53,096 nucleotides of DNA from Bacteroidales bacterium (GTDB lineage: Bacteria > Bacteroidota > Bacteroidia > Bacteroidales > P3): contig JAISIA010000032.1 of assembly GCA_031262295.1 (NCBI GenBank), positions 1-53,096 of the forward strand, read 5' to 3'. The translations under genes were made by a program, and so were the position numbers. The notes under the pieces are model-generated. The model did no database searches. It had not been told where the DNA came from and saw only the letters and a program-made list of their open reading frames with translations. This document shows positions 1 through 53,096 of this stretch, piece after piece. Positions within the stretch are counted from its first letter, which is position 1. The number at the start of each line of letters is the position of its first letter.

Positions 1-2
1 AT

Positions 3-1289
3 ATGAAAAATTTTATTGTGTTTTACATTTTTATAATTGTTGTTTTAAGTGGATATGCTCAAAACTTTGAACAAAATTTGGATAAAGCATATAAGTTTTT
101 TGAATTATATAATACCGAATGTAAGAAAGAAAATGCCCAACTTTGGAATATAAGTTATTGTAGTAATTTAGCTATAATTGATAATGAAAATAGGATTTTA
201 TTTTCATTAGAACCAATAATAATAGAAGCAAAAGAATATTTCCAAGATGGTATTTATTGTTATGTGTATCCCGAAACTATGATGTTTTCCTCTGGTGTTA
301 ATAAATTTGGAGACAAAATATATGCTTTGCTTAACTTTGATGATAAAGATAGAATGTTGGAAACGGCTTTTCATGAGATGACCCACAAGTTTCAAGAAGA
401 TAGTAATGTTAATCTTTCATATAATAATAAACATATAGATACCAAATACGCAAGAGCATATATTCGTTTAGAAGCTAAGGCACTATTTAATGCTTTTACA
501 AAAGACAATAAGCGGGATTTTATTATTGATGCTTTGTTTTTTAGACAAAAACGACAGAATATGTTTATTGATGCAAAAGAAAATGAGGATGCTTTTGAAT
601 TAATAGAAGGCTTAGCTCAATTTTCGGGAATGATTATTGCTTATAAAGATAGTGCTGTAAATTTACTTATTAACGATATTCAAAATTTAATAAAGGGATA
701 TTTTGATGCACGAACTTTTGGTTATTATACAGGAGATGCATATTCCTTTTTGAATAATGATTCTTTACATTGGAACTATAATATCTATGATGTTGGATGT
801 ATTACAGCAATTACAAAAAAGATTTATAATATAACTGATATTGATTTACAAAGTCAAGATGAAGATAATTTGTTTAAGCAATATGATTTTTCAAGTATAT
901 TTAAAGAGGAAGAAAAAAGGGAGAATGCTATGATAGCAAAAAACAAAGAAAAGCTAAAAATATTAGAAAACAATCCAAAACTAATTATTCAAAATCTTAA
1001 TAATTACACCTTGCATCTTAGAGTTAGTCCTTATATTATCAATGATACTATTACCTATTATAGTACAATTGGCATTGAAGATAAATTTGGATATATATAT
1101 ACTGAAAATGATTGTTTCATAATTGAAGACAAAATAATATTTATTTTGCCCAATGATTTAAATATTGAGCAGATGAATAATAATTTCTGTGATAATAATT
1201 TTTGCATAAAATTAAATAAGAATTATGCAATTGAAAAACAAGATAGCAATTATATATTATCTTTTGAAAAATTAAAAAATGCTCCTTAA
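3..1289 (+). CDS. Secreted putative zinc metallopeptidase (gluzincin-like), unknown family
   Basis: The 428-residue product starts with a clear signal peptide (residues 1-20, ending GYAQ), so it is exported. Residues 124-128 read HEMTH, an HExxH zinc-binding motif. About 75 residues later is EGLAQ (E202), which looks like the glutamate third zinc ligand of gluzincin-type peptidases. I do not recognise the family, and substrate and function are unknown. No T9SS sorting domain is visible at the C-terminus, so it is probably periplasmic or surface-associated by another route. The gene begins at the third base of the window, so its promoter and upstream neighbours are not visible and a more upstream start cannot be excluded, although the signal peptide supports this one. 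It converges with lpxD across a 101 bp gap that holds a degenerate hairpin repeat. Confidence 0.7.
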   Translation: MKNFIVFYIFIIVVLSGYAQNFEQNLDKAYKFFELYNTECKKENAQLWNISYCSNLAIIDNENRILFSLEPIIIEAKEYFQDGIYCYVYPETMMFSSGVNKFGDKIYALLNFDDKDRMLETAFHEMTHKFQEDSNVNLSYNNKHIDTKYARAYIRLEAKALFNAFTKDNKRDFIIDALFFRQKRQNMFIDAKENEDAFELIEGLAQFSGMIIAYKDSAVNLLINDIQNLIKGYFDARTFGYYTGDAYSFLNNDSLHWNYNIYDVGCITAITKKIYNITDIDLQSQDEDNLFKQYDFSSIFKEEEKRENAMIAKNKEKLKILENNPKLIIQNLNNYTLHLRVSPYIINDTITYYSTIGIEDKFGYIYTENDCFIIEDKIIFILPNDLNIEQMNNNFCDNNFCIKLNKNYAIEKQDSNYILSFEKLKNAP

Positions 1290-1356
1290 AGCATCTTGAA
1301 CCTATTTTTGTTAAAATATTAATGTATAATTATAGAACCAGATTTTTGGTAAGGAA

Positions 1357-1397
1357 AAATAAAGGTTGTTTGCCGACTTCCGTAGGACAACTAAATG
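1357..1397. repeat. Degenerate hairpin repeat overlapping the lpxD stop codon
   Basis: The stretch holds TTTGCCGAC, TTCCG-TAGGA and CAACTAAA, which match the unit seen at 33399-33466, 41103-41135, 50960-50996 and 51517-51606. The left half (GTTGT-TTG-CCGAC) keeps most of the hairpin but has lost one pair. The CTA at 1391-1393 is both part of the repeat (CAACTAAA) and the TAG stop of lpxD read on the minus strand. On the minus strand the imperfect hairpin is followed by CTTTATTTTT, so it could act as a weak terminator for lpxD. Confidence 0.55.
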
Positions 1398-2434
1398 CCA
1401 CTTGGTGGTGAAAGAGATTCTAATTTTTTTGTAAGTTCATCAATCTGTTTTTGCATTTGAGGAAGTTTTCTAAAAATTGAATAACTTCTCATAAAGTCTT
1501 TTGCATTTAAGGCTGGGGTGCCCATTATTGTGGAATCGTCTTTTATGTTTGATAATATTCCTGCTTGTCCTCCTATTTTTACTCTATTGCCTATTGTTAG
1601 ATGTCCTGCAATTCCTACTTGTCCGCCAATAAAACAATTATGTCCAATTTTGGATGAGCCTGCCACTCCTGTTTGAGAAGCAATTGCAGTGTTTTTTCCA
1701 ACAACAACATTATGGGCAATTTGAACAAGATTGTCAATCTTCACACCTTTTTCAATTATTGTGCTACCCATAGTTGAGCGATCTATTGTTGAATTTGCTC
1801 CAACTTCAACATCGTCCTCCAAAATCACATTACCAATTTGAGCAATCTTCTTAAAGGAGCCATCTTCCAAAGGAGCAAAGCCAAAACCATCAGTACCTAT
1901 AACTACACCACTATGCAATATACAATTATTTCCAATTATGCAATTGTGATAAATCCTAACCCCTGCAAATAATGTTACATTATCTCCAATAATTACATTA
2001 TCTCCAATATAGCAATTAGGATAAACTTTTACATGTTTTCCAATTTTTACTCCCTCACCAATAAAGGCAAATTCTCCAACATAGATATCCTCATCCACTT
2101 TTGCTGTTTTGGAAATAAAAGATAGGGAAGCTACACCTGTCTTATTAAGAAAATAGTCATTGTATATATCTAAGAGTTTTGCAAAACTTTCGTAGGCATT
2201 ATCCACCTTTATAATTGTTGGCTTTAAGGCTTTATTTGGAGAAAAAGACTTATTGACTATAACTATTGAACTATTACAATCATAGATGAAGTGTTCATAT
2301 TTATCATTAGCTAAAAAGGAGAGACCGCCCTCTTTTCCATCTTCTATCTTGCAAAGGGTATTAACCCTTACATCTTCGTTACCTATAATTTCTCCATTTA
2401 GTAGAAGAGATATTTGTTTTGCAGAAAATTCCAT
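1391..2434 (-). CDS. lpxD: UDP-3-O-(3-hydroxyacyl)glucosamine N-acyltransferase LpxD
   Basis: LpxD catalyses the third step of lipid A synthesis, adding the N-linked hydroxyacyl chain to UDP-3-O-acyl-glucosamine in the cytoplasm. The 347-residue length is normal. Residues 1-100 are the uridine-binding domain ([10 protein letters not shown]). From about 105 to 300 runs the hexapeptide repeat that forms a left-handed beta-helix ([16 protein letters not shown] and similar). H241 in IAHN matches the catalytic His of E. coli LpxD (H239). The last 30 residues look helical, as in other LpxD trimers. It lies downstream of the PpiD-type gene on the same strand, but a terminator separates them and a TATCTTTG box on the minus strand (2465-2458) suggests its own promoter. 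No lpxA or lpxC lies beside it, although these often follow lpxD in Bacteroidetes. The stop codon lies in a dispersed repeat. Confidence 0.95.
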
Positions 2435-2457
2435 AATTTTTATTGTTTAATATTAGG

Positions 2458-2465
2458 CAAAGATA
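2458..2465 (-). promoter_or_regulatory. Putative -7 box of the lpxD promoter
   Basis: The plus strand reads CAAAGATA, which is TATCTTTG on the minus strand, a perfect TAnnTTTG box. It ends 23 nt before the lpxD start. I see no convincing TTTG at the -33 position. Confidence 0.45.
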
Positions 2466-2489
2466 ATAAATTTTAAAACCATTAGAGGG

Positions 2490-2533
2490 TTAAAATAAAA
2501 ATAGTGGCGTTTTTCAAAAAAGACGCCACTATT
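2490..2533 (-). terminator. Rho-independent terminator after the PpiD-type gene
   Basis: A perfect 11 bp stem (AATAGTGGCGT at 2500-2510 with ACGCCACTATT at 2523-2533) has a 12 nt loop. On the minus strand it is followed by a T-rich tract (2499-2490). It ends transcription of the gene at 2564-4702 and separates it from lpxD. Confidence 0.85.
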
Positions 2534-2563
2534 GATTAATGGTTAAGTTTTAATTTCTATATA

Positions 2564-4702
2564 TTAAAAGAAGAAACTAAAATGATTTTCTATGTTTGCA
2601 TTTTGTTGTAATACTTGTAGAGGGAAACGCAATTGAGCAGTTTTTTGACTATTACGCATATCAAAGGTACGTTGAATTGCTTGTGGGTCTTCTGGTGTTG
2701 CACTTTTTGATATATCATCAACTTCCACAATATATATTCCGTTATATCCCTTTATTGGGTTTTGTATTCCTTTTGTTTTAACGCAGGATAGTTTTCCAAG
2801 AACATTCATCTCAGGTCCTGCCTTTACAAAATAGGAATCTCCAAAAGAAATATTTGCAGCAGAATCTATTGTAATGTTTTCTTTTGTTGCAATATTATCA
2901 AGGGTTTTATTTGCAGCAACAAGGTCTGTTGCCTTTTTCATAAGAGTTGTTGCTTTCTTTTCAATTCTTACCATATTTTCTATGTAAGGTTTGGTTTGTT
3001 CTAATGAAAGGATACCTTTTTTCTTTATATCTTTTAATCCAACAACCAATATCATATCAGAGAATTCAAATATTTCAGGAGCGACATCGCCAACCTTTGT
3101 ATCTTTGTTGTATATCCAACGAACGACTTCTCGGGCGTAAGGTGTTCCATTTAATTGGTAATCCATATCTCTAACTTGGGATGTTAGAACATTGAGGTTT
3201 TGTTTTTGTGATGCATTTGTAAATTCCGACATATTTGTTGCAGCACCTAAGAATACATTAGCCTTATCTCTTATTTCATTTATTGTTTTTTCGCTTGGGC
3301 GTATTTCAGTTATTATTGTTGCTAATTGCAATTTTGTGACAGGAGTTGTCTTTCCTGTAACTTTAACTATCATATAACCCATTTCACTTGGGTAATTATA
3401 AACAAATATACCACCAACAGGAGTTGAATTTATTTGATTATATAAATCAGAAGGAAGTTGTCCATCTAAAAGCCAGCCAGCATCACCCATATTCTTTTTT
3501 GCATCTGGATCGTCTGAAAAGTTTGCGACATTGTTTTCAAATTCTGCATTAGAGGCTGCAAAGACCTTCATTAAACTATCCTTTATTTGAGTTGCTTCTT
3601 CTTTTGATCTTTTTATTGGGTCGCCTGCTTGATTATTTAGGATTAGAATACGAGAAAAACGTATTGAGTCTGGACGTTGTTCAATAGAGGTTAGCTTTGC
3701 CATAACCCAAACATCCTTGTTTTGGAAAGGTGGAATAAATTCTCCAACTTTAACTTTTGAAAGAATGCTATCAGGAATTATTTGAGCAAAAGCTTCTTTT
3801 TTGTAGTAGTTACTATCAAATCTTCTATCCGACATTGTTGAAACGAAACTTGGAATGTCTGCCTTTTCGGTTGTTTTAAATACTTCAAAGGTTTTAAATA
3901 CTGTATCGTTTATTTGTTTAATATCTTCTGGGGAAGGAGTTATAGGGAATTTCACAAATTCAACATCACGTAGCTCTTCATTTAGTTTAAATTCGTTCTT
4001 GTGTTTTTGATAATATTCTTTGTAGTCTTTTTCTTCTATCTTAACATTATTATCTGCTATTGAAGAAAATGGCAATGTTACATAGCGAGAAGAAGTTTTT
4101 TGAGAATAAACCTCAGAAAGATGTTTGGCTAATTGCTTAGGCATATACATACCTTTTGATAGTAGTTTTGTATATTTTTCTTGCAGACGAGTTCTCTTTA
4201 CATATTGTTCAAAATTACGCCAAGATGCTTGTTCTTCAACTGGGAGTTGTTCAAATTGTGCTATGTATTGAGAAACGGCTTGCTTATTATAGTTTCCTGT
4301 TGTTGGGTCTGAGAAATTTTGAAGTACTAAGGGGTGTATGAAATCTCCAAAGAACATATCGTTCAGTTCTTCTTTACCTACTCTTAACCCAATGGCTTCA
4401 TATTGGTTTAAGAGTAATTTTTCACTTAGTAATTCTTGATATGCTTGTTGATGTACTTGATAAGTCTGTTCTGGAGTTAGGTTATCTGTTTGGTATTGTT
4501 GCTTCATATTTGTCTCAATTGTTTGAGACATTTGGTAAAATTCATTTTCTGTGATTTCAATTCCATCTATTGTTGCAATATCATTAGGTCTTGAATTGCC
4601 GTTACGAGTAAAGATGTCACTAAATATAAATGATAGAATTGCTATGGCAATGATTGCAACTGCCCATCCTGCTCTTTTTCTAATTCTTCCGATAATAGCC
4701 AT
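2564..4702 (-). CDS. PpiD/SurA-type periplasmic peptidyl-prolyl isomerase
   Basis: This is a membrane-anchored folding factor for envelope proteins. The 712-residue protein starts MAIIGRIRKRAG, followed by one hydrophobic segment at about residues 13-30, the topology of PpiD (short cytoplasmic tail, then a large periplasmic part). Residues about 35-250 form the helical SurA/PpiD N-terminal domain. A parvulin-like (PPIC) domain follows at roughly 345-455 (IRFSRILIL, DAGWLLDGQLP), and a second parvulin-like or chaperone region fills the C-terminal part. Bacteroidetes commonly carry one such long protein. The minus strand has TAATTTTG at 4776-4769, a possible -7 box. Its terminator is at 2490-2533. 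It is divergent from ctpA, another envelope protein quality-control gene. Confidence 0.88.
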   Translation of the reverse strand: MAIIGRIRKRAGWAVAIIAIAILSFIFSDIFTRNGNSRPNDIATIDGIEITENEFYQMSQTIETNMKQQYQTDNLTPEQTYQVHQQAYQELLSEKLLLNQYEAIGLRVGKEELNDMFFGDFIHPLVLQNFSDPTTGNYNKQAVSQYIAQFEQLPVEEQASWRNFEQYVKRTRLQEKYTKLLSKGMYMPKQLAKHLSEVYSQKTSSRYVTLPFSSIADNNVKIEEKDYKEYYQKHKNEFKLNEELRDVEFVKFPITPSPEDIKQINDTVFKTFEVFKTTEKADIPSFVSTMSDRRFDSNYYKKEAFAQIIPDSILSKVKVGEFIPPFQNKDVWVMAKLTSIEQRPDSIRFSRILILNNQAGDPIKRSKEEATQIKDSLMKVFAASNAEFENNVANFSDDPDAKKNMGDAGWLLDGQLPSDLYNQINSTPVGGIFVYNYPSEMGYMIVKVTGKTTPVTKLQLATIITEIRPSEKTINEIRDKANVFLGAATNMSEFTNASQKQNLNVLTSQVRDMDYQLNGTPYAREVVRWIYNKDTKVGDVAPEIFEFSDMILVVGLKDIKKKGILSLEQTKPYIENMVRIEKKATTLMKKATDLVAANKTLDNIATKENITIDSAANISFGDSYFVKAGPEMNVLGKLSCVKTKGIQNPIKGYNGIYIVEVDDISKSATPEDPQAIQRTFDMRNSQKTAQLRFPLQVLQQNANIENHFSFFF

Positions 4703-4835
4703 ATTGGATTTTATTTATTTTTTATTATTAATTAATGATTTTAAGCGAAAATTCAACTTAATAGCCCGCAAAATTAGGAAGAAAATCAGTATTTGAAAAG
4801 TTTTCAGTCAAAAAAATGCAATATTTTGTTATAAA

Positions 4836-4868
4836 TTTGTTGCATAATGGTTGGTTTTGGTATCTTTG
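4836..4868 (+). promoter_or_regulatory. Bacteroidetes-type promoter of the ctpA run
   Basis: TTTG (4836-4839), 21 nt, TATCTTTG (4861-4868) fits the TTTG-N19-21-TAnnTTTG consensus. Transcription would start near 4875, about 20 nt before the ctpA start. It probably drives the whole plus-strand run to lnt. Confidence 0.8.
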
Positions 4869-4893
4869 CTTCAAATTTTAACAAAACTATTTT

Positions 4894-6540
4894 ATGCTTA
4901 AAAGAAGAAAAATTGCATTATTTTTAATTATTTTGTTATCTGTAACAAAATTAAATGCACAGCAAACCGACAATGGATTTGAATTATCCAAGAATCTTGA
5001 AACTTTTTCGGCAGTTTATAAGAATTTACATCTTAATTATGTTGATCAAATTAATCCAGGTGATTTGGTAAAAACTGCAATTGATGCTATGTTAGATAAA
5101 TTAGACCCCTATACAATATATATTCCTGAGGCTGATATAGAGGATGTCAAATTGCAATTAACAGGAAAGTATGGAGGAATTGGTGCAATGATACATCAAA
5201 GAGGGGATAGGATATTTATTTCTGAGCCATACGAAGGTTTGCCTGCTGATAAGGCAGGTTTGAAAGCAGGGGATGAGATTTTGGAAATTAACAATCAATC
5301 CACCAAAGGTAGGACTTCAAGTGATGTTAGTGAATATTTAAGAGGACAATCTGGTTCAGAAATTACAATCAAAGTGCTAAGAGACGGAAAGGAATTAACG
5401 AAAACCTTCCAAAGAAAAGAAATTAACTTGGACAATGTTCCTTATTTTGGATTGGTAGGAGATAGGATTGGATATATAAAGCTAACAGAATTTACAAATA
5501 ATGCTGCAAAAAATGTTTATGATGCCTTCAAAAAAATGAAGGAAGAAAGCAAAGGATTAAACGGATTGATAATAGATTTAAGAGGAAACGGCGGAGGGTT
5601 GCTCTCAGAGGCTGTTGGAATTGTCAATCTCTTTGTTGATAAGGGACAGGTTGTAGTTTCCACTAAGGGAAAGATTGCAGAGAAGAACCAAATCTTTAAA
5701 ACCAATACATATCCTTATGATACCAAAATTCCTGTTGTTGTTTTGGTGGATAATTTTTCTGCTTCTGCATCAGAAATTGTTGCAGGAAGTCTTCAAGATT
5801 TAGATCGTGCAGTTATAGTTGGACAAAGAACATTTGGAAAAGGATTAGTTCAAAATGTAATTCCCCTAACATATAATGCACAAATGAAGGTGACAGTTTC
5901 AAAATACTATATTCCAAGCGGACGATGCATACAGGCAATAGACTATTCTCATAGAGATAGTGATGGAAAACCAACAAATGTTCCCGACTCTTTAAAGGTT
6001 GCTTTCAAGACAAAGGGAGGAAGAACGGTTTATGACGGCTTTGGAATTGAGCCAGACGTTGTAATAGAACCTCAATATGCAAGTTTAATTGCAATAAGTC
6101 TTATAACAAAGTTTATGGCTTTTGATTTTGCAACCCTTTTTGTAAAAGAGCATCCCACTATTGCCCCTGTTGAAGAGTTTGAAATCACTGATGAAATTTA
6201 CGAAAACTTCATTTCATTTATAAAAGATAAGGATTACTCCTATACAACTATAACAGAAAGACTATTAAATGAAGTAGAGGAGACCTCCAAAAAAGAAAAA
6301 TATAGTAAGGATATAGCAAGTGAGATAGAGAAATTAAAGGATATAATTCAAAAAGACAAGCAAAACGACCTTATAAAATTTAAAGATGAGATTAAGGAAA
6401 TTCTATTATCTGAAATTGTTGTTAGATATTACTATCAAAAAGGAAGGATAAAGGCAATGTTAAACCAAGATGATGAGGTTAAAAAAGCAGTAGAAGTTCT
6501 ATTGGATAAAGAAAAATACAATAAAATATTAGGTAAGTAA
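4894..6540 (+). CDS. ctpA: Carboxy-terminal processing protease, S41 family
   Basis: This is a periplasmic serine protease that trims or degrades envelope proteins from the C-terminus. The 548-residue protein has a signal peptide (1-22, ending LNAQ), a short N-terminal helical region, a PDZ domain at about 85-170 (GGIGAMI, GLPADKAGLKAGDEILEIN) and the S41 catalytic domain at about 185-370. The catalytic serine lies in FSASASE (S289-S293) and the catalytic lysine is K316 in TFGKG. The C-terminal 150 residues are charged and helical, as in Bacteroidetes CTPs. The first gene after a good promoter, it is followed 22 bp later by a secreted transglutaminase-like gene. Confidence 0.93.
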   Translation: MLKRRKIALFLIILLSVTKLNAQQTDNGFELSKNLETFSAVYKNLHLNYVDQINPGDLVKTAIDAMLDKLDPYTIYIPEADIEDVKLQLTGKYGGIGAMIHQRGDRIFISEPYEGLPADKAGLKAGDEILEINNQSTKGRTSSDVSEYLRGQSGSEITIKVLRDGKELTKTFQRKEINLDNVPYFGLVGDRIGYIKLTEFTNNAAKNVYDAFKKMKEESKGLNGLIIDLRGNGGGLLSEAVGIVNLFVDKGQVVVSTKGKIAEKNQIFKTNTYPYDTKIPVVVLVDNFSASASEIVAGSLQDLDRAVIVGQRTFGKGLVQNVIPLTYNAQMKVTVSKYYIPSGRCIQAIDYSHRDSDGKPTNVPDSLKVAFKTKGGRTVYDGFGIEPDVVIEPQYASLIAISLITKFMAFDFATLFVKEHPTIAPVEEFEITDEIYENFISFIKDKDYSYTTITERLLNEVEETSKKEKYSKDIASEIEKLKDIIQKDKQNDLIKFKDEIKEILLSEIVVRYYYQKGRIKAMLNQDDEVKKAVEVLLDKEKYNKILGK

Positions 6541-6562
6541 AAAAATAAATTTAATTATTATT

Positions 6563-9157
6563 ATGAGAAAAGCTCTATTTACATTTGTGTTTTTAGCATC
6601 TTTGTTTTCCTATTCCAACATTTTGGGACAAGAAATGAAGATAAGTAATAAAGAAAACGATGCATTAGATAAAAGAGAAGAGTATTTGAAATTTCTAAAA
6701 GCATATATGCCTTTGAGCGATATAGCAGATTATGATGAGGCGTTCTTCTTAAAACAGGTTGATTATGCAATTAAGGCAAGGGATTACTTTTCTTGGGGAA
6801 AACAAATCCCTGAGGATATTTTCAAACACTTTGTTTTAGTTTATAGGGTTAATAATGAAAATTTGGATAATGCCCGAGAGGAGTTTTTCAATGAGATAAA
6901 AGACAGAATTAAATCCTTATCTATGTATGATGCAGCTTTGGAAGTAAATCATTGGGCACATCAATATGTCAATTACAAAGCATCCGATGGAAGAACATCT
7001 TCTGCTCTTGCCACCAAAAGAACCTCCTTTGGACGATGTGGAGAGGAAAGTACCTTTGTTGTAACTGCACTTCGCTCTGTGGGAATCCCTGCAAGGCAAT
7101 GCTACACTCCACGATGGGCACATACGGATGATAATCATGCTTGGGTAGAGGTTTGGATTGATGGCTTATGGTATTATCTTGGAGCCTGCGAACCAGAACC
7201 CCAATTGAATGTTGCGTGGTTTGACGCTCCCGTAAAAAGAGCTATGATGGTTCATACTACTGTATTTGGAAGCGATTATAAGGGAATGGAAGAGATAAAT
7301 CTTAAAACAGATCTCTATTCTAAGATAAATCTTTTGGGAAACTATACTACAACTAAGAAAATCTATGTAAAGGTAGTTGATAATAAAGATATGCCAGTAG
7401 AGGATGCTGATGTGGATTTTGGATTATATAATTACGCCGAATTTTATCCTATTTCAAGAGCTAAAACAGATAAAAATGGTATGGCATCTCTAACAACAGG
7501 CTTAGGGGATTTAATGATTTGGGCAAATAAAAGCGAGAATTATGCTTATGGAAAAATAAATTCAAGGCAAAAAGATACCATTTTTCTTACTCTAAAAGAA
7601 AATACAAATAAAGAATATGAAGAACTATTAGTCATTGTTCCTCCTTTGCAAAGAGCAATTAAACATTTGGATGAAGAAAAAGTTAAAGAAAATAATAAAC
7701 GTCTTGTTTTGGAAGATTCAATTCGCAATGCCTATATAGCAACATTTCCAAATGAGGAACAGATTGTAGAGTTTTATAAAAAACTTCCTTTATTTGATTC
7801 TTTGGAGGTAAGAAATATAATAAAAAACTCTTGGGGAAATTATAGTGATATTGAAAACTTCTTATTGGAAAACAAGGATGATACTTTGGCTATTGAGATT
7901 CTAAAAGTGATATATGAAAAAGATCTTAGAGACACTCCAAAAGAGGTTTTGCAAAGTCATCTTAATATCTTTAAGAAAACAAAACAAAATACTTTATTAT
8001 CAAAGGATGAAATTGAAAAATACATATTAAATCCAAGGATTCAGCTTGAATTACTCACCTCTTGGAGGGAATATATATATAATAATAGGGTTTCTCTTTT
8101 TGGAAAAGGGGATAGTTTCCCAGATGTTAAAGAAATTATTTCTTGGATAGAGAATAATATAAGATTAAATCTTACTGACAACTACTATGGTTGTGCAATA
8201 TCTCCCAAAGGTGTTATTGAATTAAAAGAAAGTGATAAATTATCAAGAGAAATCCTCTTTGTTGCACTTGCAAGAACTTTCTTCATTGCTTCAAAATATG
8301 ATTGGGCAACCAAGAAGGCTCAATATTTGGAAAATGGTATTTGGATTGATGCCTTTAAAAGTGATGAAAACGTTTTAGATAATGAATATGCAGCAAAAAA
8401 TAAAGCCACATTGAATGTCCATAACGATATTTCTAAGAATTTAATTAAGCCTCAATACTACACACACTTTACAATAGCAAGATTTATCAATGGAAAATTC
8501 ATTACACTTGACTATGAATATGACCCAAAGTTTGATTCCTTCCCAGAAAAACTTCAACTACCTGCGGGATATTATCGTTTGCTTACAGGTAATCGTTCAG
8601 AGGATGGATCGGTTTATATAAAAACAAACTATTTCTATTTAAAACCAAATACAACATCCGACATTTTTGTCTCTTTAAGGGAGATTCCAAAAAATGATGT
8701 TTCCTTTGGAGAGGTCTCTTTAAAGAAAGAAAAGATAAAATTAATAGATAACAAAAAATATTCCCTTGATAAATTATCCGATAATAAAGGAATGGTTATT
8801 GTTTTTATGGAACCACAAAGAGAACCTACTATTCACATTATGGCAGATATTCCATTATTTAAGGAAGAGTTTGATCAATGGGGAGGAAATATTCTTTTTG
8901 TTGTACCAGAAAAAAAACTTTCTTCCGATTTTTCTCCAACCAAGTATAAGAATCTTCCAAAAAATTCTCTTTTTGCAATAGATGGTAATGAAAAACTTCT
9001 AAAAACATTTTCCAAAGCAACAAATAAGAACTTGGAAAATGACTTTCCTCTAATCCTATTAATAGATAAAAACGGAAAAATTGTATTTCTATCACAAGGA
9101 TATATAATTGGAATAGGAGAAAAGCTAATAAAGGCAATATACAATATTAATAAGTAG
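6563..9157 (+). CDS. Secreted transglutaminase-like domain protein
   Basis: The 864-residue protein has a signal peptide (1-22, ending LGQ). A transglutaminase-like (papain fold) core lies at about 120-215: the nucleophile is C159 in FGRCGEES and the histidine is H192 in NHAW. The usual aspartate position reads ACEPEP, so a glutamate (about E210) may stand in. After this come an Ig-like domain at about 265-345 (KIYVKVVDNKDMPVEDADV), a long helical part, a second region resembling transglutaminase-family proteins without an obvious cysteine triad, and a C-terminal thioredoxin-fold-like part (GMVIVFMEPQREP, LLIDKNGKIVFLSQGY) without a CxxC. Such proteins are widespread in Bacteroidetes with no assigned substrate. 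It lies 22 bp after ctpA and 26 bp before a small barrel gene, so it is probably in one operon with them. Function unknown. Confidence 0.82.
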   Translation: MRKALFTFVFLASLFSYSNILGQEMKISNKENDALDKREEYLKFLKAYMPLSDIADYDEAFFLKQVDYAIKARDYFSWGKQIPEDIFKHFVLVYRVNNENLDNAREEFFNEIKDRIKSLSMYDAALEVNHWAHQYVNYKASDGRTSSALATKRTSFGRCGEESTFVVTALRSVGIPARQCYTPRWAHTDDNHAWVEVWIDGLWYYLGACEPEPQLNVAWFDAPVKRAMMVHTTVFGSDYKGMEEINLKTDLYSKINLLGNYTTTKKIYVKVVDNKDMPVEDADVDFGLYNYAEFYPISRAKTDKNGMASLTTGLGDLMIWANKSENYAYGKINSRQKDTIFLTLKENTNKEYEELLVIVPPLQRAIKHLDEEKVKENNKRLVLEDSIRNAYIATFPNEEQIVEFYKKLPLFDSLEVRNIIKNSWGNYSDIENFLLENKDDTLAIEILKVIYEKDLRDTPKEVLQSHLNIFKKTKQNTLLSKDEIEKYILNPRIQLELLTSWREYIYNNRVSLFGKGDSFPDVKEIISWIENNIRLNLTDNYYGCAISPKGVIELKESDKLSREILFVALARTFFIASKYDWATKKAQYLENGIWIDAFKSDENVLDNEYAAKNKATLNVHNDISKNLIKPQYYTHFTIARFINGKFITLDYEYDPKFDSFPEKLQLPAGYYRLLTGNRSEDGSVYIKTNYFYLKPNTTSDIFVSLREIPKNDVSFGEVSLKKEKIKLIDNKKYSLDKLSDNKGMVIVFMEPQREPTIHIMADIPLFKEEFDQWGGNILFVVPEKKLSSDFSPTKYKNLPKNSLFAIDGNEKLLKTFSKATNKNLENDFPLILLIDKNGKIVFLSQGYIIGIGEKLIKAIYNINK

Positions 9158-9183
9158 GAATGGATTAAAAAAGAAAATATAAA

Positions 9184-9837
9184 ATGTATAAAAAAATTAT
9201 TCTTATAGTTGGTATAGTATTCCTTTGTCTTAATTTAGTAAATGCACAACCAATAAAAAGCAAGGTTGAAAGCTATCATGAAAGTTGGAATTATGGTTTT
9301 TTGCTCTCTGGAGCATATAATGGAGTAACAAAGGCAGAAAATGCCCAATATAAATTTGGATATAAGGCAGGGTTTATTGCAGAAAAAAGACTTATATACT
9401 TCCTATATTTTCAACCTTGTCTCTCTTTTGTAAATCGTAGTTTTTCTTACACAAGACCGTTTGAAGGAAAGTTGGATGTAAATGCGTATATTATAGAAGG
9501 AGTTGCTAATATAGCTTTGAAATTTGGCGATCACATTAAAAATCGTGGCTTAATCATCTATATATCTCCTTATATTAGTTATGGCATTGGAGGAAAAACA
9601 ATAATAGATTCTTTATCTAAAAACAATGAAATTGTAATTAATGGACAAATAGAGGAGAAAACCTTTTCTGATAAAATGTTAAACGCATTTGATATAGGCT
9701 TTTTTCTTGGCTTGGGTTATGATATAAATGAGCATTGGGGGCTTTCCTTAGGATATATTGCAGGAATGCAAAGAATAATGAATTATTCTGGAAACCGCTG
9801 GAAAGGATTTCAGTTTCAAATAAACTATTTTTTATAG
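9184..9837 (+). CDS. Small outer-membrane beta-barrel protein (PorT-like fold)
   Basis: The 217-residue product has a signal peptide (1-21, ending NAQP). Behind it are alternating amphipathic strands (FGYKAGFIAEKR, GLIIYISPYISYGIG, GFFLGLGYDINEHWGLSLGY), and it ends in an aromatic-rich strand (FQFQINYFL), typical of small eight-stranded outer-membrane barrels. The family is the broad OMP_b-brl/PorT-like group, and I cannot assign a specific role. It follows the transglutaminase-like gene by 26 bp and probably shares its transcript. Confidence 0.75.
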   Translation: MYKKIILIVGIVFLCLNLVNAQPIKSKVESYHESWNYGFLLSGAYNGVTKAENAQYKFGYKAGFIAEKRLIYFLYFQPCLSFVNRSFSYTRPFEGKLDVNAYIIEGVANIALKFGDHIKNRGLIIYISPYISYGIGGKTIIDSLSKNNEIVINGQIEEKTFSDKMLNAFDIGFFLGLGYDINEHWGLSLGYIAGMQRIMNYSGNRWKGFQFQINYFL

Positions 9838-9893
9838 GCTTTTTCTTCATTTTGGTAGAAAATTAAGATATTTGCAAAAAATATAATAAAGAA

Positions 9894-10664
9894 ATGTTAT
9901 TTGAAGATATTGTTTTTGGACCCATATATAGCAGAAGATTAAATCAATCTTTGGGAATTAATCTTTTACCATCAAAAAAGAAGTTTTGTAATTTCAATTG
10001 TCTTTACTGCGAATGCGGCTGGAACGAGGACACAAGTAAGGTTATAGATAGGGTACATAAGAAAGAAGATGTTTTTGAAGCATTAAATAATAAACTAATA
10101 GAAATAAATAGAAATAATATTCCTGTTGATTCCATAACCTTTTCAGGAAATGGAGAGCCTACCTTGCACCCAAACTTTGCCGAAATTATAGACTTTGTAA
10201 TAGAAAAAAGGAATAAGTACATTCCCAATGCAAAAATATCTGTTCTAACAAATGCTACAACTCTTTCCGATAAAGATGTATTTTCAGCCTTAAAAAAGGT
10301 GGATAACCCAATTTTAAAATTGGATTCGGCAATTGAAAAGACCTTTTATTTGATTAGTAATGCAAAAAAAGAGGTTGTTGATATGGATGAGCTTATTGAA
10401 AACCTAATTTCCTTTGGTTCTTATGGCATAATCCAAACTATTCTTCTAAGAGGAGAGCATAATGGAATAGTATTTGACAATACAACAGATGAAGAATTTA
10501 ATGCCTATATTGATGTTATTAAAAAGATAAATCCCCGCTTTGTTATGCTATATCCTTTGGATAGGATACCACCTGAGAAAAATTTAGTAAAATTATCCCA
10601 AGAAGAAATTGAAATTTTTGCACAAAAGATGCGTTTATTGTCAATAGATGTCAAAACATATTAA
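9894..10664 (+). CDS. Radical SAM protein
   Basis: The 256-residue protein carries C32, C36 and C39 (FCNFNCLYC), the CxxxCxxC motif that binds the [4Fe-4S] cluster of radical SAM enzymes. SGNGEPTLHP at about residues 84-93 is the SAM-binding GGE-like region. A short cysteine pair (CECG) directly follows the cluster motif. It resembles the small stand-alone radical SAM proteins of the COG0731 type found in anaerobes. The substrate is unknown. It is 56 bp after the barrel gene and 17 bp before feoB, probably co-transcribed with it. An oxygen-sensitive enzyme next to ferrous iron uptake suits an anaerobe, but no functional link is proven. Confidence 0.85.
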   Translation: MLFEDIVFGPIYSRRLNQSLGINLLPSKKKFCNFNCLYCECGWNEDTSKVIDRVHKKEDVFEALNNKLIEINRNNIPVDSITFSGNGEPTLHPNFAEIIDFVIEKRNKYIPNAKISVLTNATTLSDKDVFSALKKVDNPILKLDSAIEKTFYLISNAKKEVVDMDELIENLISFGSYGIIQTILLRGEHNGIVFDNTTDEEFNAYIDVIKKINPRFVMLYPLDRIPPEKNLVKLSQEEIEIFAQKMRLLSIDVKTY

Positions 10665-10681
10665 ATCAGGAAAGGCGAAAA

Positions 10682-13048
10682 ATGACATTGAATGACCTTA
10701 AAAATGGTGAAAAAGGTATAATAATAAAGATAAGAGGAAGAGGGGAATTTCTAAAACGTATAACCGAAATGGGCTTTATAAAAGGGCATGTTGTAGAAGC
10801 AATAAAGGCAGCTCCTTTTAATGACCCTGTACAATATAAAATCCTTTCTTCTGAACTTTCAATCCGCAGAAGTGATGCAGCATTAATAGATATAATTCCC
10901 TACAATAAGGAAGATAGTAACGATTATTCTTTTGGATACGAAGGAGTGATTGATACAAAAAAGGAAGACAAGCCCTTATTAGAGGCAAAGGGTAAGGTTG
11001 TAGATATAGTCCTTATTGGAAATCCCAATAGTGGCAAGACCTCACTTTTTAATGCAATTTCAGGTTCAAAGGAAAAGGTCGGCAACTACTCAGGCGTTAC
11101 TGTGGATGTAAAAAAGACTGTTGTAAAATACAAAGATTATAAATTAAACATAATTGATCTTCCCGGTACATATTCAATTTCTGCTTATACAAGTGAAGAA
11201 TCCTTTGTTAGGAAATATCTTTTTGAAAATAATTGCGACATAGTAATAAATGTAATTGATGCTTCCAACTTAGAGAGAAACCTATTTTTAACAACACAGC
11301 TAATAGATATGGATGTTAAGATGGTTATTGCACTAAATATGTATGACGAATTGCAAGGGAAAAACGATAGTTTTGATTATACTCTCTTTGGTTCAATGAT
11401 AGGAACGCCCATAGTCCCAACACAGGCAAATAAAAAGAAGAATATAGACAATCTTTTGAAAGAGGCAATTCAAGTATATGAAGGACGCAGTAATATATAT
11501 CGCCACATTCATATAAACTATGGAGAAGTTATTGAAAGAGCATTGGAGCGTTTGAGTGAAAAAATCGCTAAAAGCAAGAACTATTCTGAAAAATTTGCTG
11601 CACGCTATTATGCAATTAGACTATTGGAAAAGGACAAAGAGGTAGAGCAAGAGATAGAAACTTGGATAGATCATCAAGATTTGCACGAAATTGCAGAGAG
11701 TTCAATAAAGAAAATAGAGCAAGCATACAACGAAGATAGCGAAACGACAATAACAAATGCAAGATATGGATTTATTATTGGTGCCTTAAAGGAAACTTAT
11801 AAGAAAACTCATCAAAAGAAAAATAAGACCCTATCGGAGAAAATTGATAGTGTTTTAACCCATCCTCTATTTGGCTATCCAATATTCTTCTTTTTTATTT
11901 GGCTAATGTTTTATTGCTCTTTTGCAATTGGCAATTATCCTATGCAATGGATAGAATGGATAGTTGCAAATATAGGAGAAGCAGTTGGTAAAGCACTACC
12001 TTCGGGCATATTTTCCGACTTTATATCACAAGGAATAATAGGAGGGGTTGGAGGAGTTATTGTATTTCTACCAAACATCCTAATACTTTTCTTCTTTATA
12101 TCCATAATGGAGGATACAGGATATATGGCAAGGGCAACCTTTTTAATGGATAAACTAATGCATAAAATAGGATTGCATGGCAAGAGTTTCGTTCCAATGA
12201 TTGTTGGCTTTGGATGCAATGTTCCAGCCATTATGGCAACGCGTACATTAGAAAATAAGAAAGACAGACTCCTTACTATGCTTATAATTCCCTTTATGTC
12301 GTGTAGTGCAAGACTACCTGTTTATATACTATTAATAGGAACTTTTTTCCCAGAGCATCCTGTTCTAATGCTATGTGCCCTATATCTACTTGGGGTTATT
12401 CTTGCTATAGTTTTCGCTCTTATATTCAAAAAGACAATAATAAAAACTAAGGATGTGCCCTTTGTTATGGAGCTTCCTCCATATAGGATTCCAACTTTGA
12501 AATCCGTACAACTAAACATTGGGATGAAGGCTCAACACTACTTAAAAAAGATGGGAGGAGTTATTTTAATAGCATCTGGTATTATATGGGCGTTAGGCTA
12601 TTTTCCACAACAGGATTCAAATAAAATACAAGACTCCTACATAGCCTCAATTGGGCATTTTATTGAACCAGTCATTAAACCTCTTGGGTTTGATTGGAAG
12701 ATAGGGGTCAGTCTTTTGGCAGGGACAGCAGCAAAGGAAGTTGTCATTAGCACAATGGGAGTATTGTATGAAGGCAATGATGAATCCTCTGTTCAATCTT
12801 TGGGAGAGAGATTAAAAAATGAAAAATATAGTTATGGGGAAAAAATAGGAAAACCAGTCTTTACAACAGCCGCAGCTCTTAGTCTTTTGGTTTTTGTCCT
12901 TGTATATTTTCCTTGTGTTGCCGTATTTTCTTCTGTGTGGAGGGAAAGTGGGAGGTTGTTTTGGGCAGTTTTGCTTGTCACCTACACAACAGCCGTAGCA
13001 TGGATTCTATCATTTATTGTATATAATTTAGCATTATGTTTCCTTTAA
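10682..13048 (+). CDS. feoB: Ferrous iron transporter with fused FeoA domain (FeoAB)
   Basis: The protein imports Fe2+ across the inner membrane. Its 788 residues begin with a FeoA SH3-like domain (1-75, MTLNDLKNGEKG), followed by a linker and the FeoB GTPase: G1 GNPNSGKT (113-120), G2 near T140, G3 DLPG (159-162) and G4 NMYD (219-222). A helical insertion follows, then the membrane domain from about 395 with two Gate motifs (GFGCNVPAIMATR; GTAAKEVVISTMGVLY). The FeoA-FeoB fusion is common in Bacteroidetes and does away with a separate feoA. No FeoC is visible. The last 13 bp overlap the start of lnt, which implies translational coupling. I see no Fur box. Confidence 0.95.
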   Translation: MTLNDLKNGEKGIIIKIRGRGEFLKRITEMGFIKGHVVEAIKAAPFNDPVQYKILSSELSIRRSDAALIDIIPYNKEDSNDYSFGYEGVIDTKKEDKPLLEAKGKVVDIVLIGNPNSGKTSLFNAISGSKEKVGNYSGVTVDVKKTVVKYKDYKLNIIDLPGTYSISAYTSEESFVRKYLFENNCDIVINVIDASNLERNLFLTTQLIDMDVKMVIALNMYDELQGKNDSFDYTLFGSMIGTPIVPTQANKKKNIDNLLKEAIQVYEGRSNIYRHIHINYGEVIERALERLSEKIAKSKNYSEKFAARYYAIRLLEKDKEVEQEIETWIDHQDLHEIAESSIKKIEQAYNEDSETTITNARYGFIIGALKETYKKTHQKKNKTLSEKIDSVLTHPLFGYPIFFFFIWLMFYCSFAIGNYPMQWIEWIVANIGEAVGKALPSGIFSDFISQGIIGGVGGVIVFLPNILILFFFISIMEDTGYMARATFLMDKLMHKIGLHGKSFVPMIVGFGCNVPAIMATRTLENKKDRLLTMLIIPFMSCSARLPVYILLIGTFFPEHPVLMLCALYLLGVILAIVFALIFKKTIIKTKDVPFVMELPPYRIPTLKSVQLNIGMKAQHYLKKMGGVILIASGIIWALGYFPQQDSNKIQDSYIASIGHFIEPVIKPLGFDWKIGVSLLAGTAAKEVVISTMGVLYEGNDESSVQSLGERLKNEKYSYGEKIGKPVFTTAAALSLLVFVLVYFPCVAVFSSVWRESGRLFWAVLLVTYTTAVAWILSFIVYNLALCFL

Positions 13049-14652
13049 AAAAGAATAAAAAGATAAAACTACTTCTTCTATCTGCCCTAACGGGGCTTTT
13101 ATTGGCATTTGCTTGGCCTTCTTTTGGCTTTGCACCATTGCTTTTAATTGCATTTGTTCCCCTTCTTATGGTGGAGGATCATATAACTCACTTTCAAAAA
13201 CAATATTCTCGTTTTGCTGTATTTAAATATTCCTTTTTAGCATTTTTTATTTGGAACATTATTTGCTCATATTGGATATGCTATGCAACACTATTTGGAA
13301 TTGTAGCTCCAATTTTAAATGCTTTTTTGCAGGCTTTGGTTTTCCAACTATATCATATTGCAAAGAAAAACTTATTCAACAATAGGGGAGGTTTCATTGT
13401 CCTTATCTCACTTTGGATTTCTATGGAATATATTCACTATAATTGGGAATTATCTTGGCCATGGATGAGTCTTGGAAACGGATTTGCAAAACGTCCCTTA
13501 TCAATTCAGTGGTATGAATACACAGGTGTATTTGGAGGAAGTCTTTGGGTTTGGATAACAAATTATTTTTTCTATAAGGCACTTGTAGGAAAACCTATAA
13601 GGAATAGTATATTTTTCATCCTTTCAGTTTTGCTTCCAATTGTATTTTCACTTGTAATATACAACAACTATGAAGATGAGGATAACCCTGCTTTGGATGT
13701 TGTGGTTTTGCAACCTAATTTGGAGCCATACATTGACTCTTTACAATTGTCCAACAACCAAATTACAGACCTTATAATAGATATGGCAAGAAAGAAAACG
13801 GACGATAATACAAGTTTTATCTTAGCTCCAGAAGGGTCATTGGAAGAAAATGTTTGGGAAGACCAACTTAAAGAAAATAAAAATCTTGTTAAACTAAGTC
13901 AATTTGTGGGAGAATATAAGAATGCTGTGCTAATTGCAGGACTTTTTTCAAAGAAACTACAAGATGAAACAGAAAAAGATGAGGCATCTCGCCCTGTTAA
14001 ATACGCCCCTAAGCCATACTACTCTGTATATAATAGTGCAATTAGTATAGGAGAAAATAATTCCTTTGTTTTTTATCATAAAACCAAGTTGGTGCCTGGC
14101 GTTGAGCGTTTGCCATTTAAGAAATACATTGGCTTTATATTGGATTTTGCAATAAAATTAGGAAATCTTCCTGTTGGTACATTAGCAATTGACAATAAGC
14201 AACCTTTATACTACTCCAAAGATTCCCTAACAAGGGTTGTAACACCTATTTGTTATGAGTCGGTATATGGACAATATGTGGCAAATAAGGTAAGAGAAGG
14301 AGCACAACTAATCTTCATTATAACCAACGATTCTTGGTGGAAGGATTCACAAGGACATAAACAACACGCCCTATATGCTGCATTGCGTGCTATTGAAACA
14401 AGACGTTACATTGCCCGAAGTGCAAATACGGGAACCTCTTGCTTTTTTAACGCAAAGGGAGAAATGTCCCAACAAACCAAATTCTTTACCCCAGCGGTAA
14501 TAAAATCTAAATTGGTGCCTCAAAATAGGATAACCTTCTATGTTAAATATGGAGATTACATAGCAAGAATATTTTCTTTTATGGCAATAATTGTAATAAT
14601 TGCTATGATAATGGAGAAAATATTTAGGACTATAAAAAAGAAAAATCAATAG
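13036..14652 (+). CDS. lnt: Apolipoprotein N-acyltransferase Lnt
   Basis: Lnt adds the third acyl chain to the N-terminal cysteine of lipoproteins at the inner membrane. The 538-residue protein has an N-terminal membrane domain of about six helices (10-210), a periplasmic nitrilase-like domain (about 220-490) and a last C-terminal helix (about 500-525). The catalytic triad is visible: E266 in APEGS, lysine at K349/K351 in YHKTKLVPG, and C406 in TPICYES. The start ATG lies inside the feoB end (overlap 13 bp). This start gives a normal positively charged N-terminus before the first helix. It is the last gene of the plus-strand run, followed by a 585 bp gene-free gap. Confidence 0.93.
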   Translation: MFPLKKNKKIKLLLLSALTGLLLAFAWPSFGFAPLLLIAFVPLLMVEDHITHFQKQYSRFAVFKYSFLAFFIWNIICSYWICYATLFGIVAPILNAFLQALVFQLYHIAKKNLFNNRGGFIVLISLWISMEYIHYNWELSWPWMSLGNGFAKRPLSIQWYEYTGVFGGSLWVWITNYFFYKALVGKPIRNSIFFILSVLLPIVFSLVIYNNYEDEDNPALDVVVLQPNLEPYIDSLQLSNNQITDLIIDMARKKTDDNTSFILAPEGSLEENVWEDQLKENKNLVKLSQFVGEYKNAVLIAGLFSKKLQDETEKDEASRPVKYAPKPYYSVYNSAISIGENNSFVFYHKTKLVPGVERLPFKKYIGFILDFAIKLGNLPVGTLAIDNKQPLYYSKDSLTRVVTPICYESVYGQYVANKVREGAQLIFIITNDSWWKDSQGHKQHALYAALRAIETRRYIARSANTGTSCFFNAKGEMSQQTKFFTPAVIKSKLVPQNRITFYVKYGDYIARIFSFMAIIVIIAMIMEKIFRTIKKKNQ

Positions 14653-14680
14653 GGATTTTTTAAAAAAGCATTTTTTTAGC

Positions 14681-15115
14681 ACTTGACTTTCTCAAAATAA
14701 TATTGTATCTTTGCCTAAACAAAGACCCATTAAGGGCAAATATAAATAAAAATCCCCCAAGTGCATTCTTACTCCTTTTTATTAATATAACATATTAATT
14801 ATTATGTTATTATGTTTGAATAAATCTTCGTTTTGGAAAATTATTTCTTCGTTTTAGTAAATTATTTCTTCGTTTTATGAGAATAAAACAGCGTTTTAAA
14901 AAAATATTTCTTTGTTTTCTTTTTCCAAAAATTAGGTTTTTATTTTTCAGAACGAAAAAAAGAAAAATTTAATTAAAAACATAGTGTATTATATTAAATA
15001 CTAAGTATTTAATTCTTTAAGAAAATTTTTAATTTTTCTTAAAGAGAAAATATAAATGAAATGTTAAAAAATGTTAAAATTGGGGCAATATTTCAACAAT
15101 TGTGTTAAATTTTAG
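14681..15115 (+). repeat. Dispersed promoter-bearing element, copy A
   Basis: In order: promoter TTG-N20-TATCTTTG (14683-14713); a dyad at the transcript start (TTTGCC with GGGCAAA, 14711-14741); AATAAATCTTCG and three TTCTTCGTTTT boxes (14820-14875); the palindrome TAAAACAGCGTTTTA (14884-14898); a further box (ATTTCTTTGTTTT); AAAAATTAGGTTTTTATTTTTC (14925-14946); and two AAATGTTAAA motifs at 15060-15079 with GTGTTAAA at 15102. The same order is seen in copies D (40717-41235) and E (50869-51353, minus). Copy A is more diverged and lacks the GTCGG-TTG-CCGAC hairpin. It points towards uppS. Confidence 0.7.
14683..14713 (+). promoter_or_regulatory. Promoter at the head of element copy A
   Basis: TTG (14683-14685), 20 nt, TATCTTTG (14706-14713). 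The start would be near 14720, giving an untranslated transcript of about 520 nt before uppS if it is not terminated. Confidence 0.65.
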
Positions 15116-15202
15116 TTAAAAATTTCTTTTTGCCTTTTTGCTCTTTAAAGATTTTTTTCCCTAAAAATAATATTCAAAATGTGGAATAAAGATATTTTTT
15201 AC

Positions 15203-15210
15203 TACCTTTG
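15203..15210 (+). promoter_or_regulatory. Putative -7 box of the uppS promoter
   Basis: TACCTTTG matches TAnnTTTG and lies 27 nt before the uppS ATG. The -33 region has no clear TTTG. Confidence 0.5.
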
Positions 15211-15237
15211 TAAATTCATTTTATATATTAAAAAAAT

Positions 15238-15981
15238 ATGTCTTTAAAAGATAAGATTGCTCTTGAAGCCTTGCCCAAATGTGTTGCCATAATAATGGAT
15301 GGTAATGGAAGATGGGCACAACAAAGAGGAGAAGAAAGGGTTTTTGGACATCAAAACGGGGTTGAAAGCGTCCGTGCTGTTACAGAGGCTTCGGCGGAAT
15401 TGGGTATTGAAAACCTAATTCTTTATGCTTTTTCCACAGAAAATTGGAATCGTCCTACCGAAGAGATAGATGCCCTTATGGAATTGATGTTGCAGGCAAT
15501 AGAGGATGAGACTCCAACTTTAATGAAGAACAATATACGTTTTGAAACCATAGGTGATATAGAAAAATTGAATAAAAAAAATATTGAAGCAATCATTCGA
15601 GTTAAGGAAAAGACCAAAAACAATAGCAGAATGACCCTAATTATAGCCCTAAGCTACTCTTCAAGATGGGAAATTATTGAGGCGACAAAGAAAATTGCAA
15701 AAATGGTTAAGGATGATGAAATTTCAATTAATGATATTGATGAAAAACTATTTTCCAATAGCCTTTGCACTGCCCCTTACCCTGATCCAGACTTGCTTAT
15801 CCGCACCTCTGGGGAGTATCGTCTAAGTAATTTTCTCCTTTTCCAACTTTCCTACTCAGAACTATACTTTACACCAACTCTTTGGCCTGATTTCAGAAAG
15901 GAAGACTACTATAAGGCAATTGTAGATTACCAACACAGAGAAAGACGTTTTGGTAAGACAAAAGAACAATTTAATAAGTAA
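15238..15981 (+). CDS. uppS: Undecaprenyl diphosphate synthase UppS
   Basis: UppS makes the C55 lipid carrier for peptidoglycan and O-antigen by cis-prenyl condensation on farnesyl diphosphate in the cytoplasm. The 247 residues are normal length. The signature IIMDGNGRWA places the catalytic Asp at D21; ENLILYAFSTENWNRP and the C-terminal DLLIRTSGEYRLSNFLLFQ are the other conserved substrate-binding blocks. The ATG follows a TACCTTTG box closely. It starts the conserved Bacteroidetes order uppS-bamA-ompH-ompH. Cells therefore link lipid carrier synthesis and outer-membrane assembly in one locus, although the 73 bp gap before bamA could hold another promoter. Confidence 0.96.
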   Translation: MSLKDKIALEALPKCVAIIMDGNGRWAQQRGEERVFGHQNGVESVRAVTEASAELGIENLILYAFSTENWNRPTEEIDALMELMLQAIEDETPTLMKNNIRFETIGDIEKLNKKNIEAIIRVKEKTKNNSRMTLIIALSYSSRWEIIEATKKIAKMVKDDEISINDIDEKLFSNSLCTAPYPDPDLLIRTSGEYRLSNFLLFQLSYSELYFTPTLWPDFRKEDYYKAIVDYQHRERRFGKTKEQFNK

Positions 15982-16054
15982 ATTTTCTTTTTTATGAAAT
16001 TATTTACAATAAATTGCGTTAATGAAACATTGTACAAAAATAAATAGAGTATAA

Positions 16055-18586
16055 ATGAAAATATTAAATAACCTTGTCGTTTTTTTACTCCTGTTAAATA
16101 CAACTTTTATTTCCTATTCTCAGCAAGATACAACAATAAATAATCTTATTGATATAAATTATTATTCTCCCAAGGAATATGAAATAGGAGGTGTTATTGT
16201 AAGTGGAGCAAATCATTTGGACCATCCTTCAATTATAAATATTTCTGGTTTGGAAGTGGGGACTAAAATATATATTCCAAGTGATAAAATCACAATGGCT
16301 ATTGATAAACTTTGGAAGCAGGGCATATTTGACGATATTCAAATCCTTGTAGATAAGGTTCAAGGACGTACAATTTGGCTAAATATTGCACTAAAAGCTA
16401 AACCGAGGCTTTCATCCTTTCGTTTTGAAGGAATAAAGGCAAGTGAGGCAGACAAAATTAGAGAAACAATAAAATTAGCCTCAGGAGATATAGTTACTGA
16501 AAACCTAAAACTAAACACCATAAATAAGATACGAGATTATTTTATGGATAAGGGCTATTATAATGTTAATGTCCTTTTGCAAGAGACTAAGGATACTACA
16601 ACTACAAGAAATGATGTAACACTCCTATTTAAAATTACAAAGGGAAAGAAAACTCATATTAAAGACATAGTTATAAAAGGTAGTCGGTCCTTAACAACAT
16701 GGATTCCTTTTATGGACTCAAAAGATATTGTCCTTTCAAAGATGAAGGATACTAAGAAGTATCATTGGTGGAAGTTTTGGAAGTCTTCGCGTTTTAGCTC
16801 AAAGAATTTTGAGGATGATAAGAAGGCTATAATAGAAAAATACAACGAGGAGGGCTATCGTAATGCAAGGATAGTATCCGATAGCGTATATTTAGTAAAG
16901 AATAAGAAAGGAAAGCAGGAATTATTCATAGATTTGAATATTGATGAAGGAGATAAGTTTGTATTTAGAAACATAACTTGGGTGGGTAATACAAAATATA
17001 CTTCTGAGGAATTATCTAAGCGTTTGCGTATAAACAAGGGCGACCCTTACAATAAGGCTCTTTTAGAAAAAAATATCCACTATGACCCAACGGGAATTGA
17101 TATTTCCGCACTATATCAGGACGATGGATACTTATTTTTCCAAATAATACCTGTTGAAATTAAGGTTGAAAACGATTCAATTGATATAGAGATGAGGGTT
17201 TATGAGGGTAAGCAGGCAAGAATAGGCAAGGTGTCTTTGGCAGGTAATACTCGTACTAACGATCATGTAATTATGAGGGAATTGAAAACTCGTCCTGGGG
17301 AATTATTCTCTCGTGATAATGTAATACGTTCAATTCGTGAGTTGCAACAATTGCAATATTTTGATCAAGAAAGCCTAACCTACGATATAAAACCTGATAT
17401 TGAAAATGGATTAGTTAATATTGAATATAAGCTAAAAGAAGTGACCTCCGATAAATTGGAGCTTTCAGGAGGCTGGGGTGCAGGAATGATAATAGGAACT
17501 GTCGGTGTTACTTTTTTGAATTTTTCAACCAAAAACTTTTTTGAAAAAGATGCATGGAAGCCATTGCCAAGTGGGGATGGACAACAGCTCTCTGTAAGGG
17601 CACAAACCAATGGAACATACTACTATTCTTTGAGTGCATCATTCACCGAACCTTGGCTTGGAGGAAGAAAACCTAATGCTTTGAGTACCTCTGTTTATTA
17701 TTCATATCAGGATGATGGATATTGGAACAATTCTGGAAGTCCTGAATATTGGTTAAGCATATTTGGAGCATCAGTTTCTTTGGGTAAGCGTTTAAATTGG
17801 CCTGATGATTACTTTACTTTTGTACAAGGAATATCATTCCAACAATACAATGTTAAGAACTATACAGCAATTACCGACTTTTCAAATGGTAGATCAAATA
17901 ATATAAACTATAATCTAACCCTTGCAAGAAACTCTTCTGACTCTCCAATATTCCCAAGATTAGGTTCTGATGTTTCAGTTGCAGGACAATTTACCTTCCC
18001 TTACTCATTAGTTAATGGAAAGGACTACTCCACTATTTCAACTCAGGAAAGATATAAATGGTTAGAATACTATAAGGTTAATGTAAGAGCATCTTGGTAT
18101 TTCAATTTAATAGATGATTTTGTTGTAAGTACAAGAGTGAGATTTGGATTCTTGGGACAATATAATAAGAAGGTAGGTTATTCACCCTTTGAACGATTTT
18201 ACGTAGGTGGCGATGGATTGCAAGGATGGGCATTAGATGGAAGAGAAATTGTTGCACTAAGAGGTTATACAACGGCGGCATTATCTCCTTCTAATGGAGC
18301 AACAGTTTTTGATAAATTTACATTAGACCTTCGCTATCCAATAACTATGAATCCTATGATGTCAATATATGTTCTCACTTTCTTTGAAGCGGGAAACTCT
18401 TGGGCTAATTTTGAAGGATTCTCTCCATTTAAGATGTATCGTTCCTTTGGAGTTGGCTTACGTTTATTTATGCCTATGTTTGGACTAATAGGAATAGACT
18501 GGGGCTATGGTATAGATCAAGTTCCGGGAAGTCCTTCTTCAGGAGGCTCACAATTCCATTTTTCAATTGGACAATCCATAGATTAG
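16055..18586 (+). CDS. bamA: Outer-membrane assembly factor BamA
   Basis: BamA is the core of the machine that inserts beta-barrel proteins into the outer membrane. The 843-residue protein has a signal peptide (about 1-23, ending SYSQ), a series of periplasmic POTRA domains (about 40-445; for example FRFEGIKASEADKIRETI and VSLAGNTRTNDHVIMREL) and a C-terminal 16-stranded barrel (about 460-843). The lid-loop region carries FYVGGDGLQGW. The last strand reads FHFSIGQSID, so the terminal aromatic of the classical beta-signal is not the final residue. Position between uppS and two ompH genes supports the call. Confidence 0.95.
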   Translation: MKILNNLVVFLLLLNTTFISYSQQDTTINNLIDINYYSPKEYEIGGVIVSGANHLDHPSIINISGLEVGTKIYIPSDKITMAIDKLWKQGIFDDIQILVDKVQGRTIWLNIALKAKPRLSSFRFEGIKASEADKIRETIKLASGDIVTENLKLNTINKIRDYFMDKGYYNVNVLLQETKDTTTTRNDVTLLFKITKGKKTHIKDIVIKGSRSLTTWIPFMDSKDIVLSKMKDTKKYHWWKFWKSSRFSSKNFEDDKKAIIEKYNEEGYRNARIVSDSVYLVKNKKGKQELFIDLNIDEGDKFVFRNITWVGNTKYTSEELSKRLRINKGDPYNKALLEKNIHYDPTGIDISALYQDDGYLFFQIIPVEIKVENDSIDIEMRVYEGKQARIGKVSLAGNTRTNDHVIMRELKTRPGELFSRDNVIRSIRELQQLQYFDQESLTYDIKPDIENGLVNIEYKLKEVTSDKLELSGGWGAGMIIGTVGVTFLNFSTKNFFEKDAWKPLPSGDGQQLSVRAQTNGTYYYSLSASFTEPWLGGRKPNALSTSVYYSYQDDGYWNNSGSPEYWLSIFGASVSLGKRLNWPDDYFTFVQGISFQQYNVKNYTAITDFSNGRSNNINYNLTLARNSSDSPIFPRLGSDVSVAGQFTFPYSLVNGKDYSTISTQERYKWLEYYKVNVRASWYFNLIDDFVVSTRVRFGFLGQYNKKVGYSPFERFYVGGDGLQGWALDGREIVALRGYTTAALSPSNGATVFDKFTLDLRYPITMNPMMSIYVLTFFEAGNSWANFEGFSPFKMYRSFGVGLRLFMPMFGLIGIDWGYGIDQVPGSPSSGGSQFHFSIGQSID

Positions 18587-18637
18587 TACGAAAAGAGTAA
18601 TAAAAGCGTTATTAAAAGAAAAAAAACAATTCTTAAA

Positions 18638-19171
18638 ATGAAAAAGATAATAACATTAACACTTTGTTTAGTTGTATCAACTTTGTCTTTTGCACAAAAG
18701 TTTGCCTTAGTTGATACAGAATATATATTAGGAAATATGCCTCAATATAAGCAGGCTCAAAAAGAATTGGACGATTTGTCCATTCAATGGCAAAGAGAGG
18801 TGGAGTCAAAATTTCAAATTGTTGATAAGCTATACAAGTCTTTCCAAGCAGAGAGTGTCCTTTTGCCCGAAGATCTTAAAGCAAAAAAGGAAAATGAAAT
18901 AATTTCTGCGGAAAAAGATGCAAAAGATATGCAAAAGCAACGCTTTGGTAATAATGGAGATTTAGCAAAGAAACGTTCAGAACTTGTAAAACCAATACAG
19001 GATAAAATATATAATGCAATTGAAAAGATAGCTCAGGAAAAGAATTATTCAGTTGTATTTGATAAGGCATCAGGAGCTACCATACTCTATGTTGATGTAA
19101 AGACCGATATTAGCGATTTGGTTTTGGCGGAATTGGGATATAAGGTTAATAGTGGCAAGAAAAGCAAATAG
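18638..19171 (+). CDS. OmpH/Skp family periplasmic chaperone, first copy
   Basis: The 177-residue protein has a signal peptide (1-19, ending SFAQ) and then the Skp fold: KFALVDTEYILGNMPQY, a long helical coiled-coil stretch (about 40-115, rich in K, E and Q) and a C-terminal return (NYSVVFDKASGATILYVD). Skp holds unfolded outer-membrane proteins in the periplasm on the way to BamA. It lies 51 bp after bamA, and a second paralogue follows, as is usual in Bacteroidetes. Confidence 0.92.
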   Translation: MKKIITLTLCLVVSTLSFAQKFALVDTEYILGNMPQYKQAQKELDDLSIQWQREVESKFQIVDKLYKSFQAESVLLPEDLKAKKENEIISAEKDAKDMQKQRFGNNGDLAKKRSELVKPIQDKIYNAIEKIAQEKNYSVVFDKASGATILYVDVKTDISDLVLAELGYKVNSGKKSK

Positions 19172-19196
19172 TTATTATCATTTAAAATAATTATTG

Positions 19197-19204
19197 TATT
19201 TTTG
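19197..19204 (+). promoter_or_regulatory. Possible -7 box before the second ompH gene
   Basis: TATTTTTG fits TAnnTTTG in the 92 bp gap between the ompH genes, 59 nt before the second start. No good -33 TTTG is seen, so this is weak. Confidence 0.35.
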
Positions 19205-19263
19205 CACACCTTGAAAAAAAGTAAAATGCTTAAAGAAATAGAAAATATAACACAATATAAATA

Positions 19264-19776
19264 ATGAAGAGAACGATTCAACTATTAGTTTTGGTTATTG
19301 TTTTATCAATAACAACAAATGTAGTAGCACAAAAAACCATTAAATTGGGACATTTTTCATCCACAGACCTAATTAAGAGGATGCCAGAGGGCGATTCAGC
19401 TCAAGCAGAGATGAAAACCTATATGGACGAGTTGCAACAAGAGGCAGAAAGTATGCAAAAGGAATACCAACGTCTTGTAACAGAATATCAGGAAAAGGAA
19501 GCACAATTGAGCAATCTTTTAAAGGAAAGCAAGCAAAAAGAAATCCAATCTGTAAGTCAAAGATTTCAAGAATTTCAACAAAATGCTGAGATAGAAATTC
19601 AAAAGAAACAAGGAGAGTTGATGACAAAAATAACCGATAAGATAAGAGCTGCTGTTGCAGAAATAGCAAAGGAAAACAAGTATTCCTATATATTTGAAAG
19701 CACAGGCATACTTTGGTATGCAGAAGACAGCGAAGATATAACTCCTCTTTTGGTTAAAAAATTAAATTTAAAATAA
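19264..19776 (+). CDS. OmpH/Skp family periplasmic chaperone, second copy
   Basis: The 170-residue protein has a signal peptide (1-22, ending VVAQ), the Skp-type opening strand KLGHFSSTDLIKRMPEGDSA, a coiled coil at about 45-125 and the end NKYSYIFESTGILWYAEDSEDITPLLVKKL. It is a diverged paralogue of the preceding gene and probably has the same chaperone role with different clients. It is the last gene of the uppS-bamA group. Confidence 0.92.
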   Translation: MKRTIQLLVLVIVLSITTNVVAQKTIKLGHFSSTDLIKRMPEGDSAQAEMKTYMDELQQEAESMQKEYQRLVTEYQEKEAQLSNLLKESKQKEIQSVSQRFQEFQQNAEIEIQKKQGELMTKITDKIRAAVAEIAKENKYSYIFESTGILWYAEDSEDITPLLVKKLNLK

Positions 19777-19824
19777 GCATTTAAATAAAAAGCAAGGGTA
19801 GAAAAGAAAAATAAATGATTTATT

Positions 19825-19855
19825 TTTGCTAATTAATAAAAAATATCTACCTTTG
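19825..19855 (+). promoter_or_regulatory. Promoter of tRNA-Leu
   Basis: TTTG (19825-19828), 19 nt, TACCTTTG (19848-19855). It is placed so that transcription would start about 7-10 nt before the mature tRNA end at 19870. Confidence 0.8.
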
Positions 19856-19869
19856 CAAACCGAAAAAGA

Positions 19870-19951
19870 GCGGATGTGGCGTAATTGGTAGCCGCGATAG
19901 ACTTAGGATCTATTGTCGAAAGGCGTGGGGGTTCGAGTCCCTTCATCCGCA
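19870..19951 (+). tRNA. tRNA-Leu (anticodon TAG)
   Basis: The 82 nt cloverleaf has an acceptor stem GCGGATG/CATCCGC, D-arm GCGTAATTGGTAGCCGC, anticodon stem ATAGA/TCTAT around loop CTTAGGA (anticodon TAG at 19914-19916, reads CUA), a long variable arm typical of class II tRNAs, and T-arm GGGTTCGAGTCCC. The discriminator base is A. CCA is not encoded (ACT follows). Confidence 0.95.
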
Positions 19952-20050
19952 CTTAGGTTTATAAAGGGAGAGAGCCAGAAACATTAATTTGTTTTTGGTT
20001 TTTTCTTTTTATGCCCCTATAAATATAGGAAAACAATGAAGTATTAAATA

Positions 20051-20084
20051 AAAAAAGGACGAAATACCAAAATATTTCGCCCTT
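20051..20084 (-). terminator. Rho-independent terminator after tnaA
   Basis: AAGGACGAAATA (20055-20066) pairs with TATTTCGCCCTT (20073-20084) over 12 positions with one mismatch and a 6 nt loop. On the minus strand a run of T follows. It lies about 80 bp beyond the tnaA stop. The region 19952-20050 shows nothing else recognisable. Confidence 0.75.
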
Positions 20085-20164
20085 ACAATGAAAATCAAAT
20101 ATAAAAATATTTATCTATATTTTTTCTATTTAATAATTTGTAGGTTTCTTTATAAGAATTTGAC

Positions 20165-21541
20165 CTACTTACATGGAGCTAATTTAACTGTGAAATGTCT
20201 CATTAGAGGAGCTTCCCAAGTAATTTTATACCCGCGATTTATTTCTTCTGCCCTATCTTTAAGATTTTTTAAGGCTACTGCTATAACATCCATGTGATTA
20301 TTTGTATAAACCCTACGAGGAATAGCTAAACGAAGGAAGTCTAATCCACCAAAACGATTCTCTCTTGTTATAGGGTCCCTATCAGCTAAAAGATAACCTA
20401 TCTCACATCCACGAATGCCTGCTTCCTTATAAAGTTCCACAGTTAGGGTTTGAGCAGGAAATTCTTCTTTTGGAACATGTGTTAAAATTTTAGGAGCATC
20501 TAAGAAAATAGCATGACCTCCGCAAGGACGTTGATAAGGAATTCCATATTCATCTAAACGTTTTGCAAGATATTCTACTTGTTTTATGCGTGTTTCAAGC
20601 ATATCAAATTCGGTGTTTTCATCCAATCCAACAGCCAAAGCGTTCATATCTCTTCCGTTCATACCACCATAAGTTAGGAAACCTTCCATTACAATACAGA
20701 AGTTTTTAGCTCCATCATACCAATCCAACTTATTTGTTGCAATAAAGCCACCCATATTAACGATAGCGTCTTTTTTTGCACTCATAGTCATACCATCGGC
20801 ATAAGAAAACATTTCTTTTACTATTTCCTTTATAGTTTTATTTTCATATCCCTTTTCTCTTACCTTTATAAAATATGCATTTTCTGCAAAGCGAGCAGAA
20901 TCTAAAAGAACAGGAACATTATATTTCTTTGATAATTCCCTAACTCCTCTTAGATTTTCCATACTTACAGGTTGCCCACCCGCAGTGTTGTTTGTAATAG
21001 TTACTATAATAAAAGGTATTTTTCCTTGATAATCGTTAAGCGCCTTCTCTAATTTTTTTAGATCAACGTTACCTTTGAAAGGTATTTCCAACTGTGTGTC
21101 TTGTGCTTCGTCTATTGTGCAATCCAAAGCTAATGCTTTCCTACTTTCAATATGTCCTTTTGTGGTGTCAAAATGAGAATTTCCCGGACAAACACTTCCT
21201 TCCTTAACCAGATAAGAAAATAACACGTTCTCTGCTGCTCTACCTTGATGGGTTGGAATAACGTAATCGAAACCTGTTATTTGTTTTATCATATTTTTTA
21301 GATTGAAAAAGGAGGATGCTCCTGCATAACTTTCGTCTCCCAACATCATTGCAGCCCATTGTCCTTGCGACATTGAACCTGTTCCTGAATCAGTCAAAAG
21401 GTCAATATATACTTTGTCGGCTGAAAGTTGAAAAGTATTGTAATCGGCTTCCTTAATCCATTGTTCTCTTTCTTGGCGAGTGGATTTTCTAATCGGCTCA
21501 ACCATTTTTATTTTCCATGATTCTGCAAATGGTAATTCCAT
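20165..21541 (-). CDS. tnaA: Tryptophanase (tryptophan indole-lyase)
   Basis: A PLP enzyme of the beta-eliminating lyase family that splits tryptophan to indole, pyruvate and ammonia. The 458 residues include DLLTDSGTGSMS, IPTHQGRAAE, the aspartate in DSARFAENAYF and the PLP lysine K257 in MSAKKDA. The alternative is tyrosine phenol-lyase. Position 381, an arginine that binds the phenol hydroxyl in tyrosine phenol-lyase, is isoleucine here (GCEIG), as in tryptophanases, and HFDTTKGH also matches tryptophanase. The length is nearer to tyrosine phenol-lyase, so the call rests on these residues. No tryptophan permease or TnaC leader lies beside it. The leader is long (about 170 nt). Indole production fits a gut-type or other host-associated anaerobe. 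Confidence 0.9.
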   Translation of the reverse strand: MELPFAESWKIKMVEPIRKSTRQEREQWIKEADYNTFQLSADKVYIDLLTDSGTGSMSQGQWAAMMLGDESYAGASSFFNLKNMIKQITGFDYVIPTHQGRAAENVLFSYLVKEGSVCPGNSHFDTTKGHIESRKALALDCTIDEAQDTQLEIPFKGNVDLKKLEKALNDYQGKIPFIIVTITNNTAGGQPVSMENLRGVRELSKKYNVPVLLDSARFAENAYFIKVREKGYENKTIKEIVKEMFSYADGMTMSAKKDAIVNMGGFIATNKLDWYDGAKNFCIVMEGFLTYGGMNGRDMNALAVGLDENTEFDMLETRIKQVEYLAKRLDEYGIPYQRPCGGHAIFLDAPKILTHVPKEEFPAQTLTVELYKEAGIRGCEIGYLLADRDPITRENRFGGLDFLRLAIPRRVYTNNHMDVIAVALKNLKDRAEEINRGYKITWEAPLMRHFTVKLAPCK

Positions 21542-21719
21542 AATAAATTTTGTTTTTGTGATTAATAAAATATTTAATATAAAAAAGGGATAATAGAGTG
21601 GGGGTTATTTGTTACCCAAATATAACAAACTCGTCTCTGTTTTTAATATTTAAAAAAATTATATTACAATTTGTAATTCCTATTTTTTGTCTTTTCATCT
21701 AAAAAAATTAAATACAATG

Positions 21720-21752
21720 CAAAGGTATAAAATTAATAACATACGAACCAAA
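21720..21752 (-). promoter_or_regulatory. Promoter of tnaA with long leader
   Basis: On the minus strand: TTTG (21752-21749), 21 nt, TACCTTTG (21727-21720). The start would be near 21713, leaving a leader of about 170 nt before the ATG at 21541. A second box, TATATTTG (21624-21617 minus), lies closer. The tnaA-M23 gap (21542-21851, 310 bp) holds these promoter boxes and no recognised gene. Confidence 0.65.
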
Positions 21753-21834
21753 TATTTATTGTAAATAAGTTATTTAATTTGTATTTTTAAATCCAATAAT
21801 AGAAGTAATAAAACTAAGAAAAATAAAATTTTAT

Positions 21835-21842
21835 TATATTTG
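21835..21842 (+). promoter_or_regulatory. Putative -7 box directly before the M23 peptidase gene
   Basis: TATATTTG matches TAnnTTTG and ends only 9 nt before the ATG at 21852. An in-frame TTG at 21840 lies inside the box and is therefore not a credible start. The transcript would have almost no leader. No clear TTTG at -33. Confidence 0.45.
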
Positions 21843-21851
21843 CATTTCTCT

Positions 21852-22820
21852 ATGAGTAAAAAAACAAGATACATATTTGATGCAACATCATTGTCTTTTA
21901 AGAAAAAGAATTTCACAATTAAAGAAAAGCTAAAGCATGTTTCTTTTGGTGTGGCTTTTGGATTAGTACTTTCTGTTACTATGGTCTTAATTATATACTA
22001 TTTTATTGACTCTCCTAAGGAAAAAATCTTAAAACGACAGGTTTCAAGTTATGAAAGACAATATAATAGTTTGAATAAGCAGATAGATAATCTATCGGAT
22101 ATGCTAATAGATGTAGAAAATAGGGATAAGGAAGTTTATAGGGTAATCTTTGAAGTAGAACCTACTCAAATAGATTTAGAATATCAAAAACAAAAAGACA
22201 AGATTAAAAGAGAAAGACAAAGTTTTAGCGAGTCGGATTTAATTAGTTTAACAAAAGAAAAGATTAATTTACTTGAAAAACGTCTTTTTTCACAAGAGAA
22301 ATCCCTAAAAGAAATTCTGCAAATTGCAAAGAATAAAAAGGAAAGAATGGTATCTATGCCCGCTATACTACCAATAAGTAAAAATAAAAGCAAGCTCGTT
22401 TCGGGGTTTGGTAATCGTTTTCATCCAATATTACAAATAAAACGTATGCATTCAGGTATAGATTTCTCTGCTCCAACAGGCACTGAGGTCTATGCAACAG
22501 CAAATGGTCAAATTGAAGACTTCAATATGGCAGGAAGCGGATATGGTTTGGCAATTGTAATTAATCATGGTTTTGGTTATGAAACCCTATATGCTCACCT
22601 TTCAAAAATACTTGTAAAACCCGGAGATAAGGTTGTAAGGGGAGATATTATAGGTTTGGTAGGAAGCACAGGACTAACTCAGGCTCCACATCTACATTAT
22701 GAAGTTCATAAAAATCAAAAACCGGTTAATCCTGTATATTATTTCTTCAACGATCTAACAATTGAAGAATACGAAAAGGTAATTGAAAAGTCCCAAGAAG
22801 AGAATCAAAGTTTGTCATAA
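21852..22820 (+). CDS. M23 family zinc metallopeptidase (membrane-anchored)
   Basis: The 322-residue protein cleaves peptidoglycan cross-bridges or regulates such enzymes in the periplasm. It has a cytoplasmic N-terminus, one membrane helix (about 31-51), a coiled coil (about 55-160) and a C-terminal LytM/M23 domain (about 180-300). The zinc ligands are visible: H200 and D204 in MHSGIDF, and H280-x-H282 in PHLHYEV. All key residues are present, so it should be an active enzyme rather than a degenerate EnvC/NlpD-type activator. I chose the ATG at 21852 because the upstream TTG is part of the promoter box. First gene of a tightly packed run, with ispH 1 bp downstream. Confidence 0.9.
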   Translation: MSKKTRYIFDATSLSFKKKNFTIKEKLKHVSFGVAFGLVLSVTMVLIIYYFIDSPKEKILKRQVSSYERQYNSLNKQIDNLSDMLIDVENRDKEVYRVIFEVEPTQIDLEYQKQKDKIKRERQSFSESDLISLTKEKINLLEKRLFSQEKSLKEILQIAKNKKERMVSMPAILPISKNKSKLVSGFGNRFHPILQIKRMHSGIDFSAPTGTEVYATANGQIEDFNMAGSGYGLAIVINHGFGYETLYAHLSKILVKPGDKVVRGDIIGLVGSTGLTQAPHLHYEVHKNQKPVNPVYYFFNDLTIEEYEKVIEKSQEENQSLS

Positions 22821-22821
22821 G

Positions 22822-23697
22822 ATGATAGTAAGGATAGAAAAGAATTCTGGATTTTGCTTTGGTGTTGTTTCTGCAATAAACATTGTGGAAAAGGAATTGG
22901 AAAAAACCAATCCCCTTTATTGTTTAGGCGATATTGTACATAATGATATGGAAGTTGAACGCCTAAATAGAAAAGGGCTTAGGGTTATTTCCTTAAAAGA
23001 AATGGAAGAATTGAAAGATGTAAAGGTTGTAATACGAGCACATGGTGCTCCTCCATCAACATATTTATTAGCTAAAAAAAATAATATAGAAATAATAGAT
23101 GCAACATGTCCAATAGTACTACGACTTCAACAAAACGTAAAAAAAGGATTTGAAGAAATTTCTTTGGAGAAAGGGCAGATTGTAATCTATGGTAAGAAAG
23201 GACATGCTGAGGTTGTAGGTTTAGTTGGTCAAACTTCCAATAGAGCAATTGTAATAAGCAATGAGGAAGATTTAAATTTAATAGACTATACTAAGCCTAT
23301 ACATATATTTTCTCAAACAACAATGTCAGAAGAGGGCTATAAGACAATTTGTGATAAGATAATTGAAAAGTATAACAAGGTTTTAGAAAAGAAAGATCAA
23401 AAAATAATAATTACAAATTCAATATGCAAACAGGTTTCTTCTCGTTCTAAGGAACTAATTGCTTTTTCCAAAGAAGTAGATGTCCTATTATTTGTCTCGG
23501 GAAAGAATAGTTCAAATGGAATATACCTATATAATATATGTAAAGACTCCAATGCAAGAACTTTTTTAGTATCTCAAATAAGTGATATAAACAATAATTG
23601 GTTTGAAAACGCCAATACAGTTGGAATATGTGGAGCAACAAGTACTCCAATGTGGTTAATGCAACAAATATCTCAAATATGCACCTTAATAAACTAA
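22822..23697 (+). CDS. ispH: 4-hydroxy-3-methylbut-2-enyl diphosphate reductase IspH
   Basis: IspH is the last enzyme of the MEP isoprenoid pathway: a [4Fe-4S] enzyme that makes IPP and DMAPP, feeding among others UppS. From the ATG at 22822 the protein has 291 residues. The three cluster cysteines are C12 (SGFCFGV), C96 (DATCPIV) and C202 (NSICKQVSSRS). The substrate histidines lie in DIVHND and KKGHAEV, and FSQTTMS is also conserved. An in-frame ATG 39 bp further upstream (22783) lies inside the M23 gene and would add a tail absent from the family, so I reject it. It is spaced 1 bp from the M23 stop and overlaps recF by 19 bp. Confidence 0.95.
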   Translation: MIVRIEKNSGFCFGVVSAINIVEKELEKTNPLYCLGDIVHNDMEVERLNRKGLRVISLKEMEELKDVKVVIRAHGAPPSTYLLAKKNNIEIIDATCPIVLRLQQNVKKGFEEISLEKGQIVIYGKKGHAEVVGLVGQTSNRAIVISNEEDLNLIDYTKPIHIFSQTTMSEEGYKTICDKIIEKYNKVLEKKDQKIIITNSICKQVSSRSKELIAFSKEVDVLLFVSGKNSSNGIYLYNICKDSNARTFLVSQISDINNNWFENANTVGICGATSTPMWLMQQISQICTLIN

Positions 23698-24785
23698 CAT
23701 TATCTAATTTCAAAAACATTTCTCAGGAAGAATTTTCTTTTTGTAAAAATGTAAATTGTTTCGTTGGAGAAAACGGAGCGGGGAAAACAAATATATTAGA
23801 TGCAATATACTATCTTTCTTTATGCAAAAGCTATTTCTCAAACATAGATGCAAACAACATAAAGCACGAAAGTGATTTCTTTTCTATACATGGACTATAC
23901 GATATGGACGAAAATGGAAATATAGAAAAATATTCTTGTGTAGTACAAAGAGGAGTTAAGAAAATTTTTAAATTAGATGATAATCCATATACAAAACTTG
24001 CTCAACATATATGTAAGATTCCTTTGGTTATAATAACACCTTCTGATCAAGAATTAATAATTGGACAAAGTTTTATAAGAAGAAAATTCGTAGATATAGT
24101 CCTTTCTCAGGCTATTCCTTTGTATGTACAAAATCTAAGCGATTATAATAGGGCTTTACAGCAAAGAAATATTTGTCTAAAAAAATGTAATTCCACTTCC
24201 TTATCCGATTTAGAAACTATAAAATTGTTGGATGAACAACTTATATCCTTAGGAAAAGAAGTTCATATTGCAAGAAAGAAATTCATAAACGAGTTTTCCT
24301 CCATAGTCCAATACTATTACAACTACATATCTTCTGAAAAAGAACAAGTGAGACTTCAATATCAATCACAGGATTTAGAAAATAATTTCAGAAATCTCCT
24401 ATTAGAAAGTAGGGAAAGAGACATTTTTCTTGGCTATACCACAATTGGAGTGCATAAAGACGACCTTTTATTAAAGATGAATCAATATGAAGTTAAGAAA
24501 TATGCCTCACAGGGACAACAAAAGTCTTTTTTGATTGCTCTTAAACTTGCACAATTTGAATATCTTTTCAAGAAAACAAAACTAAAACCCATACTTCTTT
24601 TGGACGATATTTTTGATAAATTAGATCTTTCTCGCATAAAACAACTCATGTCTTTGGTTGGGAGTGATCGTTTTGGACAAGTTTTTCTTACCGATACTCA
24701 AATAGAGAGAATAAAAGAAATATTCCTAAATCAGGATGTAGAACATAGGATATATAAGATAAGTAATGGGAGGATGGAAATATGA
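23679..24785 (+). CDS. recF: DNA replication and repair protein RecF
   Basis: RecF is an SMC-like ATPase that helps load RecA at single-strand gaps. From the ATG at 23679 the protein has 368 residues, beginning MHLNKLTLSNFKNI, the canonical RecF start. Walker A is GENGAGKTN (30-38). The ABC signature region is YASQGQQKSF, and Walker B is PILLLDDIFDKLD. A start at 23628 would lie deeper in ispH and add 17 unrelated residues. It overlaps ispH by 19 bp and the next gene by 4 bp (ATGA), so these are translationally coupled. recF is not next to dnaN here. Confidence 0.95.
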   Translation: MHLNKLTLSNFKNISQEEFSFCKNVNCFVGENGAGKTNILDAIYYLSLCKSYFSNIDANNIKHESDFFSIHGLYDMDENGNIEKYSCVVQRGVKKIFKLDDNPYTKLAQHICKIPLVIITPSDQELIIGQSFIRRKFVDIVLSQAIPLYVQNLSDYNRALQQRNICLKKCNSTSLSDLETIKLLDEQLISLGKEVHIARKKFINEFSSIVQYYYNYISSEKEQVRLQYQSQDLENNFRNLLLESRERDIFLGYTTIGVHKDDLLLKMNQYEVKKYASQGQQKSFLIALKLAQFEYLFKKTKLKPILLLDDIFDKLDLSRIKQLMSLVGSDRFGQVFLTDTQIERIKEIFLNQDVEHRIYKISNGRMEI

Positions 24786-25105
24786 TAGATAATGGAAAGA
24801 ATCCAAATATTAGGGTCAGCTTATATAAAGAAAAGGAATTAAAAGACGTTCTTAAAGATGTAATTTCTTTATACCATATAAATATAAACTTAGATCAAGA
24901 TGAGATAATTTCTCTTTGGCAGGATATAACAGGTGAAATAGTACAAAAACTCACTAAGACAATATATGTAAATAATAATTGTTTATATGTAGAGGTTTCT
25001 TCTTCGGCATTAAAACACGAACTTCTTTTAATTAGAACTTCAATATTAAAACAAATAAAAGAGAAGTTGCCTGAAAGTAAGCTAAAAAATATCTATATAA
25101 AGTAG
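24782..25105 (+). CDS. DUF721 / DciA-like protein
   Basis: The 107-residue protein belongs to the DUF721 family (VSLYKEKELKDVLKDVISLYHI; LWQDITGEIVQKLTKTIYVNNNCLYVEVSSSALKHEL). DciA, the founding characterised member, loads or controls the replicative helicase DnaB in bacteria without DnaC. Short DUF721 genes next to recF are typical in Bacteroidetes, which supports a replication role, though the Bacteroidetes versions are diverged. The start overlaps the recF stop as ATGA. Confidence 0.85.
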   Translation: MIDNGKNPNIRVSLYKEKELKDVLKDVISLYHININLDQDEIISLWQDITGEIVQKLTKTIYVNNNCLYVEVSSSALKHELLLIRTSILKQIKEKLPESKLKNIYIK

Positions 25106-25147
25106 ATTTTATTTTAGCCTTTTATAAACAATAACAAAAACAAAACG

Positions 25148-26041
25148 ATGAATTTTAAACCAATTACTCCAAATGATAGAGAAGTTTTTGAAAAGTTCTA
25201 CAAATATAAAGCAATAAAAAATTGCGAAACTGCCTTTGCAAATCTCTGTGCTTATAGTTTTATATTTAATGGTGAATATACAATTATTGATAACACACTA
25301 ATTACACGAATACATTATGAATTTAATAAGGAGATTGCTTATCATTGTCCAATAGGAACAGGAGATAGGGTAAAGATCATAGAGGCTATAATTGACAATT
25401 CCAAAGAAAAGGGATACAAATTAAGATTTATGGTCGATTGCATGAGCGTTTTCAAGGAATATTTTGCAGATAAATTCATTTTTGAGGATAAAAGAGATTT
25501 CTTTGACTATGTTTATCTAAGAGAAAATATGGAAAAGCTATCTGGAAAAAAACTTCAAGCAAAGAGAAATCACGTAAATAAATTCCTAAAAACCTATCCC
25601 AACTACAAGTATATAAATATTTCTTCTTACAATGTTAAACGTTGTGTTTCCTTTGCAGAGTTTTGGCTAAATGAACATTTAAAAACAAGTCCTTTACATA
25701 AGGAAGAATACCTCAATGAGCTTAAAGTAATAAATTATTTTGCTGATAATTTTGATCAGTTGCAAATCTTCGCAGGAGCAATTGAAGTAGATAATAGGAT
25801 TATTGCCTTTTCAATGGGGTCAAAAGTCAATAATGAAACCTTCTGTACTCATATAGAAAAGGCAGATAAAAACTATGATGGTGCATACGCTATAATAAAT
25901 AAGGAATTTTCTCTTTCACTTCCTAAGGAATATAAATACATTAATAGGGAAGAAGACCTTGGGTTGGAAGGATTAAGACAGGCAAAACTATCCTATAATC
26001 CCGAACAACTAATTCATAAAACCCTTGCTACAATAATATGA
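25148..26041 (+). CDS. DUF2156 (aminoacyl-phosphatidylglycerol synthase C-terminal-like) protein
   Basis: The 297-residue cytoplasmic protein has the two-part GNAT-like fold of DUF2156: an N-terminal half beginning FKPITPNDREVFEKFY, with CETAFANLCAY, and a C-terminal half with GAIEVDNRIIAFSMGS, FCTHIEKADKNYDGAYAIINKEF and YINREEDLGLEGLRQAKLSYNP. The fold is shared with the lysyl-transfer domain of MprF, but stand-alone members lack the membrane flippase and their substrate is not known. It overlaps the next gene by 4 bp (ATGA), so the two are probably made together. Confidence 0.85.
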   Translation: MNFKPITPNDREVFEKFYKYKAIKNCETAFANLCAYSFIFNGEYTIIDNTLITRIHYEFNKEIAYHCPIGTGDRVKIIEAIIDNSKEKGYKLRFMVDCMSVFKEYFADKFIFEDKRDFFDYVYLRENMEKLSGKKLQAKRNHVNKFLKTYPNYKYINISSYNVKRCVSFAEFWLNEHLKTSPLHKEEYLNELKVINYFADNFDQLQIFAGAIEVDNRIIAFSMGSKVNNETFCTHIEKADKNYDGAYAIINKEFSLSLPKEYKYINREEDLGLEGLRQAKLSYNPEQLIHKTLATII

Positions 26042-26760
26042 ATAGGGAAAGAATAATTGGCATTTGGGCAGAATATTTTCACGACTCCCCTTCCTTTATA
26101 GAGGATTACTTAAATACATTCTTGGATAAGGATTCCATAATTCTTAAAATGGATGAAAAAGAGAATGACTTTATATATTTAGGCTTTATAATAAAATACT
26201 TTTATAAGTATTACAACAACAAAATTCCTATTGCATACCTAACAGGTCTTATAACAAATATAAAATATAGAAACAAGGGATATTTTTCTTTGTGCTTAAA
26301 AGAAATATTTTCCTCTTTGCAAAGGCAGAAATACATTATTTGTTGTCTTATTCCTGCAACCCCACTCTTAGAAGAAACATATAAAAGATATGGATTTTCA
26401 ACCTGCTTTAATAATGAAAAGGAAAATGAGAACAAAAAAATAATACACCAACAAAAGACCATAGATTTGTACAATAAATTGGGCTATGATATTTCTTCTT
26501 TGAAGGCAAACAAAAATGGAATGATTAGAATAGTTGATGCCTTTGAAGTATTGAAACTATATGCAAAAAACAATCCGAATATTGAAAAGACAATAAGGAT
26601 AATTGATAATAAAATTGAACAAAACAATAAGACATTTCATATTAGCGATGCAAAGGTTGAAATTATTGAAAAAAAATCTTATGAAAATGAAATTTTAATA
26701 GGAGAGTTATCAAAAGAGATATTTGATAATAGTTATATGGATAAGATGTTTGATAAATAG
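26038..26760 (+). CDS. GNAT-like acetyltransferase
   Basis: The 240-residue protein has the acetyl-CoA binding region of GNAT enzymes at about 70-120 (PIAYLTGLITNIKYRNKGYFSLCLKEIF, with the RxxGxF/Y-type loop YRNKGYF) followed by LIPATPLLEETYKRYGFSTCF. The C-terminal half resembles a sterol-carrier or second GNAT-like domain and is not assigned. The substrate is unknown. It directly overlaps the DUF2156 gene by 4 bp. Two consecutive acyl- or aminoacyltransferase-like proteins suggest one modification pathway. A 48 bp AT-rich gap leads to hutI. Confidence 0.75.
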   Translation: MNRERIIGIWAEYFHDSPSFIEDYLNTFLDKDSIILKMDEKENDFIYLGFIIKYFYKYYNNKIPIAYLTGLITNIKYRNKGYFSLCLKEIFSSLQRQKYIICCLIPATPLLEETYKRYGFSTCFNNEKENENKKIIHQQKTIDLYNKLGYDISSLKANKNGMIRIVDAFEVLKLYAKNNPNIEKTIRIIDNKIEQNNKTFHISDAKVEIIEKKSYENEILIGELSKEIFDNSYMDKMFDK

Positions 26761-26808
26761 GAAAAGAAAAAAAAATAATTAAAATAATAAATAAAATATA
26801 GTTGGAAT

Positions 26809-28053
26809 ATGATAACACTAATTAAGAATATAAAGGAATTAGTTCAAGTGGAGGAGAATCCAAAGGTTAAGGTTTGTGGAGAAGATATGGGACAAATTCA
26901 AACAATATTAGATGCCTTTCTTTTAATTGAGGATGATAGGATAAAAGATTTTGGAAAAATGTCCCTATTGGATAATAATATAAAGATAGATTTGGAAGTT
27001 GATGCTAAAAATTCTATGGTCTTTCCTTCATTTTGTGATTCTCACACTCATTTGGTTTATTCTGGTTCTCGGGAAATAGAATATATAGATAAGATAAAGG
27101 GACTTTCATACGAAGAAATTGCCAAAAGGGGTGGGGGAATACTAAATTCTGCAAAGAAAATTCAAGAGGCATCAGAAGAAAGTCTTTATGAGGATGCTCA
27201 AAAAAGGTTGGATGAGATAATAAAAATGGGAACAGGAGCAGTGGAAATAAAGTCTGGCTATGGACTAAACACTCAAAGTGAATTGAAAATGCTTAGAGTT
27301 ATTAAAAGATTAAAAGAAAACTCTCCCCTTACAATAAAGGCTAACTTTCTTGGAGCACACGCCCTACCTTTGGAATATAGGGATAAGCCTGATGCTTTTG
27401 TGGATATAGTGGTCAATGAAATGATTCCTATGGTTGCAAAAGAAAGTTTGGCGGAATTTATTGATGTATTTTGTGATAAGGGATTTTTCACAACAAAGCA
27501 AACAGATAGGATTTTAAAACAGGGAATAAAGTATGGACTAAGACCAAAGATACATGCAAATGAGATGGACCTTTCAGGGGGAGTTCAAATTGCAGTAGAA
27601 AATGATGCACTTTCTTGTGATCACTTAGAGTTTATTGGAAAAGATGAGATAGAATGCTTGCTTTCATCCAATACAATGCCAACAATATTACCCGGAGCTG
27701 CCTTTTTCCTAAATATGCGTCTTTCTCCTGCAAGAGAGATGATAGCCTCTGGCTTACCTATTGCAATGGCTTCCGATTTTAATCCCGGCTCTTCACCAAG
27801 TGGAAATATGCAAATGATAGTCTCTTTTGCGTGTATAAATTATAAAATGACACCACAGGAAGCATTCAATGCAACAACTATAAACTCAGCTTATGCAATG
27901 AATTTAAGTAAAACTCATGGCTCTATTGCAAAAGGAAAGATTGCTAACTTCTATATTACAAAACCAATTCCAAATATGGAATATATGCCATACTATTATG
28001 GCACAAATAAGGTGGATAGAGTATTCCTTAATGGTAAGGAATACTCTATGTAA
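26809..28053 (+). CDS. hutI: Imidazolonepropionase HutI
   Basis: HutI hydrolyses imidazolone-5-propanoate to N-formimino-L-glutamate, the third step of histidine degradation. The 414 residues are of normal length. Metal and substrate residues are visible: H79 and H81 in DSHTHLVYSGSRE, the HANE/SCDHLEF histidines, and the aspartate in ASDFNPGSSPSGN. It belongs to the amidohydrolase superfamily. No hutH, hutU or formiminotransferase gene is in the window, so the rest of the pathway must lie elsewhere. It converges with the following minus-strand gene with a 10 bp gap and no visible terminator. Confidence 0.95.
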   Translation: MITLIKNIKELVQVEENPKVKVCGEDMGQIQTILDAFLLIEDDRIKDFGKMSLLDNNIKIDLEVDAKNSMVFPSFCDSHTHLVYSGSREIEYIDKIKGLSYEEIAKRGGGILNSAKKIQEASEESLYEDAQKRLDEIIKMGTGAVEIKSGYGLNTQSELKMLRVIKRLKENSPLTIKANFLGAHALPLEYRDKPDAFVDIVVNEMIPMVAKESLAEFIDVFCDKGFFTTKQTDRILKQGIKYGLRPKIHANEMDLSGGVQIAVENDALSCDHLEFIGKDEIECLLSSNTMPTILPGAAFFLNMRLSPAREMIASGLPIAMASDFNPGSSPSGNMQMIVSFACINYKMTPQEAFNATTINSAYAMNLSKTHGSIAKGKIANFYITKPIPNMEYMPYYYGTNKVDRVFLNGKEYSM

Positions 28054-28063
28054 TTCCTTTATT

Positions 28064-29872
28064 TTAGAAAGAAAAACTTGCTCCTATCATTCCCATAAAT
28101 CTTTGTGAAGGATAGTTGTAATAAAATTCATATCTTTGGAATGTGATATTGTTTAATTTTACAAACATAGAAAGCTGTTCGTTGTATCTATATTCACAAT
28201 TCATACTCAAATCAAAGTGTCCTTTCATATCAATCTTTTCTCCCTTAACGTATGCCTTATTTCCATATTGGAAAGATGGCAATACTGATATTGATAAGTT
28301 CTCAATTGGTTTGTATTGTAGGGAAAGTGATGTGTTAAGTGTTGGCATATATGGTGCAAAATCCAACTTTTCATATTGTGGATACATCATATCGTACATA
28401 GGAGCTGTAAAATTGGAGTAGGATTGTGCCTCTAAATTAAATCCAACTGAAAATACCTTAATAATATTGTAGTTTATATTAGCCTTAACAAAAAGACGCT
28501 CAACATCACCACGAATAACTCCGAAAATATTTTCATATTTTGCTCTTGGATCTGTAATAAAGAAGTAGTGGTTTAGTAGCTTTTGCCAGCCTCCTTCAAT
28601 GGAAAAAGAGAAGTTTTCTGCAAAAGAGGATTGAACATTTACGAATAACCTTCTAAAATCAGAAGGAGATAGGGCTGCACCTTGACTCATTAGAGGAAGC
28701 ATAAAAGGATTTTCTGCTACCATTTCAGCCAAAGTGTATCTTGTTCCCACTGCTTCGTATCCGCCTTTGAAAGAAAACTTATTATCTAAGAAAGGAAATG
28801 ATACTAATATTGTAGGAAAATACTTATTTACAGTAGTCTTTTCTTCTGATTTTGGATAGTCTCCCATCTCCAAAGCTATTGCAAAGGAAAGGTGAAAATG
28901 AAATTTTTGAATATCAAAATCAACCATTGGCATAATATTTAATAGTCCTGAATGATTTACAAAGTTCTGAGAGATTTGTCCAGCTGAGAAAAAAGGAGCT
29001 TCATTAGCCAAAAGAGGAGCAAAATCATAAGTATTGTTGAATTGGGAATAGGCAAGCATTAAACCAAGGTCTTGTCTTGTGTCTTCTATAACGTGGATTG
29101 GCTTCTTTGCTTCTATAAATCCCCTAACTAAAAACTCACCACTACCCCAAGTATTTGATGTATTTTCAAAGCCAACATCGCCAATAAAGTTTATCGGATC
29201 TCCACCTTTAAAGCTGCTTGCAAAGAATGCCTTTGCTCCAAAAGTGTTCCATATTGTTCTATAATCTTTATCTTCCAATTTAGGTTCAGTATTATCAAAA
29301 CCATAAAAATAATTTATGGAATTATTATAATATGCCTTTGCATCAATAATAAACTTTTCCCAAATCTTCTTAGCGAAAACATCTATTGAATTGTTGGCAA
29401 AGTGACTCTTTGCCCTATCATTTATTGACCAATGAGAAGAATAGTGTCTTGCATTTATTGAATATAGAAAACTGCGATCCCTACCTTGGGAATACGATCC
29501 CTCAAAATAAGGAGTCAAATACGTTCCTATACCCCCTTTAATGTTGCCATTATAGATATGCTCTATTGGTTCTCCTTTTACCTTTGCAGGTTTTATCTCT
29601 TCTGCTTTTGGAGAAATGACATATAATTTGTCTATAACTTCATACTTAAATGAAGGTGTAGCAAAATTAGTATCAAATATACTTGGGTTTTCTGAAATCT
29701 TAGTAGCTTCACTCACTGTTGGGTCAAACTGAGCTGAGATAATAATACTTTCATTTAATTCTTTTCTTTCTTGCTTATCAACGAAATCTTTTACTTTTTC
29801 ATCTTGTGCTAAAAGACTTGTGCCTAAAAGTTGCACCAAAAGGAAGAAAATTGTAATCTTTTTTGTTCTCAT
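28064..29872 (-). CDS. Outer-membrane beta-barrel protein (TonB-receptor-like barrel)
   Basis: From the ATG at 29872 the protein has 602 residues with a signal peptide (MRTKKITIFFLL to LLAQ). An upstream in-frame ATG at 29947 would put a charged stretch before it and overlap the TPR gene, so I prefer 29872. After a short N-terminal part (about 20-120) the rest consists of amphipathic beta strands with aromatic belts (YSINARHYSSHWSIN, VGFNLEAQSYSNF, LSLQYKPIENLSISVLPSFQYG), ending in FMGMIGASFSF with a terminal Phe, the beta-signal for BamA. No plug domain or TonB box is seen. It follows the long TPR gene by 52 bp and is probably co-transcribed with it. Function unknown. Confidence 0.82.
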   Translation of the reverse strand: MRTKKITIFFLLVQLLGTSLLAQDEKVKDFVDKQERKELNESIIISAQFDPTVSEATKISENPSIFDTNFATPSFKYEVIDKLYVISPKAEEIKPAKVKGEPIEHIYNGNIKGGIGTYLTPYFEGSYSQGRDRSFLYSINARHYSSHWSINDRAKSHFANNSIDVFAKKIWEKFIIDAKAYYNNSINYFYGFDNTEPKLEDKDYRTIWNTFGAKAFFASSFKGGDPINFIGDVGFENTSNTWGSGEFLVRGFIEAKKPIHVIEDTRQDLGLMLAYSQFNNTYDFAPLLANEAPFFSAGQISQNFVNHSGLLNIMPMVDFDIQKFHFHLSFAIALEMGDYPKSEEKTTVNKYFPTILVSFPFLDNKFSFKGGYEAVGTRYTLAEMVAENPFMLPLMSQGAALSPSDFRRLFVNVQSSFAENFSFSIEGGWQKLLNHYFFITDPRAKYENIFGVIRGDVERLFVKANINYNIIKVFSVGFNLEAQSYSNFTAPMYDMMYPQYEKLDFAPYMPTLNTSLSLQYKPIENLSISVLPSFQYGNKAYVKGEKIDMKGHFDLSMNCEYRYNEQLSMFVKLNNITFQRYEFYYNYPSQRFMGMIGASFSF

Positions 29873-29924
29873 ATTACTTTTATTACTTTTATTTATTAAT
29901 ATTTTTATGTTTTTTCTTTTTTCA

Positions 29925-32900
29925 CTATTGCAAAATAACTTCATCAACCTCGTTTTTCTTTTCCTCTGCCTTTATTTGCAATTCTTCTTTTTCTCTATTT
30001 TCTTTTTCTTCTATTTCTTCTATTTTCTTTTTTGCTATATCTACAATTTGTGCATTGTCGTAATTATCAACTATACTTTGGAAAGTTTGTTTTGCAATCA
30101 TATTCTTATTCTTTGCAACATAGATATCTCCCAACAATATTAAATCTTTTGCTAAGAAATATTCACTTGTTGGGTTTGAAGAGTAGGAAAGGATTAATTT
30201 TTCTGCCTCATCCAACCTATTTTCATCAAAAGTCTTCTTTGCAAAAACATAACTTGCTTCTCCAGAATACTCACCATTTTTTGATTGTTTTAGCTTTTCA
30301 AAACCTATAATTGCATTTTCAATATCCCCCTTTTCATAGTAGCTTTTTGCCATAAGATAATTTGCCTCGTCAATTAGTGCTTGGGAATTTTTACTTAAAG
30401 AAAGCACCTTTTGAGAAAACAATATACAAGAGTCAAAGTTCTTTAAATTAAATTCCGAGCGCATTATTCCAATTAAAGATGAAGACTTGTGAGCATTTAT
30501 ATCAGTTTGATTTTCTAATAACCTATATAATTTGTTAGCCTGAGTAAAGTTTTCCATTTCATAACTTATATTTGCAGCATTTAAAAGAGACTTTTCAGTA
30601 AATGGATTCTTAGCAGAGGAGCATACAAAAAGATAGGAGTAAAGAGCACTATCTTTTTTCTCTTCCTTCATAAAGCAATCTGCTAAATAGTAATGAGCAT
30701 TTATGGAGAAAAATCCCAAAGGAAACTTTTCTAAATATTCTTCCAAAGACACCTTTGCTTGTGATAATTGATTGTTCATATAGAAATTCTCTGCCACTTC
30801 ATAACTTACCGAGTCCTCTTCATTAACTGTAAAGTCAGCATTTGGAACAGTTTTAACATAATTATAATATTCCGATACCTTGTTTTGATTAGCATATATG
30901 GTACGAATACTCTTTAATCCACTTTGAGATTCCTCTGTTGCAGGATAAGTCCTTACTAACTTATCAAGAGTTCTTAAAGCTAAATCATCCTTTCCTTCTT
31001 TATAGTAAAGCATACCTATCTTACTTATGGCACTTTTTGCGTGAATTGATTGAGGATATTTTTCAACAACTTGCTTATATGTTTGAAGTGCTTTATCGTT
31101 TTGCTCCAATACAAGATAGCTATTAGCCAATTCAAAAAGCATACTTGCCCTATAAGGACTATTTTCAAAATCTTTTAAGCCCTCTAACAATAATCTTGCC
31201 TTTTCATTTATGCGAGATAGTAATCCACAACAAAGAGCCTTTTGATAAAGAGCATAATCCACATCAATCAAATTAGTTTTTATGACAATATCATACTCCT
31301 TTTCAGCAAAGGAAAACTTCTTTTCCATAAAATAACAATCAGCAATCCTATTATGAGCATCTGAAATAACTTGTGGATGTTCTCCACTACTTTGTGAAAG
31401 AAACTTATTAAAATATTCTATTGCCTTATCATATTTTTTCTGCTTAAAGTAATTGTATGCCAAAGAGTAGTTTGCCTTAGAATAATATACACTCTTATTT
31501 GCATCCTTTGTTTTAAAGAAGGAATTAAGCTCCCTTATAGCCCCTTCATAATTTCCCAATCTATATAGGGATTCTCCTCTTAGAAAATAAGCTCCTGCAC
31601 TTAAAGTATTGTTTATTGGATTCTTTAAACTCTTATTAAAAAGTTGTATTGCCTCCTTATAGTTTCCTTCATTAAAAAGCTCAATACCCCTATTTAGGGT
31701 CACTCTTTGATAAGCCTCATTTATGGCACTACTCCTATTGGGTAATTCTTCTATAAGTTTAATTGCATTAGCGTAGTTTTTACTTGCTCCATAAAGCTGT
31801 GCCAAATATTCTTTTACCTCATTTATATTCTTTGATTGAGGATAAGAATCATAATAAAGTTGAAAACTTTTTAGGGTCTCATTAAATGGATTTGGTAATT
31901 CGTAGGAAAGTTTTGCATAATTAAGCAAAGCATCCTCCTTAATTTGTGCATCAAAATCCAAGTTATATGCCTCATAAAATGATGAACGAGAAGAGTGTTT
32001 GTCTCCTGTTTTTAAGTAGCAATAAGCCAAATTATATAGGGCATTTTGAGATAGGGAATCATTATTTGAACTTGCTTTTAATAGGTAGGGAATAGCCCTA
32101 TCGTAATTATTTGTTTTTGAAAGGCAATAGCCAAAAAGATAGTTGTCCTCTAAGGAAGCCGCCTCATTATCCTTAACACTTTTTTCCAAATATTCAATAG
32201 CCTCATCATATCTTTGCAAATTGCAATAAGCCTCTCCTAACATCCTATTAACTTGTGAAGAACGTTTGGAATTGGAATATTGAGATAGTTCCCTTGATTG
32301 CTTAACTAATTCCTTGTAATTGCCCTCTAAATAATAGATTTGTGCAATATAATAAGGTACAATGCCCTTAAAATTCTTATCATTCTTTAAAAGTTTAAAC
32401 TCTTTTAGAGCATAGTCATAATTTTTTTCAGTATATAGGATATGGGCATAGTAATATGTTGAAGGGGAATAGTACTTATTTTTTGTTGTTTTAACCTCTT
32501 CAAATAGGGTTTTTGCCTCCTCAAAGGCATTATCTTGAAAATAGCAGTAGGCAAGTTTATAATTAAATTCGTTTTGTTGGTCTATGGTTAATTTATTTAT
32601 ATCAATTGTGTTGTATGTTTGAATGGCTTTTTGAAATTCTCCCTTTTTTTGGTAAAGGTTTGCAAGAGTAAAGACAGCCTCTAACTTTCTTACGCTATGT
32701 GGAAATAGGAAAAGAAACTCCTTAATTAAGCCTTCGGCATCATTATTTTCCAACTTATCGGCACATAGAGCCTTATAGAAAAAAGCATCCGATAAATCCA
32801 AATCTTGATGAGCCTTTTTTAGGGATATATATGCAGAATATTGTTGATAGGCAGCTGCATATTGTCCATCATTATAATAGGATTGGGCATCTAAAAGGGT

Positions 32901-32996
32901 TCTTTGAGGCTCTTGAACAACAATTGTTTTTTGTGAAAAGAGACTAAAAGATAATAATTGGCTTATAGAAATAAGCAAAATGAGTTTTCGGTTCAT
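29925..32996 (-). CDS. Long periplasmic tetratricopeptide-repeat protein
   Basis: The 1023-residue protein has a signal peptide (1-22, ending FSQK) and then consists almost wholly of TPR-type helical repeats, with A-x-Y/F and Y-x(3)-Y/A patterns roughly every 34-37 residues (for example YCNLQRYDEAIEYLEKSVKD, AYNYFKQKKYDKAIEYFNKF). The C-terminal 30 residues are a charged E/K stretch. TPR arrays are protein-binding scaffolds. Pairing with the outer-membrane barrel downstream suggests an envelope complex, and similar pairs are seen in other Bacteroidetes; the specific role is unknown. A TACTTTTG box on the minus strand (33033-33026) lies 29 nt before the start. Confidence 0.88.
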   Translation of the reverse strand: MNRKLILLISISQLLSFSLFSQKTIVVQEPQRTLLDAQSYYNDGQYAAAYQQYSAYISLKKAHQDLDLSDAFFYKALCADKLENNDAEGLIKEFLFLFPHSVRKLEAVFTLANLYQKKGEFQKAIQTYNTIDINKLTIDQQNEFNYKLAYCYFQDNAFEEAKTLFEEVKTTKNKYYSPSTYYYAHILYTEKNYDYALKEFKLLKNDKNFKGIVPYYIAQIYYLEGNYKELVKQSRELSQYSNSKRSSQVNRMLGEAYCNLQRYDEAIEYLEKSVKDNEAASLEDNYLFGYCLSKTNNYDRAIPYLLKASSNNDSLSQNALYNLAYCYLKTGDKHSSRSSFYEAYNLDFDAQIKEDALLNYAKLSYELPNPFNETLKSFQLYYDSYPQSKNINEVKEYLAQLYGASKNYANAIKLIEELPNRSSAINEAYQRVTLNRGIELFNEGNYKEAIQLFNKSLKNPINNTLSAGAYFLRGESLYRLGNYEGAIRELNSFFKTKDANKSVYYSKANYSLAYNYFKQKKYDKAIEYFNKFLSQSSGEHPQVISDAHNRIADCYFMEKKFSFAEKEYDIVIKTNLIDVDYALYQKALCCGLLSRINEKARLLLEGLKDFENSPYRASMLFELANSYLVLEQNDKALQTYKQVVEKYPQSIHAKSAISKIGMLYYKEGKDDLALRTLDKLVRTYPATEESQSGLKSIRTIYANQNKVSEYYNYVKTVPNADFTVNEEDSVSYEVAENFYMNNQLSQAKVSLEEYLEKFPLGFFSINAHYYLADCFMKEEKKDSALYSYLFVCSSAKNPFTEKSLLNAANISYEMENFTQANKLYRLLENQTDINAHKSSSLIGIMRSEFNLKNFDSCILFSQKVLSLSKNSQALIDEANYLMAKSYYEKGDIENAIIGFEKLKQSKNGEYSGEASYVFAKKTFDENRLDEAEKLILSYSSNPTSEYFLAKDLILLGDIYVAKNKNMIAKQTFQSIVDNYDNAQIVDIAKKKIEEIEEKENREKEELQIKAEEKKNEVDEVILQ

Positions 32997-33465
32997 ATAA
33001 ACTATATATAATGTATATTTGAGAACAAAAGTACTAAATTATAACCTAATAAGCATAAAGATTAAAGAAAAATAAATTTTTCCATTGTTTTTTCCTTAAA
33101 AAATTGAGATTTTATATCATTTTGCTTGCAATAAAAATACATTATTTTATTACTTTAATAAGATATTTTAACATTTTTAGATGTTTTTCTTTTTGCTTAA
33201 TAAAAAAATGAGAAGTAAAATATAGAAAATAGTTTTTCTTCGTTTTAATTTACTAAAACGAAGATTTATTTTACTAAAACGAAGAAATAATTTACTAAAA
33301 CGAAGAAATAATTTTTTAAAACAGCGTTTTATTTTACTAAAACGAAGAAATATTTTAGAAAATTATAAGTATAAATATGTAATTATAAAAACTCATACTT
33401 CCGTAAGGACAACTAAAAGTCGGTTGCCGACATTCCGTTAGGACAATTAAAAGTTGGTTGCTGAC
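32997..33465. other. Gene-free gap with TTCG box cluster (C) and tandem hairpin repeats
   Basis: No coding ORF. It holds a possible minus-strand -7 box for the TPR gene (33033-33026), AT-rich sequence with one TTTAACATTTTT motif (near 33166), the box cluster 33236-33354, and two tandem hairpin repeat units ending exactly at the stop codon of the next minus-strand gene. Confidence 0.7.
33236..33354. repeat. AAAACGAAGAAATAATTTACT box cluster (site C)
   Basis: Near-exact tandem units of about 21-22 bp containing TTTACTAAAACGAAGA occur four to five times, around the palindrome TAAAACAGCGTTTTA (33317-33331). The first unit is in the opposite orientation (TTCTTCGTTTTAA, 33237-33248), giving a head-to-head pair. 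The same boxes and palindrome occur in copies A, D and E, but here the surrounding element (promoter, dyad) is missing. Confidence 0.8.
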
Positions 33466-33466
33466 T
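33399..33466. repeat. Two tandem hairpin repeat units abutting a stop codon
   Basis: Unit 1: TTCCGTAAGGA, CAACTAAAA, GTCGGTTGCCGAC (33401-33432). Unit 2: TTCCGTTAGGA, CAATTAAAA, GTTGGTTGCTGAC (33433-33465). Each has two small dyads, TCC/GGA and a 5 bp stem with TTG loop; unit 2 keeps its stem through G-T pairs. Unit 2 directly adjoins the stop codon of the minus-strand gene starting at 35787. On the minus strand unit 1 reads GTCGGCAACCGAC followed by TTTTA, so it may serve as a weak terminator. Confidence 0.8.
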
Positions 33467-35787
33467 TAATAGTTTGTTGTTGGCGTTTTTATTAATGTTA
33501 GATTGCCTTTTCTTACTTGGTCGTATCCATCATCATCTTTATAGAAAATAATATATACATACATACCTTCTGGAGCAAGACTTCCGTTTTTCAATTTTCC
33601 ATTCCAAGCCTTTATAGTATTTGTTGTCTCAAATACTTTTTCTCCCCAGCGATTAAAAATCTGCATATTATAATCATTATTTAAAGAAAATACGGGATAG
33701 AAAGAAGAAGATAATCCATTAGAATTTGGCATAAATGAATTTGGAATATAGAGTGCAAAGTCGGGAGCAATACTTACTTTTTCCTTTGCAGTATCTGCAC
33801 ACATTGCATCGTTATATGCAATTAGAATAACATCAAAAGTGTCTTGAACTATGTTAGGATAGAAGTGGGTACCATAAATATCCTCAGAGGAAGTTCCATC
33901 TCCAAAGTCCCAATATCTTTTATATCCATTTACGGTTTGATCAGTAAAGGTCATAGATGAATTAATAAAAGTCAATTTTTTTGAAGACAGCAACATTCTT
34001 GCTTTTACCAAAGGGTATGCCGTTATCATTATTGAATCGGATGCTTTACAGCCGTAAATATCTGTAATATCAACTTTATATTTTGTAGTAGTGGAAGGAG
34101 CAGCCTTAGGTTCTAATACGGAATTATTTTTATAAAGAAGCATATCAGCAGGAGATGAGGACCAAAGTGCAGTAGTTGCATTTGTACAAGTAAGAGTTAT
34201 TGTGTCGCCTTCACAAATCTTATCCTTATCAGTAGTAATCTTTGTTGTGAGATCTCTAACAAAATATGTTAAGGTGTCAAGAATTTCTCTTCCGCAATTG
34301 TCCTCTGCCTTTAAATATATGACTAATTTGTTATTTTGTGAAGTATTATTTGCATTAATTGTTATAACGTTTGAACCACTTGTAGGATTTGTTCCTATTG
34401 GATTACCATTAATATCGGTCCAAGAATAGGATGCTACGCCTATAGCATTTAATGCCTCAACTTTTAGGCTATCAATTTTAGGTAATTCACTTCTACAATA
34501 GTTTCTATCTTCATAAATAGTATCTAATTTAAACCTTAAAGGCACTTGTGCATATATATTGATAGTGTCACCACCAGTACATTCATTAAAATATTGCGAC
34601 ATAATCATCAAATTCTTTATCTCCCCTTCAATATCATTTTCATTTGATAGGAAATTTATTGTCATTTCTTTTACAGTATCGCCTTGATTAAACTCTATGA
34701 CACCATTATTATGAGAAAGCTCATAATCTATTCCTGGAACCATATTTCCTGCAAATTGAAATGTGTAGTTATCTCCTGGTGTTGCAGGACGATTTAAAGA
34801 AACTCTTGCAATTGCAGAAGAACAATCTCCTTTTACTAAGGTTGTGTCATTAACTCTTTCACCAAAGGTCTGACTTGAAATTGTCCATTCATCAGTTTTA
34901 AAAGAATTTGCCCCAAGATAAACAGCAGAAGGTAGGGCACCATCAGAAACATTACATATTGCCATTGTAATTTTATATTTTTTACATGGCATAATATTAA
35001 CTCTTTGAGTTTCTAATGCTATTGTATATCCACTTAGGTTGTTTACAGTAGAACCCTGATAATATTGTGAATTTGACAAATCACAATTAGGATTAGTAGT
35101 ACTTCCATATGTGCCGACACTTCCTGGATTTACAGTATTTATTGTTATATATGTTGGATTATTTGGGTCATCTACATCACTGCCTGGAACAATTGCAATA
35201 TTTCTATTTTGATAACGAAGACCATCTGGTACATCTATAACAAGAGTATTGTCTTCTTCAAAAGGACCAGAAATGAAAAAACCAAAGGCATCGTTATATG
35301 AAGAACATACATACGTTGGATATTCATCAGATGCAAAAACATATTTAAATGAAACCTCTTCTCCTTGTGTTGTAAAATCCATAGTTAAACAACCAATATC
35401 ATTTAAAGGATCGGTAATATTCATAGATTGTAACATTAAATAAAGAGGAGTTGCTCCAACTGCTTCATAACTATTACTTGCAGGAGAAGAATATGTACTA
35501 CCACTTGCTGTTTGTGCCGCCAATTGAATACTTCCTGTTGCAATAACTAAACCTGAATCTAATCTAATATTATCTCCTGTCGTATCTGCATTTGTAAATG
35601 TTCCAAATTGATTTGAATTTAAAGTAAGACTGCCATTAAATCTTACATTTGAAACTTCAATACCTCCACCAAGAAAATAATCACGTATTATTGTTGCAAC
35701 GCTATCTCCCTGATGAGAATTACAGATTACCTGTGTGAAGGATGCAAAAGGTAGAATTAAAATAAGTAAAAAGAATATCTTTTTCAT
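33466..35787 (-). CDS. T9SS type B sorted surface protein with choice-of-anchor L and PKD domains
   Basis: The 773-residue protein has a signal peptide (1-19, ending SFTQ). The N-terminal 270 residues fit the choice-of-anchor L domain (NSYEAVGATPLYLMLQ, DIGCLTMDF, YVFASDEYPTYV, DAFGFFISGP, ILPCKKYKITMAICNVSDG-like block). Middle Ig-like repeats follow (about 430-590), then a PKD domain with YWDFGDGTSSEDIYGTHFYP (about 620-660). The C-terminal 85 residues (ALYIPNSFMPNSNGLSSSF, MQIFNRWGEKVFET, WNGKLKNGSLAPEGMYVYII) are the gliding-associated CHU_C / type B T9SS sorting domain, so it is exported through the type IX system to the surface or medium. Probably an adhesin or matrix protein. Substrate or partner unknown. 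Confidence 0.9.
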   Translation of the reverse strand: MKKIFFLLILILPFASFTQVICNSHQGDSVATIIRDYFLGGGIEVSNVRFNGSLTLNSNQFGTFTNADTTGDNIRLDSGLVIATGSIQLAAQTASGSTYSSPASNSYEAVGATPLYLMLQSMNITDPLNDIGCLTMDFTTQGEEVSFKYVFASDEYPTYVCSSYNDAFGFFISGPFEEDNTLVIDVPDGLRYQNRNIAIVPGSDVDDPNNPTYITINTVNPGSVGTYGSTTNPNCDLSNSQYYQGSTVNNLSGYTIALETQRVNIMPCKKYKITMAICNVSDGALPSAVYLGANSFKTDEWTISSQTFGERVNDTTLVKGDCSSAIARVSLNRPATPGDNYTFQFAGNMVPGIDYELSHNNGVIEFNQGDTVKEMTINFLSNENDIEGEIKNLMIMSQYFNECTGGDTINIYAQVPLRFKLDTIYEDRNYCRSELPKIDSLKVEALNAIGVASYSWTDINGNPIGTNPTSGSNVITINANNTSQNNKLVIYLKAEDNCGREILDTLTYFVRDLTTKITTDKDKICEGDTITLTCTNATTALWSSSPADMLLYKNNSVLEPKAAPSTTTKYKVDITDIYGCKASDSIMITAYPLVKARMLLSSKKLTFINSSMTFTDQTVNGYKRYWDFGDGTSSEDIYGTHFYPNIVQDTFDVILIAYNDAMCADTAKEKVSIAPDFALYIPNSFMPNSNGLSSSFYPVFSLNNDYNMQIFNRWGEKVFETTNTIKAWNGKLKNGSLAPEGMYVYIIFYKDDDGYDQVRKGNLTLIKTPTTNY

Positions 35788-35891
35788 ATCTATTTAGATT
35801 TATAATTTTCTTTATTAAATTTTCATTTATATATATGTAAAAACACAAAAAAAAGTATTTTGTTTATCTTTTAAAGTAATTTTATTCTTTT

Positions 35892-36857
35892 TTAAGGCAG
35901 ATTTATATAAATACTTTGCCCATTACTATCATAAAAAGCCAAGTTGGAACAAGTATTTTGACTTAAATTTCCAAAAGAAACTATACTCGTTTTTTGATAA
36001 GATGTGTTTTTATTTATATTGTAAATTGCAAAATTGCCGTTTTTAATCCAAGGACAATAGCGATAGAAAGAAAAATACGCTAACCCCTCTTCTTCGCCTT
36101 TTAGATTTCTTACCTCAAAGTCCCAATAATTATCCTTAAAATCAAAAGATGTCCCTCCACTATTAAGAGTGTTGTATGTTATATCGTCATAATAATCCAA
36201 AGTATTAAAGCCTTCAACAAAAAATACATTTCTTTGAGAAGATAAAGTAATTTCTCCCAAAGTGGTTTCCATCTTTGCAGAATCCAAAACTATACTTTGT
36301 GTTGGTAATTTCTCATTATTAAACTCCGAAGTTAGCCCTTTATTTCTTATTGTCATTGAAAAATTACAGCCAATCTGAGAAATGAAATATTCATTCTCTG
36401 TTTCAGAGGAAGAAATTGGTAAATGGCTTGCCATATAATAATCAATTACATCTACATCTATTTGAGATAGGGAATCCTTCCAAGAAGATGAAACCTCAGA
36501 TACAATTTTTCCTTTTCTAAATCTTTGATCAAAGCATTCAATAGTGTCTTCTCCAAAGTCTATTGTTAGAATTAATGGATATTCATTTGAGCTTTGGGGA
36601 AAAAGTTTTTCTTTTTTTATTATTGGATAACCATTAGTTGTTGTATTTAAAATAATATTTTCTTCATCCAAAGCCAAAAGAACAAGGTGATAAATATTTG
36701 TTATAGCCATCTCAGAAGAAGAAACTCCCTCTTCAATACTATATATACCATTTGAAGAATAAGTCCCATCAGGATTATAAACTCCTTTTTCTTCTTTGCA
36801 TGAAAAACAACAAAGAATTAATGTTAGAATAGTAGGTATAATAAGTAATTGTTTCAT
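35892..36857 (-). CDS. Putative lipoprotein of unknown function
   Basis: The 321-residue product begins with a lipoprotein signal peptide, with lipobox CFSC and the likely lipidated cysteine at C20, followed by KEEKG. The rest alternates beta-strand-like and loop segments (LILTIDFGEDTIECFDQRFRKG, SSQRNVFFVEGFNTLDYYDD). I do not recognise the family. It is 104 bp upstream of the T9SS protein on the same strand. A TATATTTG box on the minus strand (36899-36892) is 34 nt before the start. Confidence 0.75.
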   Translation of the reverse strand: MKQLLIIPTILTLILCCFSCKEEKGVYNPDGTYSSNGIYSIEEGVSSSEMAITNIYHLVLLALDEENIILNTTTNGYPIIKKEKLFPQSSNEYPLILTIDFGEDTIECFDQRFRKGKIVSEVSSSWKDSLSQIDVDVIDYYMASHLPISSSETENEYFISQIGCNFSMTIRNKGLTSEFNNEKLPTQSIVLDSAKMETTLGEITLSSQRNVFFVEGFNTLDYYDDITYNTLNSGGTSFDFKDNYWDFEVRNLKGEEEGLAYFSFYRYCPWIKNGNFAIYNINKNTSYQKTSIVSFGNLSQNTCSNLAFYDSNGQSIYINLP

Positions 36858-36996
36858 ATTATAAAAACAAATTTCAATTAAAAATCACCTGCAAATATAA
36901 TTATTTTATTCAATAATTTGGTAGTTATAATATTTTTTTAGAATTTTGCAGCCCAATTTCAAATAGTAATAAGTAAAAAATAAAACCTAATAAGCA

Positions 36997-37236
36997 ATGT
37001 CGAGGATTTGTGAAATAACAGGAAAGAAAGTAATGTCGGGACATAAGGTTTCGCACTCAAACATTAAAACCAAGAGAAAGTTTTATCCAAACCTTCAAAT
37101 GAAGAAAATCTTTATTCCAGAGGAGAATTGTTGGATAACATTAAAGGTAACGCCAAAGGGAATGAGAACTATAACCAAGAAAGGTATAATGGCGTGCTTG
37201 GATAACTCAATTAAAAAAGGATTAATTAAGTTATAA
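36997..37236 (+). CDS. rpmB: 50S ribosomal protein L28
   Basis: The 79-residue protein starts [21 protein letters not shown], the conserved L28 opening, followed by the basic [16 protein letters not shown] block and [16 protein letters not shown]. Normal length for Bacteroidetes L28. In most Bacteroidetes I know, rpmG (L33), a short DUF4295 gene and ftsY follow; here none of them does. A strong terminator lies 28 bp downstream instead, so the gene appears to be a single transcription unit. Confidence 0.96.
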
Positions 37237-37263
37237 ATATTATAATTTATATTTATTTTAGAT

Positions 37264-37300
37264 GCTGTCTTTGTTTTTTTAGACAAAGACAGCTTCTTTT
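37264..37300 (+). terminator. Rho-independent terminator after rpmB
   Basis: A perfect 10 bp stem, GCTGTCTTTG (37264-37273) with CAAAGACAGC (37284-37293), then TTCTTTTA. Confidence 0.85.
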
Positions 37301-37334
37301 ATTTATAAAACACCAATCCTAAGAAATAAAATCA

Positions 37335-37763
37335 ATGCTTTTCTCTCATATTATAAGCAGTAGAGTTGAATATGTGCAAACAGATAAGATGCAAGTTATG
37401 CACAATAGTCAATATTTCCTATATTTTGAAAAAGGACGTACTGAAACGATGAGGCAATTGGCTATTTCCTATAAAGAAATTGAAGAAAAAGGAATAATTA
37501 TGCCTCTAATAGAACAACATTGTAAGTATATATTACCTGCATACTATGATGATGTTCTTTTAATAGAAACAATAATAGATGAAATTCCTTATTCAAAATT
37601 TTCCTTTCAATATAACATTTACAGAGAAGAAAAAGGTGGAGAAAGAACGCTAATTTCCACTGGGTGGAATACTCTTGCCTTTGTTAGCAAATCAAATAAC
37701 AAACCTGTGCGTTGTCCAATGTGGATTTTAGAATTATTAAATAAAAAATTAGGTACTAAATAA
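37335..37763 (+). CDS. 4HBT-family acyl-CoA thioesterase (YbgC/FadM-like)
   Basis: The 142-residue hotdog-fold protein hydrolyses acyl-CoA or acyl-ACP thioesters. The N-terminal block RVEYVQTDKMQVMHNSQYFLYFEKGRTE holds the catalytic aspartate D17 of the D-x(4-6)-H-N-x-Y-x(2)-YF pattern. IDEIPYSKFSFQYNIYRE and LISTGWNTLAFVS form the later strands. The substrate is not predictable from sequence. It lies between rpmB and rpsU and is probably a separate unit. Confidence 0.87.
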   Translation: MLFSHIISSRVEYVQTDKMQVMHNSQYFLYFEKGRTETMRQLAISYKEIEEKGIIMPLIEQHCKYILPAYYDDVLLIETIIDEIPYSKFSFQYNIYREEKGGERTLISTGWNTLAFVSKSNNKPVRCPMWILELLNKKLGTK

Positions 37764-37771
37764 TAAAGTTG

Positions 37772-37779
37772 TATATTTG
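37772..37779 (+). promoter_or_regulatory. Putative -7 box of the rpsU promoter
   Basis: TATATTTG matches TAnnTTTG and is followed by a 56 nt leader before rpsU. The -33 is weak. Confidence 0.5.
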
Positions 37780-37835
37780 CAACCTTAAAAAATAAATAAA
37801 ATAATTTACAAACTTAAAAGAAAGAGGTATTTATT

Positions 37836-38033
37836 ATGATTATCGTCCCTATTAAAGAAGGAGAGAATATTGAAAAAGCTCTCAAAAAATTAAAAAGAAA
37901 ATTTGAGAAAATGGGTACTGTAAAAGAACTCAGAAGAAGAAAACAATTTACTAAACCTTCTGTAATAGCAAGAGAACGCAGATTAAAGGCTATATACGTA
38001 CAAAAATTACGTCAAGAGGCTTTGGATAATTAA
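37836..38033 (+). CDS. rpsU: 30S ribosomal protein S21
   Basis: The 65-residue protein begins MIIVPIKEGENIEKALKKLKRKFEKMG and carries RRRKQFTKPSVIARERRLKA, the basic S21 body. S21 in Bacteroidetes helps shield the anti-SD of 16S rRNA, in line with the near absence of SD sequences upstream of genes in this window; GAAAGAGGT precedes this gene by 11 nt and may be an unusual SD used for autoregulation. It begins the conserved rpsU-xerC-hpf block and is followed by a terminator. Confidence 0.96.
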   Translation: MIIVPIKEGENIEKALKKLKRKFEKMGTVKELRRRKQFTKPSVIARERRLKAIYVQKLRQEALDN

Positions 38034-38059
38034 TCCTTTGCGTAATCATAAAAAAGGAA

Positions 38060-38094
38060 AAGTATGGGTCAATTGAGACTTATACTTTTTTTTA
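38060..38094 (+). terminator. Rho-independent terminator after rpsU
   Basis: AAGTATGGGTC (38060-38070) pairs with GACTTATACTT (38077-38087) over 11 positions including two G-T pairs; the loop is 6 nt and a T run follows. Confidence 0.8.
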
Positions 38095-38110
38095 TTTGTA
38101 TTTTTGGAGC

Positions 38111-38989
38111 GTGAAATTAGAAGATTTTATTACTTATCTACGCTCCGAAAGACGATATTCCAACTATACAATAGTAGGATATAGAACAGATATAACACAA
38201 TTCTACTCTTTTTTGAAGGAAACCTTTGGAGATATTGCAGAGGATGAAATCAAAGACTCTATGATAAGAAGTTGGATAGTTCAACTCTCAAAAAATAATA
38301 TAAAACCTGCATCAATAAACAGAAAAATCGCCTCTTTAAGTACGTATTTTCACTTTCTTTTACGCACAAAACAAATCTCTAAAAACCCCATTCTAAGAAT
38401 ACATTCTCTTAAAAAACCAAAACGAAATCCTGTATTTATAATGGAAAAAGATATGAGAAAGATAATAGACTCCTTAAATGAGGATGACTTTTTCTCAAGG
38501 CAAGAAAAATTGATAATAGAACTACTATATGCAACAGGAATTAGAAAGGCTGAAATCCTAAATATTAAAGAAAATGATTTTAACTTTGAAAAACAAAATG
38601 TAAGAATATTTGGTAAGAGAAGAAAAGAAAGATTAATTCCCTTAGGAGAAGATATTATTGAACTAATAAAAAGGCATATATCAGAAAAAAGAAAACTTGA
38701 AATAGGAGAAACAAAACTTTTAGTAAATAATAAGTTTTTTCCTCTTTCAATATACGAATTAGACAAAATTGTAAGGAAGTTTCTCTCAATGGCAAATGTA
38801 GAAAAAAAGTCCCCACACGTAATTCGGCACAGCTTTGCTACGCATCTGTTGAATGAAGGAGCAGATATAATGGATATAAAAGAACTTTTGGGACACTCAT
38901 CATTAGATGCAACACAAATTTATGCACATAATACTATTGAGAGACTAAAAAGCGTTTATAAGAAAACCCACCCTAAGGGTGAGGATTAA
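38111..38989 (+). CDS. xerC: Tyrosine recombinase XerC/XerD type
   Basis: This recombinase resolves chromosome dimers at dif together with a partner. From the GTG at 38111 the protein has 292 residues. The N-terminal SAM-like core-binding domain spans 1-85, the catalytic domain 105-290. All active-site residues are present: R145 (ATGIRKAE), K169, H236 and R239 (SPHVIRH), H262 (LGHSS) and the nucleophile Y271. The open frame runs up to a TTG at 38096, but that would add five residues not seen in XerC/D; there is no ATG near the start. The position in rpsU-xerC-hpf is typical for Bacteroidetes and indicates the chromosomal recombinase rather than a mobile-element integrase. XerC and XerD cannot be separated with certainty here. 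Confidence 0.9.
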   Translation: MKLEDFITYLRSERRYSNYTIVGYRTDITQFYSFLKETFGDIAEDEIKDSMIRSWIVQLSKNNIKPASINRKIASLSTYFHFLLRTKQISKNPILRIHSLKKPKRNPVFIMEKDMRKIIDSLNEDDFFSRQEKLIIELLYATGIRKAEILNIKENDFNFEKQNVRIFGKRRKERLIPLGEDIIELIKRHISEKRKLEIGETKLLVNNKFFPLSIYELDKIVRKFLSMANVEKKSPHVIRHSFATHLLNEGADIMDIKELLGHSSLDATQIYAHNTIERLKSVYKKTHPKGED

Positions 38990-39030
38990 TAATAAATAAT
39001 TTATAATTTTAAAAAATAGGAGGTAAGAAA

Positions 39031-39321
39031 ATGAATATTTCCATCAATGCAGTAAAGTTTCGTCTTGCTGAAAAATTAGAAGATTTCATAAATGAAAAGG
39101 TTTCAAAGTTGGATAAGTTAATTCCCGATGCTATAGGTGCAGAAATTACACTTAAAGTTTCAAAGCCTGCAACGGAAAACAATAAGGTGGTTGATATAAA
39201 GCTCCTAATAAAGGGAGATGATTTGTTTGCCTCCAAACAAGGAGACTCTTTTGAACAATGCCTCTTAGAGTGCATAGATGCAATTAAGGTTCAAATAGCA
39301 AAAATTAAAGAAAAGAAATAA
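39031..39321 (+). CDS. hpf: Ribosome hibernation-promoting factor (HPF/RaiA, short form)
   Basis: The 96-residue protein, MNISINAVKFRLAEKLEDFINEKVSKLDKL, has the beta-alpha-beta HPF fold. It binds the 30S decoding region in slow growth and blocks tRNA and mRNA. It is the short type without the C-terminal dimerisation domain. GGAGGT lies 13 nt before the ATG, one of the few SD-like sequences in the window. It follows xerC by 41 bp. In related genomes, as I recall, tRNA genes and tuf follow; here a convergent permease gene ends 12 bp downstream. Confidence 0.93.
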   Translation: MNISINAVKFRLAEKLEDFINEKVSKLDKLIPDAIGAEITLKVSKPATENNKVVDIKLLIKGDDLFASKQGDSFEQCLLECIDAIKVQIAKIKEKK

Positions 39322-39333
39322 GAAAATTTTTCC

Positions 39334-40548
39334 TTAGTCAAAACGAATGCTGACTATTGGCTCTATCCTACTTATACTTTTTGCAGGTATTAATAGAGCC
39401 AATAGGCATATTATAATAGTTGCTAAATTCACAATTAAGATTTGTATAAAAGAAATCTCAATTGGCACAGAGGTTAGAAAGTAACTACTTTCATTAAGTC
39501 TTATTATATGAAAATTTTTCTGCAAATAGCATAAGGCTAAAGCCAAAACATTTCCATATAACAAACCTTTTAACACAATATATGCTGCATTAAACATAAA
39601 TATCTTTATGATATTCCTATTTTTTATGCCAATACTTTTTAATATCCCTATATTTGAGGTCTGTTCAAATATTATAATCAAAAGAGTAGATACCATTGTG
39701 ACAATACAAACTAAGGTTAGAATTGTCAAAATCACCATAACATTACTATCCAAAAGAGAAAGCCAAGAAAAAAGACTTGGTTCAATTTGGTCAATTCTTT
39801 GAATTGTTTTATCCTCATCCAAAATAGAGTATATTCCATTGGCAGTTTTTTCCAACAAAGAAAAGTCTTTTAGCTTAATTTCATAGCCCGAAAACTCATC
39901 ACTTGACCAATTGTTGAGCTTTTGTAAAATGTCAATATCGCATATTGCAAATTTCTCATCATAAGAAGCAAGACCTGTTTGATAAATACCAACAATATCA
40001 AAAACCCTAACCTTATAGGAGTTTTCCCTAATGAAGTATATTCTTAGCTTATCACCTAAATTAAGGCTTAACTTATTTGCAATAAAACTTGAAATAATAA
40101 TTTCATTATGCTTTTTTAAGGTATTTATAAAACGTCCCTCTACAATATAGTTGTGAAAAAAAGATGAATCGTATTGGTTATCCACTGCCTTTAACACAAT
40201 TCCTTTAACATCACTACTTGTTTTAATGATTCCGCCCTGCAAAATGAAGGGATTAATTGTTTTAATGTTTTTTAATGAGGCAATCTCTCTTTGATTTTCT
40301 TTTGATAATGTTATAGGAAAATTATTATTTACATTATCTGAGGCAAAGGAAAGTATTTGAATGTGGGAGGAAAATCCACTTATCTTTTCCTTAATCCCAT
40401 CTTGGAAACCTTGCAATACAGAAATAGAAACAACCATTGTGGCAATTGCCAAAGCAATACTTATAATTGCAATTATAATAATTGGACGAGAAAGTCTTTT
40501 TCCTCTTTCCCTACTTAATCTCCTTGCAATAAAAAGTTCTAAATTCAT
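39334..40548 (-). CDS. ABC transporter permease, LolC/LolE (FtsX-like) family
   Basis: The 404-residue inner-membrane protein fits the lipoprotein-releasing LolC/E family: an N-terminal amphipathic segment with LFIARRLSRERGKRLSRPII, a first membrane helix (about 23-45), a large periplasmic domain (about 50-260), and three more helices (about 270-295, 315-345 and 365-395). It would extract lipoproteins from the inner membrane with an ATPase (LolD) and LolA, neither of which is in the window. A TACCTTTG box ends 4 nt before the ATG, so the mRNA may be leaderless. Confidence 0.88.
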   Translation of the reverse strand: MNLELFIARRLSRERGKRLSRPIIIIAIISIALAIATMVVSISVLQGFQDGIKEKISGFSSHIQILSFASDNVNNNFPITLSKENQREIASLKNIKTINPFILQGGIIKTSSDVKGIVLKAVDNQYDSSFFHNYIVEGRFINTLKKHNEIIISSFIANKLSLNLGDKLRIYFIRENSYKVRVFDIVGIYQTGLASYDEKFAICDIDILQKLNNWSSDEFSGYEIKLKDFSLLEKTANGIYSILDEDKTIQRIDQIEPSLFSWLSLLDSNVMVILTILTLVCIVTMVSTLLIIIFEQTSNIGILKSIGIKNRNIIKIFMFNAAYIVLKGLLYGNVLALALCYLQKNFHIIRLNESSYFLTSVPIEISFIQILIVNLATIIICLLALLIPAKSISRIEPIVSIRFD

Positions 40549-40552
40549 AATG

Positions 40553-40581
40553 CAAAGGTATTAAAAAAAGATTAACACAAA
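40553..40581 (-). promoter_or_regulatory. Promoter directly before the LolC/E-type gene
   Basis: On the minus strand: TTTG (40581-40578), 17 nt, TACCTTTG (40560-40553). The box ends 4 nt before the ATG at 40548. The spacing is slightly shorter than the usual 19-21. Confidence 0.5.
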
Positions 40582-40781
40582 AAAGAGCATTAAGTAATAT
40601 CCTAAAAAAGGATAATGATATTTTGATAATTGTTCTGTTTTTACAAGTCTTAGGAAAATAATTTGAAATTATTAAATAATAATTAATAAGTACTTATATT
40701 CTTAGTCTATCATAAATAAAAAATATTTAACATTTTTTCCTTCAAATGTTAAATTCAAAATTTCAAAACTGAAATTCCCCA

Positions 40782-40813
40782 TTTGCATTTATCAAATCTT
40801 TTTTATATCTTTG
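40782..40813 (+). promoter_or_regulatory. Promoter in element copy D
   Basis: TTTG (40782-40785), 20 nt, TATCTTTG (40806-40813): a full match to the Bacteroidetes consensus. The start would be near 40820, about 640 nt before arcC. Confidence 0.75.
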
Positions 40814-41102
40814 CCCAAAACAAAGTTTCTTCTTAGGGCAATAAAGTTCTAATATTTCCAAATTTCATTTTCCTTTATATTTTCAAAATAATCATCTAAT
40901 TATTAGTATATTATCTTTTAATAAATCTTCGTTTTAGAAAATTATTTCTTCGTTTTAGTAGAATAAAACAGCGTTTTATTTAAATATTTCTTCGTTTTTT
41001 TTCTGAAAAAATAAGGTTTTGAGTTTTTTAATTAAAAATTGAGGAAAACATATTAAAATTTATTTGGATTATGTTGATAATTAATAATTTGAAAAGCTGA
41101 AA

Positions 41103-41135
41103 TTCCGTTAGGAAAAATAAAGGTCGGTTGCCGAC
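41103..41135 (+). repeat. Hairpin repeat unit in copy D
   Basis: TTCCGTTAGGA, AAAATAAAG, GTCGGTTGCCGAC: a perfect 5 bp stem with TTG loop behind the small TCC/GGA dyad. Confidence 0.8.
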
Positions 41136-41410
41136 AATTTTTGAATGAAATGTTAAAAAATGTTAAATTTTGGCGAAAAAATTTACTAAAGTGTTAAAAA
41201 AGGGGTCAAAAAAGGGGGATGAAATGTTAAAAAAATTGAATAATTTATGTTTTTGTTTAATGTAATTCAAAAGATGGTAGGTGTGCAAAGAAAGGAGGGA
41301 GGAAGGTTTCTTAGTTTTTCTTATTATTGTTAAGAATTTGAAAATAAAAGAGAATTATATGTTTTTTCTAAGAGTAAAATTTTTTTAAGCCTTTATTGGA
41401 TATATTTTTG

Positions 41411-41418
41411 TACTTTTG
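41411..41418 (+). promoter_or_regulatory. Putative -7 box of the arcC promoter
   Basis: TACTTTTG matches TAnnTTTG and lies 41 nt before the arcC ATG. No clear TTTG at -33. Confidence 0.5.
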
Positions 41419-41459
41419 CAACTTATTTTCATTTAGTACTAACATAAGACTAATCATCT

Positions 41460-42395
41460 ATGAAAAAATTAGCTGTTATAGCCTTTGGGGGCAATGCTCT
41501 TTTAAGAACAGGACAAAAAGGAACGTATCAAGAGCAGATAAAGAATGTTATTCAAACTTGTGATAGTTTATCCAACCTATTAAAACAAGATTATAATTTG
41601 GTAATTGGTCATGGTAATGGACCACAGGTAGGAAATGTTCTATTGCAACACGAGGCTGGAAAGAAAAAATTTGACATTGAGGCAATGCCTATGGACTTTT
41701 GCGTTGCTGAAACACAAGGTTCTATAGGTTATTTAATAGAACAAGGATTTAGAAATGTCTTTATAAAGGAAAAAATAGACAGAAATGTTGTTTGCCTTCT
41801 AACACAGGTGGTGGTAGATAAAAATGATCCTGCCTTTGAAAAGCCAACTAAGCCGGTTGGACCCTACTATAAGAAAGAGGAAGCTGAGGCATATAGTGAA
41901 AAAACTGGGGCAATATTTGCTCCCGATCCAAAAGGTAATGGTTATAGAAAAGTAGTTGCTTCTCCAAAACCTCAAAAGGTGACAAATATAGACTTAGTTA
42001 AGCAATTGGCATTAGAGGGAAATGTGGTTATAACTGTTGGAGGCGGAGGAATACCTGTTGTTTATAATGATGGAATATCAGGAGTTGAGGCTGTAATTGA
42101 TAAGGATTTGGCTTCTGCTCTTACAGCAGTGGAGATAGGAGCTGACGAATTTTATATCCTAACTGATGTTCCAAAGGTATATATCAACTTCCGTGCTCCG
42201 GGCGAATTGGCTTTGGATGTAATACATGTAAAAGAGGCAGAGGAATATCTTAAAGCTGGACACTTTGCAGAAGGTTCTATGGCTCCAAAAATCAGGGCAG
42301 CACTTCATTTTGTTAAAAACGGAGGTAAGGAGTGTATAATAACGGAGGCTGGACAATTGGGTAACGATAAGTGTGGTACAAGAATTGTTTGGTAA
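41460..42395 (+). CDS. arcC: Carbamate kinase
   Basis: The enzyme makes ATP from carbamoyl phosphate and ADP, releasing ammonia and CO2. The 311 residues are typical. AFGGNALL (8-15) and GHGNGPQVGN (50-59) are the phosphate-binding signatures; VVASPKPQKV, VGGGGIPVV and the C-terminal ITEAGQLGNDKCGTRIV follow. Together with the ornithine carbamoyltransferase 0.5 kb downstream it would turn citrulline into ornithine, ammonia, CO2 and ATP. No arginine deiminase (arcA) or arginine-ornithine antiporter (arcD) is visible here. The stop is 6 bp before the next gene, so an operon arcC-unknown-arcB is likely. Confidence 0.95.
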   Translation: MKKLAVIAFGGNALLRTGQKGTYQEQIKNVIQTCDSLSNLLKQDYNLVIGHGNGPQVGNVLLQHEAGKKKFDIEAMPMDFCVAETQGSIGYLIEQGFRNVFIKEKIDRNVVCLLTQVVVDKNDPAFEKPTKPVGPYYKKEEAEAYSEKTGAIFAPDPKGNGYRKVVASPKPQKVTNIDLVKQLALEGNVVITVGGGGIPVVYNDGISGVEAVIDKDLASALTAVEIGADEFYILTDVPKVYINFRAPGELALDVIHVKEAEEYLKAGHFAEGSMAPKIRAALHFVKNGGKECIITEAGQLGNDKCGTRIVW

Positions 42396-42401
42396 AAAGA
42401 T

Positions 42402-42854
42402 ATGCTATTAGGAGCAGGAAAGAATATAGTAGATAAATTTCTAATATCCATCGTTGCATTAGGGCTGACCTTAGTTGATACTTACAACTATTTTCACACA
42501 GATCTTGCATTAAAGATTCAGGATATATTAGGAATGGTTCTATTTTTCTCATATCTCCTTGTGGTTTATTACAAATTTTGCAAAAATACCATACATCCCA
42601 TATCGCTTTTTGTTTGTTGCTTCTTTGGAATTGTTTTTTATTTGGGTATATACATACTTCAAAATTTCAAAACACAAGCATTGCTACTAACAGGTCTTGC
42701 TTGTTTGGTTATGGGAGCTTTATCGGGGATGATTTTTGTAATGTTTAAAAATAAAAGTGTAAGAGTAATCTCTATATTAATAAGTGTTATCTATGCTTTT
42801 TTTCATTGTATATTTATATATGACTATGTAAAGGAGATTACACATAAGTTATAG
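42402..42854 (+). CDS. Small four-helix membrane protein between arcC and arcB
   Basis: The 150-residue protein is strongly hydrophobic with about four membrane helices (about 12-30, 40-62, 66-85, 92-115, and possibly 120-140). Short basic linkers separate them, and the C-terminus is KEITHKL. I do not recognise the family, and it does not resemble the long arginine-ornithine antiporter ArcD. It starts 6 bp after arcC and ends 62 bp before arcB, so it is very probably co-expressed with both. It could be a small transporter or membrane partner of the pathway, but this is inference from location only. Confidence 0.75.
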   Translation: MLLGAGKNIVDKFLISIVALGLTLVDTYNYFHTDLALKIQDILGMVLFFSYLLVVYYKFCKNTIHPISLFVCCFFGIVFYLGIYILQNFKTQALLLTGLACLVMGALSGMIFVMFKNKSVRVISILISVIYAFFHCIFIYDYVKEITHKL

Positions 42855-42916
42855 AGAAACATATTTAGATTTTAAAGATAGAAATAAAAAATATTAAACT
42901 AAAAAAAATAAGAAAA

Positions 42917-43918
42917 ATGGCATTCAATCTTAAAAACAGAAGTTTTTTAAAATTATTAGACTTCACACCAAAGGAGATTCAATATTTATTAGATTTGGCT
43001 CGCGATCTAAAAAGAGCGAAATATGCGGGCGTAGAGCAACAACGCTTAAAGGGAAAGAACATTGTTCTTCTTTTTGAAAAGGATTCTACTCGTACTCGTT
43101 GTGCTTTTGAAGTTGGAGCTTTGGATCAAGGAGCACACGTTACTTATTTAGGACCTTCTGGATCGCAGATGGGAAAGAAGGAATCAATGAAAGATACTGC
43201 AAGAGTCTTAGGTAGGATGTACGATGGTATAGAATATAGGGGTTACGAACAAAAAACTGTTGAAGCATTAGCAGAATTTTCAGGTGTCCCTGTTTGGAAT
43301 GGACTAACTAATGAGTTTCATCCAACACAAATTTTGGCGGATTTCTTAACAATGAGTGAGCATGTTGATAAACCCCTAAGCAAGGTTTCTTTTTGCTATT
43401 TAGGAGATGCACGCAACAATATGGGCAATTCCCTAATGGTAGGTGCTGCAAAAATGGGTATGGATTTTAGAGCTGCTGCTCCAAAGACTTGTCAGCCTGA
43501 TGAGGCTTTGGTAAAACAATGCGAAGAAATTGCAAAGCAAACAGGAGGAAAAATAACAATAACAGACAATGTTGAAGATGCAGTAAAGGGAGTTGATTTC
43601 CTATACACCGATGTTTGGGTTTCAATGGGAGAACCAGAAGAGGTATGGGCAGAAAGAATTAAACTTCTTCGTCCATATCAAGTAAATATGGATGTGGTTA
43701 GAAAAACTGGAAATCCAAATGTAAAATTCCTTCATTGTCTTCCTGCTTTCCACAACTTGGAAACCTCAGTTGGAAGGGACATATACAATAAATATGGTTT
43801 AGATGCTATGGAAGTAACCGAAGATGTCTTTGAAAGCAAGATGTCAATAGTCTTTGATGAGGCAGAAAATCGTCTTCATACAATTAAGGCTGTTATGGTT
43901 GCAACATTGGGAAATTAG
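42917..43918 (+). CDS. arcB: Ornithine carbamoyltransferase, catabolic type by context
   Basis: The 333-residue protein has the full ornithine carbamoyltransferase signature: carbamoyl phosphate binding [10 protein letters not shown] (56-65), HPTQ (135-138), SMGE (236-239) and ornithine/cysteine motif HCLPAFH (273-279). It closely resembles the long-form E. coli ArgF/ArgI and ArcB proteins. The biosynthetic and catabolic forms cannot be separated by these motifs. Proximity to arcC supports the catabolic (citrulline phosphorolysis) direction. A strong terminator 31 bp downstream ends the operon. Confidence 0.93.
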
Positions 43919-43949
43919 AAAAAAGAAAATATTTCATAGTTACATATTA

Positions 43950-43980
43950 GGGGATAAGCCTTTTGCTTATCCCCTTTTTT
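43950..43980 (+). terminator. Rho-independent terminator after arcB
   Basis: A perfect 10 bp stem, GGGGATAAGC (43950-43959) with GCTTATCCCC (43965-43974), with a 5 nt loop and TTTTTT. Confidence 0.92.
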
Positions 43981-43981
43981 G

Positions 43982-43989
43982 TATCTTTG
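43982..43989 (+). promoter_or_regulatory. -7 box of the thiL promoter, directly behind the terminator
   Basis: TATCTTTG lies immediately after the arcB terminator T-run, 22 nt before the thiL ATG. The only upstream TTTG (43962-43965) is in the terminator loop at 16 nt spacing. Confidence 0.6.
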
Positions 43990-44011
43990 CACTTGAAAAA
44001 GAAGAAAATTC

Positions 44012-45061
44012 ATGGAAAAAAGAACAGAACTTGAAGAATTGGGCGAATTTGGACTAATAGAAAGGCTAACTTCAAAAATAAAACTAAATAATCCTTCCAC
44101 AATATTGGGAGTTGGAGATGATGCAGCCCTACTTAACTATAAGGATAAGCTCGTTGTAGTTTCCACAGATGCCTTAGTTGAGGGAATACATTTTGATTTA
44201 ACCTATACACCTTTGAAACATTTGGGCTATAAATGTTGTATTGTGAATTTTTCTGATATATTCGCCATGAATGCATTCCCAAAACAAATCACCATAACCA
44301 TATCTGCAAGCAATCGTTTCTCAGTTGAGGCAATTGAAGAGCTTTATAGCGGAATATATTTAGCTTGTCAAGAGTATGGAGTTGATATTATAGGGGGAGA
44401 CACTACTTCATCTACATCAGGATTATTTATATCTATAAGTGTAATTGGAGAAGTTGAAAGTGATAAGGTGGTGAAACGATCAGGTGCAAAGCAGCATAAC
44501 CTAATATGTTTATCAGGAGATATAGGAGCAGCTTATGCAGGTCTTTTGGTACTTGAAAGAGAAAAGGCGACCTTTAAGGCAAATCCCAATTTCCAACCCG
44601 ACTTTTCGTCCTACGAATACGTATTAGAAAGGCAATTAAAGCCTAAGGCACAAAAAGAAATTATCTCTTGGCTTAATAAAAACAATATATTACCAACATC
44701 AATGATTGATCTTTCCGATGGTTTAGCCTCAGAAATTCTTCATATATGTAGGAAATCGGATGTTGGATGTGAGATTTACTTGGAAAAACTTCCAATAGAT
44801 TATCAAACCAATCGTACTTTTGAAGAGATGAAAATTAATCCTGATGTTGGTGCATTAAACGGAGGAGAGGACTATGAGTTGCTTTTCACAATAGATCAAA
44901 AGGATTATGAAAAGATAAAAGAGAATAAGGATATTTCAATTATTGGACATATTACCGATAAAACAATGGGAGAAAACCTTATTACCCCACAAAATACAGC
45001 TATAACAATAAGAGCACAGGGTTGGAATCATTATAAAAAAGAAGAAAACAAGGATGAATAA
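44012..45061 (+). CDS. thiL: Thiamine-monophosphate kinase ThiL
   Basis: ThiL phosphorylates thiamine monophosphate to the active cofactor thiamine diphosphate. The 349-residue protein shows the PurM/ThiL fold: GVGDDAALL (about 34-42), STDALVEGIHFDL, NFSDIFAMNAFP, and DIIGGDTTSS. SMIDLSDGLASE and NGGEDYELLFTI follow in the C-terminal half. No other thiamine synthesis gene or TPP riboswitch is in the region. It overlaps the HAD gene by 8 bp. Confidence 0.95.
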   Translation: MEKRTELEELGEFGLIERLTSKIKLNNPSTILGVGDDAALLNYKDKLVVVSTDALVEGIHFDLTYTPLKHLGYKCCIVNFSDIFAMNAFPKQITITISASNRFSVEAIEELYSGIYLACQEYGVDIIGGDTTSSTSGLFISISVIGEVESDKVVKRSGAKQHNLICLSGDIGAAYAGLLVLEREKATFKANPNFQPDFSSYEYVLERQLKPKAQKEIISWLNKNNILPTSMIDLSDGLASEILHICRKSDVGCEIYLEKLPIDYQTNRTFEEMKINPDVGALNGGEDYELLFTIDQKDYEKIKENKDISIIGHITDKTMGENLITPQNTAITIRAQGWNHYKKEENKDE

Positions 45062-45683
45062 TATTAAAAACCTACTTTTAGACCTCGGAGGTGTAATCCT
45101 AAATGTTGATTATAATAGAACGGTTGAAGAGTTCTACAAATTAAACATTAGAGATTTTGATAAATACTTTACGCAAAAGCAACAAACGGACATTATAAGC
45201 TCCTTTGAAGAGGGCAATATCTCAAAGCAAGACTTCTTTTCCTATATAAGAAAGATTGCAAACAACGATTTTCTTACAGAAAAACAAATAGATGATGCTT
45301 GGTTTTCTATGTGTTTGGATGTTCCAAATAAGGTTATACATCTTTTAGGAGAGCTAAAACTAAAATACAATCTTTATCTTTTTAGTAATACAAACGAATT
45401 ACACATATACAAATTAAGGAAAAACATGGAAGAAACCTTCGGTTTTGACATCTTTACTATGCTTTTCAATAAGGTATATTTTTCAAATGAGATTCACAAA
45501 AGAAAACCTCACGTTTCTTCTTTTCAATGGGTATTAAACGATGCAGGGATTTTGCCAGAGGAAACCCTATTTATTGAGGATAGTATTCAGCATATAGAAG
45601 GAGCAAAACAAGCAGGGCTAAACACATATTGGCTAACTAAGGGAGAAACTCTAAATGATATTTACGATAAAAAGATAATATAG
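45054..45683 (+). CDS. HAD-superfamily hydrolase, YihX-like (subfamily IA)
   Basis: The 209-residue cytoplasmic enzyme starts with NLLLDLGGVILNVDYNRT. The nucleophile is the Asp of DLGGV; the residue two positions later is Gly, as in the YihX-like group. LYLFSNTNELH is motif II, HKRKPHVSSF motif III, and ETLFIEDSIQHIEGA motif IV. YihX of E. coli is an alpha-D-glucose-1-phosphatase, but substrates differ widely. It overlaps thiL by 8 bp and is probably translationally coupled to it. Confidence 0.88.
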   Translation: MNNIKNLLLDLGGVILNVDYNRTVEEFYKLNIRDFDKYFTQKQQTDIISSFEEGNISKQDFFSYIRKIANNDFLTEKQIDDAWFSMCLDVPNKVIHLLGELKLKYNLYLFSNTNELHIYKLRKNMEETFGFDIFTMLFNKVYFSNEIHKRKPHVSSFQWVLNDAGILPEETLFIEDSIQHIEGAKQAGLNTYWLTKGETLNDIYDKKII

Positions 45684-45738
45684 AACCAAAAAAACAAAGA
45701 AAGGAAAACCACAAATAAAGAAAAAGAAAGGCAAAACA

Positions 45739-46047
45739 ATGAAAATAAGTATTAGAAGCATCATAAACAAAAAAAATACCATTAAACTACTTAAAAATCC
45801 CTACTTTTGGGTCATATTAGGTTTTGTATTGCTAATAATATTTGGACAAAACAATATTATATATCTTCGTCATCTTAAAAAGGAAAAAAGAGATTTAATG
45901 GAGAGTAAGCAACACTACATTAGAGAAATCAAACAAGATAGCATAAATACCATTAAATTGCGTACAGATATGGATGCAATAGAGAAATTTGGTAGAGAAA
46001 AATACTATATGAAAAGAGATAATGAGGACATATATATAATAAGATAG
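45739..46047 (+). CDS. DivIC/FtsB-like septum formation initiator
   Basis: The 102-residue protein has a basic N-terminal tail, one membrane helix (about 23-41), a short coiled coil (about 45-75: YLRHLKKEKRDLMESKQHYIREI) and a C-terminal MDAIEKFGREKYYMKRDNEDIYII. The REKYYMK-type C-terminal motif is the signature of DivIC/FtsB proteins, which link FtsL and FtsQ in the divisome. It follows the HAD gene by 55 bp and converges with polA. Confidence 0.88.
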   Translation: MKISIRSIINKKNTIKLLKNPYFWVILGFVLLIIFGQNNIIYLRHLKKEKRDLMESKQHYIREIKQDSINTIKLRTDMDAIEKFGREKYYMKRDNEDIYIIR

Positions 46048-46127
46048 TCCTAAAAAATGAGAATATAGTTTTTCTAATCCTTAATCAAAAGTATATATTC
46101 CCTACCATAACCCTATACTTTCTTATA

Positions 46128-48959
46128 TTAATGAGCCTCCAACCAATTTTTTCCAAATTTAGACGAAACTTCTATTGGAACATTCTTTAAAGGTAGGGCA
46201 TTTTTCATTTCTTCTTCCACAATTTTCTTAACAATTTTCTTTTCCGGAATATAAACATCAAACACCAACTCATCATGAACCTGCATTATCATCTTGCTTT
46301 TTAATCTCTCTTCATAGAAACGATTATAAATATTCACCATTGCCTTTTTAATCATATCAGCACTTGTCCCTTGAATTGGCATATTGACAGCATTTCTTTG
46401 AGCAAAATTCCTAAGATTTGCATTCTTTGAGTTAATCTCATAAAGATACCTTCTCCTATTTAGAAGAGTTTTTGCATAGCCTCTTTCTTTGGCAATAGAA
46501 ATACTTTCTTCTATGAAATTCTTTACTTGTGGATATTGACAGAAATATTCATCTATTAAATCCTGAGCTTCCTTCCTACTTATTGAAAGTTGCTCTGAAA
46601 GTCCAAAGGCAGAGATTCCATAAATTATTCCGAAATTTACGCTCTTTGCAAAGCTACGCATCTGAGGCGTTACCTCATTTAATGGAACATTATATATCTT
46701 TTGTGCTGTTGCAAGATGAATATCCATTCCCTCATTAAAGGCTTTGCAAAGATGTTCATCTCCACTTAAAGATGCTATTATCCTAAGTTCAATTTGGGAA
46801 TAGTCACAAGAAAAAAGTATATTATTTTTTTTTGCAATAAAAGCCTTACGTATGTTTTTCCCTTGTTCAGTTCTAATTGGGATATTCTGCAAATTAGGAT
46901 TTGTTGATGATAATCTACCTGTGGCAGTTATTGTTTGATTATAATTAGTGTGAATAAATCCAGTTATGTCATCTCTCATTTTAGGAAGGGAATCAACATA
47001 AGTACTTTTTAATTTCGTAATTGAACGATACTCTAATATCTTTTCCACTATTGGATGACTTGCTTTTAACTTTATAAGAACTTCTTCTGCTGTGGAGAAC
47101 TGCTTACTTAAAGAGGTTGTTTTCGCATTTTTCGTTATTTGAAGTTTTTTAAAGAGTATATCACCAAGCTGTTTTGGAGAAGAAATATTAAATCTTTCTC
47201 CTGCCAAAGAATATATTTCCTCTTCTAAGACCTCTTTTTGCTTTTGCAAATTAGCAGAAAATATTTCCAATTGCTTAACATCTATATTAACACCCGCCCA
47301 TTCCATATCCAAAAGCACATCAACCAAAGGCATTTCTACCTCTTGGAAAAGATGAATCATTTCATCCTCTATTAGTTTCTTATAAAAGATATCCTTTAAT
47401 TGAAAAGCCATATCCGCCCTTTCAAGGGAAAAATTCATTAATTCTTCACTATCTTCAATATCCCAACTAAATCCATCCCCTCTTCTATACTTTCTAAATG
47501 TGGCATCTTCATCCATGAGTTCGTAATTTAAAAAATTACTTGAAATAAAATCTAAACTATGCCTTGCCTCAGCATCAAGTAGGTAATGTGCAACCATAGT
47601 ATCAAACATTTTCCCCTTTATTTCTATATAGCGATTTCTAAATATACCTTTTACATGTTTTATATCATGTGCAATTTTTTCAATTTCTTCATCTTCAAAA
47701 ACCTCTTTTATGGAACTAAAAAACTCTTTTTCTACTCCATAATTTGTAAAAGTAATACAAATTCCATTATTTTTTTCATAACAAAGAGCAATACAAGGGA
47801 CGATTGAACCAATTTTACTTTTTATATAAGTGAGATTAATACTCACTTTCTTAGTTTTCTTTATTAGAGATATTAATTCTTTAACATCATCCTGCTTTTT
47901 AGCTATCCTATAATTACATTTAACCGTTTCAATATTATCTTTTTTTGAAGAAAAAGTAAATAAATCATCACCATTATCTACTACCTCTCCAAAAAGATCT
48001 GGTTGAAGATTACTATTTCCCTCTTTTTTCTTTTCATTTTGAAGATTTATATCCTTTTCATTTAATAACCCCATTGAGGAATACTGCAAAAGGAAACGTT
48101 TTTCAAAACTTTTAAACTCCAAAAATGAGAATATCTCTTTGCATAATTCTAAATTGGGAGCTTTTAATTCTAATACTTGTTCATCAAAATCAATAGGAAC
48201 ATCCAAAACAATCGTTGCAAGCCTTTTTGAAAGCAAGGCTTTTTCTTTGTTTTCTTCAATAGCTCGTCTTATAGAAGGGCTTTCTATCTTATCGGAATTA
48301 GCCAAAATGTCTTCAATAGAGGAGAATTGTTGCATCAATTGCTTTGCTTTCTTCTCTCCAATTGAAGGAACACCGGGAATATTATCAGAGGAATCTCCCC
48401 AAAGACCTAAAATGTCAATGACCTGTTTAGGATTTTTTATCTCAAAACGCTCCAACACCTCTTTAACTCCCCAAATCTCTTCCTTGTTTCCCATTCTTGG
48501 GAGCTTTAACATAAAGATTGAATCGCTTACAAGCTGTGCATAATCCTTGTCAGGTGTCACCATAAAGGTTAAATATCCTTTTTCTTCTGCCTTTTTTGAA
48601 AGAGTTCCTATAATATCATCTGCTTCATAACCCTCCTTTGCAAGGATTGGGATGTTCAAAGCCTTTAATAATTCCATAACATAAGGAACAGATGCAATAA
48701 TATCTTCGGGAGTTTCCTGACGGTTTGCCTTATAATCCTCATATTCTTCTTCCCTTAGAGTCTTTCCATGCAAATCAAAGGCAACGCCAATAGAAGAAGG
48801 CTTATGCTGTTTTATTATATCCAATAAAGAATTTGCAAAACCAAGTATTGCCGAAGTATTAAATCCCTTTGAATTTATACGAGGATTCTTATTCAAAGCA
48901 TAGTAGGAGCGATAAATTAATGCCATAGCATCAATCAAATAAAGAGTTTTCTTTTCCAT
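46128..48959 (-). CDS. polA: DNA polymerase I with degenerate proofreading domain
   Basis: The 943-residue enzyme fills gaps and removes RNA primers. The 5' nuclease domain (1-290) is intact, with D10 in LIDAMALIYR, EADDIIG and GDSSDNIPGVPSIG. The polymerase domain (about 530-943) has motif A DYSQIELR (719-726), the O-helix region RSFAKSVNFGIIYG, and motif C QVHDELVF (893-900). In the 3'-5' exonuclease domain (about 350-525) the usual DTE reads SINLTYI (373-379), the second motif reads HDIKHVKG (431-438, Asp replaced by Val), and the third reads FSLERAD (510-516, Asp replaced by Arg), so the metal-binding carboxylates appear lost. It is 17 bp behind the M64 gene and probably co-transcribed with it. 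Confidence 0.95.
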   Translation of the reverse strand: MEKKTLYLIDAMALIYRSYYALNKNPRINSKGFNTSAILGFANSLLDIIKQHKPSSIGVAFDLHGKTLREEEYEDYKANRQETPEDIIASVPYVMELLKALNIPILAKEGYEADDIIGTLSKKAEEKGYLTFMVTPDKDYAQLVSDSIFMLKLPRMGNKEEIWGVKEVLERFEIKNPKQVIDILGLWGDSSDNIPGVPSIGEKKAKQLMQQFSSIEDILANSDKIESPSIRRAIEENKEKALLSKRLATIVLDVPIDFDEQVLELKAPNLELCKEIFSFLEFKSFEKRFLLQYSSMGLLNEKDINLQNEKKKEGNSNLQPDLFGEVVDNGDDLFTFSSKKDNIETVKCNYRIAKKQDDVKELISLIKKTKKVSINLTYIKSKIGSIVPCIALCYEKNNGICITFTNYGVEKEFFSSIKEVFEDEEIEKIAHDIKHVKGIFRNRYIEIKGKMFDTMVAHYLLDAEARHSLDFISSNFLNYELMDEDATFRKYRRGDGFSWDIEDSEELMNFSLERADMAFQLKDIFYKKLIEDEMIHLFQEVEMPLVDVLLDMEWAGVNIDVKQLEIFSANLQKQKEVLEEEIYSLAGERFNISSPKQLGDILFKKLQITKNAKTTSLSKQFSTAEEVLIKLKASHPIVEKILEYRSITKLKSTYVDSLPKMRDDITGFIHTNYNQTITATGRLSSTNPNLQNIPIRTEQGKNIRKAFIAKKNNILFSCDYSQIELRIIASLSGDEHLCKAFNEGMDIHLATAQKIYNVPLNEVTPQMRSFAKSVNFGIIYGISAFGLSEQLSISRKEAQDLIDEYFCQYPQVKNFIEESISIAKERGYAKTLLNRRRYLYEINSKNANLRNFAQRNAVNMPIQGTSADMIKKAMVNIYNRFYEERLKSKMIMQVHDELVFDVYIPEKKIVKKIVEEEMKNALPLKNVPIEVSSKFGKNWLEAH

Positions 48960-48976
48960 ATATTTATATTATTTTA

Positions 48977-50251
48977 TTATTTTGTATATAACAATAACAT
49001 TTCTTCTATTGCCCTTGTACAAACAGGACAAAAGGGTTTATCCTCTCTCATTAAACAATGTTGGAAAGGGCGATATAGTCCCTTTGAAACGTAGGCTGCA
49101 CCCTCGAAAACTCCAACTTTGTTTTCATATTCTTTGGTTTTAGGAGTAGGAATAGGAGTATTTTCATCCATTAAATCCTTCCATTTACTATCAAAATCTA
49201 CAAGTGAGGTAATATTTTTCTCAAAAGGTTCAATACTAATCTTTGCCCCCTCAACATCAATATCATTATAATCATATTCATCTGCCAAAGCGGCAAAGCT
49301 ATGTCCAAATTCATGAGTTATTACAAAGCCGTTATTAGGGTTAATATAGCTCGTTGCATAAAAATTAAATATGCCTCCGCCTCCATAAACCTCACTATTG
49401 CACATAACAATTATTTGATCGTATGGAATATTTTGAACAATTGAATGAATATTAAAAAGCTTTTCACTCATAATATACCTCTTTGAGCCAAAGGTATAGT
49501 AGGAAAAACCTAAGAAAGTTGAAGTATCATTAGAATGAATTGAGGTATCCATTGAAGTTTTTTCAGAAAAATACATAGTCCCCCAAATATTTATATCATT
49601 TCTTTTCTCAGAAAAGGGAGGCTTTTCAAAGAATTGCCTTGTAAAAAGATAAAAATCATTAATTTCTTTCAAGGAATCCTTCTTTGTATAACCATAAGGA
49701 ATTATAACAATATCCAATTTCTTATCAACACTATCTTTGTTTGCTAGGCTTAAAGCAAGTGGAGGATATAATTTTTTTGCATCATTTCTATTTTTTATCT
49801 TTGAAACAATAATCTCATCCTTGCTAACAATAGAAAAAATTCCTTTTTCATTCCGAGAAAGAAAAACTATATCAACATCCTCTTTTGGATATGGTATGCG
49901 AATAACCTCCTCAAAGACTTTTTTTATTTTCTTTGCCTCATCCATAGTTATCCATTCTGCAAACAAAGAGGAGTAGTTTTTTGCATAGATTATTTTTTTT
50001 GTGTTTTTTAAGTAAATCTCTATGCGATGAACTCCAAGATTTGTATTATCAATAAGATTATGCCTATTTCCCGAAAACACATCTGTTGCATAAAAATCCT
50101 TGATTTCATATTGCTCAATAGAGGATTTTTGATAGTGAAAAACTTCAATATTTAGGGTTTTATTTATAAAATATTTTGAAAAAACACTATCCTCGCACTT
50201 GGAAATAAAGGGAATGAGAATAAGAAAAAATAGAAAAAAATGTTTATTCAT
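48977..50251 (-). CDS. M64 family (IgA-peptidase-like) metallopeptidase
   Basis: The 424-residue secreted protein has a signal peptide (about 1-19). The N-terminal half (20-165) is a beta-rich domain typical of M64 precursors, followed by the peptidase domain (LDIVIIPYGYT onwards, about 178-424). HEFGHSFAALADEY (313-326) gives the zinc ligands H313 and H317 and the catalytic E314, with D324 and E325 in the family motif. CPVCTRAIEEMLL lies near the C-terminus. The first characterised member cleaves IgA, but most Bacteroidetes members have unknown targets. It precedes polA by 17 bp. Confidence 0.9.
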   Translation of the reverse strand: MNKHFFLFFLILIPFISKCEDSVFSKYFINKTLNIEVFHYQKSSIEQYEIKDFYATDVFSGNRHNLIDNTNLGVHRIEIYLKNTKKIIYAKNYSSLFAEWITMDEAKKIKKVFEEVIRIPYPKEDVDIVFLSRNEKGIFSIVSKDEIIVSKIKNRNDAKKLYPPLALSLANKDSVDKKLDIVIIPYGYTKKDSLKEINDFYLFTRQFFEKPPFSEKRNDINIWGTMYFSEKTSMDTSIHSNDTSTFLGFSYYTFGSKRYIMSEKLFNIHSIVQNIPYDQIIVMCNSEVYGGGGIFNFYATSYINPNNGFVITHEFGHSFAALADEYDYNDIDVEGAKISIEPFEKNITSLVDFDSKWKDLMDENTPIPTPKTKEYENKVGVFEGAAYVSKGLYRPFQHCLMREDKPFCPVCTRAIEEMLLLYTK

Positions 50252-50280
50252 AGTTTATCAAAAATAGGTTATGATAGTGG

Positions 50281-50288
50281 CAAAGATA
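50281..50288 (-). promoter_or_regulatory. Putative -7 box of the M64-polA promoter
   Basis: CAAAGATA on the plus strand is TATCTTTG on the minus strand, 29 nt before the M64 start. The -33 is not clear. Confidence 0.5.
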
Positions 50289-50439
50289 GAAAAAATACTT
50301 TATATAGCCTTTTTTAAATATATGTTTGAATTATTAATTTCTATTTAAGAAAAATGGGATTTTGTCAAAAAAATAAGCCGAATAAAAACATTTTTTGCTT
50401 TTTTCCAATGTTAATTTAATGTTAAATAAGTATATTAAT

Positions 50440-50470
50440 TTTGGTTGTTTAAAGTTTTATTCTAACTTTG
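50440..50470 (+). promoter_or_regulatory. Promoter of the rubredoxin gene
   Basis: TTTG (50440-50443), 19 nt, TAACTTTG (50463-50470): full consensus, 27 nt before the ATG. Confidence 0.82.
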
Positions 50471-50497
50471 CAATATTAATATTAAAGAATAACACTT

Positions 50498-50665
50498 ATG
50501 GAAAACAAAAGATTTGAATGCGATCTTTGTGGATACATATACAATCCACAAGTTGGAGACCCTGAAAATGGAATTGCTCCGGGAACAAAATTTGAAGATC
50601 TACCAGAAGACTGGACCTGCCCACTATGTGGTGCTTCAAAAGAAGACTTCTCAGAGGTTGATTAA
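50498..50665 (+). CDS. Rubredoxin
   Basis: A 55-residue iron protein that carries single electrons, in anaerobes often to rubrerythrin or other oxygen- and peroxide-detoxifying enzymes. Sequence starts [20 protein letters not shown]. The iron ligands are C8 and C11 (CDLCG) and C41 and C44 (CPLCG), and the conserved [19 protein letters not shown] loop is present. It has its own promoter and a terminator, so it is a single-gene unit. No rubrerythrin or other partner is beside it. Confidence 0.95.
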
Positions 50666-50690
50666 TTTTAATTAAAAGGATCTTATAATA

Positions 50691-50724
50691 AAAAAGCAAT
50701 AGAATTTCCTATTGCTTTTTTTTA
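50691..50724. terminator. Terminator after rubredoxin, possibly bidirectional
   Basis: AAAAAGCAATAG (50691-50702) and CTATTGCTTTTT (50709-50720) form a 12 bp stem with a 6 nt loop and T-runs on both strands. It could stop both the rubredoxin transcript and a minus-strand transcript from element copy E. Confidence 0.88.
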
Positions 50725-50959
50725 TTTTAAACCAACACAAAATAAATATATCCCAAATCCTGCATTTTTTTTCCCTTCTCCCCAATATCAACCCTACAAA
50801 AAGCCAATTGCCACCTGATAATTCATAAAATTTTAATACCAAAACCTCAAAAAACAAAACTTATTTAACATTTCACACCCCAAAAAACACCCTATTTTTA
50901 ACACTTTAGTAAATTTTTTCGCCAAAATTTAACATTTTTTAACATTTTATTCATTTTTT

Positions 50960-50996
50960 GTCGGCAACCGACCTTTGTTTTTCCTAACGGAATTTC
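50960..50996 (-). repeat. Hairpin repeat unit in copy E
   Basis: On the minus strand: TTCCGTTAGGA, AAAACAAAG, GTCGGTTGCCGAC; perfect stem, same spacing as in copy D. Confidence 0.8.
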
Positions 50997-51257
50997 AGCT
51001 TTTCAAATTATTAATTATCAATATAATCCAAACAGACTTTAATATATTTTTCCCAATTTTTAATTAAAAAACTCAAAACCTTATTTTTTCAGAAAAAAAC
51101 GAAGAAAAATTCAAATAAAACGCTGTTTTATTTTGCTAAAACGAAGATTTATTCAAAGATAATAAACTAATAATTAATCTATTATATTGTAATCAAAAAT
51201 AAAAATAAGTATTGGGGAAATTTATATGCCTTTTGCCTTAAAAAAAACTTTGTTTGG

Positions 51258-51289
51258 CAAAGATACAAAAAAGATTTTACAAATGCAAA
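51258..51289 (-). promoter_or_regulatory. Promoter in element copy E
   Basis: On the minus strand: TTTG (51289-51286), 20 nt, TATCTTTG (51265-51258). Same spacing as copy D. The transcript would run about 550 nt to the terminator at 50691-50724. Confidence 0.75.
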
Positions 51290-51516
51290 CGGGAAATTTC
51301 AGTTTTGAAATTTTGAATTTAACATTTGAAGGAAAAAATGTTAAATATTTTTTGAAATTAAATTTTTCATATATCAAAACAATGGTATTCATCCCCTTGT
51401 CTATATGATATTATACACAAATAATTATAATTTATTTAAAGAAACAATACGGGAAAAGAGATAAATCCGCTTATTATTGGTTGTTTTGTGTAATTTCCTT
51501 TGCGGATTATCCCTAT

Positions 51517-51606
51517 TGAATTAGGACAAAATAAAGGTGAGTTGCTGACTTCCGTTAGGACTAATAAAAGCCTGTTGCAGGCAAAATAAAAGTCGGTTGC
51601 CGACAA
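51517..51606 (+). repeat. Cluster of three hairpin repeat units with a compensatory variant
   Basis: Hairpins in order: GTGAGTTGCTGAC (51538-51550, one mismatch), GCCTGTTGCAGGC (51569-51581) and GTCGGTTGCCGAC (51591-51603). The middle one has a different stem sequence but perfect pairing and the same TTG loop. TTAGGACAAAATAAAG and TTCCGTTAGGACTAATAAAA stand between or before them. The last unit is followed directly by the -33 element of the next promoter. Confidence 0.78.
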
Positions 51607-51608
51607 AA

Positions 51609-51641
51609 TTTGGTTTTTATTGAATAATTTTTATATCTTTG
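51609..51641 (+). promoter_or_regulatory. Promoter of the small ORF and T9SS protein
   Basis: TTTG (51609-51612), 21 nt, TATCTTTG (51634-51641): full consensus. The start would be near 51648. Confidence 0.75.
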
Positions 51642-51664
51642 TCCCCAACAAACAAGTAAAAATT

Positions 51665-51871
51665 ATGAAAACCTCTAACACCCTTTTTCATAAACTATAC
51701 TTCCTTTTTTTAAGGATTAATATCCTTGTGTCGTATATAAAATACATATATACATACAACGCTATAAACACTTCTAAAGTAAAATTTGTGTGGTCAGAAA
51801 AAAAGCAATATGGATGGGAAAAAAGATATGCTAAGCCTCAAACACAACAAAATTATATTATTTGTCAATAA
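51665..51871 (+). CDS. Small ORF of unknown function (doubtful)
   Basis: From the ATG at 51665 this frame encodes 68 residues: MKTSNTLFHKLYFLFLRINILVSYIKYIYT, then a basic, aromatic tail (KFVWSEKKQYGWEKRYAKPQ). It sits 24 nt behind a good promoter and 17 bp before the T9SS protein gene, so it could be translated. The first half is hydrophobic with lysines inside. I do not recognise it. It may be a small membrane protein or just an open frame in a leader. An upstream ATG at 51620 lies in the promoter and is not credible. Confidence 0.35.
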   Translation: MKTSNTLFHKLYFLFLRINILVSYIKYIYTYNAINTSKVKFVWSEKKQYGWEKRYAKPQTQQNYIICQ

Positions 51872-51888
51872 ATTAAAAATTATAAGTC

Positions 51889-53096
51889 ATGAAAAAAACA
51901 ATATTATTAATTAGTTTAATTATTTATTCAAATTTGACATTTAGTCAAGTTTTGTATGATTATTTTATTATGGGTTCTTGGCCACCTGCAAACTACAATA
52001 ATTGGTTATTCCCAGAAGCATTTCAAGCAGAGTGTGCTACTTTACCTTTCTCCCCTGAATATTGTGAAAATCCTTATAATAGTGCTGCTAATGGTCTTGT
52101 AAGTTCTGTGGATACTGTACAAGGTGCATTTGGGATGGTTCCTCGACCTTCTAATCTTTCTGCATTTGCACAGCCTTATTTTATTGATTCAGTAATTTCA
52201 ATAAAAGGTGTTGCTATAATTGGACTATACTATCCTACATCTTATATTTATCAGATTTATAATTGTCCTTCTGATGTTGAATCACCAATGTTAGATAGCA
52301 TGTATTATTTTCAAATAAGAGATTCTAATTTTAATGTATTGGCACAAGTAAGATACGATACAACTAAGGCAGTTATGCCTGATTCTAATCATTGGTGGGC
52401 AAATTTATATAAAGAACTTTTCTTTGATTCAACAATATTTATAACTGCATCTAAATTTTATGCATCTATAACGGTTCCTCTTCATGTTGGTAATATGTGT
52501 ATGTATCCTCCACACATAGCATCAGTAGGAACAAATGGTTATTGTCCTGTAACAGAATTTCCAAGTGGAACAATAAATGATAAGGATTGGGAAGAGTTTA
52601 CTCAGTTAAGATTAAATAAAGCAGGAGGTACTGCTTCTGATTCAATTAACACCTTATGTATTTTTCCAATATTAGATACCTTAGTTTATAGAAGAGATGC
52701 TATTGTTGAGGCAACTAATGCTGAATATAATGAAATAACTTCTTCAATGAATATTTCTATATTTCCTTTGGATTTAGGTTATCCTTTGCCTGATAGTTTG
52801 GGAGTAATTTATATTAAAAGTGATTCTTCTTTATTGGATATTAATAATCCTTTATGTAATATTATCTCTTCTACTTTTATTTCTGGACAAGGAGTTTATA
52901 ACTATGAAATATCTTTTGATAGTATTATTTGTGATACTACCTATTTCTTTAAACCTTTTATTGTAAATAGTAATGGTATTATTTATGGACAAGTAGATAG
53001 TTTCAAAAAGCAATGCTTTAATTCTGGATTAATAGATGCAAATAATAATGAAAATAAAATAAAGATTCATCCAAATCCTGCAAAAGATTATATAAT
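51889..53096 (+). CDS. T9SS type A sorted secreted protein, cut by the window end
   Basis: The frame is open from the ATG at 51889 to the window end (402 codons). Signal peptide 1-20 (MKKTILLISLIIYSNLTFSQ). The body is a beta-rich domain without a known motif (for example WPPANYNNWLFPEAFQAEC, FQIRDSNFNVLAQVRYD). The last visible residues, NKIKIHPNPAKDYI, match the beginning of the type A T9SS C-terminal sorting domain, which normally has about 70 residues, so only a short part is missing. Function unknown. It is driven, possibly with the small ORF, from the promoter at 51609-51641. Confidence 0.85.
   Translation, partial: MKKTILLISLIIYSNLTFSQVLYDYFIMGSWPPANYNNWLFPEAFQAECATLPFSPEYCENPYNSAANGLVSSVDTVQGAFGMVPRPSNLSAFAQPYFIDSVISIKGVAIIGLYYPTSYIYQIYNCPSDVESPMLDSMYYFQIRDSNFNVLAQVRYDTTKAVMPDSNHWWANLYKELFFDSTIFITASKFYASITVPLHVGNMCMYPPHIASVGTNGYCPVTEFPSGTINDKDWEEFTQLRLNKAGGTASDSINTLCIFPILDTLVYRRDAIVEATNAEYNEITSSMNISIFPLDLGYPLPDSLGVIYIKSDSSLLDINNPLCNIISSTFISGQGVYNYEISFDSIICDTTYFFKPFIVNSNGIIYGQVDSFKKQCFNSGLIDANNNENKIKIHPNPAKDYI

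What the first reader, a model, noticed from the sequence alone, without database searches (positions are those of the whole stretch)
40717..41235. A roughly 500 bp noncoding element with its own promoter occurs three times (A, D, E)
Copies at 14681-15115 (+), 40717-41235 (+) and 50869-51353 (-) share the same order: consensus promoter, dyad at the transcript start, TTATTAnTnTATTAT, TTCTTCGTTTT boxes, palindrome TAAAACAGCGTTTTA, a TTAGGTTTT/TAAGGTTTT block, and AAATGTTAAAAAATGTTAAA. None codes for a protein. Conservation of the promoter spacing (20 nt in all three) in diverged copies suggests the elements are transcribed and selected. Candidates are a family of noncoding RNAs, a common regulatory leader, or a MITE-like element that carries a promoter. 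This is the strongest unexplained signal in the window.
Basis: seen in the sequence. Interest (0 to 1): 0.7.

Follow-up and report, generated by a model that had tools for sequence, protein, structure and literature searches.

The report
Evenly spaced 21-bp DNA repeat arrays
The three look-alike stretches belong to a family of about 100 non-coding elements in this bacterium, each built round a short array of boxes exactly two DNA-helix turns apart, and in the fifth of the genome examined these arrays recur about every 10,000 bases far more evenly than chance allows, which suggests that they help to organise the chromosome.

Summary
Copies A, D and E belong to a non-coding family of about 100 copies (long form, L; about 450-520 bp): inverted box TTTAACATTT-N8-AAATGTTAAA, Bacteroidetes-type promoter, array of boxes TTTCTTCGTTTTA and TAAAACAGCGTTTTA, hairpin block, AAATGTTAAA boxes. 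The array boxes are the most conserved part. A similar number of loci carry the array without L flanks (short form, S; one at 33232-33352). Boxes keep a 21-bp register even when one is inverted. Arrays of this period, often with other box sequences, occur across low-GC relatives; the L flanks were not found there. In 430 kb of this genome L and S together form one even series (39 intervals, mean 9.7 kb, CV 0.35, none below 4.5 kb; nulls 0.49-0.85). L alone or S alone is not even, so what is spaced is the array. Orientation to neighbouring genes is random, no RNA structure is supported, no consistent target-site duplication was found. Closest known: the BrickBuilt MITE of Porphyromonas gingivalis. 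Best explanation: DNA arrays bound by an unidentified chromosome-organising protein, carried here by a MITE-like repeat with its own promoter. The function is inferred; even spacing in relatives is only partly supported.

The parts
40717..41235 (+). L-form element, copy D
   Evidence: 28 copies aligned, identity rises from ~0.5 to 0.86-0.96 at 40717 and fades between 41167 and 41237
40726..40753 (.). inverted repeat TTTAACATTT-N8-AAATGTTAAA at the 5' end of copy D
   Evidence: 106 genome sites with at most 3 mismatches, control 0; in the 100 sites listed the changes lie almost only in the 8-bp spacer
40782..40813 (+). Bacteroidetes-type promoter TTTG-N20-TATCTTTG of copy D
   Evidence: 83 genome sites of the 34-bp pattern, control 0; 20-nt spacing in 24 of 24 aligned copies that have both parts exact
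40811..40841 (+). dyad TTGCCC...GGGCAA at the predicted transcript start of copy D
   Evidence: read from the sequence; not tested separately
40921..40999 (+). 21-bp-lattice array of copy D (boxes C, C, P, C at 40926, 40947, 40968, 40989)
   Evidence: boxes at 0.99-1.00 identity among 28 copies
41105..41135 (+). hairpin block CCGTTAGGA...GTCGGTTGCCGAC in copy D
   Evidence: 138 genome sites with at most 2 mismatches, control 0; 32 of 38 sampled sites lie within 600 bp of an array
41148..41167 (+). AAATGTTAAA-AAATGTTAAA boxes in the tail of copy D; a further one at 41222-41231
   Evidence: (identity 0.97 at the first box)
14616..15133 (+). L-form element, copy A (most diverged of the three)
   Evidence: 5' profile match E=7.6e-26, 3' profile match E=1.9e-19
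14682..14713 (+). promoter of copy A, CTTG-N20-TATCTTTG
   Evidence: read from the sequence
14820..14920 (+). 21-bp-lattice array of copy A
50861..51353 (-). L-form element, copy E
   Evidence: (83% identical to D)
51258..51289 (-). promoter of copy E, TTTG-N20-TATCTTTG
51318..51345 (.). 28-bp inverted repeat of copy E
51094..51150 (-). 21-bp-lattice array of copy E (3 boxes)
50960..50990 (-). hairpin block of copy E
   Evidence: 1 mismatch
33232..33352 (.). S form (array without L flanks): six boxes in both orientations on the 21-bp lattice
   Evidence: no 5' or 3' L profile match
33401..33465 (+). two hairpin blocks beside the S-form array

Best explanation
Shown by sequence: the finding is the long form (L) of a genome-wide non-coding island whose core is an array of about 3-6 boxes on an exact 21-bp (two helical turns) lattice; a similar number of islands (S) carry the array without the L flanks; together they recur about every 10 kb in the sampled parts of this genome. 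Inferred: the array works as DNA. An unidentified protein binds the boxes, which all face the same side of the helix, and nucleates a bend, wrap or filament, so that the chromosome is divided into stretches of about 10 kb (a nucleoid-organising or domain-marking site). L is a MITE-like, species-specific amplified carrier of the array; its promoter reads inward through the array, perhaps to keep it open or to couple it to transcription.
For: Array boxes are the most conserved part of L (0.99-1.00). Box centres keep the 21-bp register when a box is inverted (start offsets 18 and 24), which points to DNA recognition rather than RNA or coding; many arrays of relatives have no open frame. Among periods 17-25 only 21 is strongly enriched in G000, G006, G034 and G013, while G010 has 21 and 22. 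Even spacing in G000: 39 intervals, mean 9.7 kb, CV 0.347, range 4.5-18.4 kb; random choice of intergenic gaps gives CV 0.85, P < 1/3000. L alone has CV 0.74 and S alone 0.56, but together 0.35, so L and S fill one series and the array is the spaced unit. With a 4.5-kb exclusion zone built into the null, the observed CV is still low (P = 3/1500), so long gaps seem to be avoided too. Predicted intrinsic bend of arrays is 73 degrees per 84 bp against 44 for other intergenic DNA. In G006, intervals below 3.5 kb are depleted (2 against 9.5 expected, P = 3/10000).
Against: No binding protein is identified. Only 430 kb (21%) of a draft assembly was examined, with simple ORF calls. Even spacing is not significant by CV in G006 (P = 0.09) or G013 (P = 0.07), and could not be tested in G010. 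Relatives carry arrays of several unrelated unit sequences in one genome, which is awkward for one sequence-specific protein.
Confidence: 0.42

Rival explanations
1. L is an ordinary MITE-like selfish repeat with an internal minisatellite and promoter (BrickBuilt-like), and S are older remnants. The array is the binding site of the mobilising enzyme, and even spacing comes from a target-immunity-like repulsion or from loss of closely spaced repeats by recombination.
For: About 100 dispersed copies, inverted TTTAACATT boxes at both ends, non-coding, lineage-specific. BrickBuilt has the same leader-array-tail plan and array-only loci (PMC4596501). G013 also shows repeated copies of its own array-bearing sequence.
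Against: No consistent target-site duplication in 33 distinct copies; no autonomous partner was looked for. A 4.5-kb exclusion alone leaves more variation than seen (P = 3/1500), although a softer long-range repulsion would fit. Relatives have arrays but no L.
Confidence: 0.33
2. L encodes a family of small non-coding RNAs of about 300 nt made from the conserved promoter.
For: Promoter pattern in 83 copies (65 exact), spacing 20 nt.
Against: No structure beyond weak hairpins and no covariation; no Rfam match; the most conserved part, the array, also occurs without the promoter and with boxes in both orientations. Transcription itself was not testable.
Confidence: 0.12
3. Common regulatory leader or mobile promoter for the downstream gene.
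For: A, D and E each lie upstream of a gene on their own strand.
Against: Across 19 L copies the downstream gene is on the same strand in 10 and on the opposite strand in 9; 15 of 19 sit at gene-direction switches.
Confidence: 0.05
4. Extragenic terminator or insulator islands between transcription units.
For: Intergenic, hairpin blocks next to arrays, L enriched at strand switches (odds ratio 4.4, P = 0.011).
Against: S is not enriched at switches; a need for terminators does not predict a rhythm of about 10 kb.
Confidence: 0.08

Closest known systems
BrickBuilt MITE of Porphyromonas gingivalis (PMC4596501)
   Same: Bacteroidales; always intergenic; leader + spacer-less tandem array + tail; some loci array only; inverted-repeat ends; promoter activity; non-coding
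   Different: 23-nt unit against 21; end sequence GAGACCTTTGCA against TTTAACATT; 19 copies against about 100; arrays here occur in other species of the family, keep a 21-bp lattice with inverted units and are evenly spaced. No such spacing is described in the sections of the paper that were read
BIME/REP mosaics of enterobacteria (from general knowledge, not looked up)
   Same: extragenic mosaic islands of short palindromic motifs; proposed binding sites of architectural proteins and gyrase
   Different: other motifs; not arranged on a 21-bp lattice and not known to be evenly spaced
parS, matS, Noc- or SlmA-type chromosome sites (from general knowledge, not looked up)
   Same: many dispersed sites read by one protein that organises the chromosome; a model for how this may work
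   Different: single short sites, mostly confined to chromosome regions, not helix-phased arrays about every 10 kb; no reader protein is known here

Membership tests
MITE | terminal inverted repeats | tested here: inconclusive
   TTTAACATT core at both ends of most aligned copies, longer match in some (e.g. L002), outer part degenerate; weak in copy A
MITE | target-site duplication | tested here: not met
   no consistent duplicated k-mer at any boundary offset in 33 distinct copies
MITE | short, non-coding, dispersed in many copies | tested here: met
MITE | autonomous transposon with the same ends | not tested
   no transposase search linked to these ends was run
BrickBuilt | 23-nt repeat unit | tested here: not met
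   unit is 21 bp
BrickBuilt | leader and tail flanking the array, array-only loci | tested here: met
   24 L and 22 S loci in the sample
BrickBuilt | ends GAGACCTTTGCA / TGCAAAGGTCTC | tested here: not met
   ends are TTTAACATT / AATGTTAAA
Structured non-coding RNA family | conserved secondary structure with covariation | tested here: not met
   no Rfam match
Regulatory leader | fixed orientation to the downstream gene | tested here: not met
   10 same, 9 opposite
Chromosome-organising site | cognate DNA-binding protein | not testable with these tools
   needs pull-down or ChIP
Chromosome-organising site | non-random genome-wide placement | tested here: met
   strong in the G000 sample; partial in G006, weak in G013

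The most novel reading that the evidence does not exclude
A Bacteroidales family marks its chromosome about every 10 kb with helix-phased (21-bp) DNA arrays that a dedicated protein reads to set topological or nucleoid domains, and species-specific mobile repeats such as L serve as carriers that fill positions in that rhythm.
Probability: 0.3. Interest if true: 0.88.

Novelty: new variant of a known kind. Interest (0 to 1): 0.64.

Why it matters
Dispersed intergenic repeats of bacteria are usually taken for neutral or selfish, and topological domain borders of about 10 kb in bacterial chromosomes are generally thought to have no fixed sequence (general knowledge). An even series of helix-phased arrays, filled interchangeably by two forms of element, would be a sequence mark for such domains and would make domain setting testable: fish out the binding protein, map it, and move or remove arrays. 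It would also show a mobile-type repeat put to structural use.

Tried and rejected
Coding heptad repeats (21 bp = 7 codons): some arrays of relatives read as LES...K heptads and one lies in a gene (G006a 150218), but many have no open frame, and the G000 arrays change orientation on the lattice. Palindromy as a general property of the units: not above shuffled units in G000 and G034, barely in G006, slight in G010, so only the TAAAACAGCGTTTTA box is clearly palindromic. Curvature as the conserved property: true for the G000 and G006 units but not for two other unit types. Presence on mobile DNA: two exact array patterns absent from 2.9 million viral contigs, copy D absent from plasmids. Positional conservation: of 9 genus relatives with uppS, 3 show a 21-22-bp array near it, and none of 9 shows one in the fetched flanks of arcC, so positions turn over; too few shared gene pairs for a statistical test. 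Literature searches for evenly spaced 21-bp arrays found nothing relevant in the open-access library. A first pattern for the hairpin block was mis-spaced and was replaced.

Full report
WHAT IS THERE. Copies A, D and E were read and aligned. They share, in order: inverted box TTTAACATTT-N8-AAATGTTAAA (D and E), a Bacteroidetes-type promoter TTTG-N20-TATCTTTG (A: CTTG), a dyad at the predicted start, an AT-rich block, an array, a TAAGGTTTT block, a hairpin block CCGTTAGGAAAAATAAAGGTCGGTTGCCGAC (D, E), and AAATGTTAAA boxes. None overlaps a convincing gene, and Rfam finds nothing but a tRNA in the window.

COPY NUMBER. The window lies in a 2.04-Mb, 89-contig, 31% GC Bacteroidales genome. BLAST of copy D scored only 40 of 399 candidate places; besides D itself, 39 places matched at 78-93% identity over 296 bases or more. 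Pattern counts give about 100 copies: 83 promoter sites of the 34-bp pattern (65 exact) and 106 inverted-repeat sites, reversed controls 0. The 5' half has no comparable match in 60 relatives (only short stretches of up to about 50 bases match), and its profile finds nothing significant in loci of other taxa. The repeats coincide with many contig ends.

CONSERVATION. In 28 aligned copies, identity outside the element is about 0.45, jumps at 40717 and fades between 41167 and 41237. Within it the array boxes reach 0.99-1.00, the end boxes 0.96-0.97, the promoter 0.79-0.89, and the rest about 0.5-0.9. In the 100 inverted-repeat sites listed, changes fall almost only in the 8-bp spacer.

THE ARRAY. 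Boxes TCTTCGTTTT and ACAGCGTTTT follow each other at 21 bp. Where a neighbour is inverted the start offset becomes 18 or 24, which is what keeps the centres 21 bp apart. This argues for recognition of double-stranded DNA from one face of the helix. In 430 kb (window plus six contig stretches) there are 46 array loci, 24 with L flanks and 22 without. The hairpin block has 138 sites in the genome, and 32 of 38 sampled sites lie within 600 bp of an array, at both L and S loci.

SPACING. The 46 loci give 39 intervals with mean 9.7 kb, CV 0.347, range 4.5-18.4 kb. Choosing the same number of intergenic gaps at random gives CV 0.85 and about 15 intervals below 4.5 kb, and none of 3000 draws is as even; the result holds for gaps of at least 200 bp, for nulls with 1.5- and 3-kb exclusion, and for draws matched to gene orientation. 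Loci closer than 1.5 kb were merged first (two pairs about 400 bp apart). L alone (CV 0.74) and S alone (0.56) are not even, while LL, LS and SS neighbours all are (0.32, 0.37, 0.31). So L and S are interchangeable members of one series. A 4.5-kb exclusion zone in the null lowers its CV only to 0.49, still above the observed value (3 of 1500 draws reach it).

RELATIVES. Box sequences differ between and even within genomes, e.g. TTAGAATCAAGTTCTAATAAA, TAAAACAAAGAAATAATTTTC, GTCGCAGGTTCAAAAAGTTTT. In 20-kb samples the GC-rich family members and the order-level outgroups showed no 21-bp arrays, but the sample is small. Even spacing: G006 is depleted of short intervals (2 against 9.5, P = 3/10000) but its CV is 0.69 (P = 0.09); G013 has CV 0.64 (P = 0.07). 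Missed arrays lengthen gaps in these genomes, so this is partial support only.

WHAT IT IS NOT. Not a leader: orientation to the downstream gene is 10 same, 9 opposite. Not a structured RNA by this evidence. Not generally palindromic, not generally coding, not seen in the viral or plasmid collections.

MECHANISM. The DNA-level, array-centred reading follows from the lattice, the conservation and the interchangeability of L and S. That a protein reads the arrays and organises stretches of about 10 kb is inference. The main rival is a MITE-like selfish repeat (BrickBuilt-like, PMC4596501) with repulsion between copies; it explains L well, and S and the avoidance of long gaps less well.

LIMITS. 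One fifth of a draft genome, simple ORF calls, curvature parameters from memory, array detection tuned per genome, thresholds for merging and depletion chosen after seeing the data.

Noticed in passing
window 33401-33465, 41105-41135, 50960-50990; 138 genome sites: 31-bp hairpin block CCGTTAGGA...GTCGGTTGCCGAC, sometimes in tandem, sits next to most arrays and is a second dispersed repeat in its own right.
   Followed up: partly
L179 (G021) 2136, 8918, 12370: Three intergenic arrays within 18.7 kb with three unrelated unit sequences, all of period 21 (one with about 11 units).
   Followed up: no
L217-L236 (G010): Arrays with many different units, including TTATCCACCG units that resemble DnaA boxes, and periods of both 21 and 22.
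   Followed up: no
L162 (G006 contig C5 near 150218): A 21-bp array with the same kind of units lies inside an open frame of 368 codons, read as LES-type heptads.
   Followed up: partly
G013 contig C39 near 1300, 31571, 55669, 164917: Repeated copies of an array-bearing sequence (TCAAATTGGTTTTTCTTTGTGAAAATCT...), possibly this species' own counterpart of the L form.
   Followed up: no
G000 C11:247/440, C14:228/421, C70:15081/15337: Doubled 5' ends of the L form about 200-250 bp apart, as if partial tandem duplicates.
   Followed up: no
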